Assembly: GCF_000241265.1 (NCBI RefSeq)
Contig: NZ_BAEE01000061.1
Span: 1-64,000, forward strand
DNA from: Gordonia araii NBRC 100433
GTDB taxonomy: Bacteria > Actinomycetota > Actinomycetes > Mycobacteriales > Mycobacteriaceae
Length of the DNA stretch: 64,000 nt
Direction: 5' to 3'
Below, piece after piece: positions 1-64,000 of the stretch; position 1 is the first letter of the stretch; every line of letters starts with the position of its first letter. The notes beneath the pieces were generated by a model that searched no databases, was not told where the DNA came from, and saw only the letters and a program-made list of their open reading frames with translations. The position numbers were made by a program, and so were the translations under genes.

Positions 1-647
1 TTGTGCTGCTCCAACGCGCGATAGCCGTAGTAGTAGGTCACGAGCATGAGAGCCCAGACGGCCATCGCGATGCTGTAGAAGAGCGTGCGGTCGGCGTCGT
101 CGGCCGGAATATGGACGAAGTCGTACGAAACCGCGATGACTGCGCCGAGCAACGTGGCGAACGAAACCCAGGCCGCGTTCTTGTGCTCACCGACTCGCCA
201 GAGCCGGACGGCGACGTAGAACATGAAGGCCGCGACCGCAAGATTGGCGATGGTGTAGAAGACCGTCCAGCCGAGGCTGACGGGCCGTACGTCGAGGGCG
301 CGGTTCAGCCCGACGACGGTGGCGAGCGCGATTGCTCCTGCTTCGACGATCCAGCTCGGACGGTATCGGTGCGTGACGGCGAGCATGCCGAGGATGAAGA
401 TCAGTGTCATGCCGAACGACCGCGAGAATGCGTCGAAGAACACCATGAGGTGGTAGCTGAAGCTGTCATGCGCGACACCGATCGCTGCCAAGACCAGCAC
501 GTTGGTGCCGGACAACGCGATCACCACCCACTCGAACCCGAGCAGGAAGTTGTGGTGTCTGCGGAAGAACCTGATGCCGTAGACATAGCCGGCGACGAGC
601 ATCGCCAGGTTGGCGATGAGGACCAGGGTCATATGGAGCGCGTTCAT
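1..647 (-). CDS. Multi-pass membrane protein, unknown function (3' end beyond the window)
   Basis: The minus strand is open from an ATG at 647 to the window edge: 215 codons with no stop. The product begins MNALHMTLVLIANLAMLVAG and is strongly hydrophobic, with about seven predicted membrane segments separated by short polar loops (for example RFFRRHH, THRYRPSW, RLWRVGEHKN). An AAGAAGG-type ribosome site precedes the ATG. I see no catalytic motif and do not recognise the family. The gene is the last visible member of a leftward run (monooxygenase, esterase, this gene) with only 29 bp between it and the esterase stop, so cotranscription is likely. The C-terminus is missing from the window. Confidence 0.75.
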   Translation of the reverse strand, partial: MNALHMTLVLIANLAMLVAGYVYGIRFFRRHHNFLLGFEWVVIALSGTNVLVLAAIGVAHDSFSYHLMVFFDAFSRSFGMTLIFILGMLAVTHRYRPSWIVEAGAIALATVVGLNRALDVRPVSLGWTVFYTIANLAVAAFMFYVAVRLWRVGEHKNAAWVSFATLLGAVIAVSYDFVHIPADDADRTLFYSIAMAVWALMLVTYYYGYRALEQH

Positions 648-676
648 GAGGAGCCTTCTTTCTGAGGATTGCCGTG

Positions 677-1735
677 CTAGCGGAGAGCGTCGGCGATGGC
701 ATCGGCGACGCGGTTGACGGCGTCGCGGGCTGTTGTGCTGATCCGCGTCAACGAGAGGTAGCCGTGAACCAGGGCGCCTTCGCGCATCAGGCGCGTCGGG
801 ACGCCGGCCTCGGCGAGACGATCGGCGTAGGCGATCGCTTCGTCGCGGAGAGGATCGAACCCGGCGACGGTGATCAGCGTCGCCGGTGCCCCCGACAGAT
901 CGTCGGCGCGCAAGGGGGAGATGCGCGGGTCGGTTCCGGGATTGCCGTCAGGCAGGTACAACCTGGTCAGCCAATCGATCTGCTTGGCCGACAGTGCGGG
1001 GTTGGCGGCGAATTCCGATCGCGACGGGTGCGTGCTGAGAGCGTCGACCGCCGGATACATCAGTACTTGCATCAGCGGGCGGAGAGATTCGCCGCTCAGG
1101 CTGTTTGCCAGCACGGCGCAGAGGTTGGCTCCCGCGCTGTCGCCGAGCAGCACGATCCGCCGCGGATCAGCACTCCATTCAGCTGCGCGGTCGACGGCGA
1201 AGCGCCACGCTTCGAGTGCGTCATCGACGGGTCCGGGAAACGGTGCCTCCGGTGCCAGGCGGTACTCGACCGACAGCACCGTGACGCCTGCACGGTCTGC
1301 CATCAGGCGGACCGGAACGTCGTATCCGGCCCGGCTGCCGAGCGCGAATCCGCCCCCGTGCAGGAATACGACCAGCCCCGTCGACCGGGTGGCCGGGCGG
1401 TAGAGGCTCGCCCGGATCCCGCTGGGCAGCGCGATGTCGTCGACGGCCATCGCCGGGGCGTCGTCGGCGAAGACCCGGCAATCGTTGTCCATCGCGGCCC
1501 GAGCCTGCGCGACGGTGCCGTCGCTGAAGTCGGGTGCGGAGGCGGCGACCTTCATGAGGAATGCGATCTCCGGTGCCATGACGTCGCCGTCCGCGTTGAC
1601 GACGTCGGGGACCAGGCGGCGGAGGATGCGCTCGGGCACGCGCCCGATAGCTGTGAACGCTGTGCGCTGGATCCGTTCCGCGGTGGTGAACGGGGCGGAT
1701 GCGGCAAGATCCGGCGAATGATCGATGGTGGTCAT
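677..1735 (-). CDS. Alpha/beta hydrolase of the hormone-sensitive-lipase family (LipR-like esterase)
   Basis: 352 residues. The N-terminal third is a cap region, followed by the HSL-family oxyanion motif HGGGF, the nucleophile elbow GDSAGA, an acid in DPLRDE and a catalytic His in VHGYL. These are the elements of an HSL-type carboxylesterase that hydrolyses short or medium acyl esters. The ATG at 1735 overlaps the TGA of the upstream monooxygenase (ATGA), so the two are translationally coupled. A Baeyer-Villiger monooxygenase makes esters that an esterase can cleave, so the pair makes chemical sense. The arrangement resembles the mymA-lipR pair of M. tuberculosis. The natural substrate is unknown. 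Confidence 0.88.
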   Translation of the reverse strand: MTTIDHSPDLAASAPFTTAERIQRTAFTAIGRVPERILRRLVPDVVNADGDVMAPEIAFLMKVAASAPDFSDGTVAQARAAMDNDCRVFADDAPAMAVDDIALPSGIRASLYRPATRSTGLVVFLHGGGFALGSRAGYDVPVRLMADRAGVTVLSVEYRLAPEAPFPGPVDDALEAWRFAVDRAAEWSADPRRIVLLGDSAGANLCAVLANSLSGESLRPLMQVLMYPAVDALSTHPSRSEFAANPALSAKQIDWLTRLYLPDGNPGTDPRISPLRADDLSGAPATLITVAGFDPLRDEAIAYADRLAEAGVPTRLMREGALVHGYLSLTRISTTARDAVNRVADAIADALR

Positions 1736-3267
1736 CGTCGGCCGCTCTCCGGTGTGGCAGCAGGCACGGAGAGCTCGCGCTCCAGTCGCGAACTGAAGGT
1801 GAGCGCGTCGGTGACCACGGGACCGCGGAACATCTTCCGGTCCTCGAGGAACACGCTTTTCATCTGCCACGGCGTCTCGTCGCCCTGGCGGGGCAGCGTG
1901 TGCTTGGCGCGCAGCATGTAGCCGGCGTCCAAGTCGATGATCGGGCGGGTGCCGGTGCCGTCGGGGGCGTCGGCGACGGCGGTGTCGTAACCGCCGGTGT
2001 CCATGTGGCGCAGCAACTCGACGAAGCTCTTGCCGAGCAGCCCGATCTTCAGCGTCCACGACGATTTGGTGTAGCCGACCGCCATCACCCAGTTCGGCAC
2101 GCCGGATAGCATCATGCCGCGGTAGACGACGGTCTCCGACAGATCGACGGGCCGCCCGTCGACGGTGAGGTCGATGCCGCCGAACAGGCGCATATTGAGC
2201 CCGGTCGCGGTGACGATCAGGTCCGCCTCGATCGTCGCGCCGGACTCGAGTTCGATGCCGTCGGCGGTGAACCGCACGATTCGATCGGTGACGACGGATG
2301 CGTCGCCGGCCCGGATGGAAGCGAAGAAGTCGCCGTCGGGCGCCAAGCAGAGCCGTTGATCCCACGGGTCGTACGGCGGGTTGAAGTGGGTGTCGACGTC
2401 GAACCCGGCCGGCAGCTCCTTCGTGTTGAGATACCGGATCAAGCGCCGGGACAGCTTCGGGAACGTGCTGAGCATCTTGACGACGCCCCAGTCGGTCCAC
2501 ACGTTCTTCCATCGGGTCGCCAGGTACCCGCCGCGCTCGCCGAGCAGTTTGGTGAGTTTCAGGCTGAGGCCGTCGACCCTCGGCATCGTCATGATGTAGG
2601 TCGGCGTGCGCTGCAGCATCGTGACGTGGGAGGCTGCGCCGTCGCCCTGGAGCATCGAGGGGATCAGCGTGATGGCGGTGGCACCGCTGCCGATCACGAC
2701 CACCTTCTTGCCGGAGTAGTCGTAGTCCTCGGGCCAGTGCTGGGGGTGGATGATGTCGCCCTTGAAGTTCTCGCTCCCCTCGAATTCGGGTGTGAACCCC
2801 TCGTCGTACCGGTAGTAGCCGGTGGCGCCGAAGACCCAGCCGGCCTTGATGACCTCGTGACGGACCGTGCCGTCGGCATCGGCGACGTCAACCGAGAGCA
2901 CCCACTCGGCGTCGTCACTCGACCAGGCGGCGGAGGTGACCTGGCTGCGATAGCGGATGATCTCGTCGAGGCCGTACTCGTCGACGGTCTCCTGAAGGTA
3001 TCCGCGGATCAGCGGGGCATCGGCGATTGCCGTTTCGTGCTTCCAGCTCTTGAACTCGTAGGCGAAGGTGTGCAGGTCGGAGTCGGAGCGAATCCCGGGG
3101 TATCGGAACAGATCCCAGGTACCGCCTATGGCGTCGCGCCCCTCAAGGAGGGCGATCTTCTTCTTCGGGAACTCCTTCGTGAGGTAGACGGCGGCGCCGA
3201 TACCCGAGATGCCGCCGCCGATGATGACGACGTCGAAGTACTCCGGGTGGGTTGCTGAGGTACTCAT
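1732..3267 (-). CDS. Flavin-containing Baeyer-Villiger-type monooxygenase (EthA/MymA family)
   Basis: 511 residues from the ATG at 3267, which follows GGAGAGG. Visible parts are the FAD-binding Rossmann motif GGGISGIG near residue 16, GGTWDLFRYPGIRSDSD, the Baeyer-Villiger fingerprint F-x-G-x3-H-x3-W-P (FKGDIIHPQHWPED), the NADPH-binding GSGATA, and a late ATGLN motif. The sequence is close to mycobacterial EthA/MymA in my recollection, including WDQRLCLAPDGD. Such enzymes use NADPH and O2 to insert oxygen into ketones or to oxidise thioamides. It is coupled to the downstream esterase. A 357-bp spacer separates it from the divergent dioxygenase gene. Confidence 0.9.
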   Translation of the reverse strand: MSTSATHPEYFDVVIIGGGISGIGAAVYLTKEFPKKKIALLEGRDAIGGTWDLFRYPGIRSDSDLHTFAYEFKSWKHETAIADAPLIRGYLQETVDEYGLDEIIRYRSQVTSAAWSSDDAEWVLSVDVADADGTVRHEVIKAGWVFGATGYYRYDEGFTPEFEGSENFKGDIIHPQHWPEDYDYSGKKVVVIGSGATAITLIPSMLQGDGAASHVTMLQRTPTYIMTMPRVDGLSLKLTKLLGERGGYLATRWKNVWTDWGVVKMLSTFPKLSRRLIRYLNTKELPAGFDVDTHFNPPYDPWDQRLCLAPDGDFFASIRAGDASVVTDRIVRFTADGIELESGATIEADLIVTATGLNMRLFGGIDLTVDGRPVDLSETVVYRGMMLSGVPNWVMAVGYTKSSWTLKIGLLGKSFVELLRHMDTGGYDTAVADAPDGTGTRPIIDLDAGYMLRAKHTLPRQGDETPWQMKSVFLEDRKMFRGPVVTDALTFSSRLERELSVPAATPESGRR

Positions 3268-3393
3268 GTTTCTTGCCTCTCCGTTGCGCGCCAAGACTGA
3301 CGCCGTGGGTGGAACTGATGTGTGATGCGCCTCAGAGTGCCGAAGCGGATGTAACCCAGGCCACACCGAATGTCAGCGTCTTCTCGGCGGCGG

Positions 3394-3410
3394 GTGTGGG
3401 AATCTCACAC
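3394..3410. promoter_or_regulatory. Imperfect 17-bp palindrome, candidate operator
   Basis: GTGTGGGAATCTCACAC pairs in 7 of 8 positions around a central A. It sits in the 357-bp non-coding spacer (3268-3624) between the divergent monooxygenase and dioxygenase genes, the usual place for a shared operator. I do not recognise the binding protein. Nothing else in the spacer looks coding. Confidence 0.35.
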
Positions 3411-3624
3411 ACTTGGGCTTTCGCGGATCTGCGGCCACAGGCACGTACTCGCTCGACCAGCGCCGGCGGTGCGATGTGCACCGGTATCGGCGCCGAGACG
3501 CTGCAACATGCGGATAGGCAGCGCCGGTGACACCGGCAATGGTGAGACCTGCGCCACAGCGCATCCCACCGCGGTTCCTCGGACGGAAGTCAGCGAACCG
3601 CATAGTCACAGATTGGAAAGTCCC

Positions 3625-4485
3625 ATGACCAGCATCGAAACCGCACTCCAGCGAGTCCCGAACACCACGGCCGCCGCCGACATCCTCGCCGTCGTCGCGC
3701 GAGACGGCGGCGTCATCATCGAAGGCCTGCTCTCGCCGGAACAGGTCGTACGCTTCAACGCCGAGATCGATCCGCCCCTAGCCGCGCTCGCGCCGGGCAG
3801 CACCCACGAGAACGAGCTCGTGCAGGAGTTCCACGGCGTCAACACCAAGCGGCTCACCAATCTGGTCAACCGCAGCGACGTGTTCCGCGACGAGATCATC
3901 GACCACGACCTCGTGCACGAACTGTGCGACGCCCGGTTCCTCCAAGAGTCCGGCACCTACTGGATGACGACCGCCCAGGTGATCGAGATCGGACCCGGCA
4001 ACCGCGCGCAGATGCTGCATCGCGACCTGGAGAACTGGTACCCGTTCGTCGGCATGGGCCCGGCCGGACCGGAGATCACTCTGAACTTCCTCATCGCGCT
4101 CACCGACTTCACCGAGGAGAACGGCGCCACGCGCGTTATCCCCGGCAGCCACGTGTGGCCCGACTTCGAAGACCGCGGCACCCCCGAGCAGACAATTCCG
4201 GCGACGATGAACGCCGGCGACGCTCTGTTCATCAGCGGCAAGACCGTCCACGGCGGAGGCGCCAACGTCACCGACGGCCAGTACCGTCGCGCGGTGTCGT
4301 TCGCGTTCAACCCCGGCTACCTGGTCGGCGAGGAGGCCTACCCGTTCCTGGTCTCGCGCGAGGCCGCCGCCGCCCTTCCCGAGCGCGTCCAGCGGATCCT
4401 CGGCTTCCGGTCGCAGTACCCGCTGGGCTCGCCCGGCCTGTGGCAGGTCGACTACGCCGAACTGGCCGACTATCTCGGTCTCTAG
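3625..4485 (+). CDS. Phytanoyl-CoA dioxygenase (PhyH) family Fe(II)/2-oxoglutarate oxygenase
   Basis: 286 residues from the ATG at 3625, preceded by GGAAAG. The jelly-roll iron site is visible as the HxD motif (LHRDLENW) and a distal His followed by an Arg (KTVHGGG..QYRR), with TRVIPGSH between. This is the standard PhyH arrangement for a non-haem iron hydroxylase that uses 2-oxoglutarate and O2. The open frame extends upstream to 3370, but that stretch lacks family similarity and a ribosome site. It is divergent from the monooxygenase and 66 bp upstream of a PucR-type regulator. The substrate cannot be read from the sequence. Confidence 0.85.
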   Translation: MTSIETALQRVPNTTAAADILAVVARDGGVIIEGLLSPEQVVRFNAEIDPPLAALAPGSTHENELVQEFHGVNTKRLTNLVNRSDVFRDEIIDHDLVHELCDARFLQESGTYWMTTAQVIEIGPGNRAQMLHRDLENWYPFVGMGPAGPEITLNFLIALTDFTEENGATRVIPGSHVWPDFEDRGTPEQTIPATMNAGDALFISGKTVHGGGANVTDGQYRRAVSFAFNPGYLVGEEAYPFLVSREAAAALPERVQRILGFRSQYPLGSPGLWQVDYAELADYLGL

Positions 4486-4551
4486 GCCGATGCCCGGGCG
4501 GAGTGTCCTGATCCGCTGATGTAGGGCGCCGACACGGGGAGACTGACAGAT

Positions 4552-5790
4552 ATGACGACGCCGGATCAACTGTGGCCCGAGCCCTCCGAGCCGGTGGCCC
4601 GGTTGATCCGGGATCTCGCGGAGGATCTGCTCGCGCGGTCGGACGAAGTGATCGCCGAGGTGACCGCGGCGTCGGTGGAGGACCCGCAGTATCGGGCGAT
4701 CGCGGACGACCCGGTGCTCGCCGAAGCCGACGCGCAGCTGGTGGTCGCGCTTCTCAAGCACTGGCTAACGTCCAACATCGCCAACCCCGGGCGGCGTGTT
4801 CCACCTCTCGGCAGCAGCGAGATGCGTACGTTTGCCCGCGACGTGGTGCTGCGCGGTCTCGTCGTCGACGACATCGGGGCCTGGCGGGCAGTGGAACGAG
4901 TCTGCTGGAAATGGTGGCTGACCGCGTGTTTCGCGGCCACCGACGACCTGGACGAACTCCGCGAGCTGTGTGAGATTTCCGGGAACACGCTCGCCACCAC
5001 TACCGACGATGCGATGGCGGAGCTCGGGGGGTACGTGCAGCGGATTCGAGAAGAACTCGCCGGAGGGTCCCAGCTCCAGCGCTACGCCACCATCGAGCTG
5101 CTGATGCAAGGCGCGGACATCGCCACGTCTCACGCCGAGGCTCAGCTGGGATACGCCCTCACCGGATCGCACCTCGGCGCGGTGGTCTGGGTCGACGCGG
5201 AGGAGGACGTCGGTCTGTTGGAGCGAACCGCCGAACAGGTGATGCGCGCGTGCGGGGCCGATCGGCGTCTCACCGTGGTCGCGGGTACGGCTGCGTTGTG
5301 GCTGTGGATTCCGACGGCCACCACGCCGCAGCTCGAAGCGTTGACAGACCGTCTCCGGGGTCGGCGGCGCGTCCGCGTCGCGCTCGGCCGTCCGGCGGTC
5401 GGCGTCGCCGGCTTCCGGCAAACGCATATGGATGCCGCTGCGGCACAACGGCTTCTGGTTCGCCTGGACTCGGAGTTGTCCATCGTGCGCTACGAAGACG
5501 TCCACCTGGTGGATCTCCTCTCGGCCGACGTCGCCGCTGCCGATCGGTTCGTCGCCGATGTGCTCGGCAAGTTCCTCGACGCCAGTCCCGTCCTGCATCA
5601 GACGGTGCTCACCTACGTCGAGGAAGCGCTCAACCGAACCAGCACCGCGGAGCGTCTGTACACGCACCGCAACACGATCGACCGGCGCCTGGCCCGTGTC
5701 GACGAACTTCTGCCGAAGCCCTTCGCGCAGAACCCCACCGAGGTGGCGGCCGCTCTCACACTGCTGCGCATACGTCGCAGCACCGCCTAG
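4552..5790 (+). CDS. PucR/CdaR-family transcriptional regulator
   Basis: 412 residues. The C-terminal end has the PucR-type helix-turn-helix (YVEEALNRTSTAERLYTHRN, then TIDRRLARV). The middle resembles the GGDEF-like domain of this family and the N-terminus resembles the RsbR-like sensory region found in actinobacterial members. These proteins usually activate neighbouring catabolic genes. The candidates here are the dioxygenase upstream and the DUF1345 gene 33 bp downstream. The effector is unknown. Confidence 0.85.
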   Translation: MTTPDQLWPEPSEPVARLIRDLAEDLLARSDEVIAEVTAASVEDPQYRAIADDPVLAEADAQLVVALLKHWLTSNIANPGRRVPPLGSSEMRTFARDVVLRGLVVDDIGAWRAVERVCWKWWLTACFAATDDLDELRELCEISGNTLATTTDDAMAELGGYVQRIREELAGGSQLQRYATIELLMQGADIATSHAEAQLGYALTGSHLGAVVWVDAEEDVGLLERTAEQVMRACGADRRLTVVAGTAALWLWIPTATTPQLEALTDRLRGRRRVRVALGRPAVGVAGFRQTHMDAAAAQRLLVRLDSELSIVRYEDVHLVDLLSADVAAADRFVADVLGKFLDASPVLHQTVLTYVEEALNRTSTAERLYTHRNTIDRRLARVDELLPKPFAQNPTEVAAALTLLRIRRSTA

Positions 5791-5823
5791 CCAGATCGAC
5801 CGCCGGTACGAAAGGCTATAGCG

Positions 5824-6456
5824 ATGTCACGTGTACCCGCCCGCGGCGGATTCTGGGTCGGAGCCGCAGCGGAACTCGCCATCATCGTCGCCAGCCTGGT
5901 CTATGTGCTTTCCAGTGAAGTTTGGGCACTCATCACCTGGGAGGCGCTCGCCGCGATCTATCTCGCCACCGGATTCGCCCTCGCCTGGAACGGCGAACAG
6001 CCGTCCCGGGTCTCCCGCAGCGAGCTGCGCATGGCTGCTCGGTGGTCCTGGGCGCTGCCGCTGATCTCCAGCTTCGCGGGAGTCAACTCCGCCGTTCTCG
6101 CCCTGGTCGCCCGTCATGACGCGGCCCAGAACGACATTGCCCTGAGCGTCGCCGCATCTATCGGCGTCGTCCTCTCCTGGGGGTTGCTTAACACCGGCTT
6201 CGCGCAAATGTACGAGGCCGCCGATATCGCCTCCGAACACGACGCCATCGAGTTCCCCGGCAACGACCGCCCGGTCTTCCTGAACTACCTCTACTTCTCC
6301 TTCACCGTCGGCACGTCATTTGCCACGTCCGACGTCACCGTCAAAACGCTGCCCGCCAGACGCCTCGTGCTCATCCACAGCGTCCTGTCCTTCTTCTACA
6401 ACGCCCTCGTCGTCGCCGTCGCATTCCAGGTCCTGCAACACGCCGTCACAACCTGA
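5824..6456 (+). CDS. DUF1345 family integral membrane protein
   Basis: 210 residues with five or six hydrophobic segments. The stretch YLYFSFTVGTSFATSDVTV is the hallmark of the DUF1345 family, whose function is not established. The gene lies 33 bp after the PucR-type regulator on the same strand, so it may be cotranscribed with it. Confidence 0.8.
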   Translation: MSRVPARGGFWVGAAAELAIIVASLVYVLSSEVWALITWEALAAIYLATGFALAWNGEQPSRVSRSELRMAARWSWALPLISSFAGVNSAVLALVARHDAAQNDIALSVAASIGVVLSWGLLNTGFAQMYEAADIASEHDAIEFPGNDRPVFLNYLYFSFTVGTSFATSDVTVKTLPARRLVLIHSVLSFFYNALVVAVAFQVLQHAVTT

Positions 6457-6547
6457 GTTCCAGACCTACTGGCCGGGATGTATCGAGTGTTCAGCCTGTT
6501 TCGCGGGTCTGTGAATCCTGTCGGTGGTTCCTGGTAAACCTCTTGGC

Positions 6548-6823
6548 ATGAGCCGAAACGTTCAGATCACCTTCGACTGCCACGATCCGCGGGCGCTGTC
6601 CGTCTTCTGGCGCGAGGCCCTCGGCTACGTCATCCCCGGACCGCCCGGTGTGGACGTGCCCGGTCTGACCGGCGACGAGCGGATGGCCGCACTGGAACGG
6701 GAGTCGGACCGCTTGGTCGACCTCGGCGCGCGACGGCTGGAGCGACATGAGCCCGCGCCGCCGATGGCCGCCGGACACCTCGTCATGGCTGATCCCGAGG
6801 GCAATGAGTTCTGCCTGGACTGA
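6548..6823 (+). CDS. VOC/glyoxalase-like protein with a large internal deletion
   Basis: 91 residues from the ATG at 6548. The N-terminus (MSRNVQITFDCHDPRALSVF, then WREALGYVIPGPPG) and the C-terminus (GLTGDERMAALERE...HLVMADPEGNEFCLD) match a common actinobacterial glyoxalase-like family of about 145 residues. The centre, which in that family carries the PDGxGPRLFFQxVPE region and the metal-site VHLDV strand, is absent. The join falls after GPPGVDV, and the frame is kept. The protein probably cannot fold as a normal VOC domain, so this may be a decaying gene that still has an intact start and stop. Confidence 0.6.
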   Translation: MSRNVQITFDCHDPRALSVFWREALGYVIPGPPGVDVPGLTGDERMAALERESDRLVDLGARRLERHEPAPPMAAGHLVMADPEGNEFCLD

Positions 6824-6858
6824 TCGCAGGGGGGAGAAGCGCACTCGCCTGCTGGCGT

Positions 6859-6873
6859 TACCAATGATTGGTA
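6859..6873. promoter_or_regulatory. Perfect palindrome upstream of parDE, candidate ParD autoregulatory operator
   Basis: TACCAATGATTGGTA has 7-bp arms around one central base. It ends 10 bp before the antitoxin ATG and overlaps a possible -10 hexamer TACTAT (6872-6877). That spacing would start the transcript at or next to the ATG, and only a weak AGG precedes it. ParD-type antitoxins are known to bind such palindromes and repress their own operon. Confidence 0.55.
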
Positions 6874-6883
6874 CTATCAGGAT

Positions 6884-7117
6884 ATGGCGCAGAACACCTC
6901 GATCAGCCTGGACGACCACTTCTCGGAGTTCCTCTCTCGGGAGGTTGCATCGGGCCGTTACCGGTCTGCTAGCGAGGTGGTCCGCGCCGGGCTGCGGCTC
7001 TTGGAGGACCGTGAGACGCATCTGGCGGCATTGCGCACTGCCCTCGTTACCGGGGAGGAGAGCGGTGCGCCGGAGCCCTTCGACTTCGACGCGTTCATCG
7101 CGGCGAAGAAGTCGTGA
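6884..7117 (+). CDS. parD: ParD-type type II antitoxin
   Basis: 77 residues. The N-terminal half is the ribbon-helix-helix DNA-binding fold of ParD/CC2985 antitoxins (ISLDDHFSEFLSREVASGRY, RSASEVVRAGLRLLED). The C-terminal tail ending in FDFDAFIAAKKS is the toxin-binding part. The next gene starts inside this stop codon. By family knowledge the product neutralises ParE and, with it, represses the operon through the palindrome at 6859-6873. Confidence 0.88.
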   Translation: MAQNTSISLDDHFSEFLSREVASGRYRSASEVVRAGLRLLEDRETHLAALRTALVTGEESGAPEPFDFDAFIAAKKS

Positions 7118-7404
7118 GTCACTACAGGCTCACGCCGGCTGCCCAGACTGATCTCTCCTCGATCTGGGACTTCACCCAGGAGCGTTGGGGCGTCCGTCAG
7201 GCAGAGACCTATGTCAACGAGATCAGGGCCGCGATCGAACGTGTTGCCGACAACCCTGAGCGTGGCCGCGCCTGCGGCGAGATCCGCGAAGGGTACCGAC
7301 GGTACGGCATCGGCAGTCATCTCCTCTTCTACGTCGAAAGCAGCGGCGGAGTCGATGTGATCCGAATTCTGCACCAGCGCATGGACCCGACACGGCACCT
7401 CTGA
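7114..7404 (+). CDS. parE: ParE-type toxin (RelE/ParE superfamily)
   Basis: 96 residues starting at GTG 7114, which overlaps the antitoxin TGA. Typical ParE features are LTPAAQTDLSSIWDFTQERW, the central NPERGRACGEIREGYRRYGIGSHLLFY and the C-terminal VIRILHQRMDPTRHL. ParE toxins generally act on DNA gyrase. RelE-like members cleave mRNA, but the IRILHxRMD ending favours ParE. The pair is complete and looks intact. Confidence 0.88.
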   Translation: MSHYRLTPAAQTDLSSIWDFTQERWGVRQAETYVNEIRAAIERVADNPERGRACGEIREGYRRYGIGSHLLFYVESSGGVDVIRILHQRMDPTRHL

Positions 7405-7455
7405 ACGGCCACGAGTCGCGACGGCATGGACGCCGTGTTGATGGCCAGCCCCGTC

Positions 7456-7881
7456 TCACGCGGTCAGCAGCTCTTCTGCCTTGAGACGCATCTGATCGAG
7501 TACTCGGCGGACGGTGGCCTCGTCGTCTGAGTTCACCCCTTCGATCAGCTTGGCCGTCGCGGTGGCCACCGCGATGCGCGCCGACGAGAGTTCGGCCTCG
7601 CCCCGAGGTGTTAGCGAGTTGTCGGCCGTGACCAGGCCGTCGCGGTTGAGTTGTGTGAGTACCTCGTCGACCAGGCCGGGCTCGACCTTGAGGACCTCGC
7701 TCACCCGGGCGAGCCAGTGGCCGGCCGTGGCATCGCGGGTGTCGTGAGACGGAGCGGCGCTGAGAACGACCCATGCGGGATAGGTCTTGATCGGGGTCGT
7801 CGACAACGTCGCCGTGAGTAGAGCGCGCAAGGTGTTCTCGGTCGCGCCGACGAGCGCGGGCAGTGGGCGTTGGTCGTTCAT
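7456..7881 (-). CDS. MarR-like winged-helix regulator
   Basis: 141 residues from the ATG at 7881, preceded by GGAGG. The middle contains a winged-helix-like stretch (VSEVLKVEPGLVDEVLTQLN, RDGLVTADNSLTPRGEAEL) followed by long helices, as in MarR proteins. It is divergent from a second MarR-family gene, with 62 bp between the two starts holding two palindromes. The ligand and targets beyond this promoter are unknown. Confidence 0.65.
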   Translation of the reverse strand: MNDQRPLPALVGATENTLRALLTATLSTTPIKTYPAWVVLSAAPSHDTRDATAGHWLARVSEVLKVEPGLVDEVLTQLNRDGLVTADNSLTPRGEAELSSARIAVATATAKLIEGVNSDDEATVRRVLDQMRLKAEELLTA

Positions 7882-7896
7882 CGATCCTCCATTATA

Positions 7897-7929
7897 TTGG
7901 TGACACCAAGATAATATTGGTAATACCAA
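7897..7929. promoter_or_regulatory. Twin palindromic operators between divergent MarR-like genes
   Basis: TTGGTGACACCAA (7897-7909) and TTGGTAATACCAA (7917-7929) are both perfect 13-bp palindromes. Their centres are 20 bp apart, about two helical turns. The wider context is also repeated (ATATTGGTRAYACCAAGA). The surrounding bases are unusually AT-rich (TAATAT, ATTATA) and probably include the -10 elements of both genes, so bound protein would block both promoters. Confidence 0.7.
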
Positions 7930-7943
7930 GAAGGAGCAAGGAG

Positions 7944-8360
7944 ATGGCTACTCCGCTCGACTCGTTGCCGACCTGGATCCTCAGCACGGCGGCGAGCCGC
8001 TCGCACCACGTACTCCAACGGCGGTTGGGGGCAGCCGGCTGCACCGGCTACGAGTACCGCTGCCTCGCCGGACTGGCGGCGGCCGGTGATCCGCTCAGCC
8101 AGGCCGAACTCGGCAGCGCGGCCGCCCTCGACCCTCGCGACGTCACCCACACCGTCCGTGCCCTGGAGAATCGGGGGCTCGTCGCTCGCGACAAAGACCC
8201 CGAACACGGCCGCCGCATGCTCGTTTCCCTGACGGCGGCGGGTCGGCGAGCCGCCGCCGAACTCGCGTCGGTGATGGCTGGCGTCCAGGAGGACGTGTTC
8301 GCGCGGCTCACCGCCGATGAGCGAGACATCCTGGTCGCGCTCTTGGTTCGGGTGGGCTGA
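7944..8360 (+). CDS. MarR-family transcriptional regulator
   Basis: 138 residues from the ATG at 7944, preceded by AAGGAG. Family features are the recognition region LSQAELGSAAALDPRDVTHT, the following helix VRALENRGLVARDKDPEHGR, and the wing RRMLVSLTAAGRR. MarR proteins are dimeric repressors that usually autoregulate and control an adjacent divergent gene. The twin palindromes upstream fit this. Confidence 0.85.
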   Translation: MATPLDSLPTWILSTAASRSHHVLQRRLGAAGCTGYEYRCLAGLAAAGDPLSQAELGSAAALDPRDVTHTVRALENRGLVARDKDPEHGRRMLVSLTAAGRRAAAELASVMAGVQEDVFARLTADERDILVALLVRVG

Positions 8361-8423
8361 CTCGGCGCGTAACGGTTCTTGCTGCGGACGCCCATTCGAC
8401 GCGCACCGGCGTGACCGTAGAAT

Positions 8424-8437
8424 TAGAACGCGTTCTA
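8424..8437. promoter_or_regulatory. KstR-type operator (cholesterol-catabolism regulon motif)
   Basis: TAGAACGCGTTCTA is a perfect 14-bp palindrome and matches TNNAACNNGTTNNA, the motif reported for the TetR-family repressor KstR in mycobacteria and relatives. It lies 22 bp before the start of a ketosteroid-isomerase-like gene. I see no other gene it could serve. Confidence 0.7.
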
Positions 8438-8459
8438 CTTTGATGAGGGGTGCCTGAGG

Positions 8460-9233
8460 ATGCCGACAAGGAACGAACTGCTGACCGCGGTCGACGAATC
8501 GCCCGCTGCCGTCGCCGCTCACGACAAGGATCGCTGGCTGTCGCTGTTCGCGCCGACCGCGATCGTCAACGACCCCGTCGGTTCGGCACCACACCGAGGT
8601 GTCGAGCAGCTCTCCCGCTTCTACGACACGTTCATCGCGCCCAACGACATCCGCTTCCACGTCAACCACGACATCGTCTGCGGTCTCGACGTCCTCCGCG
8701 ACCTCACGATCGAGATTGCGATGAGTGATCGAGTGACACTGTTCGTGCCCGCGCATCTCCGCTATGCGATGACCGAGAACGCGCGGATCGACGGGCTATA
8801 CGCGCACTGGGAACTGCCGGCCATGGTCGCTCAGCTGCTCGGCAACGGGTTGCCGGCCGCCGCCGTGTCGAGCCGACTCGCCGTCGGCCTGCTGCGCAAT
8901 CAACGGGTCGCCGGTTCCCTGGGGTTCGCCCGCGGATTCGCCGGCGTCGGACCCCGCACCAAGAGAAGGGCGGTTGAGCTGCTCGACGGGCTCGGCGCAG
9001 GAGCGAATCCCGAGGAGGCGTTCGTGCCGTCGCCCGTGCTCCGTTTCGGGACGGAGACGGTGCGCTCGCCGGCCGAGCTGGGCGCGCGTCTCGCCGGTTG
9101 GCGAATGGGCAAGACCATCGCGGCAGGCAACGTCGTCTCGGCGACGTTGACCGACGGGCGGTCGCACGCGCTGGCGATGCTGGAGTACCGGGCGCGCAAG
9201 GTGTCGTCCTTGTCAGTGTTCGTCGACTGCTGA
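8460..9233 (+). CDS. NTF2/SnoaL-fold protein resembling ketosteroid isomerase, preceded by a KstR-type operator
   Basis: 257 residues. The N-terminal 110 residues look like a ketosteroid-isomerase/NTF2 domain. The motif FAPTAIVNDPVGSAPHRGVE (residues 30-49) resembles the VEDPVGS segment that carries the catalytic Asp of delta5-3-ketosteroid isomerase. The remaining 150 residues are less familiar and may form a second, partial NTF2-like unit (PVLRFGTETVRSPAELGARL onward). The KstR-type palindrome upstream places it in steroid metabolism. Other SnoaL-like functions remain possible. It converges with the AlkD-like gene, with 10 bp between stops. Confidence 0.7.
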   Translation: MPTRNELLTAVDESPAAVAAHDKDRWLSLFAPTAIVNDPVGSAPHRGVEQLSRFYDTFIAPNDIRFHVNHDIVCGLDVLRDLTIEIAMSDRVTLFVPAHLRYAMTENARIDGLYAHWELPAMVAQLLGNGLPAAAVSSRLAVGLLRNQRVAGSLGFARGFAGVGPRTKRRAVELLDGLGAGANPEEAFVPSPVLRFGTETVRSPAELGARLAGWRMGKTIAAGNVVSATLTDGRSHALAMLEYRARKVSSLSVFVDC

Positions 9234-9243
9234 GGCTCGATGA

Positions 9244-9858
9244 TCAGGGGTTGCCGTGGCGCTGAAGTCGCCGCCGCGCGTGCTTGCGATAGATCTGAAC
9301 TGCCGACCGCACACGCGGATGCCGGTCGTCGTCGAGGGACGATGCAATCGCGAGGCCGCGTTCGACGTCGGCCGTCGACCCTTCCTTGATGAACCAGAGA
9401 GGGGCCGTGATCGCCGATCTGCGTCGGAGGGGATCGTCGGCGCGCGCGAGATCATCGAGCACGCTATCGCCGACCGCGCCGATCAGGATCGGCCAGCCGA
9501 GCACTCGCGGGGCCGCGCGATCCACCATGTCCCACGTGCTGATGGAGTCGTGCCGGTCCAGGTAGATGTGGGCGAGCGCGGCGCGCTGGTCGTCGGCGAG
9601 CTTGCGGCGCGCACGGAAGTCGAGGATGCAGAACGCGGCCAGTCGCGGCTCGTACGCCTCGTGCTCGAACAAGGCGTCGAGTTCGGCGTCGGGGAGACCG
9701 GCGGCGTGCTTGGCGATGTCGAACAGCGTGCCCATCCGGACGCCGATCACCGCTTCGTCTTCGTCGACGCGGTTGCGGATCTTCGCTTCTTCGATCGGGT
9801 TGGCTGCGCTGTGGAGGGCCTCGACGACCTGGGCGGCGGTCGAGTAGGAGGTGGCCAT
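9244..9858 (-). CDS. AlkD-like DNA alkylation repair protein (HEAT-repeat glycosylase family)
   Basis: 204 residues, mostly helical. The order of segments (VRMGTLFDIAKHAAGL, EHEAYEPRLAAFCILDFR, DMVDRAAPRVLGWPI, RRRSAITAPLWFIKEG, HPRVRSAVQIYRKHARRR) follows the HEAT-like repeats of the AlkD/DNA alkylation repair family, which removes bulky or cationic alkylated bases. The family's usual length is about 220-240 residues, so it is slightly short. It stands alone, 27 bp after the lipase stop on the same strand. Confidence 0.75.
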   Translation of the reverse strand: MATSYSTAAQVVEALHSAANPIEEAKIRNRVDEDEAVIGVRMGTLFDIAKHAAGLPDAELDALFEHEAYEPRLAAFCILDFRARRKLADDQRAALAHIYLDRHDSISTWDMVDRAAPRVLGWPILIGAVGDSVLDDLARADDPLRRRSAITAPLWFIKEGSTADVERGLAIASSLDDDRHPRVRSAVQIYRKHARRRLQRHGNP

Positions 9859-9885
9859 GACGCGATCGTATCCGCGGCCGGGCGC

Positions 9886-11154
9886 TCAGGCGGCCGGCTG
9901 TCGCAGGGCGTCTCGCATCCAGCGCAGCACACTCGGCATCGCCCACCCGGCCGCGATCATGTGCTCACCGGGGACGGGCAGGTAGTCGACGGTCGCCCCC
10001 TTGGCGCGCCAGCGATCGGCGAGTTCGGTCACGCCTTCCTCGGGGATGAACTGGTCGCCGATCAAACGGTCGCGCGAACCGTGGTACAGCAGGACGGGCA
10101 TCGTCGGCGGGGTGGCACCCGGCTTGTTGGCGTCGATCACCGCCTGGGCGACCTCGGATTCGAATGGTTCGGGGACGGTGGCCAAGACCCCCAGGTCGAT
10201 ACGGGCCACTCCCGACGCGGCCAGCGGTATCTGCGGAAAGTCTTTGATGAGCGTGGCCACGTAGAAGGCGAAGTCCCCGAAAAGCTGCGTCATGCTCGGA
10301 TACTCGCGCGCCTGGCCGATGGTCGCCGCGGCGAACAGGCCGGATCCGAGGCCGCCGTTCATACTGCGATACAGCAGGGCGTAGTCGGTGGGCGTGCCAC
10401 CGGCAACGGCGCCGTTGAACCTCAGTTCGGGCGCGTAGACCGGTTGTTCCTGTGCCGCCCACACGGTCGCGATGGCCCCACCGCTGTAGCCGTCCATCAC
10501 CGTCGGGGACTCGGCGAGATCCGGGCGGATGCGGTGCATCCCGCGCACGGAATCCAGGACGGCATGTGCGGCCATGACGCCCGCCGAGTAGGCCATTCGC
10601 GGTCCCTCGTGATCGGGGATGAGGACCGCGCAGTTGCGGGCCAGAAGCAGCGGGAGCAGCGGCGGTGCGTCGATATAGGTGCCGCGCGCGAGTCGATACG
10701 AGGGCGCGGCCTTGAGCCCGAGCGAGTTGATCGGCTGATTCCGAACCACGACCGGCCGCGGACCGTCCCCTCGCCATGGGCGGTCGGGTTCGATCAGCGT
10801 GGCAGTGACCGCCACGGCCTTGCCCGCGGTGTCGGTGGAGCGGACCATGAATCGCTCGAGAGTCGCCGCGGGAGTCGGGAGCCGCGGCTTCACCCGCTCG
10901 CTGCGGATGATCTCGCCGTTGGTCAGCGCGGATAGGTCGCCCGGGTCGGAGTAGAAGGCCAATCGCAGCGGCGTCGGAAGAATGGCGGCATGCCGGTCGG
11001 CGCGCTGCTCATCGGTCAGCCTGTGCGCCGCCCACTCGTTCAGGCGGCGGACGACGGCGGGGGTTCTCAAGGCTGCCGCCGAACCGGCGATACCGGCTAC
11101 TGCGGCTCCCGCGCTCGCCAGCGCGGCCTCGGCCGGGCCTGACAACTTAGACAT
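9886..11154 (-). CDS. LIP-family (secretory-type) lipase
   Basis: 422 residues. The catalytic serine lies in GYSGGA, the acid in HGSRDRLIGD and the His in VPGEHM, the order of the LIP lipase family (PF03583-like). The N-terminus has a hydrophobic Ala-rich stretch (AALASAGAAVAGIAGSAAAL) that could be a signal or anchor. The ATG at 11154 overlaps the upstream VOC stop by 8 bp, so the two are probably cotranscribed. Substrates are likely acylglycerols or other lipids. Confidence 0.82.
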   Translation of the reverse strand: MSKLSGPAEAALASAGAAVAGIAGSAAALRTPAVVRRLNEWAAHRLTDEQRADRHAAILPTPLRLAFYSDPGDLSALTNGEIIRSERVKPRLPTPAATLERFMVRSTDTAGKAVAVTATLIEPDRPWRGDGPRPVVVRNQPINSLGLKAAPSYRLARGTYIDAPPLLPLLLARNCAVLIPDHEGPRMAYSAGVMAAHAVLDSVRGMHRIRPDLAESPTVMDGYSGGAIATVWAAQEQPVYAPELRFNGAVAGGTPTDYALLYRSMNGGLGSGLFAAATIGQAREYPSMTQLFGDFAFYVATLIKDFPQIPLAASGVARIDLGVLATVPEPFESEVAQAVIDANKPGATPPTMPVLLYHGSRDRLIGDQFIPEEGVTELADRWRAKGATVDYLPVPGEHMIAAGWAMPSVLRWMRDALRQPAA

Positions 11155-11611
11155 CGCTGCTCCGCCCGTCCGGCTCGGGGGAGGCCACCTCCTCGGCGAA
11201 CATCACCAGAATGTCGCTCGGGCCACGGAGGTAGGTGAGTTTGTATACGTCGCCGTAGGTGGCCACGCCGCGGAGCGGATAGCAACCGTGCCGTGCCGCG
11301 ATGGCCAGTGCCTCGTCGATGTCGTCCACGGAGAACGAGACACGGTGCATGCCAACGTCATTGGGCGAGGCGGGATCGGTCTCGACGGCCTCGGGGTGGA
11401 TGTACTCGAAGAATTCGAGGCGACCGTGGCCGTCCGGCGTGGTGAGCACGGCGATCTTCGCGTGGTTGCCGTCGAGGCCGACCGCCGTGTCGGCCCACTC
11501 GCCGCTGATCGTGTCACGGCCCAGGACAGTCAGACCGAGGTCGGTGAAGAACGCGATCGCCGCGTCGATGTCCCGGACGGTGATGCCGACGTTCTCAAGC
11601 TTGATGGCCAC
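11147..11611 (-). CDS. VOC (glyoxalase/bleomycin resistance) superfamily protein
   Basis: 154 residues from GTG 11611 (MAIKLENVGITV...). Two beta-alpha-beta-beta-beta modules are visible: VGITVRDIDAAIAFFTDLGL...HAKIAVLTTPDGHGRLEFFEY and MHRVSFSVDDIDEALAIAAR...YKLTYLRGPSDILVMFAEE. Metal ligands of the fold are plausible (His in MHRVSF, Glu in LEFFEY), but the reaction cannot be inferred. It is upstream of and overlapping the LIP-family lipase. A GTG nine bases further upstream is an alternative start. Confidence 0.78.
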   Translation of the reverse strand: MAIKLENVGITVRDIDAAIAFFTDLGLTVLGRDTISGEWADTAVGLDGNHAKIAVLTTPDGHGRLEFFEYIHPEAVETDPASPNDVGMHRVSFSVDDIDEALAIAARHGCYPLRGVATYGDVYKLTYLRGPSDILVMFAEEVASPEPDGRSSDV

Positions 11612-11650
11612 GCATCGCACGCTACCAAGACGGCGTGACCGACGTCACGC

Positions 11651-11681
11651 TTGACCTCAACTTAACTTCAGGTCTTAGCGT
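11651..11681 (+). promoter_or_regulatory. sodA promoter with SoxR-type operator in a 19-bp spacer
   Basis: CCTCAACTTAACTTCAGG (11655-11672) matches 16 of 18 positions of the SoxR box known from enteric soxS (CCTCAAGTTAACTTGAGG), and both differences are symmetric. It lies between TTGACC (11651-11656) and TAGCGT (11676-11681). The spacer is exactly 19 bp, the overlong spacing typical of MerR/SoxR-activated promoters. The start codon follows 30 bp downstream. Confidence 0.75.
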
Positions 11682-11711
11682 TGCGGAGACAACCACTTCG
11701 GAAGGATCCGC

Positions 11712-12329
11712 ATGACCGCGTACACGCTGCCCGACCTGCCCTACGACTACAGCGCACTGGAGCCGCACATCTCCGCGAAGATCATGGAGCTGCACCACTC
11801 CAAGCATCACGCCAACTACGTGGCGGGTCTCAACGCGACGCTGGAGAAGCTCGACGAAGCGCGCGAAACCGGGAACTACGGAGCCGTCGCCGGACTGGAG
11901 AAGAACCTCGCCTTCAACCTCGGCGGCCATATCAACCACTCGGTCTTCTGGAAGAACCTCTCGCCCGACGGCGGCGATCGTCCGGCGGGTGAACTCGCCG
12001 CGGCGATCGATGAGCACTTCGGTTCCTTCGACAGGTTCCAGGCTCACTTCGAGCAAACCGCCCTGACTATCCAGGGTTCCGGATGGGCCATCCTGGCCTG
12101 GGACGCGCTGGGGCAGCGGTTGCTGATCGTCCAGCTCTACGACCAGCAGAGCAACATTCCCGCCACCCTCGTGCCGGTCCTGCAACTGGACATGTGGGAG
12201 CACGCGTTCTACCTCGACTACCTCAACGTCAAGGGTGACTACGTCAAGGCGTTTTGGAACATCGCCAACTGGGCCGATGCCCAAGAGCGCTTCGCCGCGG
12301 CGACTTCCGGCGGGCGAGTCCTTTTCTGA
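11712..12329 (+). CDS. sodA: Superoxide dismutase, Fe/Mn family (probably manganese form)
   Basis: 205 residues, full length for the family. Metal ligands are visible at His28 (ELHHSKHH), His76 ([10 protein letters not shown]), Asp160 and His164 (LDMWEHAFY). Residue 145 is Gln (LYDQQSN), where M. tuberculosis iron SodA has His. A Gln at this site is associated with manganese enzymes of the group. The protein dismutates superoxide in the cytosol. It is preceded by AAGGA and by a SoxR-type promoter, and followed after 4 bp by a flavin-reductase-like gene. Confidence 0.95.
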
Positions 12330-12333
12330 TCAG

Positions 12334-12900
12334 ATGACCACGACGACGCATACAGAGCATCGCGCCGGACCCGAGCAGCGGTACGACGGCTTCGCCCGCT
12401 ACGGCAGCGGCGTGAGTCTGGTCGCCGTGCACGACGGCGAGGAGGATCGCTTCTTCGTCGCCGCCTCGGTACTGACGGCGTCGGTCGAGCCGTTCGCACT
12501 CGCCGTCTCCGTCGGGACCGGGCGGGATGCCCTGCCGGCGATCCTGGACGGCCGGCCGTGGTCCCTGTCGGTCTTGGCGGCGCACCACCTGTCGTTGGTG
12601 CGCCGCCTCACCGGCGCGACTGGCCGTGCGGCGAGGCTGGCGGCGCTCGCCGACGCCGGGGCCGAGCGATCCCCGCAGGGGGCGCTCTGGTTGCCCGACG
12701 CGCTCGCGACGTTCTGGTGCGAGACCGCCTCCGCCACGCCTGTGAACGATCAGGTGCTGGTGGTCGGGGACGTCGTCGGCGGGAGCGCGCCGCGCGACGG
12801 GACCCCCTTGCTCCGCTGGAATCACGACTTCCACACGACCGCCGATCTGACGCCCGCCGTCGGGACGATCGGCGACCCGTCGGCCGACGTGGATCGCTGA
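12334..12900 (+). CDS. Flavin reductase-like FMN-binding split-barrel protein
   Basis: 188 residues from the ATG at 12334. The segments YGSGVSLVAVHDGEEDRFFV, AASVLTASVEPFALAVSVGT and VNDQVLVVGDVVGG follow the flavin reductase-like domain layout, and the C-terminal LLRWNHDFHTT corresponds to its substrate-side strand. The conserved TVSSFTSVSxDPP motif of active flavin reductases is altered to TASVEPFALAV, so activity is uncertain. The 4-bp gap to sodA makes cotranscription from the SoxR-type promoter likely, which would link it to redox stress. Confidence 0.65.
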   Translation: MTTTTHTEHRAGPEQRYDGFARYGSGVSLVAVHDGEEDRFFVAASVLTASVEPFALAVSVGTGRDALPAILDGRPWSLSVLAAHHLSLVRRLTGATGRAARLAALADAGAERSPQGALWLPDALATFWCETASATPVNDQVLVVGDVVGGSAPRDGTPLLRWNHDFHTTADLTPAVGTIGDPSADVDR

Positions 12901-12922
12901 TTCGGCGTGGCAGGATGGATCG

Positions 12923-13471
12923 ATGGCTTCCATCCAGACGCTCAGTGATTCGGACCGTCGCACCATCGCCCGATGGGCCGCGGACTGCGCTGAGCGCGTC
13001 CTCCCACTCTTCGACGGCGACGCGTCGGCGACCGATCAGGTGCGCGACGCCATCGCCCGTACGCGTGCGTACAGCAATGGGGAGACCACGGCTGCCGAGC
13101 AGATCCGTCTCCGGTTCGCCGCCGGTAAGGCAGCTCAAGCTGCGAAGACGCCAGCCGGTGCCGCCGCTGCCCGGGCCGCCGGTCAGGCGTCGTCGGTCGC
13201 CCACATGGGTGCGCACGCACTGGGAGCCGCGGGATATGTGGCGAAAGCCGTCTCGCTCGCGAACCCGGCGCCGTCCGACGCGGTCGCCGAAGAGGTTCGG
13301 TGGCAGATCGAGCAGCTCACCGACGACGACAAGGCGATTCTTCGTCAATTGCCAACGCTGGGGTCCGACTCCTCGGGGCCGCTCGGCACCGGATTGTTGA
13401 CCCAGGGGGTCGTCGGTGAGGTGATCGAGCAGATCCAAAATGAAGTCGCCGGCGGCAGGCCGCGCACGTAG
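12923..13471 (+). CDS. Imm-5-like putative immunity protein
   Basis: 182 residues. The opening LSDSDRRTIARWAADCAERV and LPLFDGDASATDQVRDAIAR..RAYSNGE match the helical putative immunity family (Imm-5-like) common in Actinobacteria. The centre is Ala-rich (AAGKAAQAAKTPAGAAAARA) and the rest is helical. No polymorphic toxin gene lies next to it, so it may be an orphan immunity gene or have another role. It is followed 11 bp later by an unknown gene. Confidence 0.6.
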   Translation: MASIQTLSDSDRRTIARWAADCAERVLPLFDGDASATDQVRDAIARTRAYSNGETTAAEQIRLRFAAGKAAQAAKTPAGAAAARAAGQASSVAHMGAHALGAAGYVAKAVSLANPAPSDAVAEEVRWQIEQLTDDDKAILRQLPTLGSDSSGPLGTGLLTQGVVGEVIEQIQNEVAGGRPRT

Positions 13472-13482
13472 GCTCTCGCGAC

Positions 13483-14313
13483 GTGTTGATATCTGCATTG
13501 CCGACCCGTCGGCTCGGTGTGCCCGAGGACCAGGCCGCGCTCCACTTCGGTACCGTCGGTCCCGACGTCGGTAACCGCTACCTCTACATGTCGGGCGAGC
13601 CGGCGTTCGAATTGTCGTTCTGGTGCGGCAGTTGCCCGTTCCTGTTCGAGCGCCAATACGGCGCCAACGTCAGACTGTCTGATGGCCGCGAGCCGATGCG
13701 ACAGCTCGAACAACCCTTGGACGCCGTCGATGACGCGATCTTCGACACCTTCTCCCCATTGCTGGCAGAGGGCGACTACCTGCCGCTGCTGTTGGAGGTC
13801 CAGCCCGAGCTGGTAGCCCCCAATGACGAACGCGACTACTTCACCCATGAGCAAGTCGCCACGTGGGGAATCCGAAACTTCTGGTCGCTCCCGGAGAACC
13901 CGCGCAGTTTCTACTACCGGACTTTCGAGACCGCCGTGGACTCCGACGCGCACCTCTACGAGTTCGTCGTGCCCATGGTCCCGCCCAGTTGGACCGATAG
14001 GGATCGCGTGCGGCACTACGTCGACCTCATGGGCGAAGGGGTTGCGCCGACCGCTGTCGCACTGTCCGGGCTCGATGTCTGTGCACCCGCCACGACCGGC
14101 GACGACGCGGACTTCTACTTCCACTGGGGGTTGACGCACTACTTGCTCGACGGTCACCACAAGATGCTGGCTGCGGCCAGATCCGGCTCGACGGTTCAGC
14201 TCTTGGCGCTGGTGAGTCTTGCGGGAGGTCTCGCCGACCCGGCGGCGACCGCCCGTCTTCCGGAATTGTTGGCTCGACCCCGCGCACGCAGGGGCGTGGG
14301 CGGAAATCGGTAG
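13483..14313 (+). CDS. Unknown protein with CGSC and DGHHK motifs
   Basis: 276 residues starting at GTG 13483 (TTG at 13486 is an alternative). I do not recognise the family. Visible features are a CxxC-type motif in FWCGSCPFLFERQYG and, near the C-terminus, HYLLDGHHKMLAAARSG, which resembles the ligand-binding DGHHR segment of ParB/Srx-like domains. There is no signal peptide or membrane segment. It lies 11 bp after the Imm-5-like gene, so the two probably share a transcript. Confidence 0.65.
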   Translation: MLISALPTRRLGVPEDQAALHFGTVGPDVGNRYLYMSGEPAFELSFWCGSCPFLFERQYGANVRLSDGREPMRQLEQPLDAVDDAIFDTFSPLLAEGDYLPLLLEVQPELVAPNDERDYFTHEQVATWGIRNFWSLPENPRSFYYRTFETAVDSDAHLYEFVVPMVPPSWTDRDRVRHYVDLMGEGVAPTAVALSGLDVCAPATTGDDADFYFHWGLTHYLLDGHHKMLAAARSGSTVQLLALVSLAGGLADPAATARLPELLARPRARRGVGGNR

Positions 14314-14401
14314 GAGGCGTGGCGACGACGATGCGTTCCGCGGAACGTTTTCGCCACACCGGTAACTCCCGTCCCAACAAGTGCGGCTGCTTGACGCTCG
14401 C

Positions 14402-14459
14402 CCCTCATGGTTTCGGCGATTCCCCATCGATCGATGAGGGATGGGCGAAACCGTGAGGG
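14402..14459. repeat. Large imperfect palindrome (dispersed hairpin family)
   Basis: Arms CCCTCATGGTTTCG (14402-14415) and CGAAACCGTGAGGG (14446-14459) pair with one G-T. The 30-base loop contains CATCGATCGATG. No T-run follows. It closely resembles the hairpin at 54361-54420 (shared order TTTCG, TTCCC, CGATCG, GGGA, GCGAAA). It lies between the stops of convergent genes and may also work as a terminator. Confidence 0.6.
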
Positions 14460-14476
14460 TTTAGCGGCGGCGATTA

Positions 14477-15523
14477 TCAGTAGTCGGCGTCGGCGACGAG
14501 CCGCTCGGCGACGAAGAGCGGCGTGCCGTCGTCGATCCCGCCGATTCGGCGACGGACCAGTGAGCGCACCCGATTACGCTGGCCACGGGAGTCGGCGCCG
14601 TTTGTCTCGCCCACAGCGCAGACGAGCGCCGACCAGTCGATTCGCCACGCCTGCGCGGCCGTGAGGGGCAGTGCGACACGTACCAGCCCGGTCGGTTCCA
14701 GCGTTGCCCGCACCCGCATCGGCAGATCGGGAAGCGACAACGTCACCGGCAGCGGAATCGCCGCGCGTCCCGGCAGGAGCGCGACTGCGACATCGGCGAC
14801 CACTTCCGGTGCCGCGTCGACGGACCAGGCGATCGTGTTCTCAGCCGCGTCGAACGTGTTGGCGGGCACCGACTCCCAGGCGACGGATGCCCGGCCCTGG
14901 GCGATACCGGTGCCGGGCGCGGCGAAGGTCTCCGATCCGGCCGCCAGCGCGTAGTCGTCGGCTCGTCCCGGCACCGCTGTCTCGCGCGGGCGGGCGGCGC
15001 CACCTTCGCGGCCGATCCACCGGCCGTGTAGGGCGCGCACTTCGGCACTCGCGTGGGTCGCCAATGAGCCGATCGCGTCCTCGCCGTGCGCGGCGAGCAG
15101 AGCATGCGGATCGCCGTCGAAGCTGACCTCGTCGAAGTAGGCCTCGCAGTCGTCGGTCAGCAGCGCGACCTCGATATCGAGTACGACACGGGGCAGCTCC
15201 TCGATACCGTCGATCACACTGGCCGGCCACCACCGCCGCAGCCAATGACCCCACGCCAGACGCCGCAGGATGGCCAGTTCGCCAGGGGAGTCCACGGCGA
15301 CATCGGCATCACGGTGCTCGGCCAGTGCGGCGACGACATCGACATGGCCCTGCTCGCCGACGATGCGCCACAGCCAAGTCGCGTCGGCCGGCGACCACAG
15401 ATGCAGCCGCGGAGCAGCTTCCGGATCCATTACGTTCCAGGTGAAGATGCCGCCGGCCACTTCGAGAGTCATGGTCGTCCACGTCGGCGAGGCCGGTGCG
15501 CCCGGCGCACTCGAGATTCTCAC
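14477..15523 (-). CDS. Unknown protein, second gene of the CHAT-associated pair
   Basis: 348 residues if the GTG at 15523 is used, which overlaps the upstream TGA as GTGA; an ATG at 15472 (MTLEVAGGIFTWNV) is an alternative. I do not recognise the family. It is Trp-rich in the first 120 residues (HLWSPADATWLWRIVGE, WGHWLRRWWPASV). The second half looks beta-rich and ends with RSLVRRRIGGIDDGTPLFVA. No signal peptide is visible. Tight coupling to the 444-residue gene suggests the products act together. Confidence 0.7.
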   Translation of the reverse strand: MRISSAPGAPASPTWTTMTLEVAGGIFTWNVMDPEAAPRLHLWSPADATWLWRIVGEQGHVDVVAALAEHRDADVAVDSPGELAILRRLAWGHWLRRWWPASVIDGIEELPRVVLDIEVALLTDDCEAYFDEVSFDGDPHALLAAHGEDAIGSLATHASAEVRALHGRWIGREGGAARPRETAVPGRADDYALAAGSETFAAPGTGIAQGRASVAWESVPANTFDAAENTIAWSVDAAPEVVADVAVALLPGRAAIPLPVTLSLPDLPMRVRATLEPTGLVRVALPLTAAQAWRIDWSALVCAVGETNGADSRGQRNRVRSLVRRRIGGIDDGTPLFVAERLVADADY

Positions 15524-16854
15524 CTGGCCGCCTTCTCGATCGCGGCCCGGATGCGTGAACGCTGGTCATAGCTGACCGAACGAGCGATTCCCTCGAGCAG
15601 ATCCAGCAGCGCAACAGCATCGAATTCCGTTGTGGCCGTCCAAGGTTCGAGTACCGATCGCCCGTGCAGCCGGACCCAGAGGCGCCCGAGGTACGGTCGC
15701 CAGAACTCTCGCAGTTCGGTTGACAACTCACCGTCGACGGGAGCGCCGCTGAGCAGGAATCGCCTGTTGTACAAGATGTGCGCCTGCGCGGCGAGCCGCC
15801 GCGACATCGTCTCCGCGAAACCGTGTGGGCCGGGCCGCGGTGCGAGGGGGTGCAGCTGTGCCGCGACGACCACGCCGAGCAGCATCGCCGCCCGCCACGT
15901 GGCGCCGTCGAGCGCCCACGGCTGGCGTGAGCGGTTGATCTCGTCGTCGACGAGGCCGGCGATCGGGGGGAGGCTTTCGCGGTCCCGGGAACGACGCAGC
16001 GTCGTCGTCACCCGGGTGGCGATGGGACGGTCGAGGGGCAGTCCTCCCGCGTTGCCGCGCAGCGGCGGCACCGTGACCGGTGTGGATGCTGAGAGCGCCG
16101 GTGCCCGATCGGGTTCGGCGATCGTCACCCCGCACGCCGCGAGCAGGTCGTCGATGGGGGCGCCGGCCTCGAAGAGCCCCACCCCGACACGATCCGGCAC
16201 GCCCGACGTCGTCAGGTCGGTCCATCTCGCCTGACGTTCGGCGGGGTCGGCGTCCGCGGCCAGCACGATATCGACGACGTGGGCGACATCGCGGCCGGTC
16301 TCGTCGGCAACGGTCCGTTTCGCGTTGGTCCAGACGTTGTCGAGTGCGGCGTCCAGTTCCGCGTGGTGGCGGTCGAGGTACTCGGCGAGATCGTCGACGG
16401 TCATACCCGCCCGCGGCCGATGGATGTCGTCGATCGTCTCCGCGGCTATCGCGGCGGCACCGTCGCCGGGCGAACCGTAGGCGACGGCGAGTTCGAACGC
16501 GCGGGGGAAGTACTGCTCCTGAATACTGCCGCCGGTGATGCCGGCCGCCCGCCGGGCCGCTTTCAGTTCGGCGAACCAGCGCGCCGAATCGGCGATCGTC
16601 GGCGCCGCTCCGGCGATCAGGGCGGCGACCTCGGCCGAGGCCGTCGCGTCGAGCAGCGGTTTGCCGAGCTCGGGCTTGGCGCGCAAGCGGAGCACGAGCG
16701 GGTCGATGAGGCATTTCACGGTGCGCGCCAGAGGACGCCCGTCGCGCCCACTCATCACCGCCAGCACGTCGCTCCCGGTGCTGACCGCCGCGTCGCCCGC
16801 AGCTTTCCGCCACGCCTCGTCGATCACCGCGGTGCGTGGGCGAGGAGCGGTCAC
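15520..16854 (-). CDS. Unknown helical protein, first gene of the CHAT-associated pair
   Basis: 444 residues from GTG 16854; the open frame runs further upstream but there overlaps the divergent gene. No known family recognised. The product looks largely helical, with a polar N-terminal half (EAWRKAAGDAAVSTGSDVLA, ADSARWFAELKAARRAAGIT) and an Arg-rich C-terminal part (YNRRFLLSG, LREFWRPYLGRLWVRLHGRS). It is coupled to the downstream 348-residue gene and divergent, with 60 bp between starts, from the helical-repeat gene. The context suggests one functional module with the CHAT protease, but the sequence alone does not show the mechanism. Confidence 0.7.
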   Translation of the reverse strand: MTAPRPRTAVIDEAWRKAAGDAAVSTGSDVLAVMSGRDGRPLARTVKCLIDPLVLRLRAKPELGKPLLDATASAEVAALIAGAAPTIADSARWFAELKAARRAAGITGGSIQEQYFPRAFELAVAYGSPGDGAAAIAAETIDDIHRPRAGMTVDDLAEYLDRHHAELDAALDNVWTNAKRTVADETGRDVAHVVDIVLAADADPAERQARWTDLTTSGVPDRVGVGLFEAGAPIDDLLAACGVTIAEPDRAPALSASTPVTVPPLRGNAGGLPLDRPIATRVTTTLRRSRDRESLPPIAGLVDDEINRSRQPWALDGATWRAAMLLGVVVAAQLHPLAPRPGPHGFAETMSRRLAAQAHILYNRRFLLSGAPVDGELSTELREFWRPYLGRLWVRLHGRSVLEPWTATTEFDAVALLDLLEGIARSVSYDQRSRIRAAIEKAAR

Positions 16855-16914
16855 GGCAATCGGTGTCCTTCCCGGGCGGATGCGCGGCTGCCCAGAGGAA
16901 TTTACCGTGTAGGG

Positions 16915-18519
16915 ATGGTCCAACTCGACGACGACGCCATCGAGGTGCGCCGGCTCGTCGAAGTGCTGGCCGGACAACTCCAGTCCGGCGACGCGCAGTG
17001 GTCGACGACGCTTGACCGGGCGCGGACCATCGCCGATGCCGTCACCGACCCGCGCTCGCGAATCGATGCCCAGCTCCGCGTCGCCAACATCGACCATGTG
17101 CTCAGCCTCAACACCGGTGACGCCGGGGGCGCGTTGGCCCACCTGGACCGCTGCCTGGAACTCATCGCGCGGGCGCGCGAGTTCGACGACGATGAGGCCG
17201 ATCGTCGCCGACTCAACGAGCAGGAATGGGGAGTTCGTCTCAATCGCAGCCAGGTGCTGCAGACGATGGACGACATCGACGGCGCCGACGCCGACGTGAT
17301 CTTCGCACTGGAATTGGCGTCGACCACCGACAACGCCGACCGGAATCGGGCGATGACCTTGTGCTCGGTCGCCGCGATCGCGGTCGAACGGGAACAGTGG
17401 GCGCGCGCGTTGGCGTTCGCCCGCGAGGCGGTCGACGAATGCGCGCGGCACAGCCCGGAGGCGCTGGGGGTCGCGCTGCTGAATCTTGCCCAGTCGCATG
17501 CACGCATCGGCGACTACGACGAGGCGACGCGTGTCGCCGACCGAGCCGAGGGCGTCATCGACGACATCCAGACGCAGGCCGCGCTCGCGCATCTGCGCGG
17601 CTACATCGCGATGGGCCGGAAGGACACGGCCCGCGCCGCGGAACTGTTCGGCGAGTATGCCGCGGCCGCCCAGGCGCATGCAGATCTCCTCGAGCCGCAT
17701 CACCGCGCGGAATCGGCGAAGGCCGTCGGATTCGGGCTGCACGCGCATGACGACGTCGAGGGTGCGCGCGAGCATTACCTGTCGGTGGTCGAGCAGGCGA
17801 GAGACGACGCCTCGCCGATGACCCTGGTGGCCGCGCTGGTGCAGGCGTCCGGCGCCACCCAGGACTGTGCGCTGGCCACGACCGAGCCGGCCGAGGCCGC
17901 GCGGATGCACGACGAGGCCCTCGGCTTGATCGCCGAAGCGGCCGAACTCGCGCTGGCCCAGCAACGGTTCACCATGGCGGCCGTCTGCGACCTGACGCAT
18001 GTGCGCTACGTCGACCAATTCCATCGCACGGTCACGACCGGCAACGAAGGCGTCCTGCGGCGGGCGCTCGCGAAGGTGTTGGCGGCCTCCGTGTATTTGC
18101 ATCACGCGGCATTCGCCTCCTCCCGTCACGCGGAACGTCGGCATTTCGCGGCGGAGCGCAGCCTGGACGCGTTCGGCCTCGCCTTCGCGCTGGCCTTTCG
18201 TCTCGGCGCATCCGACATCGTCGCGCAACTGGTGGAACTGCGCTGCGCGACCGCGTTCTTCTCGGCGTCCCGCGATGCCGTGGGCGCATCCGGGTCTGAA
18301 GTCTCGGAGGATCGTGCGGCCACCGCGGCGGCCGGCATGGCCGAGCTGATGGCCGGTGATGCGCCGGCACCTTCCGTCGGCGTCGGCCCGGCGCTGGTAG
18401 TGAAGGCACCGCCGCCGTTGTCGTTGACCGCCGACACGATCGTGCTTGGCGACGCTTTCGACGTCGCCAAGCAGCGATACGGTCTGGCCGAGGACCGGGT
18501 ACCGGTCAATACCTGGTGA
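16915..18519 (+). CDS. TPR-like helical-repeat protein
   Basis: 534 residues from the ATG at 16915, preceded by GAGGAA. Paired helices with TPR-type spacing run from about residue 20 to 400 (for example RAMTLCSVAAIAVEREQWAR, ALGVALLNLAQSHARIGDYD, AALAHLRGYIAMGRKDTARA, AELFGEYAAAAQAHADLLEP). The C-terminal 100 residues are low in structure and end in FDVAKQRYGLAEDRVPVNTW. Such repeats normally bind other proteins. It lies between two coupled unknown genes and, past one lipoprotein gene, a CHAT protease. TPR proteins are frequent CHAT partners. Confidence 0.78.
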   Translation: MVQLDDDAIEVRRLVEVLAGQLQSGDAQWSTTLDRARTIADAVTDPRSRIDAQLRVANIDHVLSLNTGDAGGALAHLDRCLELIARAREFDDDEADRRRLNEQEWGVRLNRSQVLQTMDDIDGADADVIFALELASTTDNADRNRAMTLCSVAAIAVEREQWARALAFAREAVDECARHSPEALGVALLNLAQSHARIGDYDEATRVADRAEGVIDDIQTQAALAHLRGYIAMGRKDTARAAELFGEYAAAAQAHADLLEPHHRAESAKAVGFGLHAHDDVEGAREHYLSVVEQARDDASPMTLVAALVQASGATQDCALATTEPAEAARMHDEALGLIAEAAELALAQQRFTMAAVCDLTHVRYVDQFHRTVTTGNEGVLRRALAKVLAASVYLHHAAFASSRHAERRHFAAERSLDAFGLAFALAFRLGASDIVAQLVELRCATAFFSASRDAVGASGSEVSEDRAATAAAGMAELMAGDAPAPSVGVGPALVVKAPPPLSLTADTIVLGDAFDVAKQRYGLAEDRVPVNTW

Positions 18520-18564
18520 AGCCCTGACCGGTCCCGGTGCCCGGAGCGGGGCGCGAGGCCTCGA

Positions 18565-19023
18565 TTACGGGCAGGTGACCTTGATCTCGAAGGGCTTCTT
18601 CGACGGGGCCATCGGGTTGGCCATGTCGACCCCGGTCACGTTGCCGGAGATGGTGTACTTCTTTCCGTCCTTGGTCGCCTTGGCGTCGCCGCCCGGAGTG
18701 CCCTTGGCCCAGCCGAGCGCCTGACCGTTGGTGGCACCGAGGCCGACCGTCTCCACTTCGGGGTTGTCGCCCGTTGTGAGTGTGGCTCCGACGCCAGCGG
18801 TGCCCCCGGCGGTGGCGTCGCCGATGGCGATGACGACCTTGCCCGCGTTCTCCGTGCAGACAACCGTCTTCGACGACATCTCGACCGGCTTGCCGTCGAC
18901 CGTCACGCTGGCTTCGCCACCGGTCTTGGCGACGTCGTCCGACGAGTCGCTGGAACATGCGCCCAGGGCGCCGATGAGGCCGATCGCGCCAGCGCTTGCG
19001 ACGAGAATGTTGAACTTACGCAT
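18565..19023 (-). CDS. LpqH-type (19 kDa antigen family) lipoprotein
   Basis: 152 residues. The signal peptide MRKFNILVASAGAIGLIGA ends in the lipobox LGAC, followed by a Ser/Asp linker (SSDSSDD). The mature part (ASVTVDGKPVEM...VVCTENAGKVVIAIGD...YTISGNVTGVDMANP...FEIKVTCP) is the LpqH fold with its two conserved Cys residues. These lipoproteins sit in the cell envelope, and mycobacterial members are strong TLR2 ligands. AGGAG precedes the ATG. It converges with the helical-repeat gene, with 45 bp between stops, and lies 118 bp downstream of the CHAT gene. Confidence 0.88.
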   Translation of the reverse strand: MRKFNILVASAGAIGLIGALGACSSDSSDDVAKTGGEASVTVDGKPVEMSSKTVVCTENAGKVVIAIGDATAGGTAGVGATLTTGDNPEVETVGLGATNGQALGWAKGTPGGDAKATKDGKKYTISGNVTGVDMANPMAPSKKPFEIKVTCP

Positions 19024-19141
19024 GACTTGCTCCTGATGGTGTTGTGGTTCTCAACGAGCCGCCCTGGTGGGCTGCTGAAGTCAAGGTAGAACCGGGTCGC
19101 GCCTACCGATCACAGATTCGGATACGTGCGGTGCCGGTGGG

Positions 19142-20356
19142 TCAGACGGTGCTGGTGAGCGCCGCCCACATCAATGGACTGTCGGCGACCTGGCCGTCGG
19201 CGTACCACCGCGCCCGGCGATCGCGCTGCCACAACGCGAGTGCGCCGAGCGGATCGTCGCCGCGGTGCGCGGCATCGACGGCCAGGACCAGCTCCTCCAG
19301 CGGGCGCCGGTCGCCCAGGTTGCCGGCGCGAGCGAGGGCCCGGTTGGTGGGCACGGCCCACCGTGTCGCGGTCACGAGTCGAGCGCCCGTCGCCAGCGCC
19401 GCCATGGACAGACCCATCCCGTCCGGGTGTGCGAGGTCGCCGCCGGAGTTGCATCCGATGAGCGCCGTGCGCGGCGGAAAGCGGTACCCGCCGGTGAGCA
19501 GGTCGTAGACACTGAGGGGGCGGTGAGCCCCGCGTTCGTCGGCACAACACAGATGCAACGCGGCGTCGACGCTTTCGCCGCTTGCCGACGCCGCACTGAC
19601 GTGCCCGACGTAGAGGAGCCTTGCCGCGACGGCCATGGTGTGCCGCAGCCAATCGCGGTCGACATCGGTGCGCCGGGCCAACTCGCCGTAGGACGACACC
19701 GTTGGCACGAGTACGGGGTTCTCGGTGAGCAGGGCGGCCAGCGGCGATGCTTCGTCGGGACGGCCCAGCACGGAACCGAGTGCCGACGATGCCGACTGCC
19801 CGGGGATCCGGGGGTCGACCACCGCCACCACGGATCCTTCGCGGTCGGCGGGAACGATGTCGGTGGGCACGATGGAGCGCTGTGCGGCTACGCTCGCCGG
19901 AGCCGAGCACACGACGTCGGCGATCTCGCCGAGTTCGATGCCGTCCTGGTGGGAGGTTGAGGACCGGCCGACGCGGAGCATCTCCCACGGCACGCGGGTC
20001 AGTGACTCGCTCGGCTGAACGCGCAGCAGCGGGCGAGTCGGCGAGCGCTGGACGGTCTCCGCCAATTCGATCGGCACCAGCGCGACGCCGAGTTCGCGGG
20101 CGAACGCGGCCGTGGACTCCGGACGTGCGAGCGGCCCGCGGAGCAGCGCGCGGTCCACGCCGTCGCCGATGGACTCGCCGGGCAGGGGATCGGGCACCGC
20201 CTCGGCGAGCGCGGCCCGCACCGCGGTCAGGACGTCGGCCCCGATGTGTGCGACACCGTCGAAATCGGCGGGTCCGTCGTCGCCGACCCAGCGCCAGGTC
20301 AGGTAGCCGTCGCCGGCCTCGGCGTACTTCACCAGCAGCGTGGGCGTCTCGGGCAT
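19142..20356 (-). CDS. CHAT-domain (caspase-like) cysteine protease
   Basis: 404 residues from the ATG at 20356; the longer upstream frame overlaps the divergent kinase gene. A unique N-terminal region of about 115 residues precedes SLTRVPWEMLRVG, the usual entry to a CHAT domain. The catalytic dyad is visible as His252 (LLYVGHVSAASASG) and Cys302 (TALIGCNSGGDL). Later marks are TRWAVPTNRA and the closing SPLMWAAL. CHAT proteins are separase/caspase relatives that cleave partner proteins once activated. No signal peptide is present. A helical-repeat gene and two unknown genes nearby may be its regulators or substrates. Confidence 0.85.
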   Translation of the reverse strand: MPETPTLLVKYAEAGDGYLTWRWVGDDGPADFDGVAHIGADVLTAVRAALAEAVPDPLPGESIGDGVDRALLRGPLARPESTAAFARELGVALVPIELAETVQRSPTRPLLRVQPSESLTRVPWEMLRVGRSSTSHQDGIELGEIADVVCSAPASVAAQRSIVPTDIVPADREGSVVAVVDPRIPGQSASSALGSVLGRPDEASPLAALLTENPVLVPTVSSYGELARRTDVDRDWLRHTMAVAARLLYVGHVSAASASGESVDAALHLCCADERGAHRPLSVYDLLTGGYRFPPRTALIGCNSGGDLAHPDGMGLSMAALATGARLVTATRWAVPTNRALARAGNLGDRRPLEELVLAVDAAHRGDDPLGALALWQRDRRARWYADGQVADSPLMWAALTSTV

Positions 20357-20401
20357 ACCGGAAGTCTGCCAGTACCTCGCATGGCTGGCATCGTGTGTGG
20401 C

Positions 20402-21262
20402 ATGACAGTCGACGACCTGCCGGCCGATCTGATCGACGGCCTCGGAGTCCGTGCCGCGCGGCCGGTGTCCGGTGGGGACATCGCTCGCGCCTATCGACTC
20501 GAAACCGCGGACGGTCCGCTGTTCCTGAAGTGGCGGCCCGACGCGACCCCCGACCTTTTCGAGCGTGAGGCCGCCGGCCTGCGGGCGTTGCGCGCCCATC
20601 GCGGCGAGCTCGGCGTTCCGGAAGTGTTGCGGGAGAGCCCATCAGGATTGGTACTGGAGTGGATCGACACCGCGCCGGCCACCGCGTCGACGGAGATCGA
20701 CCTCGGACGCGGGTTGGCGCGGCTGCATCGCACGACCGGCACGCACTTCGGTTCCCTCGACGATTCGCTCTCCGGTTACCTCGGCTCGGCCGAAGTCGAT
20801 CTCACGCCGACTACCGACTGGCCGGACTTCTTCGTGCGGCGCCGGGTGATCCCGCTGATCGACCGCGGGATCGGGCTCGGCGCGGTGCCGCCGCAAGCGC
20901 GGGAGCTGATCGACCGGCTGGCGCCGCGGGCCGAGGAACTGTGCGGACCGTCCGAACCACCGTCGCTGGTCCACGGCGATCTGTGGGCCGGCAACCGGAT
21001 GGTCGGAGCGGGAGGTCGGAACTGGCTCATCGACCCGGCGGCGTACTGGGCGCGCCGCGAGATCGACCTGGCCATGATGCTGCTCTTCGGCGGCTTCGGC
21101 AGGGACTGCTTCGAGGCGTACGACGAGGCTTTTCCGCTCGCCGACGGCTGGCGCGACCGCGTCCGCTGGTACCAGCTGCCGCCGCTGCTGGTGCACGCCA
21201 TCCTGTTCGGCGGAGGCTACGGGGCGGCCGTCGTCGACGTCCTTCGGCACTACGACCGGTGA
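20402..21262 (+). CDS. Fructosamine kinase / aminoglycoside phosphotransferase-like protein
   Basis: 286 residues from the ATG at 20402. The layout is that of fructosamine-3-kinase family proteins: VRAARPVSGGDIARAYRLET, FLKWRPD (nucleotide Lys), LVLEWID hinge, the catalytic loop LVHGDLWAGNRM, and the metal motif LIDPAAYWARREIDLAMM. Family members phosphorylate ketosamines on glycated proteins or metabolites, tagging them for deglycation. It is divergent from the CHAT gene with 45 bp between starts, and 37 bp upstream of an MBL-fold gene on the same strand. Confidence 0.85.
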   Translation: MTVDDLPADLIDGLGVRAARPVSGGDIARAYRLETADGPLFLKWRPDATPDLFEREAAGLRALRAHRGELGVPEVLRESPSGLVLEWIDTAPATASTEIDLGRGLARLHRTTGTHFGSLDDSLSGYLGSAEVDLTPTTDWPDFFVRRRVIPLIDRGIGLGAVPPQARELIDRLAPRAEELCGPSEPPSLVHGDLWAGNRMVGAGGRNWLIDPAAYWARREIDLAMMLLFGGFGRDCFEAYDEAFPLADGWRDRVRWYQLPPLLVHAILFGGGYGAAVVDVLRHYDR

Positions 21263-21299
21263 GACTTCCCCAGACCGGGGCGCACGGCATGATGGGACG

Positions 21300-22178
21300 A
21301 TGAGCGTCGAGCAGATCCGGCTTAGTCCGCATGTCACGCGGTGGATGGGGCAAAACGGCGGCGGCTACCCGTACGGCAATCCGCTGACGGTCGCCGGAGG
21401 CGACACCACCTTCCTGCTCGACAGCGCGCTGGGCCTGACGGCGCCGCCGGCCGATCTGCTGCTGCTCAGCCACTACCACGAGGACCACACCGTGGACGCC
21501 GCTGCCAGGGCCTCCGACGTGGCGATCCACGAACTCGACGCCCCAGCGCTGACATCCTGGGACGGCTTCCGCGCGCAGTACGGGTTGCCCGAGGGCGAGT
21601 GGGAAGCGGAAATGGTCGAGGAGTTTCGCTGGGCACCGCTCCCGGATGCGCGGACGTTCGGCGACGACGCCGTTTTCGATCTCGGCGGCGGAGTGAGAAT
21701 CCGCGTCGTTCCGCTGCCCGGCCACACTGCCGGGCACTGCGGGTTCCTCGTCGAGCCGGACGGCGTGTTCTACATCGCCGATGTGGAACTCTCGTCCTTC
21801 GGTCCCGTCTACGGCGACCGCGACTCGAGTCTGACCGCCGTTCGCGAGACGCTGCGGGTCGTCGCCGACGTCGATGCCGCAGTGGTGGTGCCGTACCACG
21901 CGAAAGGTCCGTACTTCGAGCGTGCCGAGTTCTTGTCGGCGCTGGCCCGCCACGCCGATGCACTCGACGCGCGCGAGGGCCGCCTGCTGGCGCTGCTGGC
22001 GGAGGCGCCGGCGTCGGTGGATGAATTGACCGGCAAGGGAATCGTCTATCGCGTCGGCACCGCACCGTGGTTCGCCGCCGAGGTCGAGCGCAGCATGTGC
22101 GGTCGGCACCTGACGGAACTGGCGGAGCGCGGGGTGGTCGTCGGGCCGGACGCCGAAGGGCGCTACCGGCTCGCGTGA
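21300..22178 (+). CDS. Metallo-beta-lactamase fold hydrolase
   Basis: 292 residues. The zinc motif HYHEDH (LLLSHYHEDHTVDA), a later His in LPGHTAGHCGF, Asp in FYIADVELSS and His in VVPYHAKGP give the full MBL metal set. The C-terminal region (DALDAREGRLLALLAEAPAS.. HLTELAERGVV) looks like the winged-helix tail seen in LACTB2-like members. The substrate is unknown. The start follows the kinase gene by 37 bp, so the two may form an operon. Confidence 0.85.
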   Translation: MSVEQIRLSPHVTRWMGQNGGGYPYGNPLTVAGGDTTFLLDSALGLTAPPADLLLLSHYHEDHTVDAAARASDVAIHELDAPALTSWDGFRAQYGLPEGEWEAEMVEEFRWAPLPDARTFGDDAVFDLGGGVRIRVVPLPGHTAGHCGFLVEPDGVFYIADVELSSFGPVYGDRDSSLTAVRETLRVVADVDAAVVVPYHAKGPYFERAEFLSALARHADALDAREGRLLALLAEAPASVDELTGKGIVYRVGTAPWFAAEVERSMCGRHLTELAERGVVVGPDAEGRYRLA

Positions 22179-22194
22179 CGACGACCCGGGACGG

Positions 22195-23007
22195 TCACGT
22201 GTGGGCGTCGTAGATCGCCTTCGACAGTTCCGCTTTGATCTCGGTGAACTCCGGCGTCGCCAGCACCGCCGGGTCGCGAACCCCGTCGGGAGTGTCGCCG
22301 GGCAACTCGACCTGACGGTCGACGATGATCCGGCCGGGCCGCGCGCTCATGACGAGCACGCGCGTCGCGAGGAAGGTGGCTTCTTCGACGGAGTGCGTGA
22401 TGAACACGATCGTCTTGCGCGCCTGTCGCCAGATCTTGAGCAGGTCGACCTGTAGGCGCTCGCGGGTCAACTGGTCCAGCGCCCCGTACGGCTCGTCCAT
22501 GAGAATGATCGCCGGGTCGTTCACCAGCACCCGGGCGATCTGGGCCCGCTGCTGCATTCCGCCCGACAGTTCATAGGGCCGCTTGTCGCCGAAGTCTCCG
22601 AGACCGACGAGATCGAGCATCTCCTGTGCCTGTGCGCGACGCTGCGGCTTGGGCACGCCGCGCACCGACGGGCCGAACTCGACGTTGCCTCGCACGGTGA
22701 GCCACGGGTAGAGGGTCGGCGCCTGGAACACGACGCCGCGGTCGGCCGCGGGACCGTGCACCGCTCGGCCGCCGACCTCCACCGTGCCCGCCGTCGGTTC
22801 GAGGAATCCGGCGAGCATCTGCAACAGCGTGGTCTTGCCGCAACCGGACGGTCCGACGATGCACACGAACTCGCCCGGCTCGATGGTCAGGTCGGTCGCC
22901 TGCAGCGCGATGGTCTGACCCGACGCCGTGTCGTAGGTCTTGGCCGCTCCGGTGAGCACGACGCGTTCGGCGCCGCCCGTCGTGATCGCCTCCTGTGCTT
23001 CGGTCAT
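22195..23007 (-). CDS. ABC transporter ATP-binding protein, nitrate/sulfonate/taurine type
   Basis: 270 residues. Walker A GPSGCGKTT, Q-loop VVFQAPTLYPWLTVRGNVEFG, signature LSGGMQQRAQIARVL, Walker B IILMDEPYGALD and the switch His in FITHSVEEA are all present. The AxTLYPWLxVxxN segment is typical of SsuB/TauB ATPases. The start overlaps the stop of the substrate-binding gene by 4 bp, and the gene is third in the order permease, binding protein, ATPase. Confidence 0.92.
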   Translation of the reverse strand: MTEAQEAITTGGAERVVLTGAAKTYDTASGQTIALQATDLTIEPGEFVCIVGPSGCGKTTLLQMLAGFLEPTAGTVEVGGRAVHGPAADRGVVFQAPTLYPWLTVRGNVEFGPSVRGVPKPQRRAQAQEMLDLVGLGDFGDKRPYELSGGMQQRAQIARVLVNDPAIILMDEPYGALDQLTRERLQVDLLKIWRQARKTIVFITHSVEEATFLATRVLVMSARPGRIIVDRQVELPGDTPDGVRDPAVLATPEFTEIKAELSKAIYDAHT

Positions 23008-24077
23008 CGGCCGGCCACCTCGCGGGCCGCGTCCGGATAGAGCGCGGCGATGTACGCCTCGACCGGGCCGACGGCGTCGACCTGGCCCTGTTGGAGCAGG
23101 AACTGCGCGGTGTTGCGCAAATCCGCGCCGAGCTGTCCGCCGAGGCGATCGGGAGCGGCTTGCGCTGCGGCGTCGAAGTGCCGGTAACCCTTGATCTGCG
23201 TCAGCACCTGCTCGACCGGCACGCCCAGTTGACCGGCGATGTGGACCGCGGCCTCGTCGGGCTTGGTGTTGAGCAGCACCGCCGCCCAGTTCTGCGCCGC
23301 CGCCCAGATCCGTAGGAACCGTGAGTTCTTCGCGACGAAATCCGAGCGGGCACCGGTGAGGTCATAGGTGGGGGCGCCTTGCTCGGCGACCCGCGCGTTG
23401 TCGGTCACCACGTGCGCGCCGCCGGATTTCAGCTGGTCGAGTGTCGGTTCCCAGATGTAGGCGGCGTCGATCTGCCCGCCCTGCCACGCGCCTCGGATGG
23501 CGTCGGGGGAGAGGTTCAGCACCTGCGCGCTGCCGCCGACGCCGGCCTTGTCCAGCGCCGTCAGCAGGCTGTAGTGCGCTGTCGACGCGAACGGAACGCC
23601 GATGCGTTTGCCCCGCAGGTCGGCGACGGTCTTGATCGCGGGGTCGCGAGCGATCAGCGATTCCGCCTGCCCGATCTGGTCCTGGATCCAGAGGATCCGC
23701 ATCGCGATGTCGAGCGGCGCGGACAAGGCCTTCGCCGCCGGCGCGCTGCCGAGCAGACCGATGTCGAGCGAGTTGGCCCCGAACGCCTGGATCACGTCTC
23801 CGCCGGAGGCGAACTTGCTCCACACGAGTTTGGCCTTGGGCAGGCACGTCTCGAGGAGGCCGGCGTCCTTGACGACGAGATCGCCGTTGGGGATCTCCTG
23901 CCAGGCGATGCGCACCGTGCCCGTCACCGACGGGTCGGGGTCGACGGGGCATTTGACCGCGCCGCCGATGGTCCGCGACTGCTCGGGACGTCCCGATTCG
24001 ACACACCCGGCCATACTGCCGACGGCGATGCCCGCGGCGATGACGGTCGCGATGGTGCGCACCCCGATCCCGCTCAT
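23004..24077 (-). CDS. ABC transporter substrate-binding lipoprotein, sulfonate/nitrate/taurine type
   Basis: 357 residues from the ATG at 24077, which overlaps the permease stop (ATGA). The signal peptide ends in the lipobox MAGC near residue 24. The body matches NMT1/SsuA-type binding proteins: VRIAWQEIPNGDLVVKDAGL, VWSKFASGGDVIQAFGANSL, DIGLLGSAPAAKALS, LRGKRIGVPFASTAHYSLL. The ligand is likely a small anion such as an alkanesulfonate or taurine; its identity cannot be read from the sequence. Confidence 0.9.
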   Translation of the reverse strand: MSGIGVRTIATVIAAGIAVGSMAGCVESGRPEQSRTIGGAVKCPVDPDPSVTGTVRIAWQEIPNGDLVVKDAGLLETCLPKAKLVWSKFASGGDVIQAFGANSLDIGLLGSAPAAKALSAPLDIAMRILWIQDQIGQAESLIARDPAIKTVADLRGKRIGVPFASTAHYSLLTALDKAGVGGSAQVLNLSPDAIRGAWQGGQIDAAYIWEPTLDQLKSGGAHVVTDNARVAEQGAPTYDLTGARSDFVAKNSRFLRIWAAAQNWAAVLLNTKPDEAAVHIAGQLGVPVEQVLTQIKGYRHFDAAAQAAPDRLGGQLGADLRNTAQFLLQQGQVDAVGPVEAYIAALYPDAAREVAGR

Positions 24078-24934
24078 GCCTTCCCCTTCCACGGGACGAC
24101 GAGCACGCCGATCCACTTGATCAGCGCGTCGAGCGCCAGCGCGGTGATTCCGATGACGATGATGCACGCGATGGTCAGGGCCGAGTTGAGCTGCTGGCCG
24201 GACAGGTAGGCCAGCCCGCCGATGCCCGGGATGCCGTTGTTCAGTTCGGCGGCGACCACGGTTGTCCACGCGAACCCGATCGCGATCCGGATGCCGTTGA
24301 TCATCTCCGGCAGGGTCGCGGGGAACACGACGCGCGTCACCGTCTGTGTTCGGCTGGCACCGAGGGCGCGCGCCGCGTTGATCTGATCCTGTTTGACCGC
24401 TTGGACGCCGTTGGCGGTCGAGATCGCGATGGCCGGGAACGCGGCCAGAAACAGCAGCCAGATCTTCGAGGTGTCGCCGATGCCGAACCAGACGATGAGC
24501 AGGCCGATATAGCCGAGCGGCGGCAGCGCTCGCAGAAAGTTCATGTAGGGCTCGATGATGGTGCTGATCGTCTTCGACGTCCCCATCAGGAACCCGACGA
24601 TGGGTCCCAGGATGATCGCGGCTCCGACTCCGGCGCCGATCCGCTGCAGGCTGGCGACGAGGTGTTCCCACAGGAAGTAGTTCTGTTCGCCGAGGACCTC
24701 GCGGGGCACGCCGGGTGCGATCTGGTGCCACGTGCTGGCCCGCACGGCCGCGCGCCACACCGCTGCCGGTGTCGGAAGGAACTTCTCGTCGACGAGGTGC
24801 AGCGCGGTGATCAGCCACCACACGAGAAGGAAGGCGACAAGCGCGGTCAGCCGCACCAGCCACGCACGGGCCGCGTGCGGGAGCGGTTCGATGACCGCGT
24901 TCTTGACCCGCAGGAGCGGGGGCTCGCCTGCCAT
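24074..24934 (-). CDS. ABC transporter permease, sulfonate/nitrate/taurine type
   Basis: 286 residues using the ATG at 24934 (MAGEPPLLRVKN); the frame stays open to 25015 and an upstream start is possible because no strong ribosome site marks either choice. Six membrane segments and the EAA loop (INAARALGASRTQTVTRVVF, PATLPEMINGIRIAIGFAWT) identify a TauC/SsuC-type permease. It is the first gene of the three-gene transporter operon. A sulfotransferase gene starts divergently 141 bp away. Confidence 0.9.
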   Translation of the reverse strand: MAGEPPLLRVKNAVIEPLPHAARAWLVRLTALVAFLLVWWLITALHLVDEKFLPTPAAVWRAAVRASTWHQIAPGVPREVLGEQNYFLWEHLVASLQRIGAGVGAAIILGPIVGFLMGTSKTISTIIEPYMNFLRALPPLGYIGLLIVWFGIGDTSKIWLLFLAAFPAIAISTANGVQAVKQDQINAARALGASRTQTVTRVVFPATLPEMINGIRIAIGFAWTTVVAAELNNGIPGIGGLAYLSGQQLNSALTIACIIVIGITALALDALIKWIGVLVVPWKGKA

Positions 24935-25075
24935 CCGACGATGATGTCCGATTCGGTAGGCTGCTCGGGGAGTCGGAATCATGGTGAGCGAAACCAGCGC
25001 GACTGCGCGCAACAACGTGCGCCATCGTGTATACGGCCGCCATCGTCGCAGGTAGAGATCACGTCACGGAACAAC

Positions 25076-26206
25076 ATGCCAATCGTTTACCTTCACATCG
25101 GGCTTCCCAAGACCGGCACGACGCATCTGCAGGAGCGTCTGTGGGCCAACCGGCGTCCGGCCCAGGATCGAGCGGGTCTCTTGTTCCCCGGATCGAGCAC
25201 CGCCGACCACTTCCACGCCGCGGCGCACCTGCAGCCCGAACGGTTCCCCGCCTGGGCGAGCCCGGAGAGCGCGGGTGCCTGGCCGGCGATGCTCGGGCAG
25301 ATGCGAGCGTGGCACGGCGACAGCGTGGTCTCCCACGAACTGTTCGCGACGATGGGACCCGAGCAGATCGCCTCGCTGCTGGGCGACCTGGACTTCGCCG
25401 ACGAGGTCCGCGTGATCCTCACCGTGCGCGACCTGGCCAGGCAGATCCCGTCGGTCTGGCAGGAGACCCTGCAGAACCGGCAGACCACGACCTTCGACGA
25501 CTTTTTCGCCTCGGTCGCCAACCACGCACCGGGCGGGCCGAGGTCGCCGGAAATACCCGAAGTCTCCTTCTGGGAGCTCCAAGACTACGCGGCGATCGCC
25601 CAACGGTGGGCCGAGGCTCTCGGTGCCGGACAAGTCCACATCGTCACCGTGCCCGCCGCGGGCGCCGTCGGCGGTGACGCGCTATGGGACCGGTTCCTCG
25701 CGGTGCTGGGCGTCGACCCGGCCCTGCTGCCCGAACTGGACCACCGGGCGAACAATTCGATCGGCGCGGCGCAGAACGAGTTCTTGCGACGGCTCAACGT
25801 CCGGCTGGGGCCCGACGTCGCCGAATGGTGGCGCTACGAGCTGCTGGTCAAGCGACAGTTCGGCGGTGATGCGTTGCGGCAGACGAGTTCCGGGCGGTCG
25901 GGCGGACTGTCCGGCGCTCACCGGCGGTGGGCGGCCGGACAGGCCGACGCGATGATCGCGGCCGTCGCCGACCGCGGGTACGCGCTCACCGGCAGTCTCG
26001 ACGACCTGCGGGTCAGCCCGCACGACGACGGCGGTGCTCCCGCGGTTCCGCCCGCCGAGGACGTGCTCGAGGCGGGACTGGACGCCCTCGCGTACTGGAT
26101 TCAGAAGATGCCGCTGCCGGAGCAGAATCCGAAACCGCCGAGCTTGGCCCGGCGCGCCGCCGGCCGGGCCAAGCGCGAGGCACGACGGTTGGGTCGTCTC
26201 AGGTAA
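25076..26206 (+). CDS. Sulfotransferase-family protein
   Basis: 376 residues from the ATG at 25076. The N-terminus MPIVYLHIGLPKTGTTHLQ carries the 5'-phosphosulfate-binding loop (PKTGTT) of PAPS-dependent sulfotransferases. EVRVILTVRDLARQIPSVWQ corresponds to the 3'-phosphate-binding strand and helix (R..S). The C-terminus is basic (LARRAAGRAKREARRLGRLR). It may sulfate a glycolipid or another envelope component; the acceptor is unknown. Its stop overlaps the convergent hydrolase gene by 8 bp. Confidence 0.8.
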   Translation: MPIVYLHIGLPKTGTTHLQERLWANRRPAQDRAGLLFPGSSTADHFHAAAHLQPERFPAWASPESAGAWPAMLGQMRAWHGDSVVSHELFATMGPEQIASLLGDLDFADEVRVILTVRDLARQIPSVWQETLQNRQTTTFDDFFASVANHAPGGPRSPEIPEVSFWELQDYAAIAQRWAEALGAGQVHIVTVPAAGAVGGDALWDRFLAVLGVDPALLPELDHRANNSIGAAQNEFLRRLNVRLGPDVAEWWRYELLVKRQFGGDALRQTSSGRSGGLSGAHRRWAAGQADAMIAAVADRGYALTGSLDDLRVSPHDDGGAPAVPPAEDVLEAGLDALAYWIQKMPLPEQNPKPPSLARRAAGRAKREARRLGRLR

Positions 26207-26978
26207 TCGTCGCGACGTCGTCGTGCAGCATCGCCGGCCAGCGCGCGACGTCGGACGGGCCGCGGGCGACGGTGAGGACCGACCGGGGGAACAACTCGTC
26301 GAGCGCGTGTGCCGTCGACAGGGGGTGCGACGGGTCGTCGACCCAGGCGAGGATGCGCGTCGGCACGCGGATGCGTGACAGGTCCGACGGCGCGGGGAGG
26401 TCGCTGGCGGCTGCACCGCGGAACACCGACGGCAAGAGTTCTTCGGCGACCTCCGGCACGGTTTCGGGATGTCCGACGGCGGCCGGGGGTGGCGGGAAGT
26501 CGGGGCCCTCGGCGAGGAAGGCGGCTTCGCCGTGCTCCTCGATGGTCGAGGCGTTGAGCCGGTATCGGCGCGCTTGGGCCACGCGCGTCTCCCAGGCGGT
26601 CGGCGGCAGCAGCAGCGTCAGACCGGCGAAGCGATCGGGGTCGCGCACGGCGGCGTGCATCAGCGTCCCCGAGCCCATCGAGGTGCCGACGCCGTACACC
26701 TGCTCGTCGGGGAACCACTGGTCGAGCAGTCGCAGCAGGTCGTCGGCAAGGTTGGGCCACAGGTAGTCGTCGGGCGCGGCGCGGCCCGACGAGCGGCCGT
26801 GACCGCGGGCGTCATAGCGCAGCAGGCGGGTTCCCGACAGCCCGCGCCCCAGGTCCAGGTCGAGTACGCGGTCGCGCGCGCGGCTGGAGGTCAGGCCGTG
26901 CAGCTGGACGACCGGGTGTCCGCCCTCGTCGCTCAGTTCGACGTCGAGCTCGGCGCCGGGCACTTCGAAGGTGGCCAT
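26199..26978 (-). CDS. Alpha/beta hydrolase
   Basis: 259 residues from the ATG at 26978, preceded by GAGAGGAA. Motifs are QLHGLTSS (oxyanion HG), RYDARGHGRSSGR and the nucleophile elbow GTSMGSGTL. An acid lies near WVDDPSHPLS and a possible catalytic His is in MLHDDVA at the very C-terminus, where family members usually carry GH. Substrate unknown. The last 8 bp overlap the convergent sulfotransferase gene. Confidence 0.8.
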   Translation of the reverse strand: MATFEVPGAELDVELSDEGGHPVVQLHGLTSSRARDRVLDLDLGRGLSGTRLLRYDARGHGRSSGRAAPDDYLWPNLADDLLRLLDQWFPDEQVYGVGTSMGSGTLMHAAVRDPDRFAGLTLLLPPTAWETRVAQARRYRLNASTIEEHGEAAFLAEGPDFPPPPAAVGHPETVPEVAEELLPSVFRGAAASDLPAPSDLSRIRVPTRILAWVDDPSHPLSTAHALDELFPRSVLTVARGPSDVARWPAMLHDDVATIT

Positions 26979-27012
26979 GGGGTTCCTCTCGGTCAGGCAG
27001 CCATCGTACGAA

Positions 27013-27086
27013 GCCGGGGCGAGCGGAGCGAGGGGAAGTGTGCCGGGGCGAGCGGAGCGAGGGGAAGTGTGCCGGGGCGAGCGGAG
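27013..27086. repeat. 29-bp tandem repeat, two full copies and a partial third
   Basis: Identical 29-bp units occupy 27013-27041 and 27042-27070, and about 15 bp of a third follows from 27071. The unit contains GCGAGCGGAGCGAGGGG. A related short element (GTGCGAGCGCAGCGAGGGGG) occurs at 52347-52366 before dapC. It lies in the 147-bp spacer between the divergent hydrolase and condensation-GNAT genes, so it may affect promoter spacing. Confidence 0.8.
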
Positions 27087-27125
27087 GAGAGCGCGGGGGA
27101 GGCGGCCGCAGTAAGGTACCGCCGT

Positions 27126-28892
27126 ATGCGGCTCACCAACGTCGCCCACCTGCGGCTCCCGTTCGGCCGCCTGATGGGGTACGACGTCACGACTTCGGAA
27201 CCGGGCGACCCGCTGCCGGTCTCTTTCGATCAGCGTCGTCACGTCGCCGCGGGGGAGCGTCCGGGCTCGTGGATGGCGTTGTCGTTCCGATTGACCGATC
27301 CGGTTTCGCGGGACGCCCTCGCGCAGGCGTGGCTGGCGGTGATCGCCCGCCACGGCACGCTGCGCACCGTGTTCGTCCCGGAGCCCGAGGGATCGCCGAG
27401 GCTGTGCACCGTCGACATCGGGCCCGGCGAGTGGGTCGAGCATCCCGTCGCGCCCGGCGAGGCGGTCAACGACGCGTTGCGCGACGTGCTCGACCGCACG
27501 TGTTCGTCGTATTCGCGGCCCGCCCACCGGTTGTGCGTCCTGGAGACCGCCGCCGGTCCGACGATCGTCGTCGCGGCCGATCACTCCCACGTCGACATGT
27601 GGTCGATGCTGGTGATCCTGCGCGACTTCCTGGCGGCGCTCGGCGAGATCGAGGCCGGGCGGACGCCTATGCCGGGATCCGTGCCGGCTTTCGTCGAACA
27701 CACCCGCGCGCTCCGTGAACGATCACCCGCCCCCGACGACGTCCGGCGGCGGTGGGAGCAGATCCTGGCCGAGAGCGGTGGGGTCATGCCGTGCTTCCCG
27801 TTGCCGCTGGGCGCGCCGGTGCCCCACGTCGAGCGGGTCGAGGTGCGCGACGTGTTCGACGTCGACGACAGCGCCGCGTTCTCGGCGCAGGCGCGCGACG
27901 ACGGCGTCTCCACACTTGCGCTCGCGGTGTCGGCGATGACCGAGGCGACCCGCGAACTCGCCGACGCGCCGCTTCGGGCGGTCTTCCCCGTGCACAGCCG
28001 CTACGACGACACCTGGCACGACTCGGTCGGCTGGTTCATCACGAATTCGGTGCTGGAGTCCGCCGACCCGGCGCCTCAGGCCGCCGCCTCGTCGGTTCGG
28101 GAGGCGGTCCGGCTCGGCTCGTGGCCGCTCGACGATGTGCTCGCCCCCTGGGGCGGCATGCCCGAGGCGCCCGGGATGTTCGCGATTTCGTGGTTGGATC
28201 TGCGCCGTCTTCCCGTTCGCGTCGACGCCGCCGGGCTCGACGCCCAGTATGTCGGCGCGTCGATTCGCACCGACGGCGTGATGCTGTGGTTCATCCTGGA
28301 CGGCTCCGGCCTGCACCTGCGGTGCCGCTACCCCGACACGCCGGAGGCGCGCACGAACGTCGGTGGCTGGCTCGACCGGTTGGTCGAGCGGATGCAGGCC
28401 GGCGCCCGCTCGTCGGTGGGCGGTGTGCTGCGGGCCGGAGGCGCTGAGTTCCGGGTGCAGCGCGCGACGCGTGCCGATGTGCCCGCGATCGTCGCGCTGC
28501 TGCTCGACGACGAGATCGGACGGACTCGCGAGGTCGGGGAGTACGCGCCGTACGAGGTCGCCTACGACGTCGTCGCCCGGGACCGCTCCCATTACCTGGC
28601 GGTGGTGCGCGCCGCCGACGACACCGTCGTCGGCACCATGCAGCTCACCGTCCTGCCCGGACTGTCGCGCGGCGGAACGACCAGGTTGCAGCTCGAAGGG
28701 TTGCGCGTCGCGCGTTCGGTGCGCTCACGCGGGCTGGGCACCGCCATGCTCGGCTGGGCCCATGAACACGGCCGTTCGCACGGTGCGGCATTGGTGCAGG
28801 TGACGACGGATGAGGCGCGTGAGCGGGCGCGCGAGTTCTATGCCCGGCTCGGGTACACGGCCAACCATGTGGGACTCAAGCGAGAGTTGTAG
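27126..28892 (+). CDS. Condensation-domain (PapA/NRPS C-like) protein fused to a GNAT acetyltransferase
   Basis: 588 residues from the ATG at 27126. Residues 1 to about 430 form a condensation-type acyltransferase: the acceptor H-x3-D motif is in VVAADHSHVDMWSML, with Met instead of the usual Gly after the Asp, and WFITNSVLES matches the later conserved segment. Residues from about 440 form a GNAT domain (FRVQRATRADVPAIVALLLD, LQLEGLRVARSVRSRGLGTA with the acetyl-CoA loop RSRGLGTAM, and REFYARLGYTANHVGLKREL). Both halves transfer acyl groups from CoA or carrier proteins, so the protein could acylate one molecule twice. No NRPS genes are nearby. Start choice avoids overlap with the repeat array. 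Confidence 0.78.
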   Translation: MRLTNVAHLRLPFGRLMGYDVTTSEPGDPLPVSFDQRRHVAAGERPGSWMALSFRLTDPVSRDALAQAWLAVIARHGTLRTVFVPEPEGSPRLCTVDIGPGEWVEHPVAPGEAVNDALRDVLDRTCSSYSRPAHRLCVLETAAGPTIVVAADHSHVDMWSMLVILRDFLAALGEIEAGRTPMPGSVPAFVEHTRALRERSPAPDDVRRRWEQILAESGGVMPCFPLPLGAPVPHVERVEVRDVFDVDDSAAFSAQARDDGVSTLALAVSAMTEATRELADAPLRAVFPVHSRYDDTWHDSVGWFITNSVLESADPAPQAAASSVREAVRLGSWPLDDVLAPWGGMPEAPGMFAISWLDLRRLPVRVDAAGLDAQYVGASIRTDGVMLWFILDGSGLHLRCRYPDTPEARTNVGGWLDRLVERMQAGARSSVGGVLRAGGAEFRVQRATRADVPAIVALLLDDEIGRTREVGEYAPYEVAYDVVARDRSHYLAVVRAADDTVVGTMQLTVLPGLSRGGTTRLQLEGLRVARSVRSRGLGTAMLGWAHEHGRSHGAALVQVTTDEARERAREFYARLGYTANHVGLKREL

Positions 28893-28905
28893 CAGACTGA
28901 CAGTC

Positions 28906-29361
28906 ATGAAACCCGGCGACACCGCACCCGACTTCGCACTGCCCGACCAGAACGGCACCGTTCGACGACTCAGCGAGTTCCTCGCCGACGGTCCGGTCGC
29001 GCTCTTCTTCTATCCGGCGGCGTTCACGCCGGGCTGCACCAAGGAGGCCTGCCACTTCCGCGACCTCGCCACCGAATTCGCCGACGCGGGCGTGCAGCGC
29101 GTCGGGATCAGCCGGGACGCCGTCGAGAAGCAGCAGCGCTGGACCGGCGAGCACAACCTGGACTATCCGCTGCTGGCCGATGTCGACGGTGAGGTCGCGG
29201 AGTCCTACGGGGTCCGCCGCGGTCTTCTCGCCAAGGTCGGGATGCCGACCAAGCGGACCACCTTCGCGATCCGCGCCGACGGGACCGTCGCAGACGTGAT
29301 CGCCTCCGAGGTGAACATGTCGGTGCACGCCGACCGCGCGCTGGGCGCGCTGCGCCAGTAG
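28906..29361 (+). CDS. bcp: Peroxiredoxin, BCP type
   Basis: 151 residues from the ATG at 28906, 13 bp after the preceding stop. The peroxidatic motif YPAAFTPGCTKEACHF has the active Cys and a second Cys five residues later, the 1-helix resolving position of bacterioferritin comigratory proteins. The catalytic Arg lies in MPTKRTTFAI. It reduces hydroperoxides using thioredoxin or a mycothiol-linked reductant. Its stop is 2 bp from the stop of the convergent cutinase gene. Confidence 0.9.
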   Translation: MKPGDTAPDFALPDQNGTVRRLSEFLADGPVALFFYPAAFTPGCTKEACHFRDLATEFADAGVQRVGISRDAVEKQQRWTGEHNLDYPLLADVDGEVAESYGVRRGLLAKVGMPTKRTTFAIRADGTVADVIASEVNMSVHADRALGALRQ

Positions 29362-29363
29362 GA

Positions 29364-30074
29364 CTAGAGGCGGCGGACCGTGAAGCTCGCCGCGGACACG
29401 GTCATGCCGTTGAACAGGTAGTAGGCGTGCTGGATGCTCGGTGAGCCGACCGGCGCACCGTTGCAGATCGTGTCGCCGGGCTCGCAGTATTTGGCGAGCT
29501 TGGGGCGGAACCGGGGTGCGATGGTGATCGGCGGTGCGCCGACGTCGCGGATGAACCGGGCGCTCGGCGCACCGAAGAGGACGACTGCCGCGATGTTGCG
29601 GGTGATGTTCTTCGGCAGTGGCGAGGGGGCATAGTGCGCGTAGGCCCGGTAGGCCCGCGGGATCTGGAGTTTGTCGACCAGGGCGTAGCCGGCCACGACA
29701 GCGCCCTGGGAGAATCCGCCGAAGACGATCCGGGTCCGCGGGCAGGTGGCGGCGATCCGCTTGATGTCCCGCTGTGCGCTCTTGACCCCGTTGTTCACCG
29801 AGTGCGCGAACTCGCCCCGGTTCCGGAAGTTATCACTTGCCGCGTAGCGGACGCCCGACACTCGCATGGACTTGCCCCGCGTCTGCGCGCGGAGAGCCTC
29901 GACGAAGGCCAGCCCGGTGTACCCGACCGGAGCACCCGGTTCGGCGGTCCCGCGTGCCCAGAGCACGTGGATGTCGGGGCACGGCGCCGCCGAGGCGGCG
30001 GGGGCGGCGGTGAGCGCGGTGCCGGAGATGACGGCTAAAGCACAGACAAGGGCAGCTGACCAACGACGAATCAT
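29364..30074 (-). CDS. Secreted cutinase-family serine esterase
   Basis: 236 residues. The signal peptide (MIRRWSAALVCALAVISGTA, AxA site at ASAAP) is followed by the cutinase fold: CPDIHVLWARGTAEPG, the nucleophile GGFSQGAVV, the Asp in CEPGDTICNG and the His in SIQHAYYL, with the two flanking Cys pairs. Mycobacterial cutinase-like proteins (Culp) act on envelope or host lipids. It is divergent from the GNAT gene, with 64 bp between starts. Confidence 0.92.
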   Translation of the reverse strand: MIRRWSAALVCALAVISGTALTAAPAASAAPCPDIHVLWARGTAEPGAPVGYTGLAFVEALRAQTRGKSMRVSGVRYAASDNFRNRGEFAHSVNNGVKSAQRDIKRIAATCPRTRIVFGGFSQGAVVAGYALVDKLQIPRAYRAYAHYAPSPLPKNITRNIAAVVLFGAPSARFIRDVGAPPITIAPRFRPKLAKYCEPGDTICNGAPVGSPSIQHAYYLFNGMTVSAASFTVRRL

Positions 30075-30138
30075 TGGGCCATGGTACCCAGCGGTGAGCT
30101 GGCGCGCGCGTGCTCGGCCATCTGGTTATGATCGCGCC

Positions 30139-30648
30139 ATGTCGAACGCTGGCGATGCCGCGCAGACCGCGGCAGACATCCGGAACCGGGCGGCCGGGGT
30201 CGAGTTCGAGGATGTCGATCCCGCGGACGCGGCGGCCCGGCGCGCGATCGAGCTGTACTTCGCCGAACTCAACGACCGGTTTCCCGACGGGTTCGACGCC
30301 GGCGACCCCGCGGACGGTGACGCGTTCCGTCCACCGTCTGGTCGGTTCGTCCTGGCCCGGAACGACGGCGAACCGATCTGCTGCGGATGTCTGCAGACGA
30401 TCGCGGACGGCGTGGGCGAGATCAAGCGGATGTGGGTTCGCGACGGCTGGCGCGGTGCGGGACTGGGTTCGCGGGTCTTGCGCGAGTTGGAGCGGCGGGC
30501 CGGTGAGATGGAACTCAGCGTCGTGCGCCTCGACACGCACGTGTCGCTTGTGGAGGCTGTCGCCATGTATGAGCGCGCCGGCTATCGACGCGTCGACCGC
30601 TACAACGACAATCCGTATGCCGGCCTCTTCTTCGAGAAGCGGTTGTGA
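30139..30648 (+). CDS. GNAT-family N-acetyltransferase
   Basis: 169 residues from the ATG at 30139. The acetyl-CoA loop is RDGWRGAGLGSRVLRELE, preceded by GEIKRMWV and followed by LDTHVSLVEAVAMYERAGYR, the canonical GNAT motif A and B layout. The C-terminus RYNDNPYAGLFFEKRL is common in a group of small actinobacterial acetyltransferases. The acceptor is unknown. Confidence 0.85.
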   Translation: MSNAGDAAQTAADIRNRAAGVEFEDVDPADAAARRAIELYFAELNDRFPDGFDAGDPADGDAFRPPSGRFVLARNDGEPICCGCLQTIADGVGEIKRMWVRDGWRGAGLGSRVLRELERRAGEMELSVVRLDTHVSLVEAVAMYERAGYRRVDRYNDNPYAGLFFEKRL

Positions 30649-30664
30649 GCCGGGTGGGATCTGA

Positions 30665-30964
30665 CTAGTCCGCCTGCTCGCCGTGGCCGAGCCGCCAGTC
30701 GGGCAACGCGGCGTCGCGAACCAGCCGCTTGAGCTGTGCGGCATCCGGGAAGCCGCCGTCGCTTCGGCGATCCCAGATGCGCGCGCCGTCGACGTCGATG
30801 GTGAATTCCCCGCCGGTACCCGGCACCAGGGTCACGGAGGCGAGGTCGGAGCCGAAGGTCGACAGCAGTTCGCTCGCCATCCACGACGCGCGCAGGAGCC
30901 AACTGCACTGGGTGCAGTAGGTGATCGTGACGCGCGGTGCCGACTCGGCGGCCTGACCTGCCAT
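30665..30964 (-). CDS. Rdx family (SelW/SelT/SelH-like) thioredoxin-fold protein
   Basis: 99 residues from the ATG at 30964. The CxxC redox motif in ITYCTQCSWLLRASWMASEL and the FTIDVDGARIWDRRSDGGFP strand are diagnostic of the Rdx/SelW family; both positions are Cys with no selenocysteine. Family members are thought to serve in thiol redox chemistry. It converges with the GNAT gene, with 16 bp between stops. Confidence 0.85.
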   Translation of the reverse strand: MAGQAAESAPRVTITYCTQCSWLLRASWMASELLSTFGSDLASVTLVPGTGGEFTIDVDGARIWDRRSDGGFPDAAQLKRLVRDAALPDWRLGHGEQAD

Positions 30965-31046
30965 GACCCGAATCTTACGGGGAGTTCGCGCAGCGGGATT
31001 CGCACTCACGGCGCGCCGTCGACGCGCACCCTCCTAGATTTGAACC

Positions 31047-33317
31047 ATGACATCATCTCCCGCCGACCACCGTGCGCGCGCGACCGAGATCGTCGCATCG
31101 TTGACGTTGCGGCAGAAGGCCGACATCACCACCGGCGCCAGCTTCTGGGACACCGTCGCCGTCGAGAGCGCGGGCGTCGCCTCGTTCGTGCTCACCGATG
31201 GGCCGCACGGCATCCGCAAACAGGTCGACGGAGCCGATGCGCTCGGGCTCAACGCGTCGGTGCCCGCCGTGTGCTTCCCGCCCGCGGTCGCGATGGCGTG
31301 CACCTTCGACCCCGAGTTGTCCGAACAGGTCGGCGACGCGCTCGGACAAGCCTGTCTCGCCGAGAAGATCGGCGTGCTGCTCGGTCCGGGGATCAACATG
31401 AAGCGCTCGCCGCTGGGCGGACGCAACTTCGAGTACTACTCGGAAGACCCGTTTCTCGCGGGGCGCATGGCCGCCGCCTATGTGAAGGGCGTGCAGCGAC
31501 ACGGGGTGGGGACCTCGCTCAAACACTTCGCCGCCAACAACCAGGAGACCGAACGGTTCCGAGTCAGTGCCGATATCGACCCGCGGCCGCTGCACGAGAT
31601 CTACCTGCGGGCCTTCGAGCACGTCGTCACCAGCGAACAGCCGTGGACGGTGATGGCGGCCTACAACAAGATCAACGGGGTCTATGCCACGCAGAACGCG
31701 TGGCTGCTGACTGAAACCCTGCGCGGCCGTTGGGGATTCGACGGTCTGGTGGTGTCGGACTGGGGCGCGGTCGATGACCGGGCGGCCGCCGTCGCCGCCG
31801 GGCTGGATTTGGAGATGCCCACCAGCAACGGGCTCGGCCCCGCCGCGGTCGTGGCCGCGGTCGGCGACGGTTCGTTGCCGGAGGCCGCTCTCGACGCCTG
31901 CGCCGAACGCGTCGTCGCCCTGGCGCTGGCGGCCGGCGATAACGCCGTCGACACGACCTACGATCGCGATGAACAGCACGATCTCGCCGCGGCCGTCGCC
32001 CGTCGGTGCGTGGTCCTGCTGAAGAACGACCCGGTCGACGACGAGCCGCTGCTGCCGCTAACCGCGGAGCGCCGGATCGCCGTCATCGGCGAGTTCGCGC
32101 GCACGCCGCGTTTTCAGGGCGGCGGCAGTTCCAAGGTCAACCCGACGCGGGTCGACAACGCGCTTGACGCCGCCGCCGGCCATGCGGCCCCGGAAGTCAT
32201 CTTCGAACCAGGTTTCGCCCCGGGAGACGCCGACGGGACGGGCGACGAGGGCATGGCGGCGAGAGCGGTATCCGCTGCGCGGGAAGCCGACATCGCGCTG
32301 GTGTTCCTCGGCGTGGCCGATGGCGACGAGTCCGAGGGCTTCGACCGGACCGACTGGCGACTGCCGCAGGCCCAGCTCGACCTGCTCGCCGCGGTGCTGG
32401 CGGTCAACCCGCGCACCGTCGTCGTGCTGTCGCACGGCTCGGTCGTCGACCTCGCCGACGTGGTCGCGGCACCAGCCGTCGTCGACGGATATCTCTTGGG
32501 GGAGGGCGGTGGCTCGGCGCTTGCCGACATTCTCTACGGGATCGACGACCCGTCGGGTCGCCTGGCCGAGACCATCCCGATCCGCCTTCAGGACACCCCG
32601 GCGTGGCTCGACTTCCCCGGCGAGAAGCTGCACGTGCGCTACGGCGAGGGCGTCTTCATCGGCTATCGCTGGTTCGACGCGCGCGAGCTACCGGTCCGCT
32701 TCCCGTTCGGGCACGGCTTGTCCTACACGACGACGACGTTCACCGACGTCGAGGCTGTGGCGTCCGCGGAGGGCATCGACGTTTCGCTGACCGTCACGAA
32801 CACCGGCAAGCGCGACGGGCGGGCCGTCGTCCAGGTCTACACCGGATTGGAGCAGTCGGTCGTCGCCCGGCCGCCTCGGGAACTGAAGGGAATGGCTGCT
32901 CTCGCGTTGGCCGCCGGCGAGAACCAACGGATCACCGTGCGCATTCCGCGTGCCGAGCTGGCGTACTGGGACCGCGCGGCGACGGGCGGTGACGGGGCTC
33001 CCGGCGCCTGGGTCGTCGAAGGCGGCGACTACCGGATCGACGTCGGTCACAGCAGCCGCGACATCGATGCGAGCGTGACCGTCACGGTGGCCGGCGACCC
33101 GTCGACGGCGGTGCTGGGCCCCGACTCGACGTTGTCCGAGTTCCTCGCCGTGCCCGCGGGTCGGCAGCGGATGGCGCAACACTTCCAGCAGACCCTGGGG
33201 GCGGAACTCGATCCGACGATGGAGAAGCTGATCGGGTCGATTCCGCTGCGGCGCGTGGCGCCGATGCTCGGCCTCGACACCGCCGCACTCGACGCGATGC
33301 TCTCCGCGGTGGAATGA
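31047..33317 (+). CDS. Glycoside hydrolase family 3 beta-glucosidase
   Basis: 756 residues with no signal peptide, so cytosolic. The GH3 N-terminal domain shows LTDGPHGIRK, GVGTSLKHFAANNQE and the nucleophile region GLVVSDWGA (Asp of SDW). The (alpha/beta)6 second domain begins at VLLKNDP, and a fibronectin type III-like C-terminal domain carries GLSYTTTTF and ELKGMAAL. The length fits three-domain beta-glucosidases. The stop overlaps the start of the acyltransferase-like gene (ATGA). Confidence 0.92.
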   Translation: MTSSPADHRARATEIVASLTLRQKADITTGASFWDTVAVESAGVASFVLTDGPHGIRKQVDGADALGLNASVPAVCFPPAVAMACTFDPELSEQVGDALGQACLAEKIGVLLGPGINMKRSPLGGRNFEYYSEDPFLAGRMAAAYVKGVQRHGVGTSLKHFAANNQETERFRVSADIDPRPLHEIYLRAFEHVVTSEQPWTVMAAYNKINGVYATQNAWLLTETLRGRWGFDGLVVSDWGAVDDRAAAVAAGLDLEMPTSNGLGPAAVVAAVGDGSLPEAALDACAERVVALALAAGDNAVDTTYDRDEQHDLAAAVARRCVVLLKNDPVDDEPLLPLTAERRIAVIGEFARTPRFQGGGSSKVNPTRVDNALDAAAGHAAPEVIFEPGFAPGDADGTGDEGMAARAVSAAREADIALVFLGVADGDESEGFDRTDWRLPQAQLDLLAAVLAVNPRTVVVLSHGSVVDLADVVAAPAVVDGYLLGEGGGSALADILYGIDDPSGRLAETIPIRLQDTPAWLDFPGEKLHVRYGEGVFIGYRWFDARELPVRFPFGHGLSYTTTTFTDVEAVASAEGIDVSLTVTNTGKRDGRAVVQVYTGLEQSVVARPPRELKGMAALALAAGENQRITVRIPRAELAYWDRAATGGDGAPGAWVVEGGDYRIDVGHSSRDIDASVTVTVAGDPSTAVLGPDSTLSEFLAVPAGRQRMAQHFQQTLGAELDPTMEKLIGSIPLRRVAPMLGLDTAALDAMLSAVE

Positions 33318-34588
33318 GGCTGACGCCGGTCGACGCCCGGATGTTGTGGGCCTCGCCGACCGCGCGCAGCGACCAGTTCCTGCTCTTCGCCTTCGACGAC
33401 ACCGACGCGACCGACACCGCGGTGGCGGCCGAGGTGCTCGATGCAGCATTGGCGATCGAGCGGCTGAACCTGGCGGTACGAGCGGTGCCCGGCCACCTCG
33501 ACTACCCGTACTGGACGCATCGCGCCGCCGGGTCCGAGCAGATCCGTATCCACCGCCTCGACGACTCGTCGTGGGCGGGGCTGCTCGACCTGGTCAGCGG
33601 GCTGCTCGCCGACCAGGTCGACCCCTATTCACGGGCGTGGCGAGTGCATCTGGTCCGCGGTGTCGCCCACCCGCACGGCGAGCCGGGCCGGCTCAGGGTC
33701 GCGATACTGCAGGTCTCCCATGCCCTCGCCGACGGGCGCGGCGCCACCGACCTGGCGCGCCGACTCTTCGGCGGCGCGGGCGGACTGGGCAGTCCAGACG
33801 GTGCGGTGGGGAGGGGGCCGGCCGCCTCGCGGTGGCCGGCCCCGGTGCGGGCAGTCGGCGGCATCGTGCGCCTGCCCGCAGAAGTCGGCGGGATGCTCGC
33901 CCGCGGAGCGCGCGCCTACCTGTTGTCGCGCCAGGAGCGCATGTCCGGTCCGCAACCGGAGCCGGCGTCGTCGGTCAACCGTGCTCCGGGAGCGCGACGT
34001 GCGATACGCACCCTCACCGTCGACAGAGCCCGGCTCGACGGGCGGGTGACACCGGGCGCGATCGCGGCGGTCGGCGACGCGATGGCGACGTGCGGGCTGG
34101 TCGACGGGGACCCGGTCGTCGAGCTGACGGTGGCGCGGGCACCCGAGCGCGGTCAGGCGAACAACTTCTTCATGGCGGGCATCGCCAGTCACACGGATTC
34201 GGGCGGGGCTACGCGTCGGCGTGCCATCGAAACCGAGATCGAGGGTGCGCGCAGCCGCGACTCCCGGCCGGCCAGGGTCGCCGCCCGCCGCGCCGAGGCG
34301 TCCACGCCCGCGGCGCTGATGCACTGGGCGGCAACGGCATTCACCCCCGAGACGGTCACCGCGGTCACCGGTCACACGGTGGTGTCCTCAGTGAACCGCG
34401 GTGCTGCCGACCTGCGTTTGGGAGGTGGGCTAGTCCGATTCACCGCCGGCTTCCCGGCCCTGTCATCGGCGCACAGTCTGACCCACGGGGTGCACGGAAT
34501 CGGCGACGCAATCACCTTCTCCGTGCTCGCCGATCCCGACATTGTCGACATCGACGCCTACCTCACGGCGCTAGAAGCCGTGATCTAG
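33314..34588 (+). CDS. WS/DGAT-like acyltransferase
   Basis: 424 residues, starting within the GH3 stop (ATGA). The N-terminus RLTPVDARMLWA and the H-x3-DG motif in QVSHALADGRG follow wax ester synthase/diacylglycerol acyltransferases; the second His of the usual HHxxxDG is replaced by Ser. The C-terminal half (ANNFFMAGIASHTDSG, VVSSVNRGAADLRLGGG) keeps the overall plan but is shorter than the roughly 460 residues of typical Tgs enzymes. It may be an acyltransferase with an unusual acceptor, perhaps a glycoside, given its coupling to the glycosidase. Confidence 0.68.
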   Translation: MRLTPVDARMLWASPTARSDQFLLFAFDDTDATDTAVAAEVLDAALAIERLNLAVRAVPGHLDYPYWTHRAAGSEQIRIHRLDDSSWAGLLDLVSGLLADQVDPYSRAWRVHLVRGVAHPHGEPGRLRVAILQVSHALADGRGATDLARRLFGGAGGLGSPDGAVGRGPAASRWPAPVRAVGGIVRLPAEVGGMLARGARAYLLSRQERMSGPQPEPASSVNRAPGARRAIRTLTVDRARLDGRVTPGAIAAVGDAMATCGLVDGDPVVELTVARAPERGQANNFFMAGIASHTDSGGATRRRAIETEIEGARSRDSRPARVAARRAEASTPAALMHWAATAFTPETVTAVTGHTVVSSVNRGAADLRLGGGLVRFTAGFPALSSAHSLTHGVHGIGDAITFSVLADPDIVDIDAYLTALEAVI

Positions 34589-34594
34589 CCGAGT

Positions 34595-34645
34595 GGGCAC
34601 CTCACCCCCGCCGACTGGTGCCCAGTCGGCGGGGTTGAGGTGCCC
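34595..34645. terminator. Strong hairpin between convergent genes, probable bidirectional terminator
   Basis: 23-bp arms (34595-34617 and 34623-34645) pair with a single mismatch around a 5-base loop (GTGCC). The inner part CCCAGTCGGCGGGG is repeated directly at 34621-34634 and 34643-34656. It fills the 68-bp gap between the two stops of the convergent genes. Confidence 0.7.
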
Positions 34646-34656
34646 AGTCGGCGGGG

Positions 34657-35523
34657 CTATTGCTCAAGCCCGTTGACCGGCGCCGAGCGGCCCCGGGTCA
34701 GCCGCTTGGGCAGCCGGTCGGCAAGGCCGCCGAGCGGCGCGACCGACGCGTTGAGGAGTTCGACCGTCTCCCGCAGGTCGGCGACCGTGTCCTGCATGGC
34801 GATCAGCGCGGGCGCGAGCTGGCCGATGGTCTCGGTCAGCTCGGTCATCCGGTCCAGCGGACCGCCCGGCGCGATGGCTCGGTCGAGTGCACCCTCCTCG
34901 CCGAGCAACTGGTCCAGCAGACCGTTGTCGTCGGCCAAGCGGTCGATGATGCCGCCCGGCTCGGCCACCTTGTCCAGCACGCTGTTCGGTGCGGTGAGTT
35001 TGTCGACGATCCCGCCCTCGGAGGTCAGGCGCTCCAGAATGCCTTCGCTCTCGGTGATCTGATCGATGACGCCGCCGGTGCGCGTCAGCCGGTCCAGCGG
35101 CCCGCCCTTGGCGGTCAGTCGCACGAGGATGCCGCCGTCCTCGGTCATCTGATCGAGCAGGCCGCCCTTGGCGGTGAGCTTCTCCAGAATCCCGTCGCTG
35201 TCGGCGAGCCGGTCGACGACTCCGCCGCGCTGCAGCAGCCGATCGACCGGGCCGCCCTGTGCGAGCGCGCGCCCGATGGGGCGGTCGGGACCGAGGAGTT
35301 CGGCGACGTGGCTGAGCAGCTCCAGCGGCGAGCGCGTGTCGGCGAGGGTGTCGGAGCTGATGCCCAGCGCGTGGTTCACCTCGCTCTGGACGCCTTCGGC
35401 GGTGACGCGGGCGACCGATACCGCCGATTCGACGGCCGACAATGCGACGCCGGTGATCGCGAAACCGAGGCGGACCGGCAGGCCGACGACCATCTGCGGG
35501 CTTAGGTTGGGCGAATTTGCCAT
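34657..35523 (-). CDS. Decapeptide-repeat protein of unknown function
   Basis: 288 residues from the ATG at 35523; GTG 35529 is an alternative. Residues 1-89 are amphipathic and helical (VVGLPVRLGFAITGVALSAV). Residues 90-229 are 14 consecutive ten-residue repeats in perfect phase with consensus GGhhDRLTxx (GGPVDRLLQR, GGVVDRLADS, DGILEKLTAK and so on). The tail (ELTETIGQLAPALIAMQDTV, ADLRETVELLNASV) is a likely coiled coil, ending in a basic patch. No signal peptide. I do not know the repeat family; the regular hydrophobic spacing suggests a stacked or solenoid structure. Confidence 0.8.
   Translation of the reverse strand: MANSPNLSPQMVVGLPVRLGFAITGVALSAVESAVSVARVTAEGVQSEVNHALGISSDTLADTRSPLELLSHVAELLGPDRPIGRALAQGGPVDRLLQRGGVVDRLADSDGILEKLTAKGGLLDQMTEDGGILVRLTAKGGPLDRLTRTGGVIDQITESEGILERLTSEGGIVDKLTAPNSVLDKVAEPGGIIDRLADDNGLLDQLLGEEGALDRAIAPGGPLDRMTELTETIGQLAPALIAMQDTVADLRETVELLNASVAPLGGLADRLPKRLTRGRSAPVNGLEQ
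34837..35256 (-). repeat. 14 tandem 30-bp coding repeats
   Basis: This block encodes the 14 ten-residue repeats (residues 90-229) of the protein at 34657-35523. The repeats have diverged at the DNA level but stay in perfect 30-bp phase with no insertion or deletion. Confidence 0.85.
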
Positions 35524-35582
35524 GCGCACAGCCTAGGGCACCGATGCCTGGGCATCTGCCGATTGGGCGCCCGCGGCGGCGG

Positions 35583-36170
35583 TCAGCCGTTGGCCTTGGC
35601 GGCGGCCTTCGCGGCCTTCTTGAAGTCCCGGACCTGCTGCAGCGAGTCGGCGTCGACGACATCGGCGACCGAGCGGTAGCCCTTCTTCGCATAGTCGCCC
35701 GCCGCCTTGGTCCAGCCCGCGGGGGCGACGCCGAGTTGTTTCGCGAGCAGCGCGAGGAAGATCTTCGCCTTCTGCTCGCCGAAGCCGGGCAGTGCGCGCA
35801 GCCGGGCCAGTAGTTCGGCTCCGGTGGGGGCGCCGGACCAGATGTTCGCCGCATCGCCGTCGTACTCATCGACGACGACCTGGGCCAGTGCCTGGATGCG
35901 GCCGGCCATCGAGCGGCCGTAGCGGTGAACCGCGGGCGGGGTCGCACACATATCCGCGAAGCGTTCGGGGTCGGCGGCGGCGATCGCGGCCGGATCGAGC
36001 GAACCGAACCGCTCGTAGACCTTCAGCGGACCGGCGAAGGCGCGTTCCATGGGGAACTGCTGATCCAAGAGCATCCCGGTCAGGAGCGCGAACGGATCGC
36101 GCGAGAGCAGGTCGTCGGCGGCCGGATCCTGGGCGATCGTCAACTGGACGGATTTCGGCGAGTTGGCCAT
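35583..36170 (-). CDS. HhH-GPD-type DNA repair protein
   Basis: 195 residues from the ATG at 36170 (MANSPKSVQLTIAQDP). FALLTGMLLDQQFPMERAFA corresponds to the first helices of the HhH-GPD fold and LRALPGFGEQKAKIFLALLA is a clear helix-hairpin-helix motif. The catalytic Asp expected further on cannot be assigned confidently. It fits the short actinobacterial HhH-GPD family rather than Nth or MutY: no FeS Cys cluster is present. Likely a base-excision repair enzyme. Confidence 0.82.
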   Translation of the reverse strand: MANSPKSVQLTIAQDPAADDLLSRDPFALLTGMLLDQQFPMERAFAGPLKVYERFGSLDPAAIAAADPERFADMCATPPAVHRYGRSMAGRIQALAQVVVDEYDGDAANIWSGAPTGAELLARLRALPGFGEQKAKIFLALLAKQLGVAPAGWTKAAGDYAKKGYRSVADVVDADSLQQVRDFKKAAKAAAKANG

Positions 36171-36202
36171 GAGCCGAGTGTATCCACCGTTAGGGTGACT
36201 GC

Positions 36203-36718
36203 ATGCAAAGCGGAGTGAAGATCGCACTCGGCCTGGTGGGGGCTGGCTTGATGGCGGGCGGAGCCGTAGCCGCTCCCGCGCAGGCCGCACCGGGGGATGA
36301 TCCCTACGCCGGGGGGCGCAACTATGTGAAGACGCTGAAGTGCCCGGTCCGCGACCCGTGGCCGGGGGCCGAGATGCAGACCCGCGTGGACGTGTGGAAC
36401 AAGATCACCCACCCGTCCGACGGATTGCCGCCGCCCGCGATCGCGTTGATCGCGAGCACGAACCGCTGGCAGCTCACGATGACCCCCCTCACCGAGTACA
36501 CGATGTGGACGAGGGTCTACTGGCGCAACGTCGACAACAAGCGGCGCGGCGTCGTCAAGGTGCGCACTCGTGCGACCACGAACACCTGGCAGGCGGTTCT
36601 GCACCCGGGCGCGGGCCGCGTGAAGTTCGAGATCCACCAGTCGGTGGAGGCGATGTTCCTCGTGCCCGGTCTCAACCCGCAGACGTCGGTGTGCCGGGGT
36701 TCGGCCCAGGCGGTGTGA
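36203..36718 (+). CDS. Small secreted protein, paralog 1 of a W-x-N-L family
   Basis: 171 residues. Signal peptide with AxA cleavage near APAQAAP. The mature protein has two Cys residues (47 in LKCPVRDP, 164 in TSVCRG) that could form a disulfide. The segment RVYWRNVDNKRRGVVKV (residues 104-120) matches segments in the two secreted proteins at 37483 and 38506. No known family recognised; it is probably a small beta-domain in the cell envelope. Confidence 0.75.
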   Translation: MQSGVKIALGLVGAGLMAGGAVAAPAQAAPGDDPYAGGRNYVKTLKCPVRDPWPGAEMQTRVDVWNKITHPSDGLPPPAIALIASTNRWQLTMTPLTEYTMWTRVYWRNVDNKRRGVVKVRTRATTNTWQAVLHPGAGRVKFEIHQSVEAMFLVPGLNPQTSVCRGSAQAV

Positions 36719-36745
36719 TCGCCGCTCGCCTCGTACTCGGCCGGG

Positions 36746-37435
36746 TCAATCCCCGGCGCTGGAACTCTTCTCGCCGCTGAGCAGGGCGTCGACCAGAAGG
36801 TGTTGCGCGGCGAAGTAACTGCCCAGTACCCAGGTCTCGATCCAGGAGCGGGCCGCGGGGGAGTCCACCAGGTGGCGGCGGTTGATGATCGCGATGTCGG
36901 AGGCCTGGAACAGCAGGCCGCCGATGGCGGCGCCTCGTCCCTGGTCGCCCGCGAGGGTCGACATCCCCGCCAGCAGTGCACCATAGGGTCCCAGCACGGG
37001 CAGCACCTTCGGTGCGTTCACCGCGAGCACGGCGGCGGGTTCGCCCATCACGGTCATGCGCGGCGCGAAGGCGCGCATCCGGTAGCGCGCTCCGCGACGC
37101 AAGAACGCCGCTTGGTAACACAGTTGGGCGCCGGCGAAGAACGCCGCTCCGCGTCGCAGGTAGGCGTCCTTGGCGGTGGAGTCGCGCGGCTCGAACTCCT
37201 CGCGAAGCATCCAGTAGTCGCCGGCCATAGAGAATCCGACCGCGCCGAGTACCAGTGCGCAGTTGGCCGGTGTCGCGGCGGGGTCGGTCAGCGCCCGCGC
37301 GCCCAGCAGTGCCATCGGCAGCGGCTTGGTCGCCAAGGCGGCACCGCGATTGCCCCACGCCCCGGCCACGGTGGCCGCGGCCCCGGCCGCGATGGTGGCC
37401 GCGGACCAGAAGCGGCGAGAGGGCAGTCGTGTCAT
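36746..37435 (-). CDS. YhhN/TMEM86-family membrane protein (lysoplasmalogenase-like)
   Basis: 229 residues with about seven membrane segments. KPLPMALLGARAL, VGFSMAGDYWMLRE and the later GLLFQASDIAIIN follow the YhhN family, whose animal member TMEM86B hydrolyses lysoplasmalogens; the acidic residue in the GD motif is conserved. The bacterial role is not settled. It converges with the small secreted protein gene, with 27 bp between stops. Confidence 0.78.
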   Translation of the reverse strand: MTRLPSRRFWSAATIAAGAAATVAGAWGNRGAALATKPLPMALLGARALTDPAATPANCALVLGAVGFSMAGDYWMLREEFEPRDSTAKDAYLRRGAAFFAGAQLCYQAAFLRRGARYRMRAFAPRMTVMGEPAAVLAVNAPKVLPVLGPYGALLAGMSTLAGDQGRGAAIGGLLFQASDIAIINRRHLVDSPAARSWIETWVLGSYFAAQHLLVDALLSGEKSSSAGD

Positions 37436-37482
37436 GAGTCGCTTCGTCTCGAAGTTCGGGCTCGGCGGTCGGCCGAGTCAGA

Positions 37483-38352
37483 CTACGAGTTCACCACACC
37501 GACCGACGGCAGGAAGAAGCACTCCCGGTTGCCGTTGGCACCCGATGTTCCGTACACGGCAGCCAAGATGGTGCCCTTGCCCGTGTCCACCGGCACCAAT
37601 CGCACGCCCGACAGCGCGGGGAGCACCTTGAGCAGGGGATTCGTCTCGGTGATCGGGGTGAGTTCGTTGACCCCGCCGCGCATCGTGCCGAGGTTGAACC
37701 AGGCGACGCGCATGGTGCCGCTCTTCTGGCCTACGCGGGCGTCGGCGGGGACGAACGCGAAGGCGGTCTGCTTGTCCTTGACGATGTTGGGGTCCGGAAT
37801 GGTGATTCCGGGCAGCGGGAAGGGGAGCTGCCGCAGCGGTTCGAGCGGGTCGCCGGTCTTCAGCGGCCACGGGCCGGGGATCGCGCCGCTCGCCGCGTGG
37901 ACGAGGCCGAGGGGATTCTGCGGGGTCGGGGTCGTGCACATCGGCGCCACCGACGGCGTGAGCGGCTGCACGCCCGCTTGGCGCAACAGGATCAGCGGAT
38001 CGCCGGCGGGGTCGACCGCTTTGATACCGGGAACCGGCTGGTCCGCGGTCGTCGCGCTGACCGGCGAGATCTGGCCGGCCGCGCCGATGATGGCCTGGAG
38101 GAGTTCGACGACGATCTTGTCCCCGCCAGCCTGTTTGAGGAAGCGCAGGGCGGTGGCGAGCTCGTTGTCGAAGGGGACCTGCAGCGGCAGCGTGTTCGTT
38201 CCGCCCGGATTCGCGCGCGGCAACTCCGGCATGGCCGGCGGCGCGGGCAGTTGCGGGGCGGCGTGAACGGTCGAGCCGCCGACCGCCACGGCGGCCGCTG
38301 AGGCCAGGCCGATGGCCGCGGTGATCACCGGTCGCGAAAACTTGCCGAGCAT
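37483..38352 (-). CDS. Secreted protein, paralog 2 of a W-x-N-L family
   Basis: 289 residues from the ATG at 38352, chosen because GGAG lies 5 bp upstream; GTG 38358 is the longer option. Signal peptide ends near VHAAP. A Pro-rich N-terminal region (APQLPAPPAMPELPRANPGG) precedes a C-terminal domain with Cys139 and Cys278 and the segment MRVAWFNLGTMRGGVNEL, which aligns with the segment RVYWRNVDNKRRGVVKV of paralog 1. The C-terminus RECFFLPSVGVV parallels VSCGIVPVIGIAYV of paralog 3. Function unknown. Confidence 0.75.
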   Translation of the reverse strand: MLGKFSRPVITAAIGLASAAAVAVGGSTVHAAPQLPAPPAMPELPRANPGGTNTLPLQVPFDNELATALRFLKQAGGDKIVVELLQAIIGAAGQISPVSATTADQPVPGIKAVDPAGDPLILLRQAGVQPLTPSVAPMCTTPTPQNPLGLVHAASGAIPGPWPLKTGDPLEPLRQLPFPLPGITIPDPNIVKDKQTAFAFVPADARVGQKSGTMRVAWFNLGTMRGGVNELTPITETNPLLKVLPALSGVRLVPVDTGKGTILAAVYGTSGANGNRECFFLPSVGVVNS

Positions 38353-38505
38353 CGTCACTCCAAAATGGTGTTACTTCTGATGTTTCAGTGACAGAAGAAC
38401 ACGGATGTGACTAATGGGGCAACGGCCGAGGCCGACCTGTGATGTGGCCGCAACCGGGCGTAGACCCGCGGAAAGCGGCGATGACGACGGCTAGCTTGCA
38501 GGCGG

Positions 38506-39396
38506 TTATACGTAGGCGATGCCGATGACCGGCACGATGCCGCACGAGACGATGCGCTTCTTCTTCGTCTTCGTGGTCACGTCCCCGGAGATGACGCTCA
38601 GCACTCGGCCGCGCCCGGTGGTCGCGATCGCGGTGAAGGTCCCCGGACCGTCGGTGGCGTTGATCTTGGGATTGCGGCGCAGGCTGATGATGCCGGTGCG
38701 GCCGTTGTCGAGGTTGAGCCACTGGGCGACGAGCGGTCGTGCCCGGTTGTTCACCGCCGGGCCGGTCCCCATGCTGGTGTAGACGTAGCCGATCTGGCCT
38801 CGCTTGGGCCCGGGGGCGGGCGCCTTCTGCGGGCCGGCGGTCACCAGTGCCCGGCCCAGCGAATTGCCGCCGCCGAGCGAGCCGAGCGACCCGGTCGCGG
38901 ATTCGGGCATGCAGCCGATACCGATCGTCGGGTAGAGAAATTCCTGGATGCGCGGCGCGCCCGGACCGCGCGGGATCTCCGGATCACCGGGCTTGACCTT
39001 CTTCTTCCGGTCGGCCTGGTAGCGCTGCGCCGCGTAGGCGGCCTGCTTGCGCTTGCCCGGCTCGCCGAGGAAGTCGATGACCTGTTGCCAGACCGCGCGC
39101 ACCTCGGGAGACAGCGACGGATCGCTGCCCAGTCGGTGGGCGTCGGCGAACAGCGCCGGATTGACCCGGCCGTCCGGCCCGGGAGTTGCCATGGAGCCGA
39201 TGATTGCGGGCGCGAAAGCACCGAGGGAATCCAGCACGCGCCGGTCGACCTTCTTGGGTGTGGCCGACAGGGCGGCGGCGAGGTCGTTGAAGGTCGCGGG
39301 CGAAGCGGGTGCTGCGGTCGCCGTCGCGGTGGGGGCGACGACGAGTCCGGCGGTCAGGGCGACGGTGGCCGCGGTGAGCGGGAAGTTCAGTCGCAC
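38506..39396 (-). CDS. Secreted protein, paralog 3 of a W-x-N-L family
   Basis: 296 residues from GTG 39396, preceded by AAGGA; the longer frame upstream adds a non-secretory stretch. The signal peptide ends near ATAAP. Residues 31-150 form a helical, basic region (YAAQRYQADRKKKVKPGDPE). The C-terminal domain contains Cys162 and Cys285, PLVAQWLNLDNGRTGIISL, and ends VSCGIVPVIGIAYV. The W-x-N-L-x3-R-x-G segment is shared with the two neighbouring secreted proteins. Function unknown. Confidence 0.75.
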   Translation of the reverse strand: MRLNFPLTAATVALTAGLVVAPTATATAAPASPATFNDLAAALSATPKKVDRRVLDSLGAFAPAIIGSMATPGPDGRVNPALFADAHRLGSDPSLSPEVRAVWQQVIDFLGEPGKRKQAAYAAQRYQADRKKKVKPGDPEIPRGPGAPRIQEFLYPTIGIGCMPESATGSLGSLGGGNSLGRALVTAGPQKAPAPGPKRGQIGYVYTSMGTGPAVNNRARPLVAQWLNLDNGRTGIISLRRNPKINATDGPGTFTAIATTGRGRVLSVISGDVTTKTKKKRIVSCGIVPVIGIAYV

Positions 39397-39578
39397 GGAG
39401 TGGATCCTTACGGTCGGCGAAATGCGATCGCGCGTCAGTCTATGTGGCATCGGTGCGGATTTCCGAATGGGTCCGCAGCGAGCACCATAACCCCAGAAGG
39501 CTGTGACCAGTGGTTTAGGTGATGCAATTGTTACGTATGTGTTTAATGCCGAAGCGTTGCTGATGGTTAGATGCATCC

Positions 39579-40622
39579 ATGCGCAGCCGACACGCCACCG
39601 TTCTGCTTCCGATGCGCCGGGTCGCCGGCGCCGCGCTCGTCGCCGCACTCGCCGTCGGCCTTGCCAGCGGATGTGGCGACTCCAAGAGCGACACGGTCAC
39701 GATGCTGACGCACGATTCCTTCGAGCTGCCGTCGTCGGTCATCGACGAGTTCCACAAAACGACCGGCATGACGCTGCGCATCGCGCGATCGGGCGATGCG
39801 GGAAAACTGGCGTCGCAGATCTCGCTGACCCCGGGCTCGCCGAAAGGCGACGTCGTCTACGGGATCGACAACACCTTCGCGTCGCGTCCGGTCGACGCGG
39901 GGGCGCTGGAGCCCTACGTCTCTCCCGAGGCCGCCAAGGGGTCCGACGAGTTCGCCTTGCCGGACGCCCCCGACCTGCTGACCGCGATCAACCGGGGCGA
40001 CGTGTGCCTCAACGTCGACTCCGCCTGGTACGACCGGCGGGACCAGCAACCGCCGGCCTCGCTGGACGACCTGGTGAAGCCCGAATACCGGGGCCAGGCG
40101 GCGTTACTCGACCCGGGCACCTCCTCGCCGGGCATCTCCTTCCTGCTGACCACGGTCGGCCAGAAGCGGGGCGGATGGCAGGACTATTGGCGCAAGCTGG
40201 TGGCCAACGACGCCACGATCGTCTCCGGATGGGAGACCGCCTACAACCAGCTCTTCAGCGCGGGCGCGGGACACGGGTCCAAGCCCATCGTCATCTCCTA
40301 TGCGTCGTCGCCGGCAGCGACCCCGGGAACGGCGGCTCTCCTTGAGACCTGCTTCCGGCAGGTCGAGTACGCGGGCATCCTCAAGGGAACGCCCAACGTC
40401 GAAGGTGCGCGCAAGGCCATCGACTTTCTGCTCAGCCCCGCCGTGCAAAAGGCGCTGCCCTCGTCGATGTACGTCTACCCGATCGTCAAGGGCACGCCGC
40501 TGCCCGACGGCTGGGCGACGCGTGCGCCGATTCCGGAGTGGACGGTCAACATGCCGCCCGAATACATCGCGAAGAACCGGGAGACGTGGCTGCAGCAGTG
40601 GCGCGATGCAGTAGGACGGTGA
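39579..40622 (+). CDS. thiB: Thiamine-type ABC transporter substrate-binding lipoprotein
   Basis: 347 residues. The signal peptide ends in ASGC (lipobox). The mature protein follows ThiB: VTMLTHDSFELPSSVIDEFH, GDVVYGIDNTFASRPVDAGA, LDPGTSSPGISFLLTTVG, GWETAYNQLFSAGAG and YPIVKGTPLPDGW all have counterparts in E. coli ThiB. It should capture thiamine or its phosphates outside the membrane. The stop overlaps the permease start (GTGA). I see no TPP riboswitch in the 180-bp upstream region. Confidence 0.85.
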   Translation: MRSRHATVLLPMRRVAGAALVAALAVGLASGCGDSKSDTVTMLTHDSFELPSSVIDEFHKTTGMTLRIARSGDAGKLASQISLTPGSPKGDVVYGIDNTFASRPVDAGALEPYVSPEAAKGSDEFALPDAPDLLTAINRGDVCLNVDSAWYDRRDQQPPASLDDLVKPEYRGQAALLDPGTSSPGISFLLTTVGQKRGGWQDYWRKLVANDATIVSGWETAYNQLFSAGAGHGSKPIVISYASSPAATPGTAALLETCFRQVEYAGILKGTPNVEGARKAIDFLLSPAVQKALPSSMYVYPIVKGTPLPDGWATRAPIPEWTVNMPPEYIAKNRETWLQQWRDAVGR

Positions 40623-42274
40623 CTCCGCATCGGCGCGGCGCCGGCCTGGCTCTGATCGCCGCGATCCCGACGCTGTTCCTTCTCGTCTTCTTCGGCTGGC
40701 CGCTCGCCGCGTTGTTCGTCCGCGCCGTCGAGTCCAGCGACGGTACCGGACTGGTGGGCCTGTGGGCGCGTTCCGGCGCGGGACCGCTGCTGGCCTTCAC
40801 GCTGGCGCAGGCCGCGGCGTCGACGCTGCTGACGCTGATCGTCGCGGCGCCGATCACCTGGCTGGTGGCGCGCGTCCGCTTCGCGGGATCGAGATTGTTC
40901 CTCGTCGTCGTGACGCTGCCGTTCGTGCTCCCCAGCGTCGTGGTGGGGATGGCGTTCCGCGCCGTCTTCACCGGACCGCTGTCGTTCTTGCCCGCGAGCC
41001 TGGGCGGCGCGCTCGACGATGCCGGGCCGAGCCTCGTCCCGGTGCTGTGCGCGCACATCTTCCTGAACGTGGCCGTGGTCGTCCGCGTCGTCGGTGCGGC
41101 CTGGTCGGGTCTGGACCCTCGCCTCGCGCAGGCCGCCCAGGTCACCGGCGCCGGCCCGGTGCGCGCGTTCACGACGGTGACGCTGCCCCGGCTGCTCCCG
41201 GCGATCGCGGCAGCGGGCGCCCTCGTCTTCCTGTTCTGCACGACGAGCTACGGCGTGATCATGGTCCTCGGCAACGGGCGACTGCGCACGGTGGAGACCG
41301 CGATCTACACCGAAGGGGTCAGCTACTTCCACCTGCCCGAAGCCGCCGCGCTGTCGGTCCTGCAGATCGTGATCGTCATCGTGACGCTTGTCGTCGCCCG
41401 GCTGCTGGCGCGCCGCGCCGGGGTGCGGGGGAAGTTCGCCGCCGCCGACCGTCCCAGCGACGAGCCGCCGCCCCGGCCGCGCGGAGGGTCGCGGATCGCG
41501 ATGGGGTTGACGATCGCCTGGGCGGTGCTCTGGCTGGTCCTGCCGCTGGCGGTCCTGATGCTGTGGTCGGTGCGGCCGGCCGGAGCGGGCAGCTGGACGC
41601 TGGACGGCTATCGGGCGCTGGGGCACGAGGTCAACGGCATCACGCCGCTGTCGTCGGCGGTCGTTTCGCTGAGCACCGCGGTCCTGGCCGCGCTCCTGGC
41701 CTTCCTGCTCGGGCTGAACGTCGCTGTCGCCGTGACGCGATTGCGCGGCCCCGCGCGCGAAGCCGGTGAAGTGATCGCGACGATCCCGCTCGGAGTGAGC
41801 GCGGTGACGCTGGGCTTCGGCTACACGCTCGTCCTGGCCCACTGGCCGTCGTGGCTGGCCAACTCGTCACTGGTGATCGCGGCGGTACAGGCACTCGTCG
41901 TCATGCCGCTGGTCATTCGCATCGCGGTGCCCGCCCTGGAGCGGGTCCCGCTCGGACTCACCGGTGCCGCGGCGACCCTCGGCGCGAACCCCGTGCGGGT
42001 GTTCGCCACGGTGGAACTGCCCGTCGCCGCCCGGTCGTTGGCCGCGGCGGGCGGATTCGCCTTCATCCTGAGCCTCGGCGAGTTCGGCGCGACCAGCTTC
42101 CTGGCCCGCGTGGACACCACGACCCTCCCGGTGATGATCGGCACCGCGCTCAATCGGCCGGGGGAGGCGAATCTCGCGACGGCGATGGCGTGTTCGGTCG
42201 TTCTCGTGATCGCGACCGCGCTGGCCGTCGCGGTCGTCGAAGCGGTCCGCCCGAACGCGGGGTCGCTGCTATGA
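40619..42274 (+). CDS. thiP: Thiamine-type ABC transporter permease with two fused permease units
   Basis: 551 residues from GTG 40619. Two permease halves of about six membrane segments each are joined in one chain, as in ThiP/FbpB. Each half carries an EAA loop (PRLAQAAQVTGAGPVRAFTT, LGLTGAAATLGANPVRVFAT). It forms the membrane channel for the binding protein encoded just upstream. The ATPase gene begins 25 bp downstream. Confidence 0.88.
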   Translation: MTPHRRGAGLALIAAIPTLFLLVFFGWPLAALFVRAVESSDGTGLVGLWARSGAGPLLAFTLAQAAASTLLTLIVAAPITWLVARVRFAGSRLFLVVVTLPFVLPSVVVGMAFRAVFTGPLSFLPASLGGALDDAGPSLVPVLCAHIFLNVAVVVRVVGAAWSGLDPRLAQAAQVTGAGPVRAFTTVTLPRLLPAIAAAGALVFLFCTTSYGVIMVLGNGRLRTVETAIYTEGVSYFHLPEAAALSVLQIVIVIVTLVVARLLARRAGVRGKFAAADRPSDEPPPRPRGGSRIAMGLTIAWAVLWLVLPLAVLMLWSVRPAGAGSWTLDGYRALGHEVNGITPLSSAVVSLSTAVLAALLAFLLGLNVAVAVTRLRGPAREAGEVIATIPLGVSAVTLGFGYTLVLAHWPSWLANSSLVIAAVQALVVMPLVIRIAVPALERVPLGLTGAAATLGANPVRVFATVELPVAARSLAAAGGFAFILSLGEFGATSFLARVDTTTLPVMIGTALNRPGEANLATAMACSVVLVIATALAVAVVEAVRPNAGSLL

Positions 42275-42299
42275 CCGGGGCGGCACGGGTGGAGGCGCT

Positions 42300-43787
42300 A
42301 TGACATTGGAACTGCGCGGAGTCGCGATCGACTACGACGGCCGCAGAGTGGTCCGCGGACTGGACCTGACCGTGTCCGCGGGGGAGTCGGGCGCGGGGCC
42401 GGTCACGGTGATCCTCGGGCCGTCCGGGTGCGGCAAGTCGACGCTGCTTCGGGCCGTCGCCGGACTCGAGCCGTTGGCCGAGGGGACCATCGCCTTCGAC
42501 GGCCGGGATCTCGCGACGGTCCCGCCGCACCGCCGGGATTTCGGACTGGTCTTCCAGAACGCGCAGTTGTTCCCCGGCCGCACCGTCGCGGCGAACATCG
42601 CCTACGGGCTTCGCGCCCGCCGGTGGCCGCGCGACCAGATCGCCGCTCGGGTCGCCGAGCTGCTCGACCTCGTGCACCTGCCCGGATCGGCCGACCAACT
42701 CGTCGACGACCTTTCCGGCGGACAAGCGCAACGCGTCGCGCTGGCGCGGGCACTGGCCCCGCGGCCGCGCCTGCTGTTGCTCGACGAGCCCCTCGCCGCG
42801 CTGGATGCCAACCTGCGCGGCCGGCTGGCCGACGACATCACCGACATCGTGGCCGCCACCGCCACACCGACCGTCTTCGTCACCCACGACCACGACGAAG
42901 CGGCCACGCTGGGCGACACGGTCGTCGTCATGCGCGACGGTGCGGTGGTCGCGATCGATACCCCGACTCGCATCTGGCGCTACCCGCGCGACGAGTGGAC
43001 GGCGAGGTTCCTCGGATGGGAGCACCTGCTGCCCGCCGAACAGGTCGGCGACACCGTCCGGACCGAGCTCGGTACCTGCCGGGCGGTCGATCTCGGCATC
43101 GGGCCGGACGAGCGGGTCGGCGCGGTCGCGATCCGGTCCGAGTCGCTGCGGGCCCGTCCGGCCGGTGACGAGGCCGCGGTTGTGCTGCCGGTCCTGCGCG
43201 TGCGCGAACTGCCCGAGCGCACCCACGTGATCCTTGACGGCTCGGCACTCGACGATCCGGTCGCCGAGTTGGGGGCTCTCGTCGACGACGAGGACGGCGC
43301 CGTGCCGCAGCCGGGGGATTCGGTGGCGGTGACGCTCGTCGGCGCGCGCACCGGGGTGATTCGGGCGTCCCGCGGCGTCGTGGCCGGCGCGATCATCCGC
43401 ACCGGTGAGACGGGGCGCGAGCTGTTGCTCGCGCAGCGCGACTATCCCGACGAGATCGCCGGGCTGTGGGAGCTGCCCGGCGGCAAGGCCGAGCCCGGGG
43501 AATCCGACGGGCAGGCCCTGGTGCGGGAGCTGCGCGAGGAGTTGCGGGTCGAGGTGACGGCCGGCGAACCGGTCGGGTCACCGGTGGTGCTGCCGGGGGA
43601 TCTGGAGTTGCGTGCCTACCGCGCGGAGTGGCGGTCGGGGGAGCCGGTGGCGGTGGAGCACCGGGCGGTGCGCTGGGTCGACGCCGGCGGACTGGCCGAG
43701 CTGGTGGCGAACGGGAAGGTCGTGCCCGCCGATGCCGGCTGGGTGCCCGATCTGATCGAGCTGCTTACGCGACCCGCACCTTCTTGA
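42300..43787 (+). CDS. Thiamine-type ABC transporter ATPase fused to a C-terminal Nudix hydrolase
   Basis: 495 residues. Walker A GPSGCGKST at 40-48, Q-loop LVFQNAQLFPG, signature LSGGQAQR at 138-145, Walker B LLLLDEPLAALD and FVTHDHDEA form a complete ATPase, followed to about residue 355 by a TOBE-like regulatory region. From about 358 a MutT-type domain begins (VVAGAIIRTGETGRELLLAQ), with Nudix box residues 395-417 (GKAEPGESDGQALVRELREE, LRV). All metal-binding Glu residues are present, but the usual Gly at box position 22 is Arg416. The reading frame is continuous. The Nudix part could process thiamine diphosphate or an oxidised analogue, but nucleotide substrates are possible. The 3' end overlaps the convergent small gene by 23 bp. 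Confidence 0.85.
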   Translation: MTLELRGVAIDYDGRRVVRGLDLTVSAGESGAGPVTVILGPSGCGKSTLLRAVAGLEPLAEGTIAFDGRDLATVPPHRRDFGLVFQNAQLFPGRTVAANIAYGLRARRWPRDQIAARVAELLDLVHLPGSADQLVDDLSGGQAQRVALARALAPRPRLLLLDEPLAALDANLRGRLADDITDIVAATATPTVFVTHDHDEAATLGDTVVVMRDGAVVAIDTPTRIWRYPRDEWTARFLGWEHLLPAEQVGDTVRTELGTCRAVDLGIGPDERVGAVAIRSESLRARPAGDEAAVVLPVLRVRELPERTHVILDGSALDDPVAELGALVDDEDGAVPQPGDSVAVTLVGARTGVIRASRGVVAGAIIRTGETGRELLLAQRDYPDEIAGLWELPGGKAEPGESDGQALVRELREELRVEVTAGEPVGSPVVLPGDLELRAYRAEWRSGEPVAVEHRAVRWVDAGGLAELVANGKVVPADAGWVPDLIELLTRPAPS

Positions 43788-43944
43788 TGGCCTTCTCGAG
43801 CTGCTTGCGGTTCATGTTGTCGACATCCAGTTTGCGGAGCTTGTGGACCACCACGGGGCACCGCATGCAGCGAACATCTTTGCGGCAGCACTTTTTCTTC
43901 GGCTTAAGGTTGTGCACCTTAGCCGCGGTTTTCTTGCTGCCCAT
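43765..43944 (-). CDS. Conserved small Cys-rich basic protein
   Basis: 59 residues from the ATG at 43944, set by GGAGGAC directly upstream. MGSKKTAAKVHNLKPKKKCC is followed by RKDVRCMRCPVVVHKLRKLD. The CC-x5-C-x2-C pattern could bind zinc or an FeS cluster. It resembles a small actinobacterial protein often found beside typA. The function is unknown; nucleic-acid binding is plausible from the charge. A candidate iron-regulator box overlaps its promoter. Confidence 0.8.
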   Translation of the reverse strand: MGSKKTAAKVHNLKPKKKCCRKDVRCMRCPVVVHKLRKLDVDNMNRKQLEKAIKKVRVA

Positions 43945-43954
43945 GTCCTCCAAA

Positions 43955-43973
43955 TTAGCATAGGGATACCTAA
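43955..43973 (-). promoter_or_regulatory. IdeR/DtxR-like iron box over the promoter of the small Cys-rich gene
   Basis: TTAGCATAGGGATACCTAA matches 14 of 19 positions of the IdeR consensus TTAGGTTAGGCTAACCTAA, including both outer TTAG/CCTAA arms. On the minus strand it overlaps a possible -10 (TATGCT, 43957-43962) and ends 11 bp before the start codon, where a bound repressor would block transcription. Confidence 0.45.
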
Positions 43974-44135
43974 ACGAAAGAAGCCGCGGCTGCGTGAGCG
44001 CCGTCTCACCTGGGCCCTTCGATTCTGGTCGAGAGCCCCTCCGCCGCTAGAATTGCACGGTTAGCGACGGCGCCGACGCCCGTCACCTCTCGCCGCCCAG
44101 GATTTCCACCGGCCCATCATCAGAAAGTCACGCTT

Positions 44136-46046
<1,911 letters not shown>

Positions 46047-46077
46047 ATCGTTGGGGGCAGGGACCCGGAGGGAGACC

Positions 46078-47973
46078 GTGGTGCGCAAGGCGGTACTGGT
46101 GGGCGACCGGCGCCGGCAGCGTCAGCGAGCGGGCCGTATGGGCGCCGTGCTGGTGTCGGCCTCGACGCTGCTGGCCGGGGGATGCATGGCCTCCCCGCCG
46201 CCTCCGGTGCAGCCCAGCGCGCCCGCACCGGTCCAGGCCGAGTATCCGACCGAGAAGACGATCTACGTCGCCACCGACGCCATCGGGGCCGGATTCAACC
46301 CACACCTCGCCGCCGACCAGTCGCCGGTCACCACGGCCATCGGCACGCTGACCCTGCCGAGCGCCTTCAATCCGGTGCCCATTCGCGGTGGCGGCGTTGA
46401 CTGGCGGCTGTCGGACTCGTTGCTGACCTCAGCGGAGGTGACGTCGACGGCGCCCTTCACGGTGACCTACCGCATCCAGACCAACGCACAGTGGTCCGAC
46501 GGCCTGCCGATCACCGGGGACGACTTCACCTACCTCTGGCAGCAGATGTCACGGCAGCCCAACGCGGTGTCGCCGGCCGGTTATCGCCTGATCGACTCGG
46601 TGCAGACCGGATCCGGCGGCAAGTCGGTGGTGGTCACCTTCGCCCGCGAGTACCCGCAGTGGCGTCAGCTGTTCCGGTCGCTGCTGCCCAGCCACGTGCT
46701 GCGCGCGCTGCCCACCGGCTTCCAGACGGGGATGGACACCGGCAAGCCGGTGTCGGGCGGACCGTTCGCGATCGTCGGGATCGACCTGGCCCGCGACGAG
46801 GTGCGTCTGGCCCGCAACGACCGGTTCTGGAAAGAACCGGCGACCCTGGATCAAATCGTGTTCCGGCGTCCCGGGACCCAGTCGCAGACCGTCGAATCCA
46901 TCCGCACCGGCGATTCGGCGCTGGGCGTGCTGAGCGCCGGTCCGGCCCAGGAACGGCTGATCACCGCGGTGCCGAGCACCGTGACGCGACGCAACCTGGA
47001 GTCGCGGGTGCTCGGCATCCACGTCAACACCCGCTCGGCCGCGATGCGCAGGCAAGCGGTGCGAGCCGCGGTGCTCGGCATGATCGACGCCCGCCTGGTC
47101 CGCTATGCCGCGGCCGGCGACGACGACGTCGCGCCCTTCGCCAACACCGTCTTCGCCCCGTCGGATCCGGGCTTCTTCGACCCGGGGCGTGCGCGTCCCA
47201 GCGAGGCGGTCGTCGCCGACCTGCTCGCCTCCGCCGGTTACCGTCGCGCGGCTCCGCCTCCTCCGCCCGCACCCGCCCCGCCGACGCCCGCACCCACGCC
47301 GGGCACGTCCGGCGAGGAATCGCCGGAGCCCTCGGCGCCCGAGTCGTCGCCGTCCCCGGCGCCGCCCCAGGAGAAGCGCGACGAGCGGGTGCCCCCGGAA
47401 GTCGCCCCCATCGTGAAGGACGGCAAGCCGTTGCAGGTGCGGGTCGGCGCCGTGGTCACCGATCCGCGCACCATCGCGGCGGCGGCCGCCGCCGTCGACC
47501 AGTTGCGCGAGGCAGGTGTGCGCGCCTCGGTCGTCAAGCTCTCCAACAGCGAGTTGTACGGCTCGGCGCTGACCGGGTCCCGCGTCGACCTCGTCGTCGG
47601 CTGGACGGACGGCAGTGTCGCCCCCGCGACCGGGCTGGCATCGCTGGTGGACTGCGACCAGCCGAAGAAGGAGACCGAGGAGGGCGATCCCAATGCGGGC
47701 CAGCCCGCCACCAAGCCGACGAGTTTCACCAGCAACATCTCGGGGCTGTGCGACGCCGCGCTGATCGATCTCGCCAGGCAAGCGGTGTCGTCGCCCGATC
47801 CGACCGGACTGCTCGACCAGGCCGAGGCGATGCTGGCGGCCGCGGCGATCTATCTGCCCGTCTACCAGGACTCTGCCCTGATCGCCGTCACCGACGAGGT
47901 CGTCGGCGTTCCGTTGAGCGGGCCCGTGCAGACCTCGATATTCGCCAACGCTCCGGAGTGGGCCCTGCCGTGA
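46078..47973 (+). CDS. lpqW: LpqW-type lipoprotein of the peptide-binding (SBP5) fold
   Basis: 631 residues from GTG 46078, 5 bp after GGAGGG; GTG 46081 is equally possible. The signal peptide ends in LAGGC. The body has the SBP family 5 fold (LTSAEVTSTAPFTVTYRIQT, AQWSDGLPITGDDFTYLWQQ). A Pro/Ser-rich insert of about 60 residues (PPPPPAPAPPTPAPTPGTSG onward) breaks the second lobe. In mycobacteria LpqW directs phosphatidylinositol mannosides toward lipomannan synthesis rather than transporting peptides. The position after typA matches Rv1166. The stop overlaps mshB. Confidence 0.85.
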   Translation: MVRKAVLVGDRRRQRQRAGRMGAVLVSASTLLAGGCMASPPPPVQPSAPAPVQAEYPTEKTIYVATDAIGAGFNPHLAADQSPVTTAIGTLTLPSAFNPVPIRGGGVDWRLSDSLLTSAEVTSTAPFTVTYRIQTNAQWSDGLPITGDDFTYLWQQMSRQPNAVSPAGYRLIDSVQTGSGGKSVVVTFAREYPQWRQLFRSLLPSHVLRALPTGFQTGMDTGKPVSGGPFAIVGIDLARDEVRLARNDRFWKEPATLDQIVFRRPGTQSQTVESIRTGDSALGVLSAGPAQERLITAVPSTVTRRNLESRVLGIHVNTRSAAMRRQAVRAAVLGMIDARLVRYAAAGDDDVAPFANTVFAPSDPGFFDPGRARPSEAVVADLLASAGYRRAAPPPPPAPAPPTPAPTPGTSGEESPEPSAPESSPSPAPPQEKRDERVPPEVAPIVKDGKPLQVRVGAVVTDPRTIAAAAAAVDQLREAGVRASVVKLSNSELYGSALTGSRVDLVVGWTDGSVAPATGLASLVDCDQPKKETEEGDPNAGQPATKPTSFTSNISGLCDAALIDLARQAVSSPDPTGLLDQAEAMLAAAAIYLPVYQDSALIAVTDEVVGVPLSGPVQTSIFANAPEWALP

Positions 47974-48842
47974 CGTCTCGCCGCCTGCTGCTCGTGCACG
48001 CCCATCCCGACGACGAGTCGCTGATGACCGGAGGCACGATAGCCCGGTATCTGGCCGAGGGAGTCGACGTTCGGGTCGTGACCTTCACCCTCGGTGAGGA
48101 AGGCGAAGTCATCGGCGAGCGGTGGGCCGGTCTCGTCGCCGACGGCGGAGCCGATCAGCTCGGCGGATACCGGATCGGGGAGTTGACCGCGGCGCTCGCC
48201 GAGTTGAGCGGCGACGGGCCCGCGCTGGGTCCGCGGTTCCTCGGCGGCGCGGGGCGGTGGCGCGACTCGGGCATGGCCGGATCGCCGTCGGCCCGGCATC
48301 CGCGGGCGCTCGCGCGGGCCGACCTCGACGAGGTCGTGGCCGCGCTGGTGGCCGAACTCGTCGACTTCGACCCGCAGGTCGTCGTCACCTACGACGAGGC
48401 GGGCACCTACGGCCATCCCGATCACCGGCGGGTGCACGAGGCGTGTGCCGCGGCGCTCGCGGCGTACACCACGGCGAGCGGCAGGCAGATCAAGGTCTAC
48501 GAGTCGGTCACCGAGCGTTCGTCGTTGCAGCGCGGGCTGGCCGCGGCGGCCGGTCGGGTGCCGGTCGGCTGGCGCATGCCCGAGCCGGGCGAACTGCCCA
48601 GCTATCCCGACGACGCGATCACCGCCGCGGTCGACGTCGGCGCGGTGCTGGATCGCAAGGTCTCGGCGCTCGAAGCGCACGCGACGCAGGTGACCGTCGC
48701 GCCGTCGCGCACCGAATACGCACTGTCCAACAACATCCTCACGCCCGTCGGCGCGGTGGAACACTATCGCCGCGTCGACACGGCGGCGGTTCCGGGCTCC
48801 GCGCGCGAAACCGATCTCTTCGAAGGGCTGGCCGATGTCTGA
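47970..48842 (+). CDS. mshB: N-acetyl-1-D-myo-inositol-2-amino-2-deoxy-alpha-D-glucopyranoside deacetylase (mycothiol synthesis)
   Basis: 290 residues from GTG 47970, overlapping the lpqW stop. The LmbE-like zinc site is visible: HAHPDDE at residues 10-16 and the downstream [22 protein letters not shown] and the rest follow MshB. It removes the acetyl group from GlcNAc-inositol in mycothiol biosynthesis, the thiol buffer of actinomycetes. The last 8 bp overlap the next gene. Confidence 0.95.
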
Positions 48843-49239
48843 CGACACCGATATCCCGTTCCGGTTCCTGTTCTTCATCGACGGCGTCGTGGTCGGGATC
48901 CTGTCCCTCGGTTTCCTCAACCTGTACATCGGATCGACGATGGCCCCGCTGGGGATCCTCGCCGCGGCCGTGGGCAACGCGCTGCTCGTCTGGTTGGCCT
49001 CGGGGACGGTGGCCTCGCCGTGGCACTGGGCGCCGGTCTTCGGCTGGGGCCTGGTCATGGCGTTGGCGCTGGGCAGCGGCCCGGGAGGCGACTCGCTGCT
49101 GGTCGACGATTGGCGCTTCGCCGTGCTGTTGTTCGCCGGGGTCGGTGCGCCCGCCACGGTCATGTGGCTGGCGTCGACGCGGCGCCGCGTGCTCGACGCG
49201 GGCGGCCGGGACTCGCGGCGCGCGGCCGATCGGCGCTAA
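48835..49239 (+). CDS. Small membrane protein (Rv1171-like)
   Basis: 134 residues with four hydrophobic segments ([73 protein letters not shown]) and an Arg-rich cytosolic tail. It starts inside mshB. The position between mshB and fbiC matches Rv1171. Function unknown. Confidence 0.8.
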
Positions 49240-49279
49240 CGCCGATCGAGGTGCCGGGCGATCCGCGTCTACTATCGGG

Positions 49280-51898
49280 ATGGTGACCGATGAACGCCCC
49301 TCGCCGGCGGCGATGCGACGCGCGCTACGGCGTGCCCGAGACGGTGCGACCCTCAACGTGGACGAGGCGTCGGTGTTGCTCGCCGCCACCGGAGACGACC
49401 TCGCCGACCTGACCACCAGCGCGGCCCGCGTGCGCGACGCCGGACTGGTCGCCGCCGGTCGCGAAGGCCAGATCGCCTACTCGCGCAGCGTCTTCATCCC
49501 GCTGACTCACCTGTGCCGGGACCGTTGCCACTACTGCACCTTCGTCACCGTGCCGGGCAAACTCGCGGCGCAGGGCAAGGGGATGTTCCTGGAGATCGAC
49601 GAGGTCCTGGAGATCGCCCGGGCCGGTGCGGCGCTGGGCTGCAAAGAGGCGCTGTTCACCCTCGGCGACCGCCCCGAGGACCGCTGGCCGCAGGCGGCGG
49701 AATGGCTCGACGAGCGCGGCTACGACTCGACCCTGCAATACGTGCGCGCGGCCGCGATCCGGGTCCTGGAGGAGACCGGTCTGCTGCCGCATCTGAACCC
49801 GGGAGTGATGTCCTGGGAGGAGATCTCCCGGCTCAAGCCGGTGGCGCCGTCCATGGGCATGATGCTGGAAACCACCTCCCGCCGGCTGTTCGAGGAGAAG
49901 GGGAAGCCCCACTACGGCAGTCCCGACAAGGACCCGCAGGTGCGGCTGCAGGTGCTGACCGACGCCGGTCGGCTCTCCGTGCCTTTCACCACCGGCATCC
50001 TCGTCGGGATCGGCGAGACTCGCGTCGAGCGCGCCGAGTCGATCATGGCGATCCGCGCCAGCCACAAGGCCTACGGTCACATCCAGGAAGTGATCGTGCA
50101 GAACTTCCGGGCCAAGCCCGACACGGCGATGCGCGCGGTGCCCGACGCCGATCTCGCCGAGTACCGGGCCGCGATCGCCGTCACGCGACTGCTGCTCGGA
50201 CCGGCGATGCGGGTGCAGGCGCCGCCCAATCTGGTCGACCCCGCCGAGTGCGCCGACCTCATCGCGGCCGGCATCGACGATTGGGGCGGGGTGTCGCCCC
50301 TGACGCCCGATCATGTCAACCCCGAGCGGCCCTGGCCGAACCTCGACACCCTGGCCGACATCACCGCCGAGAACGGGTTCACGCTGGCTGAACGACTGAA
50401 CACGCACCCGGAGTACGTGTTGGCCGGGTCCCCCTGGATCGACCCGCGGGTGGCGACGCACGTGCGCGCGCTCGCGCACGCGGCGACCGGGCTGGCTTCG
50501 CCGGAGGCGGCGCCCGCCGGGTTGCCGTGGCAGGAGCCCGACGAAGAGTGGGCGTCGTCGGGGCGCGTCGACCTGAACACCGAGATCGACGGCGAAGGAC
50601 GCCGCACCGAGACGCGCAGCGACCTCGGCTCGGCCTTCGGCGACTGGGAGACCGTGCGGGGCCAGGTGCAGGCCCTCGCCGACGCCGAATCCGGCGCGCC
50701 GGGCAGATTGTCGTCGACCCGAGCCGCTGGCCGACTGTCGTCGGACGTTGCCGCTGCGCTGCGCCACGCCGAGTCCGATCCGGCCGGCTGCAGCGACGCG
50801 GACTACCTCGCGCTCGCCACGGCCGAGGGGGACGACCTGGAAGCCCTGGTGGCGCTGGCGGATTCGATCCGCGCGGACGTGGTCGGCCCCGACGTCACCT
50901 ACGTCGTCAACCGGAACATCAACTTCACCAACATCTGCTACACCGGGTGCCGGTTCTGTGCGTTCGCGCAGCGCAAGGGCGACGCGGATGCGTTCACCCT
51001 CTCGGCCGACGAGGTGGCCGACCGGGCATGGGAGGCCCACGTCGCCGGTGCGACCGAGGTCTGCATGCAGGGCGGGATCGATCCCGAACTCCCCGTGACC
51101 GGCTACGCCGATCTGGTGCGCGCCGTCAAGGCGAAGGTGCCGTCCATGCATGTGCACGCGTTCAGCCCGATGGAGATCGTCAACGGCGCCTCGCGCGGCG
51201 GACAGTCGGTGCGGGACTGGCTGACCGCGCTCCGCGAAGCCGGACTCGACACCATCCCCGGCACCGCGGCGGAGATCCTCGACGACGAGGTTCGCTGGGT
51301 CCTCACCAAGGGCAAGCTGCCGACCGCGACCTGGATCGACGTCGTCTCCACGGCGCACCGCGTCGGGCTGCGGTCCAGCTCGACGATGATGTACGGCCAC
51401 GTCGACGCCCCGCGGCACTGGGTGGCCCACCTCAACATCCTGCGCGGGATCCAGGACGATACCGGGGGATTCACCGAGTTCGTACCGCTGCCGTTCGTGC
51501 ACCAGAGTTCGCCGCTGTATCTGGCCGGCGCGGCCCGCCCCGGACCGACCCAGCGCGACAACCGGGCGGTGCACGCCCTGGCTCGCGTCATGTTGCACGG
51601 CCGGATCCACAACATCCAGACGAGCTGGGTCAAGCTCGGCGTCGCCGGTACCCGTGCCATGTTGAACGGCGGGGCGAACGACCTCGGCGGGACGCTGATG
51701 GAGGAGACCATCTCGCGGATGGCCGGGTCGATGCACGGGTCGGAGAAAACCGTCGCCGAACTGCATTCGATCGCCGAGGGAATCGGCCGGCCGGCCCGCC
51801 AGCGGACCACCGAATACGGGCTCGTCGACGGAGGGGTGAGTGATCCTGGCCATGCTCACGGAGCCCCGATTTCGCTGGCCATCGCCCATGACCGATAA
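49280..51898 (+). CDS. fbiC: FO synthase, CofG-CofH fusion (coenzyme F420 synthesis)
   Basis: 872 residues from the ATG at 49280, a length close to M. tuberculosis FbiC. Two radical-SAM domains are fused: the CofG half has C79-x3-C83-x2-C86 ([11 protein letters not shown]) and the CofH half has C553-x3-C557-x2-C560 ([11 protein letters not shown]). Together they join 5-amino-6-ribitylamino-uracil and tyrosine to make FO, the deazaflavin core of F420. The central Ala/Gly-rich stretch (residues 410-520) is the linker. Confidence 0.97.
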
Positions 51899-52011
51899 TC
51901 TTGGGTTGAAGACTTCAGCTATTCGGGGCGTCGCGGCCCAGCCCATCGCCGCATCGCCCGGCGCCCACGCTCGTTCCGGCGTCGTGAGCCTGCATTGTTA
52001 AGGAGACCGTG

Positions 52012-52335
52012 GTGACCTACATCATCGCCGAGCCCTGTGTGGACGTCATGGACAAGGCTTGCGTCGAAGAGTGTCCCGTGGATTGCATCTACGAGGGTGG
52101 CCGCAGCCTGTACATCCAGCCGGACGAGTGCGTCGACTGCGGCGCCTGCGAGCCCGTCTGCCCGGTCGAGGCGATTTTCTACGAGGACGACGTGCCCGAC
52201 GAGTGGGAGCCTTACGTGGCGGCCAATGTCGACTTCTTCGACGACCTGGGCTCACCCGGCGGCGCCAGCAAGACCGGCAAGGTCGACTACGACCCGCCGT
52301 TCATCAAGGGCCTGCCGCCGATGGGCGAGGACTGA
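52012..52335 (+). CDS. fdxA: 7Fe ferredoxin
   Basis: 107 residues from GTG 52012, which lies 6 bp after AAGGAG; GTG 52009 is possible but only 3 bp away. The first cluster region is ACVEECPVDCIYEG (3Fe-4S type ligands) and the second CVDCGACEPVCPVEAI (4Fe-4S), the standard seven-iron layout. Position before dapC matches fdxC (Rv1177). It likely donates electrons to cytochrome P450s or other oxidoreductases. Confidence 0.95.
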   Translation: MTYIIAEPCVDVMDKACVEECPVDCIYEGGRSLYIQPDECVDCGACEPVCPVEAIFYEDDVPDEWEPYVAANVDFFDDLGSPGGASKTGKVDYDPPFIKGLPPMGED

Positions 52336-52384
52336 CCGCGTGACCGGTGCGAGCGCAGCGAGGGGGAGTTCGGCCCGCCGTCGG

Positions 52385-53473
52385 GTGAGTGCTGCGCTCC
52401 CGGATTTCCCCTGGGACACCATCGCCGGTGCCCGCGCGACGGCCGCGGCTCGTCCGGGCGGGCTCGTCGACCTGTCCGTCGGCACGCCGGTCGACCCGGT
52501 CGCCCCGATCATCCGCGACGCGCTGGCGGCCGCCTCGGCGTTCCCCGGCTACCCGACGACGGTCGGGACCGCCGAGTTGCGCGACGCTGCCGCCGCCGCG
52601 TTGACCAGGCGTTACGGGACGGTCGAACTCTCCGGCGACCAGATCCTGCCGGTCATCGGCACCAAAGAGGCCATCGCGGGGATCTGCTCGGTCCTCGGCT
52701 TGGGGTCGGACTCCACCGTGGTCATCCCGACGGTGGCCTACCCCACGTACGAGGTGAGCGCCCTCCTCGCCGGTGCCCGAGCGTTACGCGCCGACGCCGC
52801 TGTCGATGCCGATGCCGACCTGGTCTTCGTGAACTCGCCGTCGAACCCGACCGGAGCGGTGACGGGCATCGACGAACTGCGCGAGGTCGTCGCCCGAGCG
52901 CGCCGGCACGGCGCCGTCGTCGTGTCCGACGAGTGCTACCTGGGCCTCGCGTGGGATGCCGAGCCCGTTTCGATCCTGGATCCCCGCGTGTGCGACGGGG
53001 ACGCGACCGGATTGCTCGCGGTCCACTCGCTGTCGAAGATCTCGAACCTGGCGTCGTACCGGGCGGGGTTCTTCGCCGGCGACGCCGATCTCGTCGCCGA
53101 ACTGCTCGCCGTGCGCAAGCATTCCGGGTTGATGGTGCCGTTCCCGATCCAGGCCGCGATGACCGCGGCCCTGAACGACGACCGCCACGTCCAGGAGCAG
53201 GCCGACCGTTACCGGGCTCGGCGCGACGTGCTCAAACCCGCCGTGGTCGAGGCGGGGCTTCGCGTCGACCACTCGGAGGCGGGGCTCTACCTGTGGGCCA
53301 CCCGTGACGAGGACGCGCGGATCACCCACCACTGGCTTGCCGAGCGCGGAATCCTGGCTGCTCCCGGCGACTTCTACGGTCCGGCGGGCGCGACGCACGT
53401 GCGGATCGCTCTCACCGCCTCCGACGAACAGATCGCCGAGGCGGCTCGGAGGTTGACCGCGCCCGCGGTGTGA
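52385..53473 (+). CDS. dapC: N-succinyldiaminopimelate aminotransferase
   Basis: 362 residues from GTG 52385. A class I aminotransferase: DLSVGTPVDP, VNSPSNPTGAV, DECYLGLAW and the PLP lysine in HSLSKISNLASYRAGF. The gene order fdxA-dapC, with dapD and dapE close by, supports the DAP pathway assignment over other class I activities. It converts N-succinyl-2-amino-6-ketopimelate with glutamate into N-succinyl-LL-DAP for lysine and peptidoglycan. A short GAGCGCAGCGAGG element precedes it. Confidence 0.92.
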   Translation: MSAALPDFPWDTIAGARATAAARPGGLVDLSVGTPVDPVAPIIRDALAAASAFPGYPTTVGTAELRDAAAAALTRRYGTVELSGDQILPVIGTKEAIAGICSVLGLGSDSTVVIPTVAYPTYEVSALLAGARALRADAAVDADADLVFVNSPSNPTGAVTGIDELREVVARARRHGAVVVSDECYLGLAWDAEPVSILDPRVCDGDATGLLAVHSLSKISNLASYRAGFFAGDADLVAELLAVRKHSGLMVPFPIQAAMTAALNDDRHVQEQADRYRARRDVLKPAVVEAGLRVDHSEAGLYLWATRDEDARITHHWLAERGILAAPGDFYGPAGATHVRIALTASDEQIAEAARRLTAPAV

Positions 53474-53497
53474 CCACCCTCTATCACCGTGGCATTT

Positions 53498-53545
53498 GGG
53501 TGGTCGAGTGCCGCCCGAGCGTGCGAGGGCGGTGTATCGAGACCC
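53498..53545. repeat. 48-bp direct repeat, copy 1
   Basis: Identical over 48 bp to 53610-53657. It includes GCCGCCCGAGCGTGCGAGGG and GTATCGAGACCC. A short fragment of the same start (GGGTGGTCGA) also occurs between the copies near 53570. It lies in the spacer between the stops of convergent dapC and the methyltransferase gene. Confidence 0.85.
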
Positions 53546-53609
53546 CGCACGACGGCGAGGCGGGCCTATGGGTGGTCGAAATCGTGCTTGCGGGGGGGGC
53601 GACGTTGTT

Positions 53610-53657
53610 GGGTGGTCGAGTGCCGCCCGAGCGTGCGAGGGCGGTGTATCGAGACCC
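53610..53657. repeat. 48-bp direct repeat, copy 2
   Basis: Identical to copy 1 at 53498-53545, with 112 bp between the starts. Repeats of this look (GGTGGTCGAG...GTATCGAGACC) are familiar from intergenic regions of related actinomycetes. No open frame explains it. Confidence 0.85.
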
Positions 53658-53681
53658 GGCGACCTTCGATGTGAACCGAGG

Positions 53682-54329
53682 TCAGGTGCCGCGCACGACG
53701 GCGACGGCGAAGCCGTCCCAGCCCTTCACCCCGACGGTCTGCAGCGCGGTCGCGTCCAGGCGCGGGTCGCTGCCCAGGATCTCCAGCGTGCGGCGCGTGC
53801 CGTCTCCGTCGGGACTCTCCTCCTCGATCCGCCGCACGACATTGTCGACGACGATGATCGCGCCGGGCTTCGTGAGCCGCAGCGACCACTCCAGGTAGTT
53901 CGGGTTGTTCGCCTTGTCCGCGTCGAGGAAGACGAGGTCGAACGGTCCGGTGACGGTGGGCAGCGTCTCCAGGGCCGCGCCGACGAGGACCTCGACACGG
54001 TCGGCCAGGCCGGCGGTGCGCAGACTCGCGGCCGCGACATCGGCGTGTTCGCGTTCGCTTTCGAGACTGACCACCAGCCCGTCCGCGCCGACGGCCTTGG
54101 CCAGCCACGCGGTGCTGTACCCGCCCAGCGTCCCGACCTCCAGTGCCCGGCGGACATTGCCGATGCGGGCGAGCAGGTAGAGGAATTTGCCCTCGTTGGG
54201 GGAGACGGCGATGTCGGGTAGCCCGCCGTCGGCCTGAGCTTGGCGGATGAAATCGAAATCCGCGGCGTCGTCGGCGACGGTTCGCGTCAGGTATTCGTCA
54301 GTCCTTGTCCACAACTGTTCGGCGTCCAC
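53682..54329 (-). CDS. SAM-dependent O-methyltransferase (family 3, Rv1220c-like)
   Basis: 215 residues. The SAM-binding motif is RALEVGTLGGYSTAWLAKAV, followed by the acidic residue in VVSLESE, the metal/catalytic FDLVFLDADKANNPNYLEWS and the later IIVVDNVVRRI. This is the class I, catechol-OMT-like family 3 plan. It may methylate a small phenolic or antibiotic-like compound. It is convergent with dapC across the 48-bp repeats. Confidence 0.88.
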   Translation of the reverse strand: MDAEQLWTRTDEYLTRTVADDAADFDFIRQAQADGGLPDIAVSPNEGKFLYLLARIGNVRRALEVGTLGGYSTAWLAKAVGADGLVVSLESEREHADVAAASLRTAGLADRVEVLVGAALETLPTVTGPFDLVFLDADKANNPNYLEWSLRLTKPGAIIVVDNVVRRIEEESPDGDGTRRTLEILGSDPRLDATALQTVGVKGWDGFAVAVVRGT

Positions 54330-54360
54330 CCCGCCAACGCTACGCCGAGCCGACCGCTCC

Positions 54361-54420
54361 TCCCGCGCCGTTTCGCCCTTCCCGCACCGATCGCTGCGGG
54401 AAGAGCGAAAGCGTGCGGGA
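54361..54420. repeat. Large imperfect hairpin directly after the dapD stop (dispersed hairpin family)
   Basis: 26-base arms (54361-54386 and 54395-54420) match at 21 of 26 positions around an 8-base loop CCGATCGC. The arms hold TTTCGC..CTTCCCGCA and its complement. It begins right at the dapD stop, so it may terminate dapD. It shares its layout with 14402-14459. Confidence 0.65.
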
Positions 54421-55374
54421 TCAGTTGTGCTTGTGCAGCGCGTCGTTCAGGGCGATGCCGTCACCCTTCCACGGCACCACCTCGACGACGCCGGTCGTGC
54501 TGTTGCGGCGGAACAGGATGTTCGACTGCCCGGCCAGGTCTCGCGCCTTGACCTCGGTGCCATCGGGTCCGACGACCTTCGTCCCCGCGGTGATGTAGAG
54601 GCCCGCTTCGATCACGCAGTCGTCGCCGAGCGGGATCCCGCAGCCGGAGTTCGCGCCGAGCAGGCAGCGCTTGCCGAGGGAGATGATCTCCTTGCCGCCG
54701 CCCGACAGCGTGCCCATCGTCGACGCACCGCCGCCGATGTCGGATCCTTCGCCGATGACGACGCCCGCCGAGATGCGGCCCTCGACCATCGAGTTCCCGA
54801 GCGTGCCGGCGTTGAAGTTCACGAAACCTTCGTGCATGACGGTCGTGCCCTCGGCCAGGTGGGCGCCGAGGCGGACGCGATCGGCGTCGCCGATGCGCAC
54901 GCCGGAGGGGATCACGTAGTCGACCATGCGCGGGAACTTGTCGATCGCATACACGGTGACCTGGCCGCGGGCGCGCAGCTTGGCCCGGACCTCCTCGAAA
55001 CCCTCGGTCTTGCAGGGGCCGAAGCTGGTCCACACGACGTTGCTGAGGATCCCGAACTGGCCGTCGAGGTTGACCGCGTGCGGTGCGACGAGCCGGTGGC
55101 TGAGCAGATGCAGGCGCAGGTACACATCGTGGGCGTCGGCGGGGGCCGACGAGAGGTCGACGATGGTCGTGCGCACCGCGACGGTCCGAACGCCGCGGTC
55201 GGCATCGGTCCCTACCAGCGGTGCCAGCGTCTCGGGCACGTCTGCGCCGTCGAGCACCTTCGTGCCCGACGAGGAGACGACCCCGAGCTCGGGCTCGGGA
55301 AACCAGGTGTCCAGGACGGTGTCATCGTCGGCGATCGTTGCGATCCCGACCGCGAATGCTCCTTGGTTGCTCAC
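54421..55374 (-). CDS. dapD: 2,3,4,5-tetrahydropyridine-2,6-dicarboxylate N-succinyltransferase
   Basis: 317 residues, full length for the actinobacterial type (Rv1201c). The N-terminal domain (ELGVVSSSGTKVLDGADVPE) and the left-handed beta-helix hexapeptide repeats (FNAGTLGNSMVEGRISAGVV, SDIGGGASTMGTLSGGGKEI, LGANSGCGIPLGDDCVIEAG) are present. It transfers succinyl from succinyl-CoA to tetrahydrodipicolinate in the lysine/meso-DAP pathway. It is transcribed away from dapE, with the DUF485-actP pair between them. Confidence 0.95.
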   Translation of the reverse strand: MSNQGAFAVGIATIADDDTVLDTWFPEPELGVVSSSGTKVLDGADVPETLAPLVGTDADRGVRTVAVRTTIVDLSSAPADAHDVYLRLHLLSHRLVAPHAVNLDGQFGILSNVVWTSFGPCKTEGFEEVRAKLRARGQVTVYAIDKFPRMVDYVIPSGVRIGDADRVRLGAHLAEGTTVMHEGFVNFNAGTLGNSMVEGRISAGVVIGEGSDIGGGASTMGTLSGGGKEIISLGKRCLLGANSGCGIPLGDDCVIEAGLYITAGTKVVGPDGTEVKARDLAGQSNILFRRNSTTGVVEVVPWKGDGIALNDALHKHN

Positions 55375-55467
55375 GGTCGGAAATCCTACCCGTGTCCGCG
55401 AGACGGCCCTTGGCTGCTAGCGTCGCAGCACCGCCGTGTGATCGGCGCCACATCAGAGGAGGATGCT

Positions 55468-55836
55468 GTGTCCGACCCAGACGATCAGCCCGAGCGGCTC
55501 ACCCCGAGCGACGATGAGTTCCTCGCGGCCGCCGCCAGTCCCGAGTTCGAGACGTTGCGGCGGACCTTGCGGCGGTTCGTCTTCCCGATGACCGTCTTCT
55601 TCCTCGTCTGGTACACGACGTACGTCCTACTCGGCGCCTTCGCGCACGACTTCATGGCGACCCCGGTGTGGGGGAGGATCAACGTGGGCCTCATCCTCGG
55701 CCTGCTGCAGTTCGTCACCACCTTCGCCATCACCGCCGCCTACATCCGTTTCGCCGATCGCAAGCTCGACCCGGCCGCCGAGGCCGTCCGTAAACGCTTC
55801 GCCGACGGCGACTTTCAGGCCGGGGCAGCGCGATGA
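55468..55836 (+). CDS. DUF485 family membrane protein
   Basis: 122 residues from GTG 55468, 5 bp after GAGGAGG. Two membrane segments (VFPMTVFFLVWYTTYVLLGA and INVGLILGLLQFVTTFAITA) and YIRFADRKLDPAAEAVR identify DUF485, the usual small partner gene of acetate permeases. It is coupled to actP by ATGA. Confidence 0.9.
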   Translation: MSDPDDQPERLTPSDDEFLAAAASPEFETLRRTLRRFVFPMTVFFLVWYTTYVLLGAFAHDFMATPVWGRINVGLILGLLQFVTTFAITAAYIRFADRKLDPAAEAVRKRFADGDFQAGAAR

Positions 55837-57461
55837 CGGTGATCGCCGCCGAATCGGCGGTCGGCAACCCCGCCGTCAACATGGCGATCTTCGTCGCCTT
55901 CGTCGCGGTCACGCTCTTCGTGGTGATCCGGGTCAGCCGCAACAACTCCACGGCGTCGCAGTTCTTCATCGGCGGCAGCTCCTTCTCCGGCCAGCAGAAC
56001 GGCGTCGCGATCGCCGGCGACTATCTCTCGGCGGCCAGCTTTCTCGGGATCGCCGGGGCCATCGCCATCTACGGGTACGACGGATTCCTGTACTCGATCG
56101 GATTTCTCGTCGCCTGGCTGGTCGCCCTGCTGCTGGTGGCCGAACTGTTGCGCAACACCGGCCGCTTCACCATGGCCGACGTGCTCAGCTTCCGGCTCAA
56201 TGAACGGCCGGTGCGCACGGCCGCGGCGATTTCGACGCTGACCGTCTCGTTGTTCTACCTGCTCGCGCAGATGGCCGGCGCCGGCGGATTGGTGGCACTG
56301 CTGCTTGATGTCGACTCCCGCGCCGGCCAGTCGATCGTCATCGCGGTGGTGGGTCTGCTGATGATCGCGTACGTGCTGATCGGCGGCATGAAGGGCACGA
56401 CGTGGGTGCAGATCATCAAAGCGGTGCTGCTCATCACGGGTGCCGGCGTCATGACCGTCATCGTGCTCCTCAAGGTGGGCGTCAACGTCTCGGAACTGCT
56501 CGGTCTCGCCCAGGCCGAGATCGCGAAGTCCGCCGACGAGGCGGTGGCGGCGCGCGACGTTCTCGCGCCCGGCGCCAAATACGGCGAGTCGATGATGACG
56601 AAGGTGGATTTCCTCTCGCTGGCCATCGCACTCGTGCTCGGCACCGCCGGACTGCCACACGTGCTGATGCGCTTCTACACCGTCCCGACCGCCAAGGAGG
56701 CGCGTCGCTCGGTGGTCTGGGCGATCGGGCTCATCGGCGCCTTCTACCTGTTCACCCTGATCCTCGGTTACGGTGCCGCCGCCTTCGTCGGTCCCGACAA
56801 GATCTTGGCCGCCGCCGGGAAGGAGAACGCCGCCGCTCCGCTGTTGGCGCTCGAACTCGGCGGGACGATCCTGCTGGGCGTGATCTCCGCGGTAGCCTTC
56901 GCGACCATCCTGGCGGTCGTTGCCGGACTGGCGATCACGGCATCGGCATCCTTCGCTCACGACATCTACGCCAGCGTCATCAAACGCGGCCACTGCAGCG
57001 GCGAGGAGCAGGTGCGAGTCTCGCGCATCACCGTCGTGGTGCTGGGCATCCTCGGCATCATCCTCGGCATCCTGGCCAACGGCCAGAACATCGCCTTCCT
57101 GGTCGCGCTGGCCTTCGCGGTCGCCGCGTCGGCGAACCTGCCGACGATCCTCTACTCGCTGTATTGGCGCCGGTTCAACACACGCGGCGCGTTGTGGAGC
57201 ATGTACGGCGGATTGGTGTCGGCGATCGTGCTGATCGTGTTCTCGCCGGCCGTCTCTGGGAGTCCTAGCGCCATGCTTCCCAGCGTCGACTTCCACTGGT
57301 TTCCGCTGCAGAACCCCGGACTGGTCTCGATCCCACTGGCGTTTCTGCTCGGCATCGTCGGGACACTCACCTCGCCCGACCGCGGCGATCCGGCGCGCAA
57401 CGCCGAAATGGAGGTCCGTTCGCTCACCGGAGTTGGCGCACACGGTGCCGTCGCGCACTAG
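55833..57461 (+). CDS. actP: Cation/acetate symporter (SSS family, ActP-like)
   Basis: 542 residues with about 13 membrane segments. NSTASQFFIGGSSFSGQQNG, AGDYLSAASFLGIAGAIAIY, GTAGLPHVLMRFYTVPTAKE and SFAHDIYASVIKRG are conserved marks of ActP-type solute:sodium symporters. It likely imports acetate or a similar short carboxylate together with its DUF485 partner. It lies within the dap cluster, 50 bp before dapE. Confidence 0.93.
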   Translation: MTVIAAESAVGNPAVNMAIFVAFVAVTLFVVIRVSRNNSTASQFFIGGSSFSGQQNGVAIAGDYLSAASFLGIAGAIAIYGYDGFLYSIGFLVAWLVALLLVAELLRNTGRFTMADVLSFRLNERPVRTAAAISTLTVSLFYLLAQMAGAGGLVALLLDVDSRAGQSIVIAVVGLLMIAYVLIGGMKGTTWVQIIKAVLLITGAGVMTVIVLLKVGVNVSELLGLAQAEIAKSADEAVAARDVLAPGAKYGESMMTKVDFLSLAIALVLGTAGLPHVLMRFYTVPTAKEARRSVVWAIGLIGAFYLFTLILGYGAAAFVGPDKILAAAGKENAAAPLLALELGGTILLGVISAVAFATILAVVAGLAITASASFAHDIYASVIKRGHCSGEEQVRVSRITVVVLGILGIILGILANGQNIAFLVALAFAVAASANLPTILYSLYWRRFNTRGALWSMYGGLVSAIVLIVFSPAVSGSPSAMLPSVDFHWFPLQNPGLVSIPLAFLLGIVGTLTSPDRGDPARNAEMEVRSLTGVGAHGAVAH

Positions 57462-57511
57462 AGCCACTGGCGACCGGCTAGCGGCGGCGTCGCCCCGGTA
57501 CGGTGATCACC

Positions 57512-58636
57512 ATGGCTCTTGACCTGCGCGCCGACCCGGCGTTGCTCACCGCTGCGCTCATCGACATCGCCAGCCCGTCGCGCGAGGAGGAGGCGATCGC
57601 CGACGCGGTGGCCGCGGCACTGCACGCACAGACCGACGGCTTCGAAATCGTCCGCGACGGTAACCGGGTGCTGGCCAGGACGAGTCTCGGGCGCGAGCGG
57701 CGCGTGCTGCTGGCCGGACACCTCGACACCGTGCCGATCGCCGACAACGTGCCGCACCGGTGGGAGAAGCGAACCGACTCGGCCGCCGGCGATCCCGGAG
57801 CCGGTGACATCATCCACGGGTGCGGCAGCGTCGACATGAAGTCGGGCGACGCGGTGTTCCTGCACCTGGCCGCGACCCTGGAGAATCCGCGCCACGACCT
57901 CACGCTGGTCTTCTACGACTGCGAGGAGATCGCGGCGAAGTACAACGGTCTCGGGGTGATCGAACGGGAGCGGCCGGAGTGGCTCGACGCCGACGTCGCG
58001 ATTCTCGGCGAACCGACCGGAGGACTCATCGAGGCGGGGTGCCAGGGCACGCTGCGGGTGCGGGTGAGCACCTCCGGTGTGCGGGCCCACACCGCGCGAG
58101 CCTGGATGGGGGACAACGCCATTCACCGGTTGTCCGGCTTGCTCGGCGTCCTCGCGGACTATGAGCCGCGTCGCGTCGACATCGACGGCTGCGAGTACCG
58201 CGAGGGGCTGCAGGCCGTCGCGGTGAACGGCGGTGTCGCGGGCAACGTCGTGCCCGACGAGGCGAGCGTCGACATCAACTTCCGCTTCGCGCCCGACCGC
58301 ACCCCGGACCAGGCGCTGGCCCACGTGCGCGAGGTCATCGCGTCGGCGCCCGGCGGAGCCGACCTCGCCGTGGAGTTGACCGATTCGGCCGCCGGGGCGC
58401 TGCCCGGTCTGTCGAACCCCGCGGCGGCCGAGCTGGTGGCCGCCGCGGACAACCGCTTCCGCGCGAAATACGGCTGGACCGACGTCTCCCGGTTCGCCGC
58501 ACGCGGCATCCCGGCCGTCAACTTCGGCCCGGGCGACCCGAGCATCGCCCACCGGCGCGACGAACACGTCGCCGTCGCGGAGATCCACGCGGTGCACCGG
58601 GTGCTGCGCGACTACCTGACGGGGGACCGGTCATGA
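57512..58636 (+). CDS. dapE: Succinyl-diaminopimelate desuccinylase
   Basis: 374 residues from the ATG at 57512; GTG 57503 adds three residues. M20 peptidase-family zinc site: [47 protein letters not shown] and the late [14 protein letters not shown]. It closely follows M. tuberculosis DapE in my recollection. It removes succinate from N-succinyl-LL-DAP to give LL-DAP. The stop overlaps the next gene (ATGA). Confidence 0.95.
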
Positions 58637-59406
58637 GCGAGACCACCTCGGACCCCGGCCGCTACGTCGGCCCCACCTGGCTGTGCGCCGACACCGCCGA
58701 CCTCGAGATCACCTCCGATCGGCGGTTGCTCAACCGGCGGCCGCCGCGAACGACCGCCGACGTCAACCAGGTCAAGATCGACGACTCGTGGCGCGTGTTG
58801 CGGATCCAGTCGGAGTTCGTCGCCGGCTTCGACGCGCTGCTGCACGTCGAGGACGCGGTCACCGTCTTCGGATCGGCTCGCACCCGACTGGGCACCGAGG
58901 CCTACGAACTCGGCGTCGACCTCGGTCGTGCGATCGGCGAGGCCGGCTACGCCGTCATCACCGGGGGCGGTCCGGGCAGCATGGAGTCGGTCAACCGGGG
59001 TGCCCGCCAGGCGGGGGCGCGCTCGATCGGTCTCGGCATCGAGTTGCCCTTCGAGCAGGGCCTCAACCCCTTCATCGACATCGGCGTCAACTTCCGCTAC
59101 TTCTTCGCGCGCAAGACGATGTTCATCAAGTACGCCCAGGCTTTCGTCTGCCTTCCGGGCGGGTTCGGCACCCTCGACGAGCTGTTCGAGGCGCTGACCC
59201 TCGTGCAGACGCACAAGGTCACCCAGTTCCCGATCATCCTGGTGGGCAGCGAGTTCTGGGGCGGGCTCGTCGACTGGATCCGCACCCGGCTCGTCGACGA
59301 AGCGATGATCAACGGCTCCGACGGCGACCTGCTCACCGTCGTCGACACCCCGGCCGAGGTCGTCGCCGTCCTCGAAGCGTCCCGGGCCGCGCGCGAGGAG
59401 GCATAG
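58633..59406 (+). CDS. LOG-family protein (TIGR00730 type), first of a tandem pair
   Basis: 257 residues. [33 protein letters not shown] and the signature [20 protein letters not shown] are the nucleotide-binding motifs of the lysine-decarboxylase-like LOG family. A 60-residue N-terminal extension distinguishes it from the shorter LOG encoded next. It is coupled to dapE. Some family members cleave nucleoside 5'-monophosphates at the N-glycosidic bond. Confidence 0.88.
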
Positions 59407-59946
59407 TTGGCCGCGATCTGTGTCTACTGCGCGTCCGGACGGCACGTACCGCAGCGCTACCTCGACCTCGCCGTCGACCTGGGCACCGCACTCGGCGAGG
59501 CGGGGCACACGCTCGTCAGCGGCGGCGGCAACGTCTCCATGATGGGCGCCGTCGCCGGTGCGACGCGGGCCGCCGGGGGCAAGACCGTCGGGATCATCCC
59601 GGGGCATCTCGTCGACCGGGAGGCCGCCGATCGGGACAGCGACGAACTCGTCGTCACCGAGACGATGCGCGAACGCAAGCGGCTGATGGAGGAGCGCGCC
59701 GACGGGTTCATCACGCTGCCCGGCGGGATCGGGACTCTCGAGGAACTCTTCGAGACGTGGACCGGCGGGTTCCTCGGCGAGCACGACAAGCCGGTCGTCC
59801 TCCTCGACGCCGACGGTTTCTACCGTCCGCTCCTGCAATGGCTCACGGATCTGCGCGGCGAGGGCTTCGTCACCGACGAGGCGCTGGACCGCCTGCTGAT
59901 CGCCGGTTCGGTGGCGGGTGCTGTGACGCTCGTTACCCAACAGTAA
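59407..59946 (+). CDS. LOG-family cytokinin riboside 5'-monophosphate phosphoribohydrolase (Rv1205-like)
   Basis: 179 residues from TTG 59407, the base after the previous stop, with GAGGAGG upstream. AICVYCASGRHVPQ, VSGGGNVSMMGAVAGATRAA, RKRLMEERADGFITLPGGIG and TLEELFETWT match LOG enzymes, including the PGGxGTxxE active-site motif. The M. tuberculosis homolog Rv1205 releases cytokinin bases, whose breakdown gives aldehydes that are toxic in the presence of nitric oxide. It is the second of two adjacent LOG genes. Confidence 0.9.
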   Translation: MAAICVYCASGRHVPQRYLDLAVDLGTALGEAGHTLVSGGGNVSMMGAVAGATRAAGGKTVGIIPGHLVDREAADRDSDELVVTETMRERKRLMEERADGFITLPGGIGTLEELFETWTGGFLGEHDKPVVLLDADGFYRPLLQWLTDLRGEGFVTDEALDRLLIAGSVAGAVTLVTQQ

Positions 59947-59978
59947 GATTGCTGGGAACCATCGACGAGGGGACGAAA

Positions 59979-61757
59979 ATGGCGAACTCCGCGACCAAAA
60001 AGGTGCGGTTGACCGACCTGGCGAAGGGTGTGGTGGACATGGTTCCATCGGCACCGCTGATGCTGAAACACGCGCCCGGCCTGATCCATCGGCCGGCCGA
60101 TGCCCGCAGGACCATCGGCAGCATCTTCCAGCGCCACGCCGGCCGCCACCCGGAGCGGCCCTTCGTCCGCTTCGAGGGCAACACCACGACCTATGGCGAG
60201 GCCAATGCCATCGTCAACCGTTACGCGGCGCAGCTCGCCGCCGACGGGGTCGGTGTCGGCGACGTCGTTGCGCTGCTCGGCAAGAATTCGCCGACGCTGC
60301 TCTACCTGACCCTGGCGACGGTCAAGCTCGGCGCCATCGCCGGGATGATGAACTACAACCAGCAGGGCGAGATCGCCGACCACTCGATGAAGCTGCTCGG
60401 TGCGAAGGTCCTGGTCCACGACCCGGACTGTGCGGAATCCTTCGAGTCGATCTCGCCGACCGTCCGGCCCGAGCACGTCTACGGCTACGCCGAGTTCGAC
60501 GAGCTGTCGTCGACGCGTCCGGCGACCAATCCCGAGGTGACCGAGACCCTGCCGGCGTCGACCAACGCCTTCTACATCTTCACGTCGGGGACGACCGGCC
60601 TGCCGAAGGCCAGCGTCATGTCCCACAACCGGTGGCTGGCCAACATGTCCGGCATCGGCGGTATGGCGGTACGCCTGCGTAGCACCGACACGATGTACAT
60701 TCCGCTGCCGCTCTACCACAACAACGCGCTGTCGGTGTCGCTCGGCGCGGTGCTCGCAGCGGGCGCGACGGTCGCGATCGCCAAGCAGTTCTCGGCGTCG
60801 AGGTTCTGGGACGACATCATCCTCAACCGCGCGACCGCGTTCTGCTACATCGGCGAGCTGTGCCGCTACCTGCTCGCGCAGCCTCCGAAGCCGACCGACC
60901 GCACCCACGGCGTGCGCCTGGCCGTCGGCAACGGGATGCGCCCGGAGATCTGGGACGAGTTCGTCGAACGGTTCGGCGTGAAGCGGATCGTCGAGTTCTA
61001 CGGTGCGAGTGAGCTGAACCTGGCCTTCGTGAACGTCTTCACGGTCGCCAAGACCGCCGGCTTCTGCCCGCTGCCGTTCAAGGTCGTCGCCTACGACCAG
61101 GAGACCGGCGAGCCGAAACGCGACGGCAGCGGGCGGCTGCGTACCGTGCGCAAGGGCGAGCCCGGCCTGCTGATCTCGCAGATCAGCGACCGCGTGCCGC
61201 TCGACGGCTACACCGACGCGAAGGCGACGGAGAAAAAGATCATCCGCGACGGGTTCAAGGCCGGCGACGAGTGGTTCAACTCCGGCGACCTCGTCCGCGA
61301 GGTCGGCTGGGGCCACATCGCGTTCGTCGACCGCCTCGGCGACACGTTCCGCTGGAAGGGCGAGAACGTGGCGACTACCGAGGTCGAGGGCGCGCTCGAC
61401 GGTCACGATACCGTCGAACAGTCCGTGGTCTACGGCGTCGAGGTCCCCGGCTGCGACGGCAAGGCCGGCATGGCCGCCGTCACCCTCGCCGACGGGGCGG
61501 AGTTCGACGGCAAGGGCCTCGCCGAGCACCTCTACCGGACGCTGCCGGCCTACGCGGTACCGCTGTTCATCCGCGTCATCGGTGCCGTGGAGGCGACGTC
61601 GACGTTCAAGACCCGCAAGGTCGATCTGCGCGACGAAGGGTTCACCGGCGTCGGCGACGACCCGCTCTACGTCCTTCGCGGCCGTGCCGACGGCTTCGTC
61701 GACGCCTACGACGACTATGCCGCCGACGTTGCCGCGGCCCGGGCACCCCGCGGCTGA
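59979..61757 (+). CDS. fadD6: Fatty acyl-CoA synthetase FadD6 type
   Basis: 592 residues from the ATG at 59979, preceded by GAGGGG. The AMP-binding motif FTSGTTGLPKASVMSHNRWL, then EFYGASELNLAF, SGDLVREVGWGHIAFVDRLG and FRWKGENVATTEVEG are complete. The N-terminus and length fit the very-long-chain FATP-like group (FadD6). It activates fatty acids with ATP and CoA, supplying envelope lipid synthesis or beta-oxidation. Position after LOG and before folP2 matches Rv1206. Confidence 0.93.
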   Translation: MANSATKKVRLTDLAKGVVDMVPSAPLMLKHAPGLIHRPADARRTIGSIFQRHAGRHPERPFVRFEGNTTTYGEANAIVNRYAAQLAADGVGVGDVVALLGKNSPTLLYLTLATVKLGAIAGMMNYNQQGEIADHSMKLLGAKVLVHDPDCAESFESISPTVRPEHVYGYAEFDELSSTRPATNPEVTETLPASTNAFYIFTSGTTGLPKASVMSHNRWLANMSGIGGMAVRLRSTDTMYIPLPLYHNNALSVSLGAVLAAGATVAIAKQFSASRFWDDIILNRATAFCYIGELCRYLLAQPPKPTDRTHGVRLAVGNGMRPEIWDEFVERFGVKRIVEFYGASELNLAFVNVFTVAKTAGFCPLPFKVVAYDQETGEPKRDGSGRLRTVRKGEPGLLISQISDRVPLDGYTDAKATEKKIIRDGFKAGDEWFNSGDLVREVGWGHIAFVDRLGDTFRWKGENVATTEVEGALDGHDTVEQSVVYGVEVPGCDGKAGMAAVTLADGAEFDGKGLAEHLYRTLPAYAVPLFIRVIGAVEATSTFKTRKVDLRDEGFTGVGDDPLYVLRGRADGFVDAYDDYAADVAAARAPRG

Positions 61758-61792
61758 TCAACGGTGCACGGCTGCCCGGTAGCGTGGATGCG

Positions 61793-62719
61793 GTGACCAC
61801 GACCCCGGGAGAACGCGGCCCGCTCACCTCGTTCCCGGCGCCGTCGACGACCACGCTGTGCGGACGGCCCGTGGCCGACGACCGGGCGCTGGTGATGGCG
61901 ATCGTCAACCGCACGCCCGACTCCTTCTACGACCGGGGGGCGAGTTTCGACGACGATGCCGCTCGTCGCCGGGTCGAGCAGGTGATCGCCGAGGGCGCCG
62001 ACATCGTGGACATCGGTGGAGTGAAGGCCGGGCCGGGCGAAAGCGTTGCGGCCGACGCCGAGGCCGAGCGGGTCGTCGGATTCATCGCGTGGGTGCGCGC
62101 CCAGTTCCCCGACGTGCTCATCAGCGTCGACACCTGGCGCGCGGCCGTGGCCGACCTCGCCTGCGACGCCGGTGCCGACCTCATCAACGACACGTGGGCT
62201 GGCGCCGACCAGGACCTGGTGGGCGTCGCCGCGCGACGCGGTGCCGGATTGGTCTGCTCGCACACCGGCGGAGCGACGCCGCGCACCCGCCCGCACCGCG
62301 TCCGCTACGGCGACGACGCCGACGGGGTGGTCGACGCGGTCGTCGCCGAGCTGACCGAGGCGGCGCGCAAAGCCGAGGCCGCCGGCGTGCGCGCCGACGG
62401 CATCATCGTCGATCCCACCCACGACTTCGGGAAGAACACCCACCACGGGCTGGCGCTGCTGCGCCGCACCGACCGGCTGGTGGCCACCGGCCGTCCCGTA
62501 CTCATGGCGTTGAGCAACAAGGATTTCGTCGGCGAGACCCTCGGGGTCGAGCTCGACGAGCGCCTCGACGGGACGCTCGCGGCGACGGCCTTGGCCGCCG
62601 AGCACGGCGCACGGATCTTCCGGGCGCACGAGGTCGCCGCGACACGTCGGGTCGTCGAGATGGTCGCGGCGATCACGGGCCGGCGCGGTCCGGTCCGAGC
62701 GGTTCGGGGGCTGGCATGA
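61793..62719 (+). CDS. folP2: Dihydropteroate synthase homolog FolP2
   Basis: 308 residues from GTG 61793; GTG 61784 is an alternative. The TIM-barrel DHPS plan is clear (VMAIVNRTPDSFYDRGASFD, ISVDTWRAAVADLACDAGAD, LINDTWAG, IIVDPTHDFGKNTHHGL). The substrate loop of true DHPS, GGESTRPG, is replaced by GGVKAGPGES, as in mycobacterial FolP2, which lacks DHPS activity. Its role is therefore probably not folate synthesis. It overlaps gpgS by 4 bp (ATGA), supporting a link to methylglucose lipopolysaccharide synthesis. Confidence 0.92.
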   Translation: MTTTPGERGPLTSFPAPSTTTLCGRPVADDRALVMAIVNRTPDSFYDRGASFDDDAARRRVEQVIAEGADIVDIGGVKAGPGESVAADAEAERVVGFIAWVRAQFPDVLISVDTWRAAVADLACDAGADLINDTWAGADQDLVGVAARRGAGLVCSHTGGATPRTRPHRVRYGDDADGVVDAVVAELTEAARKAEAAGVRADGIIVDPTHDFGKNTHHGLALLRRTDRLVATGRPVLMALSNKDFVGETLGVELDERLDGTLAATALAAEHGARIFRAHEVAATRRVVEMVAAITGRRGPVRAVRGLA

Positions 62720-63648
62720 GCGGCGCTGTGCCCGAGGTGCCCGGTGCGGCGATCGCGACCTGGGACCGCCCGGCGTGGTCGATCGCCGAGCTGACGGCGG
62801 CGAAGACGGGGCGCACCATCGCCGTCGTGCTGCCGGCACTCAACGAGGCCGACACGGTCGCCGGTGTCGTCGCCTCGATCCGCCCGCTGCTCGGCGGGCT
62901 GGTCGACGACTTGCTCGTGCTCGATTCCGGGTCCACCGACGACACCGCCGCGCAGGCCCGGGAGGCGGGAGCGCGCGTCGTCAGCCGCGAGGAGGCGCTG
63001 CCGCAGATCCCGCCCGTCGACGGCAAGGGCGAGGTGCTGTGGCGGTCGATCGCCGCGACCACCGCCGACATCCTCGTCTTCATCGACGCCGATCTGGTGT
63101 CGCCGGATCCGATGTTCGTGCCGAAGCTCGTCGGGCCGATTCTGACCCAGCCCAGCGTGCAGCTGGTCAAGGGCTACTACCGCCGGCCCTGGCGGACCGC
63201 GGCCCAGCACGTGGAGGACGGCGGCGGCCGGGTAACCGAACTCGTCGCGCGGCCGCTCCTCGCGGCGTTGCGCCCCGAGTTGTCCCATGTCGTGCAGCCC
63301 CTCGGCGGGGAGTACGCCGGTACCCGCGAGCTGCTGTCGTCGTTGCCGTTCGCGCCCGGGTACGGCGTGGAGATCGGACTGCTGATCGACACGCACGAAG
63401 CCCGGGGACCACAGGCCATCGGCCAAGTGAACCTCGGGGTGCGCATGCACCGGCACCGTCCGCTCACCGAACTCGGGGTGATGAGCCGCCAGATCGTGGG
63501 GACTTTGCTTCGTCGGTGCGGGATCGACGATTCGCAGGCGCCGCTCGTCCAGTTCGCCGCGGCACCGGACGGGTCCTTCGCCACTCAGGTGACCGAAACC
63601 GTCCTCGCCGACCGTCCGCCCATGGATTCGATTCTGATCCGGGAGTGA
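62716..63648 (+). CDS. gpgS: Glucosyl-3-phosphoglycerate synthase
   Basis: 310 residues. GT-A fold of family GT81: IAVVLPALNEADTVAGVVAS, DSGSTDDTAAQAREAGARVV, the metal motif FIDADLVSP and YGVEIGLLIDTHEARG. It transfers glucose from a nucleotide donor to 3-phosphoglycerate, the first committed step of methylglucose lipopolysaccharide synthesis (Rv1208 homolog). The start overlaps folP2. Confidence 0.95.
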   Translation: MSGAVPEVPGAAIATWDRPAWSIAELTAAKTGRTIAVVLPALNEADTVAGVVASIRPLLGGLVDDLLVLDSGSTDDTAAQAREAGARVVSREEALPQIPPVDGKGEVLWRSIAATTADILVFIDADLVSPDPMFVPKLVGPILTQPSVQLVKGYYRRPWRTAAQHVEDGGGRVTELVARPLLAALRPELSHVVQPLGGEYAGTRELLSSLPFAPGYGVEIGLLIDTHEARGPQAIGQVNLGVRMHRHRPLTELGVMSRQIVGTLLRRCGIDDSQAPLVQFAAAPDGSFATQVTETVLADRPPMDSILIRE

Positions 63649-63652
63649 TCCG

Positions 63653-64000
63653 ATGTTGATGCTCGCAAGCTACGCCGCCGGCCTGGTCCTGGCGTCGGGG
63701 CTGCTCTTCCTGCTCGTGTGGTTCGTTTTCGGCCGCGGGGAGGATCTGGCCCCGCTCGACGACGACCTGACGGTCACCCAACTGCCGCGCGCCGGGATCA
63801 CCGGCGACGATGTGCGCAAGGTGCGCTTCGCGCTCGTGTTCCGCGGATATAAGCAGGCGGAGGTCGACTGGACGCTGGAGAAGCTGGCCCGCGAGATCGA
63901 CGAATTGCGCGGTGTCGCCGACGCGCTGAGAGAGCGTGGCGGACCGGGCGAATCGGCCACCGATGCGCAGTCGCCGGGCGTGGGCCGACGCGCGGCCCAT
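63653..64000 (+). CDS. DivIVA-domain-like membrane protein (3' end beyond the window)
   Basis: 116 codons from the ATG at 63653 to the window edge with no stop. An N-terminal membrane segment (LMLASYAAGLVLASGLLFLL) is followed by a DivIVA-type motif (GDDVRKVRFALVFRGYKQAE, VDWTLEKLAREIDELR) that begins a coiled coil. The order gpgS followed by this gene matches Rv1209. It probably localises at the membrane by the DivIVA-like segment. Confidence 0.8.
   Translation, partial: MLMLASYAAGLVLASGLLFLLVWFVFGRGEDLAPLDDDLTVTQLPRAGITGDDVRKVRFALVFRGYKQAEVDWTLEKLAREIDELRGVADALRERGGPGESATDAQSPGVGRRAAH

Follow-up and report, generated by a model that had tools for sequence, protein, structure and literature searches.

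In enteric bacteria, soxR is transcribed divergently from soxS, and SoxS then activates sodA. Binding of SoxR to a box within a 19-bp promoter spacer is the textbook arrangement, its mechanism has been established for E. coli, and sodA of Vibrio vulnificus is also said to be controlled by SoxR. Placement of the SoxR box between the −35 and −10 elements is described as typical in the accessible portion of PMC4411124, where a role for SoxR in the regulation of sod in Agrobacterium tumefaciens is also cited. The accessible portion of a study of Stenotrophomonas maltophilia reports a SoxR box (ACCTCAACCAATGTTGAGGT) near the sodA1 promoter and the loss of menadione induction of sodA1 in a soxR mutant (PMC6479884). 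In Streptomyces coelicolor, SoxR answers a redox-active antibiotic and drives the expression of a transporter and redox enzymes; the regulon, as given in the accessible portion of that report, comprises an ABC transporter, a monooxygenase, a flavoprotein reductase, a quinone oxidoreductase, an oxidoreductase, and an epimerase/dehydratase (PMC4146615). The induction of both soxS and sodA in a strain expressing an Arthrobacter gene was explained, in the accessible text, by the SoxRS cascade rather than by a box at sod (PMC13405713). Among the titles and abstract openings listed, in which subscription journals are thinly covered, none was found to describe an actinobacterial sod under SoxR control.

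The locus described here lies in a 64-kb stretch of DNA analyzed as a whole (the window), in which positions 11651 to 11681 had been proposed, in a sequence-only reading, to be a SoxR-controlled promoter directly upstream of sodA. On the forward strand, a −35 element (TTGACC, 11651 to 11656) overlaps the first letters of a SoxR-type operator (CCTCAACTTAACTTCAGG, 11655 to 11672), which is followed by a −10 element (TAGCGT, 11676 to 11681) and by a probable ribosome-binding site (GGAAGGA, 11700 to 11706). The box thus lies between −35 and −10 elements separated by exactly 19 bp (TTGACC-19-TAGCGT), as that reading had stated and as expected for an operator of this kind, in which the two elements stand 19 to 20 bp apart. 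A scan for sigma-70 promoters with spacers of 16 to 18 bp found none between 11500 and 13000, which is to be expected because the spacer here is 19 bp.

The box is a palindrome like that of E. coli (CCTCAAGTTAACTTGAGG), with which it agrees at 16 of 18 positions, again as the earlier reading had it. The two deviations, at positions 7 and 15, are each a change of G to C. They had been described as symmetric, which proved to be mistaken: the dyad partners of positions 7 and 15 are positions 12 and 4, so that both changes break the palindrome, and what is left is an imperfect dyad (GACCT.AA.TTAA.TT.AGGTC) spanning 11653 to 11674. With up to three mismatches allowed, this is the only match to the box in the window, and no match was found in 100 dinucleotide shuffles; the agreement is far above chance. 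The genome-wide motif search that had been suggested was carried out with a 23-mer, which had a single match at up to three mismatches across the 3.9-Mb genome.

The gene downstream of this promoter, sodA2 (11712 to 12329, forward strand; stop codon at 12327 to 12329), encodes an accessory superoxide dismutase of the Fe/Mn family of 205 amino acids with both expected domains (Pfam PF00081 and PF02777; Sod_Fe_N, 116 bits; Sod_Fe_C, 122 bits). It is not the only sod gene of the genome but a second copy, a paralog with 66% identity being present on contig C51. The ATG of a flavin-reductase-like gene (12334 to 12900, forward strand; 188 amino acids; PF01613, 82 bits) follows at 12334, 4 bp past the sodA2 stop codon, in agreement with the earlier reading, and this gene, which the five other genus members with sodA2 or its remains have all kept next to it, is presumably cotranscribed with sodA2. 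Both sodA2 and its C51 paralog encode Q at position 145, which we take to be the Mn-type residue, and a division of labor between an Fe and an Mn enzyme was ruled out on this ground; the same residue occurs at 79 of 80 named sod loci (the best 80 of 568). A plasmid origin of sodA2 was likewise rejected, the best plasmid matches being just 65 to 68% identical; in three of these, no soxR was annotated within 3 kb on either side of sod. Divergent from sodA2 lies a VOC/glyoxalase-like gene (window 11147 to 11620, reverse strand), which occupies the position held by soxR in three relatives (G044, G052, and G023) and has no relative in the other loci compared.

We searched 59 genomes of the genus, all of which have a sod gene, and found sodA2 or its remains in six, a sporadic distribution. 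The gene is intact in the window genome (G000) and in G044, G052, and G015, whose sodA2 genes are 82 to 85% identical to that of G000, and is in pieces in the other two (G018, C1:754352-754735; G023, C113:174693-175251), where both the box and a nearby soxR have been kept. The box stands in the same place in all six, 59 to 64 bp ahead of the start codon, whether the gene is intact or a remnant, within a promoter of the form TTGACC-19-TAG(C/T)GT; with the spacing unchanged, the −10 element of the other five is TAGCGT in four and TAGTGT in one. The palindrome is therefore conserved upstream of every sodA2 ortholog or remnant found, as the earlier reading had required of a real operator, although the expectation does not extend to relatives at large, most of whose sod genes have no box. 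In G044, G052, and G023, a soxR gene encoding the four-cysteine motif is adjacent to and divergent from sodA2 (or its remnant) across the box. In G018, soxR lies about 600 bp from the remnant on the same strand, and in G000 and G015 the sole SoxR found (E up to 1e-20) is not encoded beside sodA2.

The soxR gene that was to be sought elsewhere in the window genome is present on another contig (C61:3774-4196), where it adjoins an ABC exporter. Its product is the only protein of the genome above the cutoff of the TIGR01950 profile (222 bits; cutoff, 117 bits), and it scores 175.6 bits against the solved SoxR structure 2zhg. It carries the cluster motif CIGCGCLSLERC, that is, CX2CXCX5C, the SoxR cluster motif as given in the accessible text of PMC4146615. 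Since SoxR is encoded on a different contig, any control of sodA2 would be exerted in trans.

A scan of the window genome for TTGACCTCAA-N6-TTGAGGT with up to two mismatches returned four sites, compared with one for the reversed control pattern. One is that upstream of sodA2. Another (C61:4242-4264; L104 and L145) lies between soxR and the divergent ABC exporter, a third, on C40, precedes an apparently leaderless aldo/keto reductase gene, and the fourth (C71:50063-50085; L102 and L144), the sole exact match in the genome, is flanked by isocitrate-dehydrogenase-type and exonuclease-type genes. The frame behind the C71 site is interrupted by stops, and its first open piece weakly resembles antibiotic biosynthesis monooxygenases (20.4 bits, under the Pfam cutoff of 23.1). 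TAGCGT or TAGCGC stands 19 bp past the −35 element at three of the four sites and CAGGCT at the C61 site. Allowing three mismatches added the other strand of three of the sites and one distant site near a MerR gene on C85. Boxes similar to that of the C61 soxR gene also accompany soxR in G008, G015, G022, G057, and G058, and 11 of the 30 soxR genes examined in the genus, that of G000 included, have a divergent site scoring at least 15/17 within 300 bp. At one locus (L242, G007), TTGACCTCAACTTAAGTTCAGGT-TC-TAGCGT separates soxR from a divergently transcribed gene for an MFS transporter. The C that the window box has at position 15 is also present in boxes next to soxR in G007 and G019.

A tree built from 54 genus SoxR proteins places the sodA2-linked SoxR proteins of G044, G052, and G023, together with the more distant one of G018, in one group (support, 96/92), outside of which fall the SoxR proteins of G000 and G015. 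By score (222 to 227 bits), the latter two belong with those of G008, G022, G057, and G058, the six not being resolved as one clade. In these six genomes, a C follows TCAA (or TAAA) in all 10 sites of the two-mismatch scan (8 of 8 when the two sodA2 sites are left out), compared with 19 of 78 sites in the other genomes, a difference for which Fisher's test gives a P value of 4e-6, overstated because the genomes are related. Among the sodA2 boxes themselves, the C after TCAA is found in G000 and G015 and a G in the other four. This pattern fits a sodA2 operator that was retuned after the loss of the neighboring soxR gene, which would be one event in one lineage; inheritance alone could also explain the distribution of C and G among the sodA2 boxes.

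A second palindrome, ACYTCAA-N6-TTGARGT, lies upstream of the housekeeping sod gene in 31 of the 34 genomes whose SoxR falls in the large clade, at a score of at least 11/14 (the exceptions being G006, G011, and G028), in 19 of them at 13/14 or better, and in none of the 25 other genomes of the genus (highest score, 10/14), counts to be read with the fact that the pattern and threshold were picked after examples had been seen and that the trait follows a clade. It is located at about −152 to −233 (e.g., L117, 1316 to 1335; L113; L128 to L130; L132; and L133), which is not MerR promoter geometry. No SoxR turned up in G033, whose sod promoter can be aligned and has a palindrome that looks decayed. 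It is conceivable, though we think it rather doubtful, that the genus has wired SoxR to sod more than once: through a soxR-sodA2 module in which sodA takes the place of soxS and whose local soxR was lost in the lineage of the window genome, the TCAAC left half of the operator being retuned to the resident SoxR encoded beside the ABC exporter, and, in genomes whose SoxR is of another clade, through a related palindrome that precedes the housekeeping sod by some 152 to 233 bp and lies outside a MerR promoter spacer, which would hint at an action of SoxR from farther upstream.

Beyond these genomes, we scored the 200 bp upstream of sod genes (111 bp at L030) at 17 fixed positions with a threshold of 13. 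From one contig scan we took named sod loci, the best 80 of 568; 7 of these 80 reached at least 13/17, and none did so with the reversed pattern. The seven comprise five Kribbella loci, Streptomyces sp. NP160, whose sod locus also has a divergent SoxR gene, and one Pseudonocardia locus, the weakest (13); the remaining 73 of these best 80 of 568 have no box within 200 bp upstream. In a sample of the family, 1 of 29 loci reached at least 13/17. The corresponding figure for the genus was 8 of 30, namely, the four sodA2 genes plus housekeeping sods at four loci, the sites of the latter lying at about −159 to −188 and having no TTGACC. As controls, the reversed pattern reached the threshold at 0 of 139 loci and shuffled stretches did so in 5 of 2,780 cases. 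The nearest SodA proteins outside the genus (within the best 80 of 568) are those of five Aeromicrobium loci, with 78 to 83% identity, and these loci have no box within 200 bp upstream. Given these loci and the 73 named loci without a box, the wiring is not tied to protein similarity. At two loci of genus g9 (L244, G228; L246, G210), the sod start lies 38 bp past the beginning of TGGACTTCGAGTGCACTCGAAGT or TGGACCTCGAGCGCACTCGAGGT, so that the gene is apparently nearly leaderless; no soxR occurs within the 5-kb stretches examined there.

Taken together, these comparisons suggest that positions 11651 to 11681 are very probably a promoter through which SoxR operates two genes as a unit, sodA2 and the flavin-reductase-like gene. 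Points that weigh against this view are the imperfect box with its two asymmetric positions, the location of soxR away from sodA2 in G000 and G015, the sporadic occurrence of sodA2, and the lack of a box at the five Aeromicrobium loci and at 73 of the best 80 of 568 named loci. The box might instead be read by another regulator of the MerR family, in which case sodA2 would answer a different signal. The genome has 13 MerR-domain matches, 12 of which, besides SoxR, are further possible binders, and the C85 MerR gene adjoins the distant look-alike site with three mismatches. Set against this, one protein alone passes the SoxR cutoff, the regulator encoded across the box in three relatives is a SoxR with the four-cysteine motif, and same-type divergent sites accompany soxR itself in the 11 of 30 cases noted above, so that we consider control by a different MerR protein unlikely.

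We give still less weight to the idea that the site is a relict, left by a soxR-sodA2 module that was acquired and then lost its soxR, with a decaying box and a promoter that is weak or constitutive. It would account for the fact that sodA2 of the window genome has no soxR next to it and for the one mismatch of its box to TTGACCTCAA-N6-TTGAGGT, a pattern that the boxes of four of the five relatives match exactly. However, the −35 element, the −10 element, and their spacing are all intact; G015, which likewise has no adjacent soxR, retains a 17/17 box; the odd C is shared with boxes that accompany soxR in G007 and G019; and decay of the kind seen in the palindrome at the other sod of G033 is not seen at the sodA2 box. 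A relict site is therefore very improbable.

The SoxR-sodA interpretation of the earlier reading is thus supported by the comparative evidence, from which we infer SoxR binding, redox induction, and cotranscription of the unit. SoxR dimers would occupy the box between elements set 19 bp apart, a spacer about 2 bp above the preference expected of a sigma-70-type RNA polymerase. A redox-cycling compound would oxidize the [2Fe-2S] cluster of SoxR, and the oxidized protein would then distort the DNA and bring the −35 and −10 elements into register, so that sodA2 and the flavin-reductase-like gene would be transcribed directly, with SoxR acting in trans in the window genome. A SoxS step would be unnecessary because the box stands at the sod promoter itself.

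The box type, the 19-bp promoter geometry, and, in G044, G052, and G023, the divergence of soxR from its target are shared with the enteric SoxR-SoxS system, but sodA2 (or its remnant) stands in the place of soxS in these three genomes. The claim that this would be a different wiring holds with respect to the enteric SoxS route but not more widely, for there is precedent in the accessible portions of the S. maltophilia and Agrobacterium reports; a direct SoxR-sod link has been reported or cited in proteobacteria and would be new at most for the actinobacterial group. In S. maltophilia, as here, one of two Mn-type sods bears the SoxR box; unlike the bearer of the window genome, that organism is a proteobacterium in which OxyR contributes too, and a divergent soxR-sodA pair is not mentioned in the accessible portion of the report (PMC6479884), whereas the group described here is actinobacterial and has a flavin-reductase-like gene after sodA2. 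The link of SoxR to sod in A. tumefaciens, as cited in the accessible text, is similar but again proteobacterial (PMC4411124). S. coelicolor offers the actinobacterial parallel, its SoxR exerting direct control through soxboxes over an ABC transporter and redox enzymes, and the other sites of the window genome resemble part of that regulon; there, however, six genes and no sod are listed in the accessible portion, and "superoxide dismutase" and "sodA" are absent from the main text (PMC4146615). Judged by the regulon composition given there, sod is the only unfamiliar gene among those at the sites of the window genome.

If the proposed wiring is true, SoxR in another actinobacterial genus would have direct command of superoxide removal as well. 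The six genomes, with soxR beside, near, or away from sodA2, would then form a natural series in which an operator can be seen to track a change of regulator.
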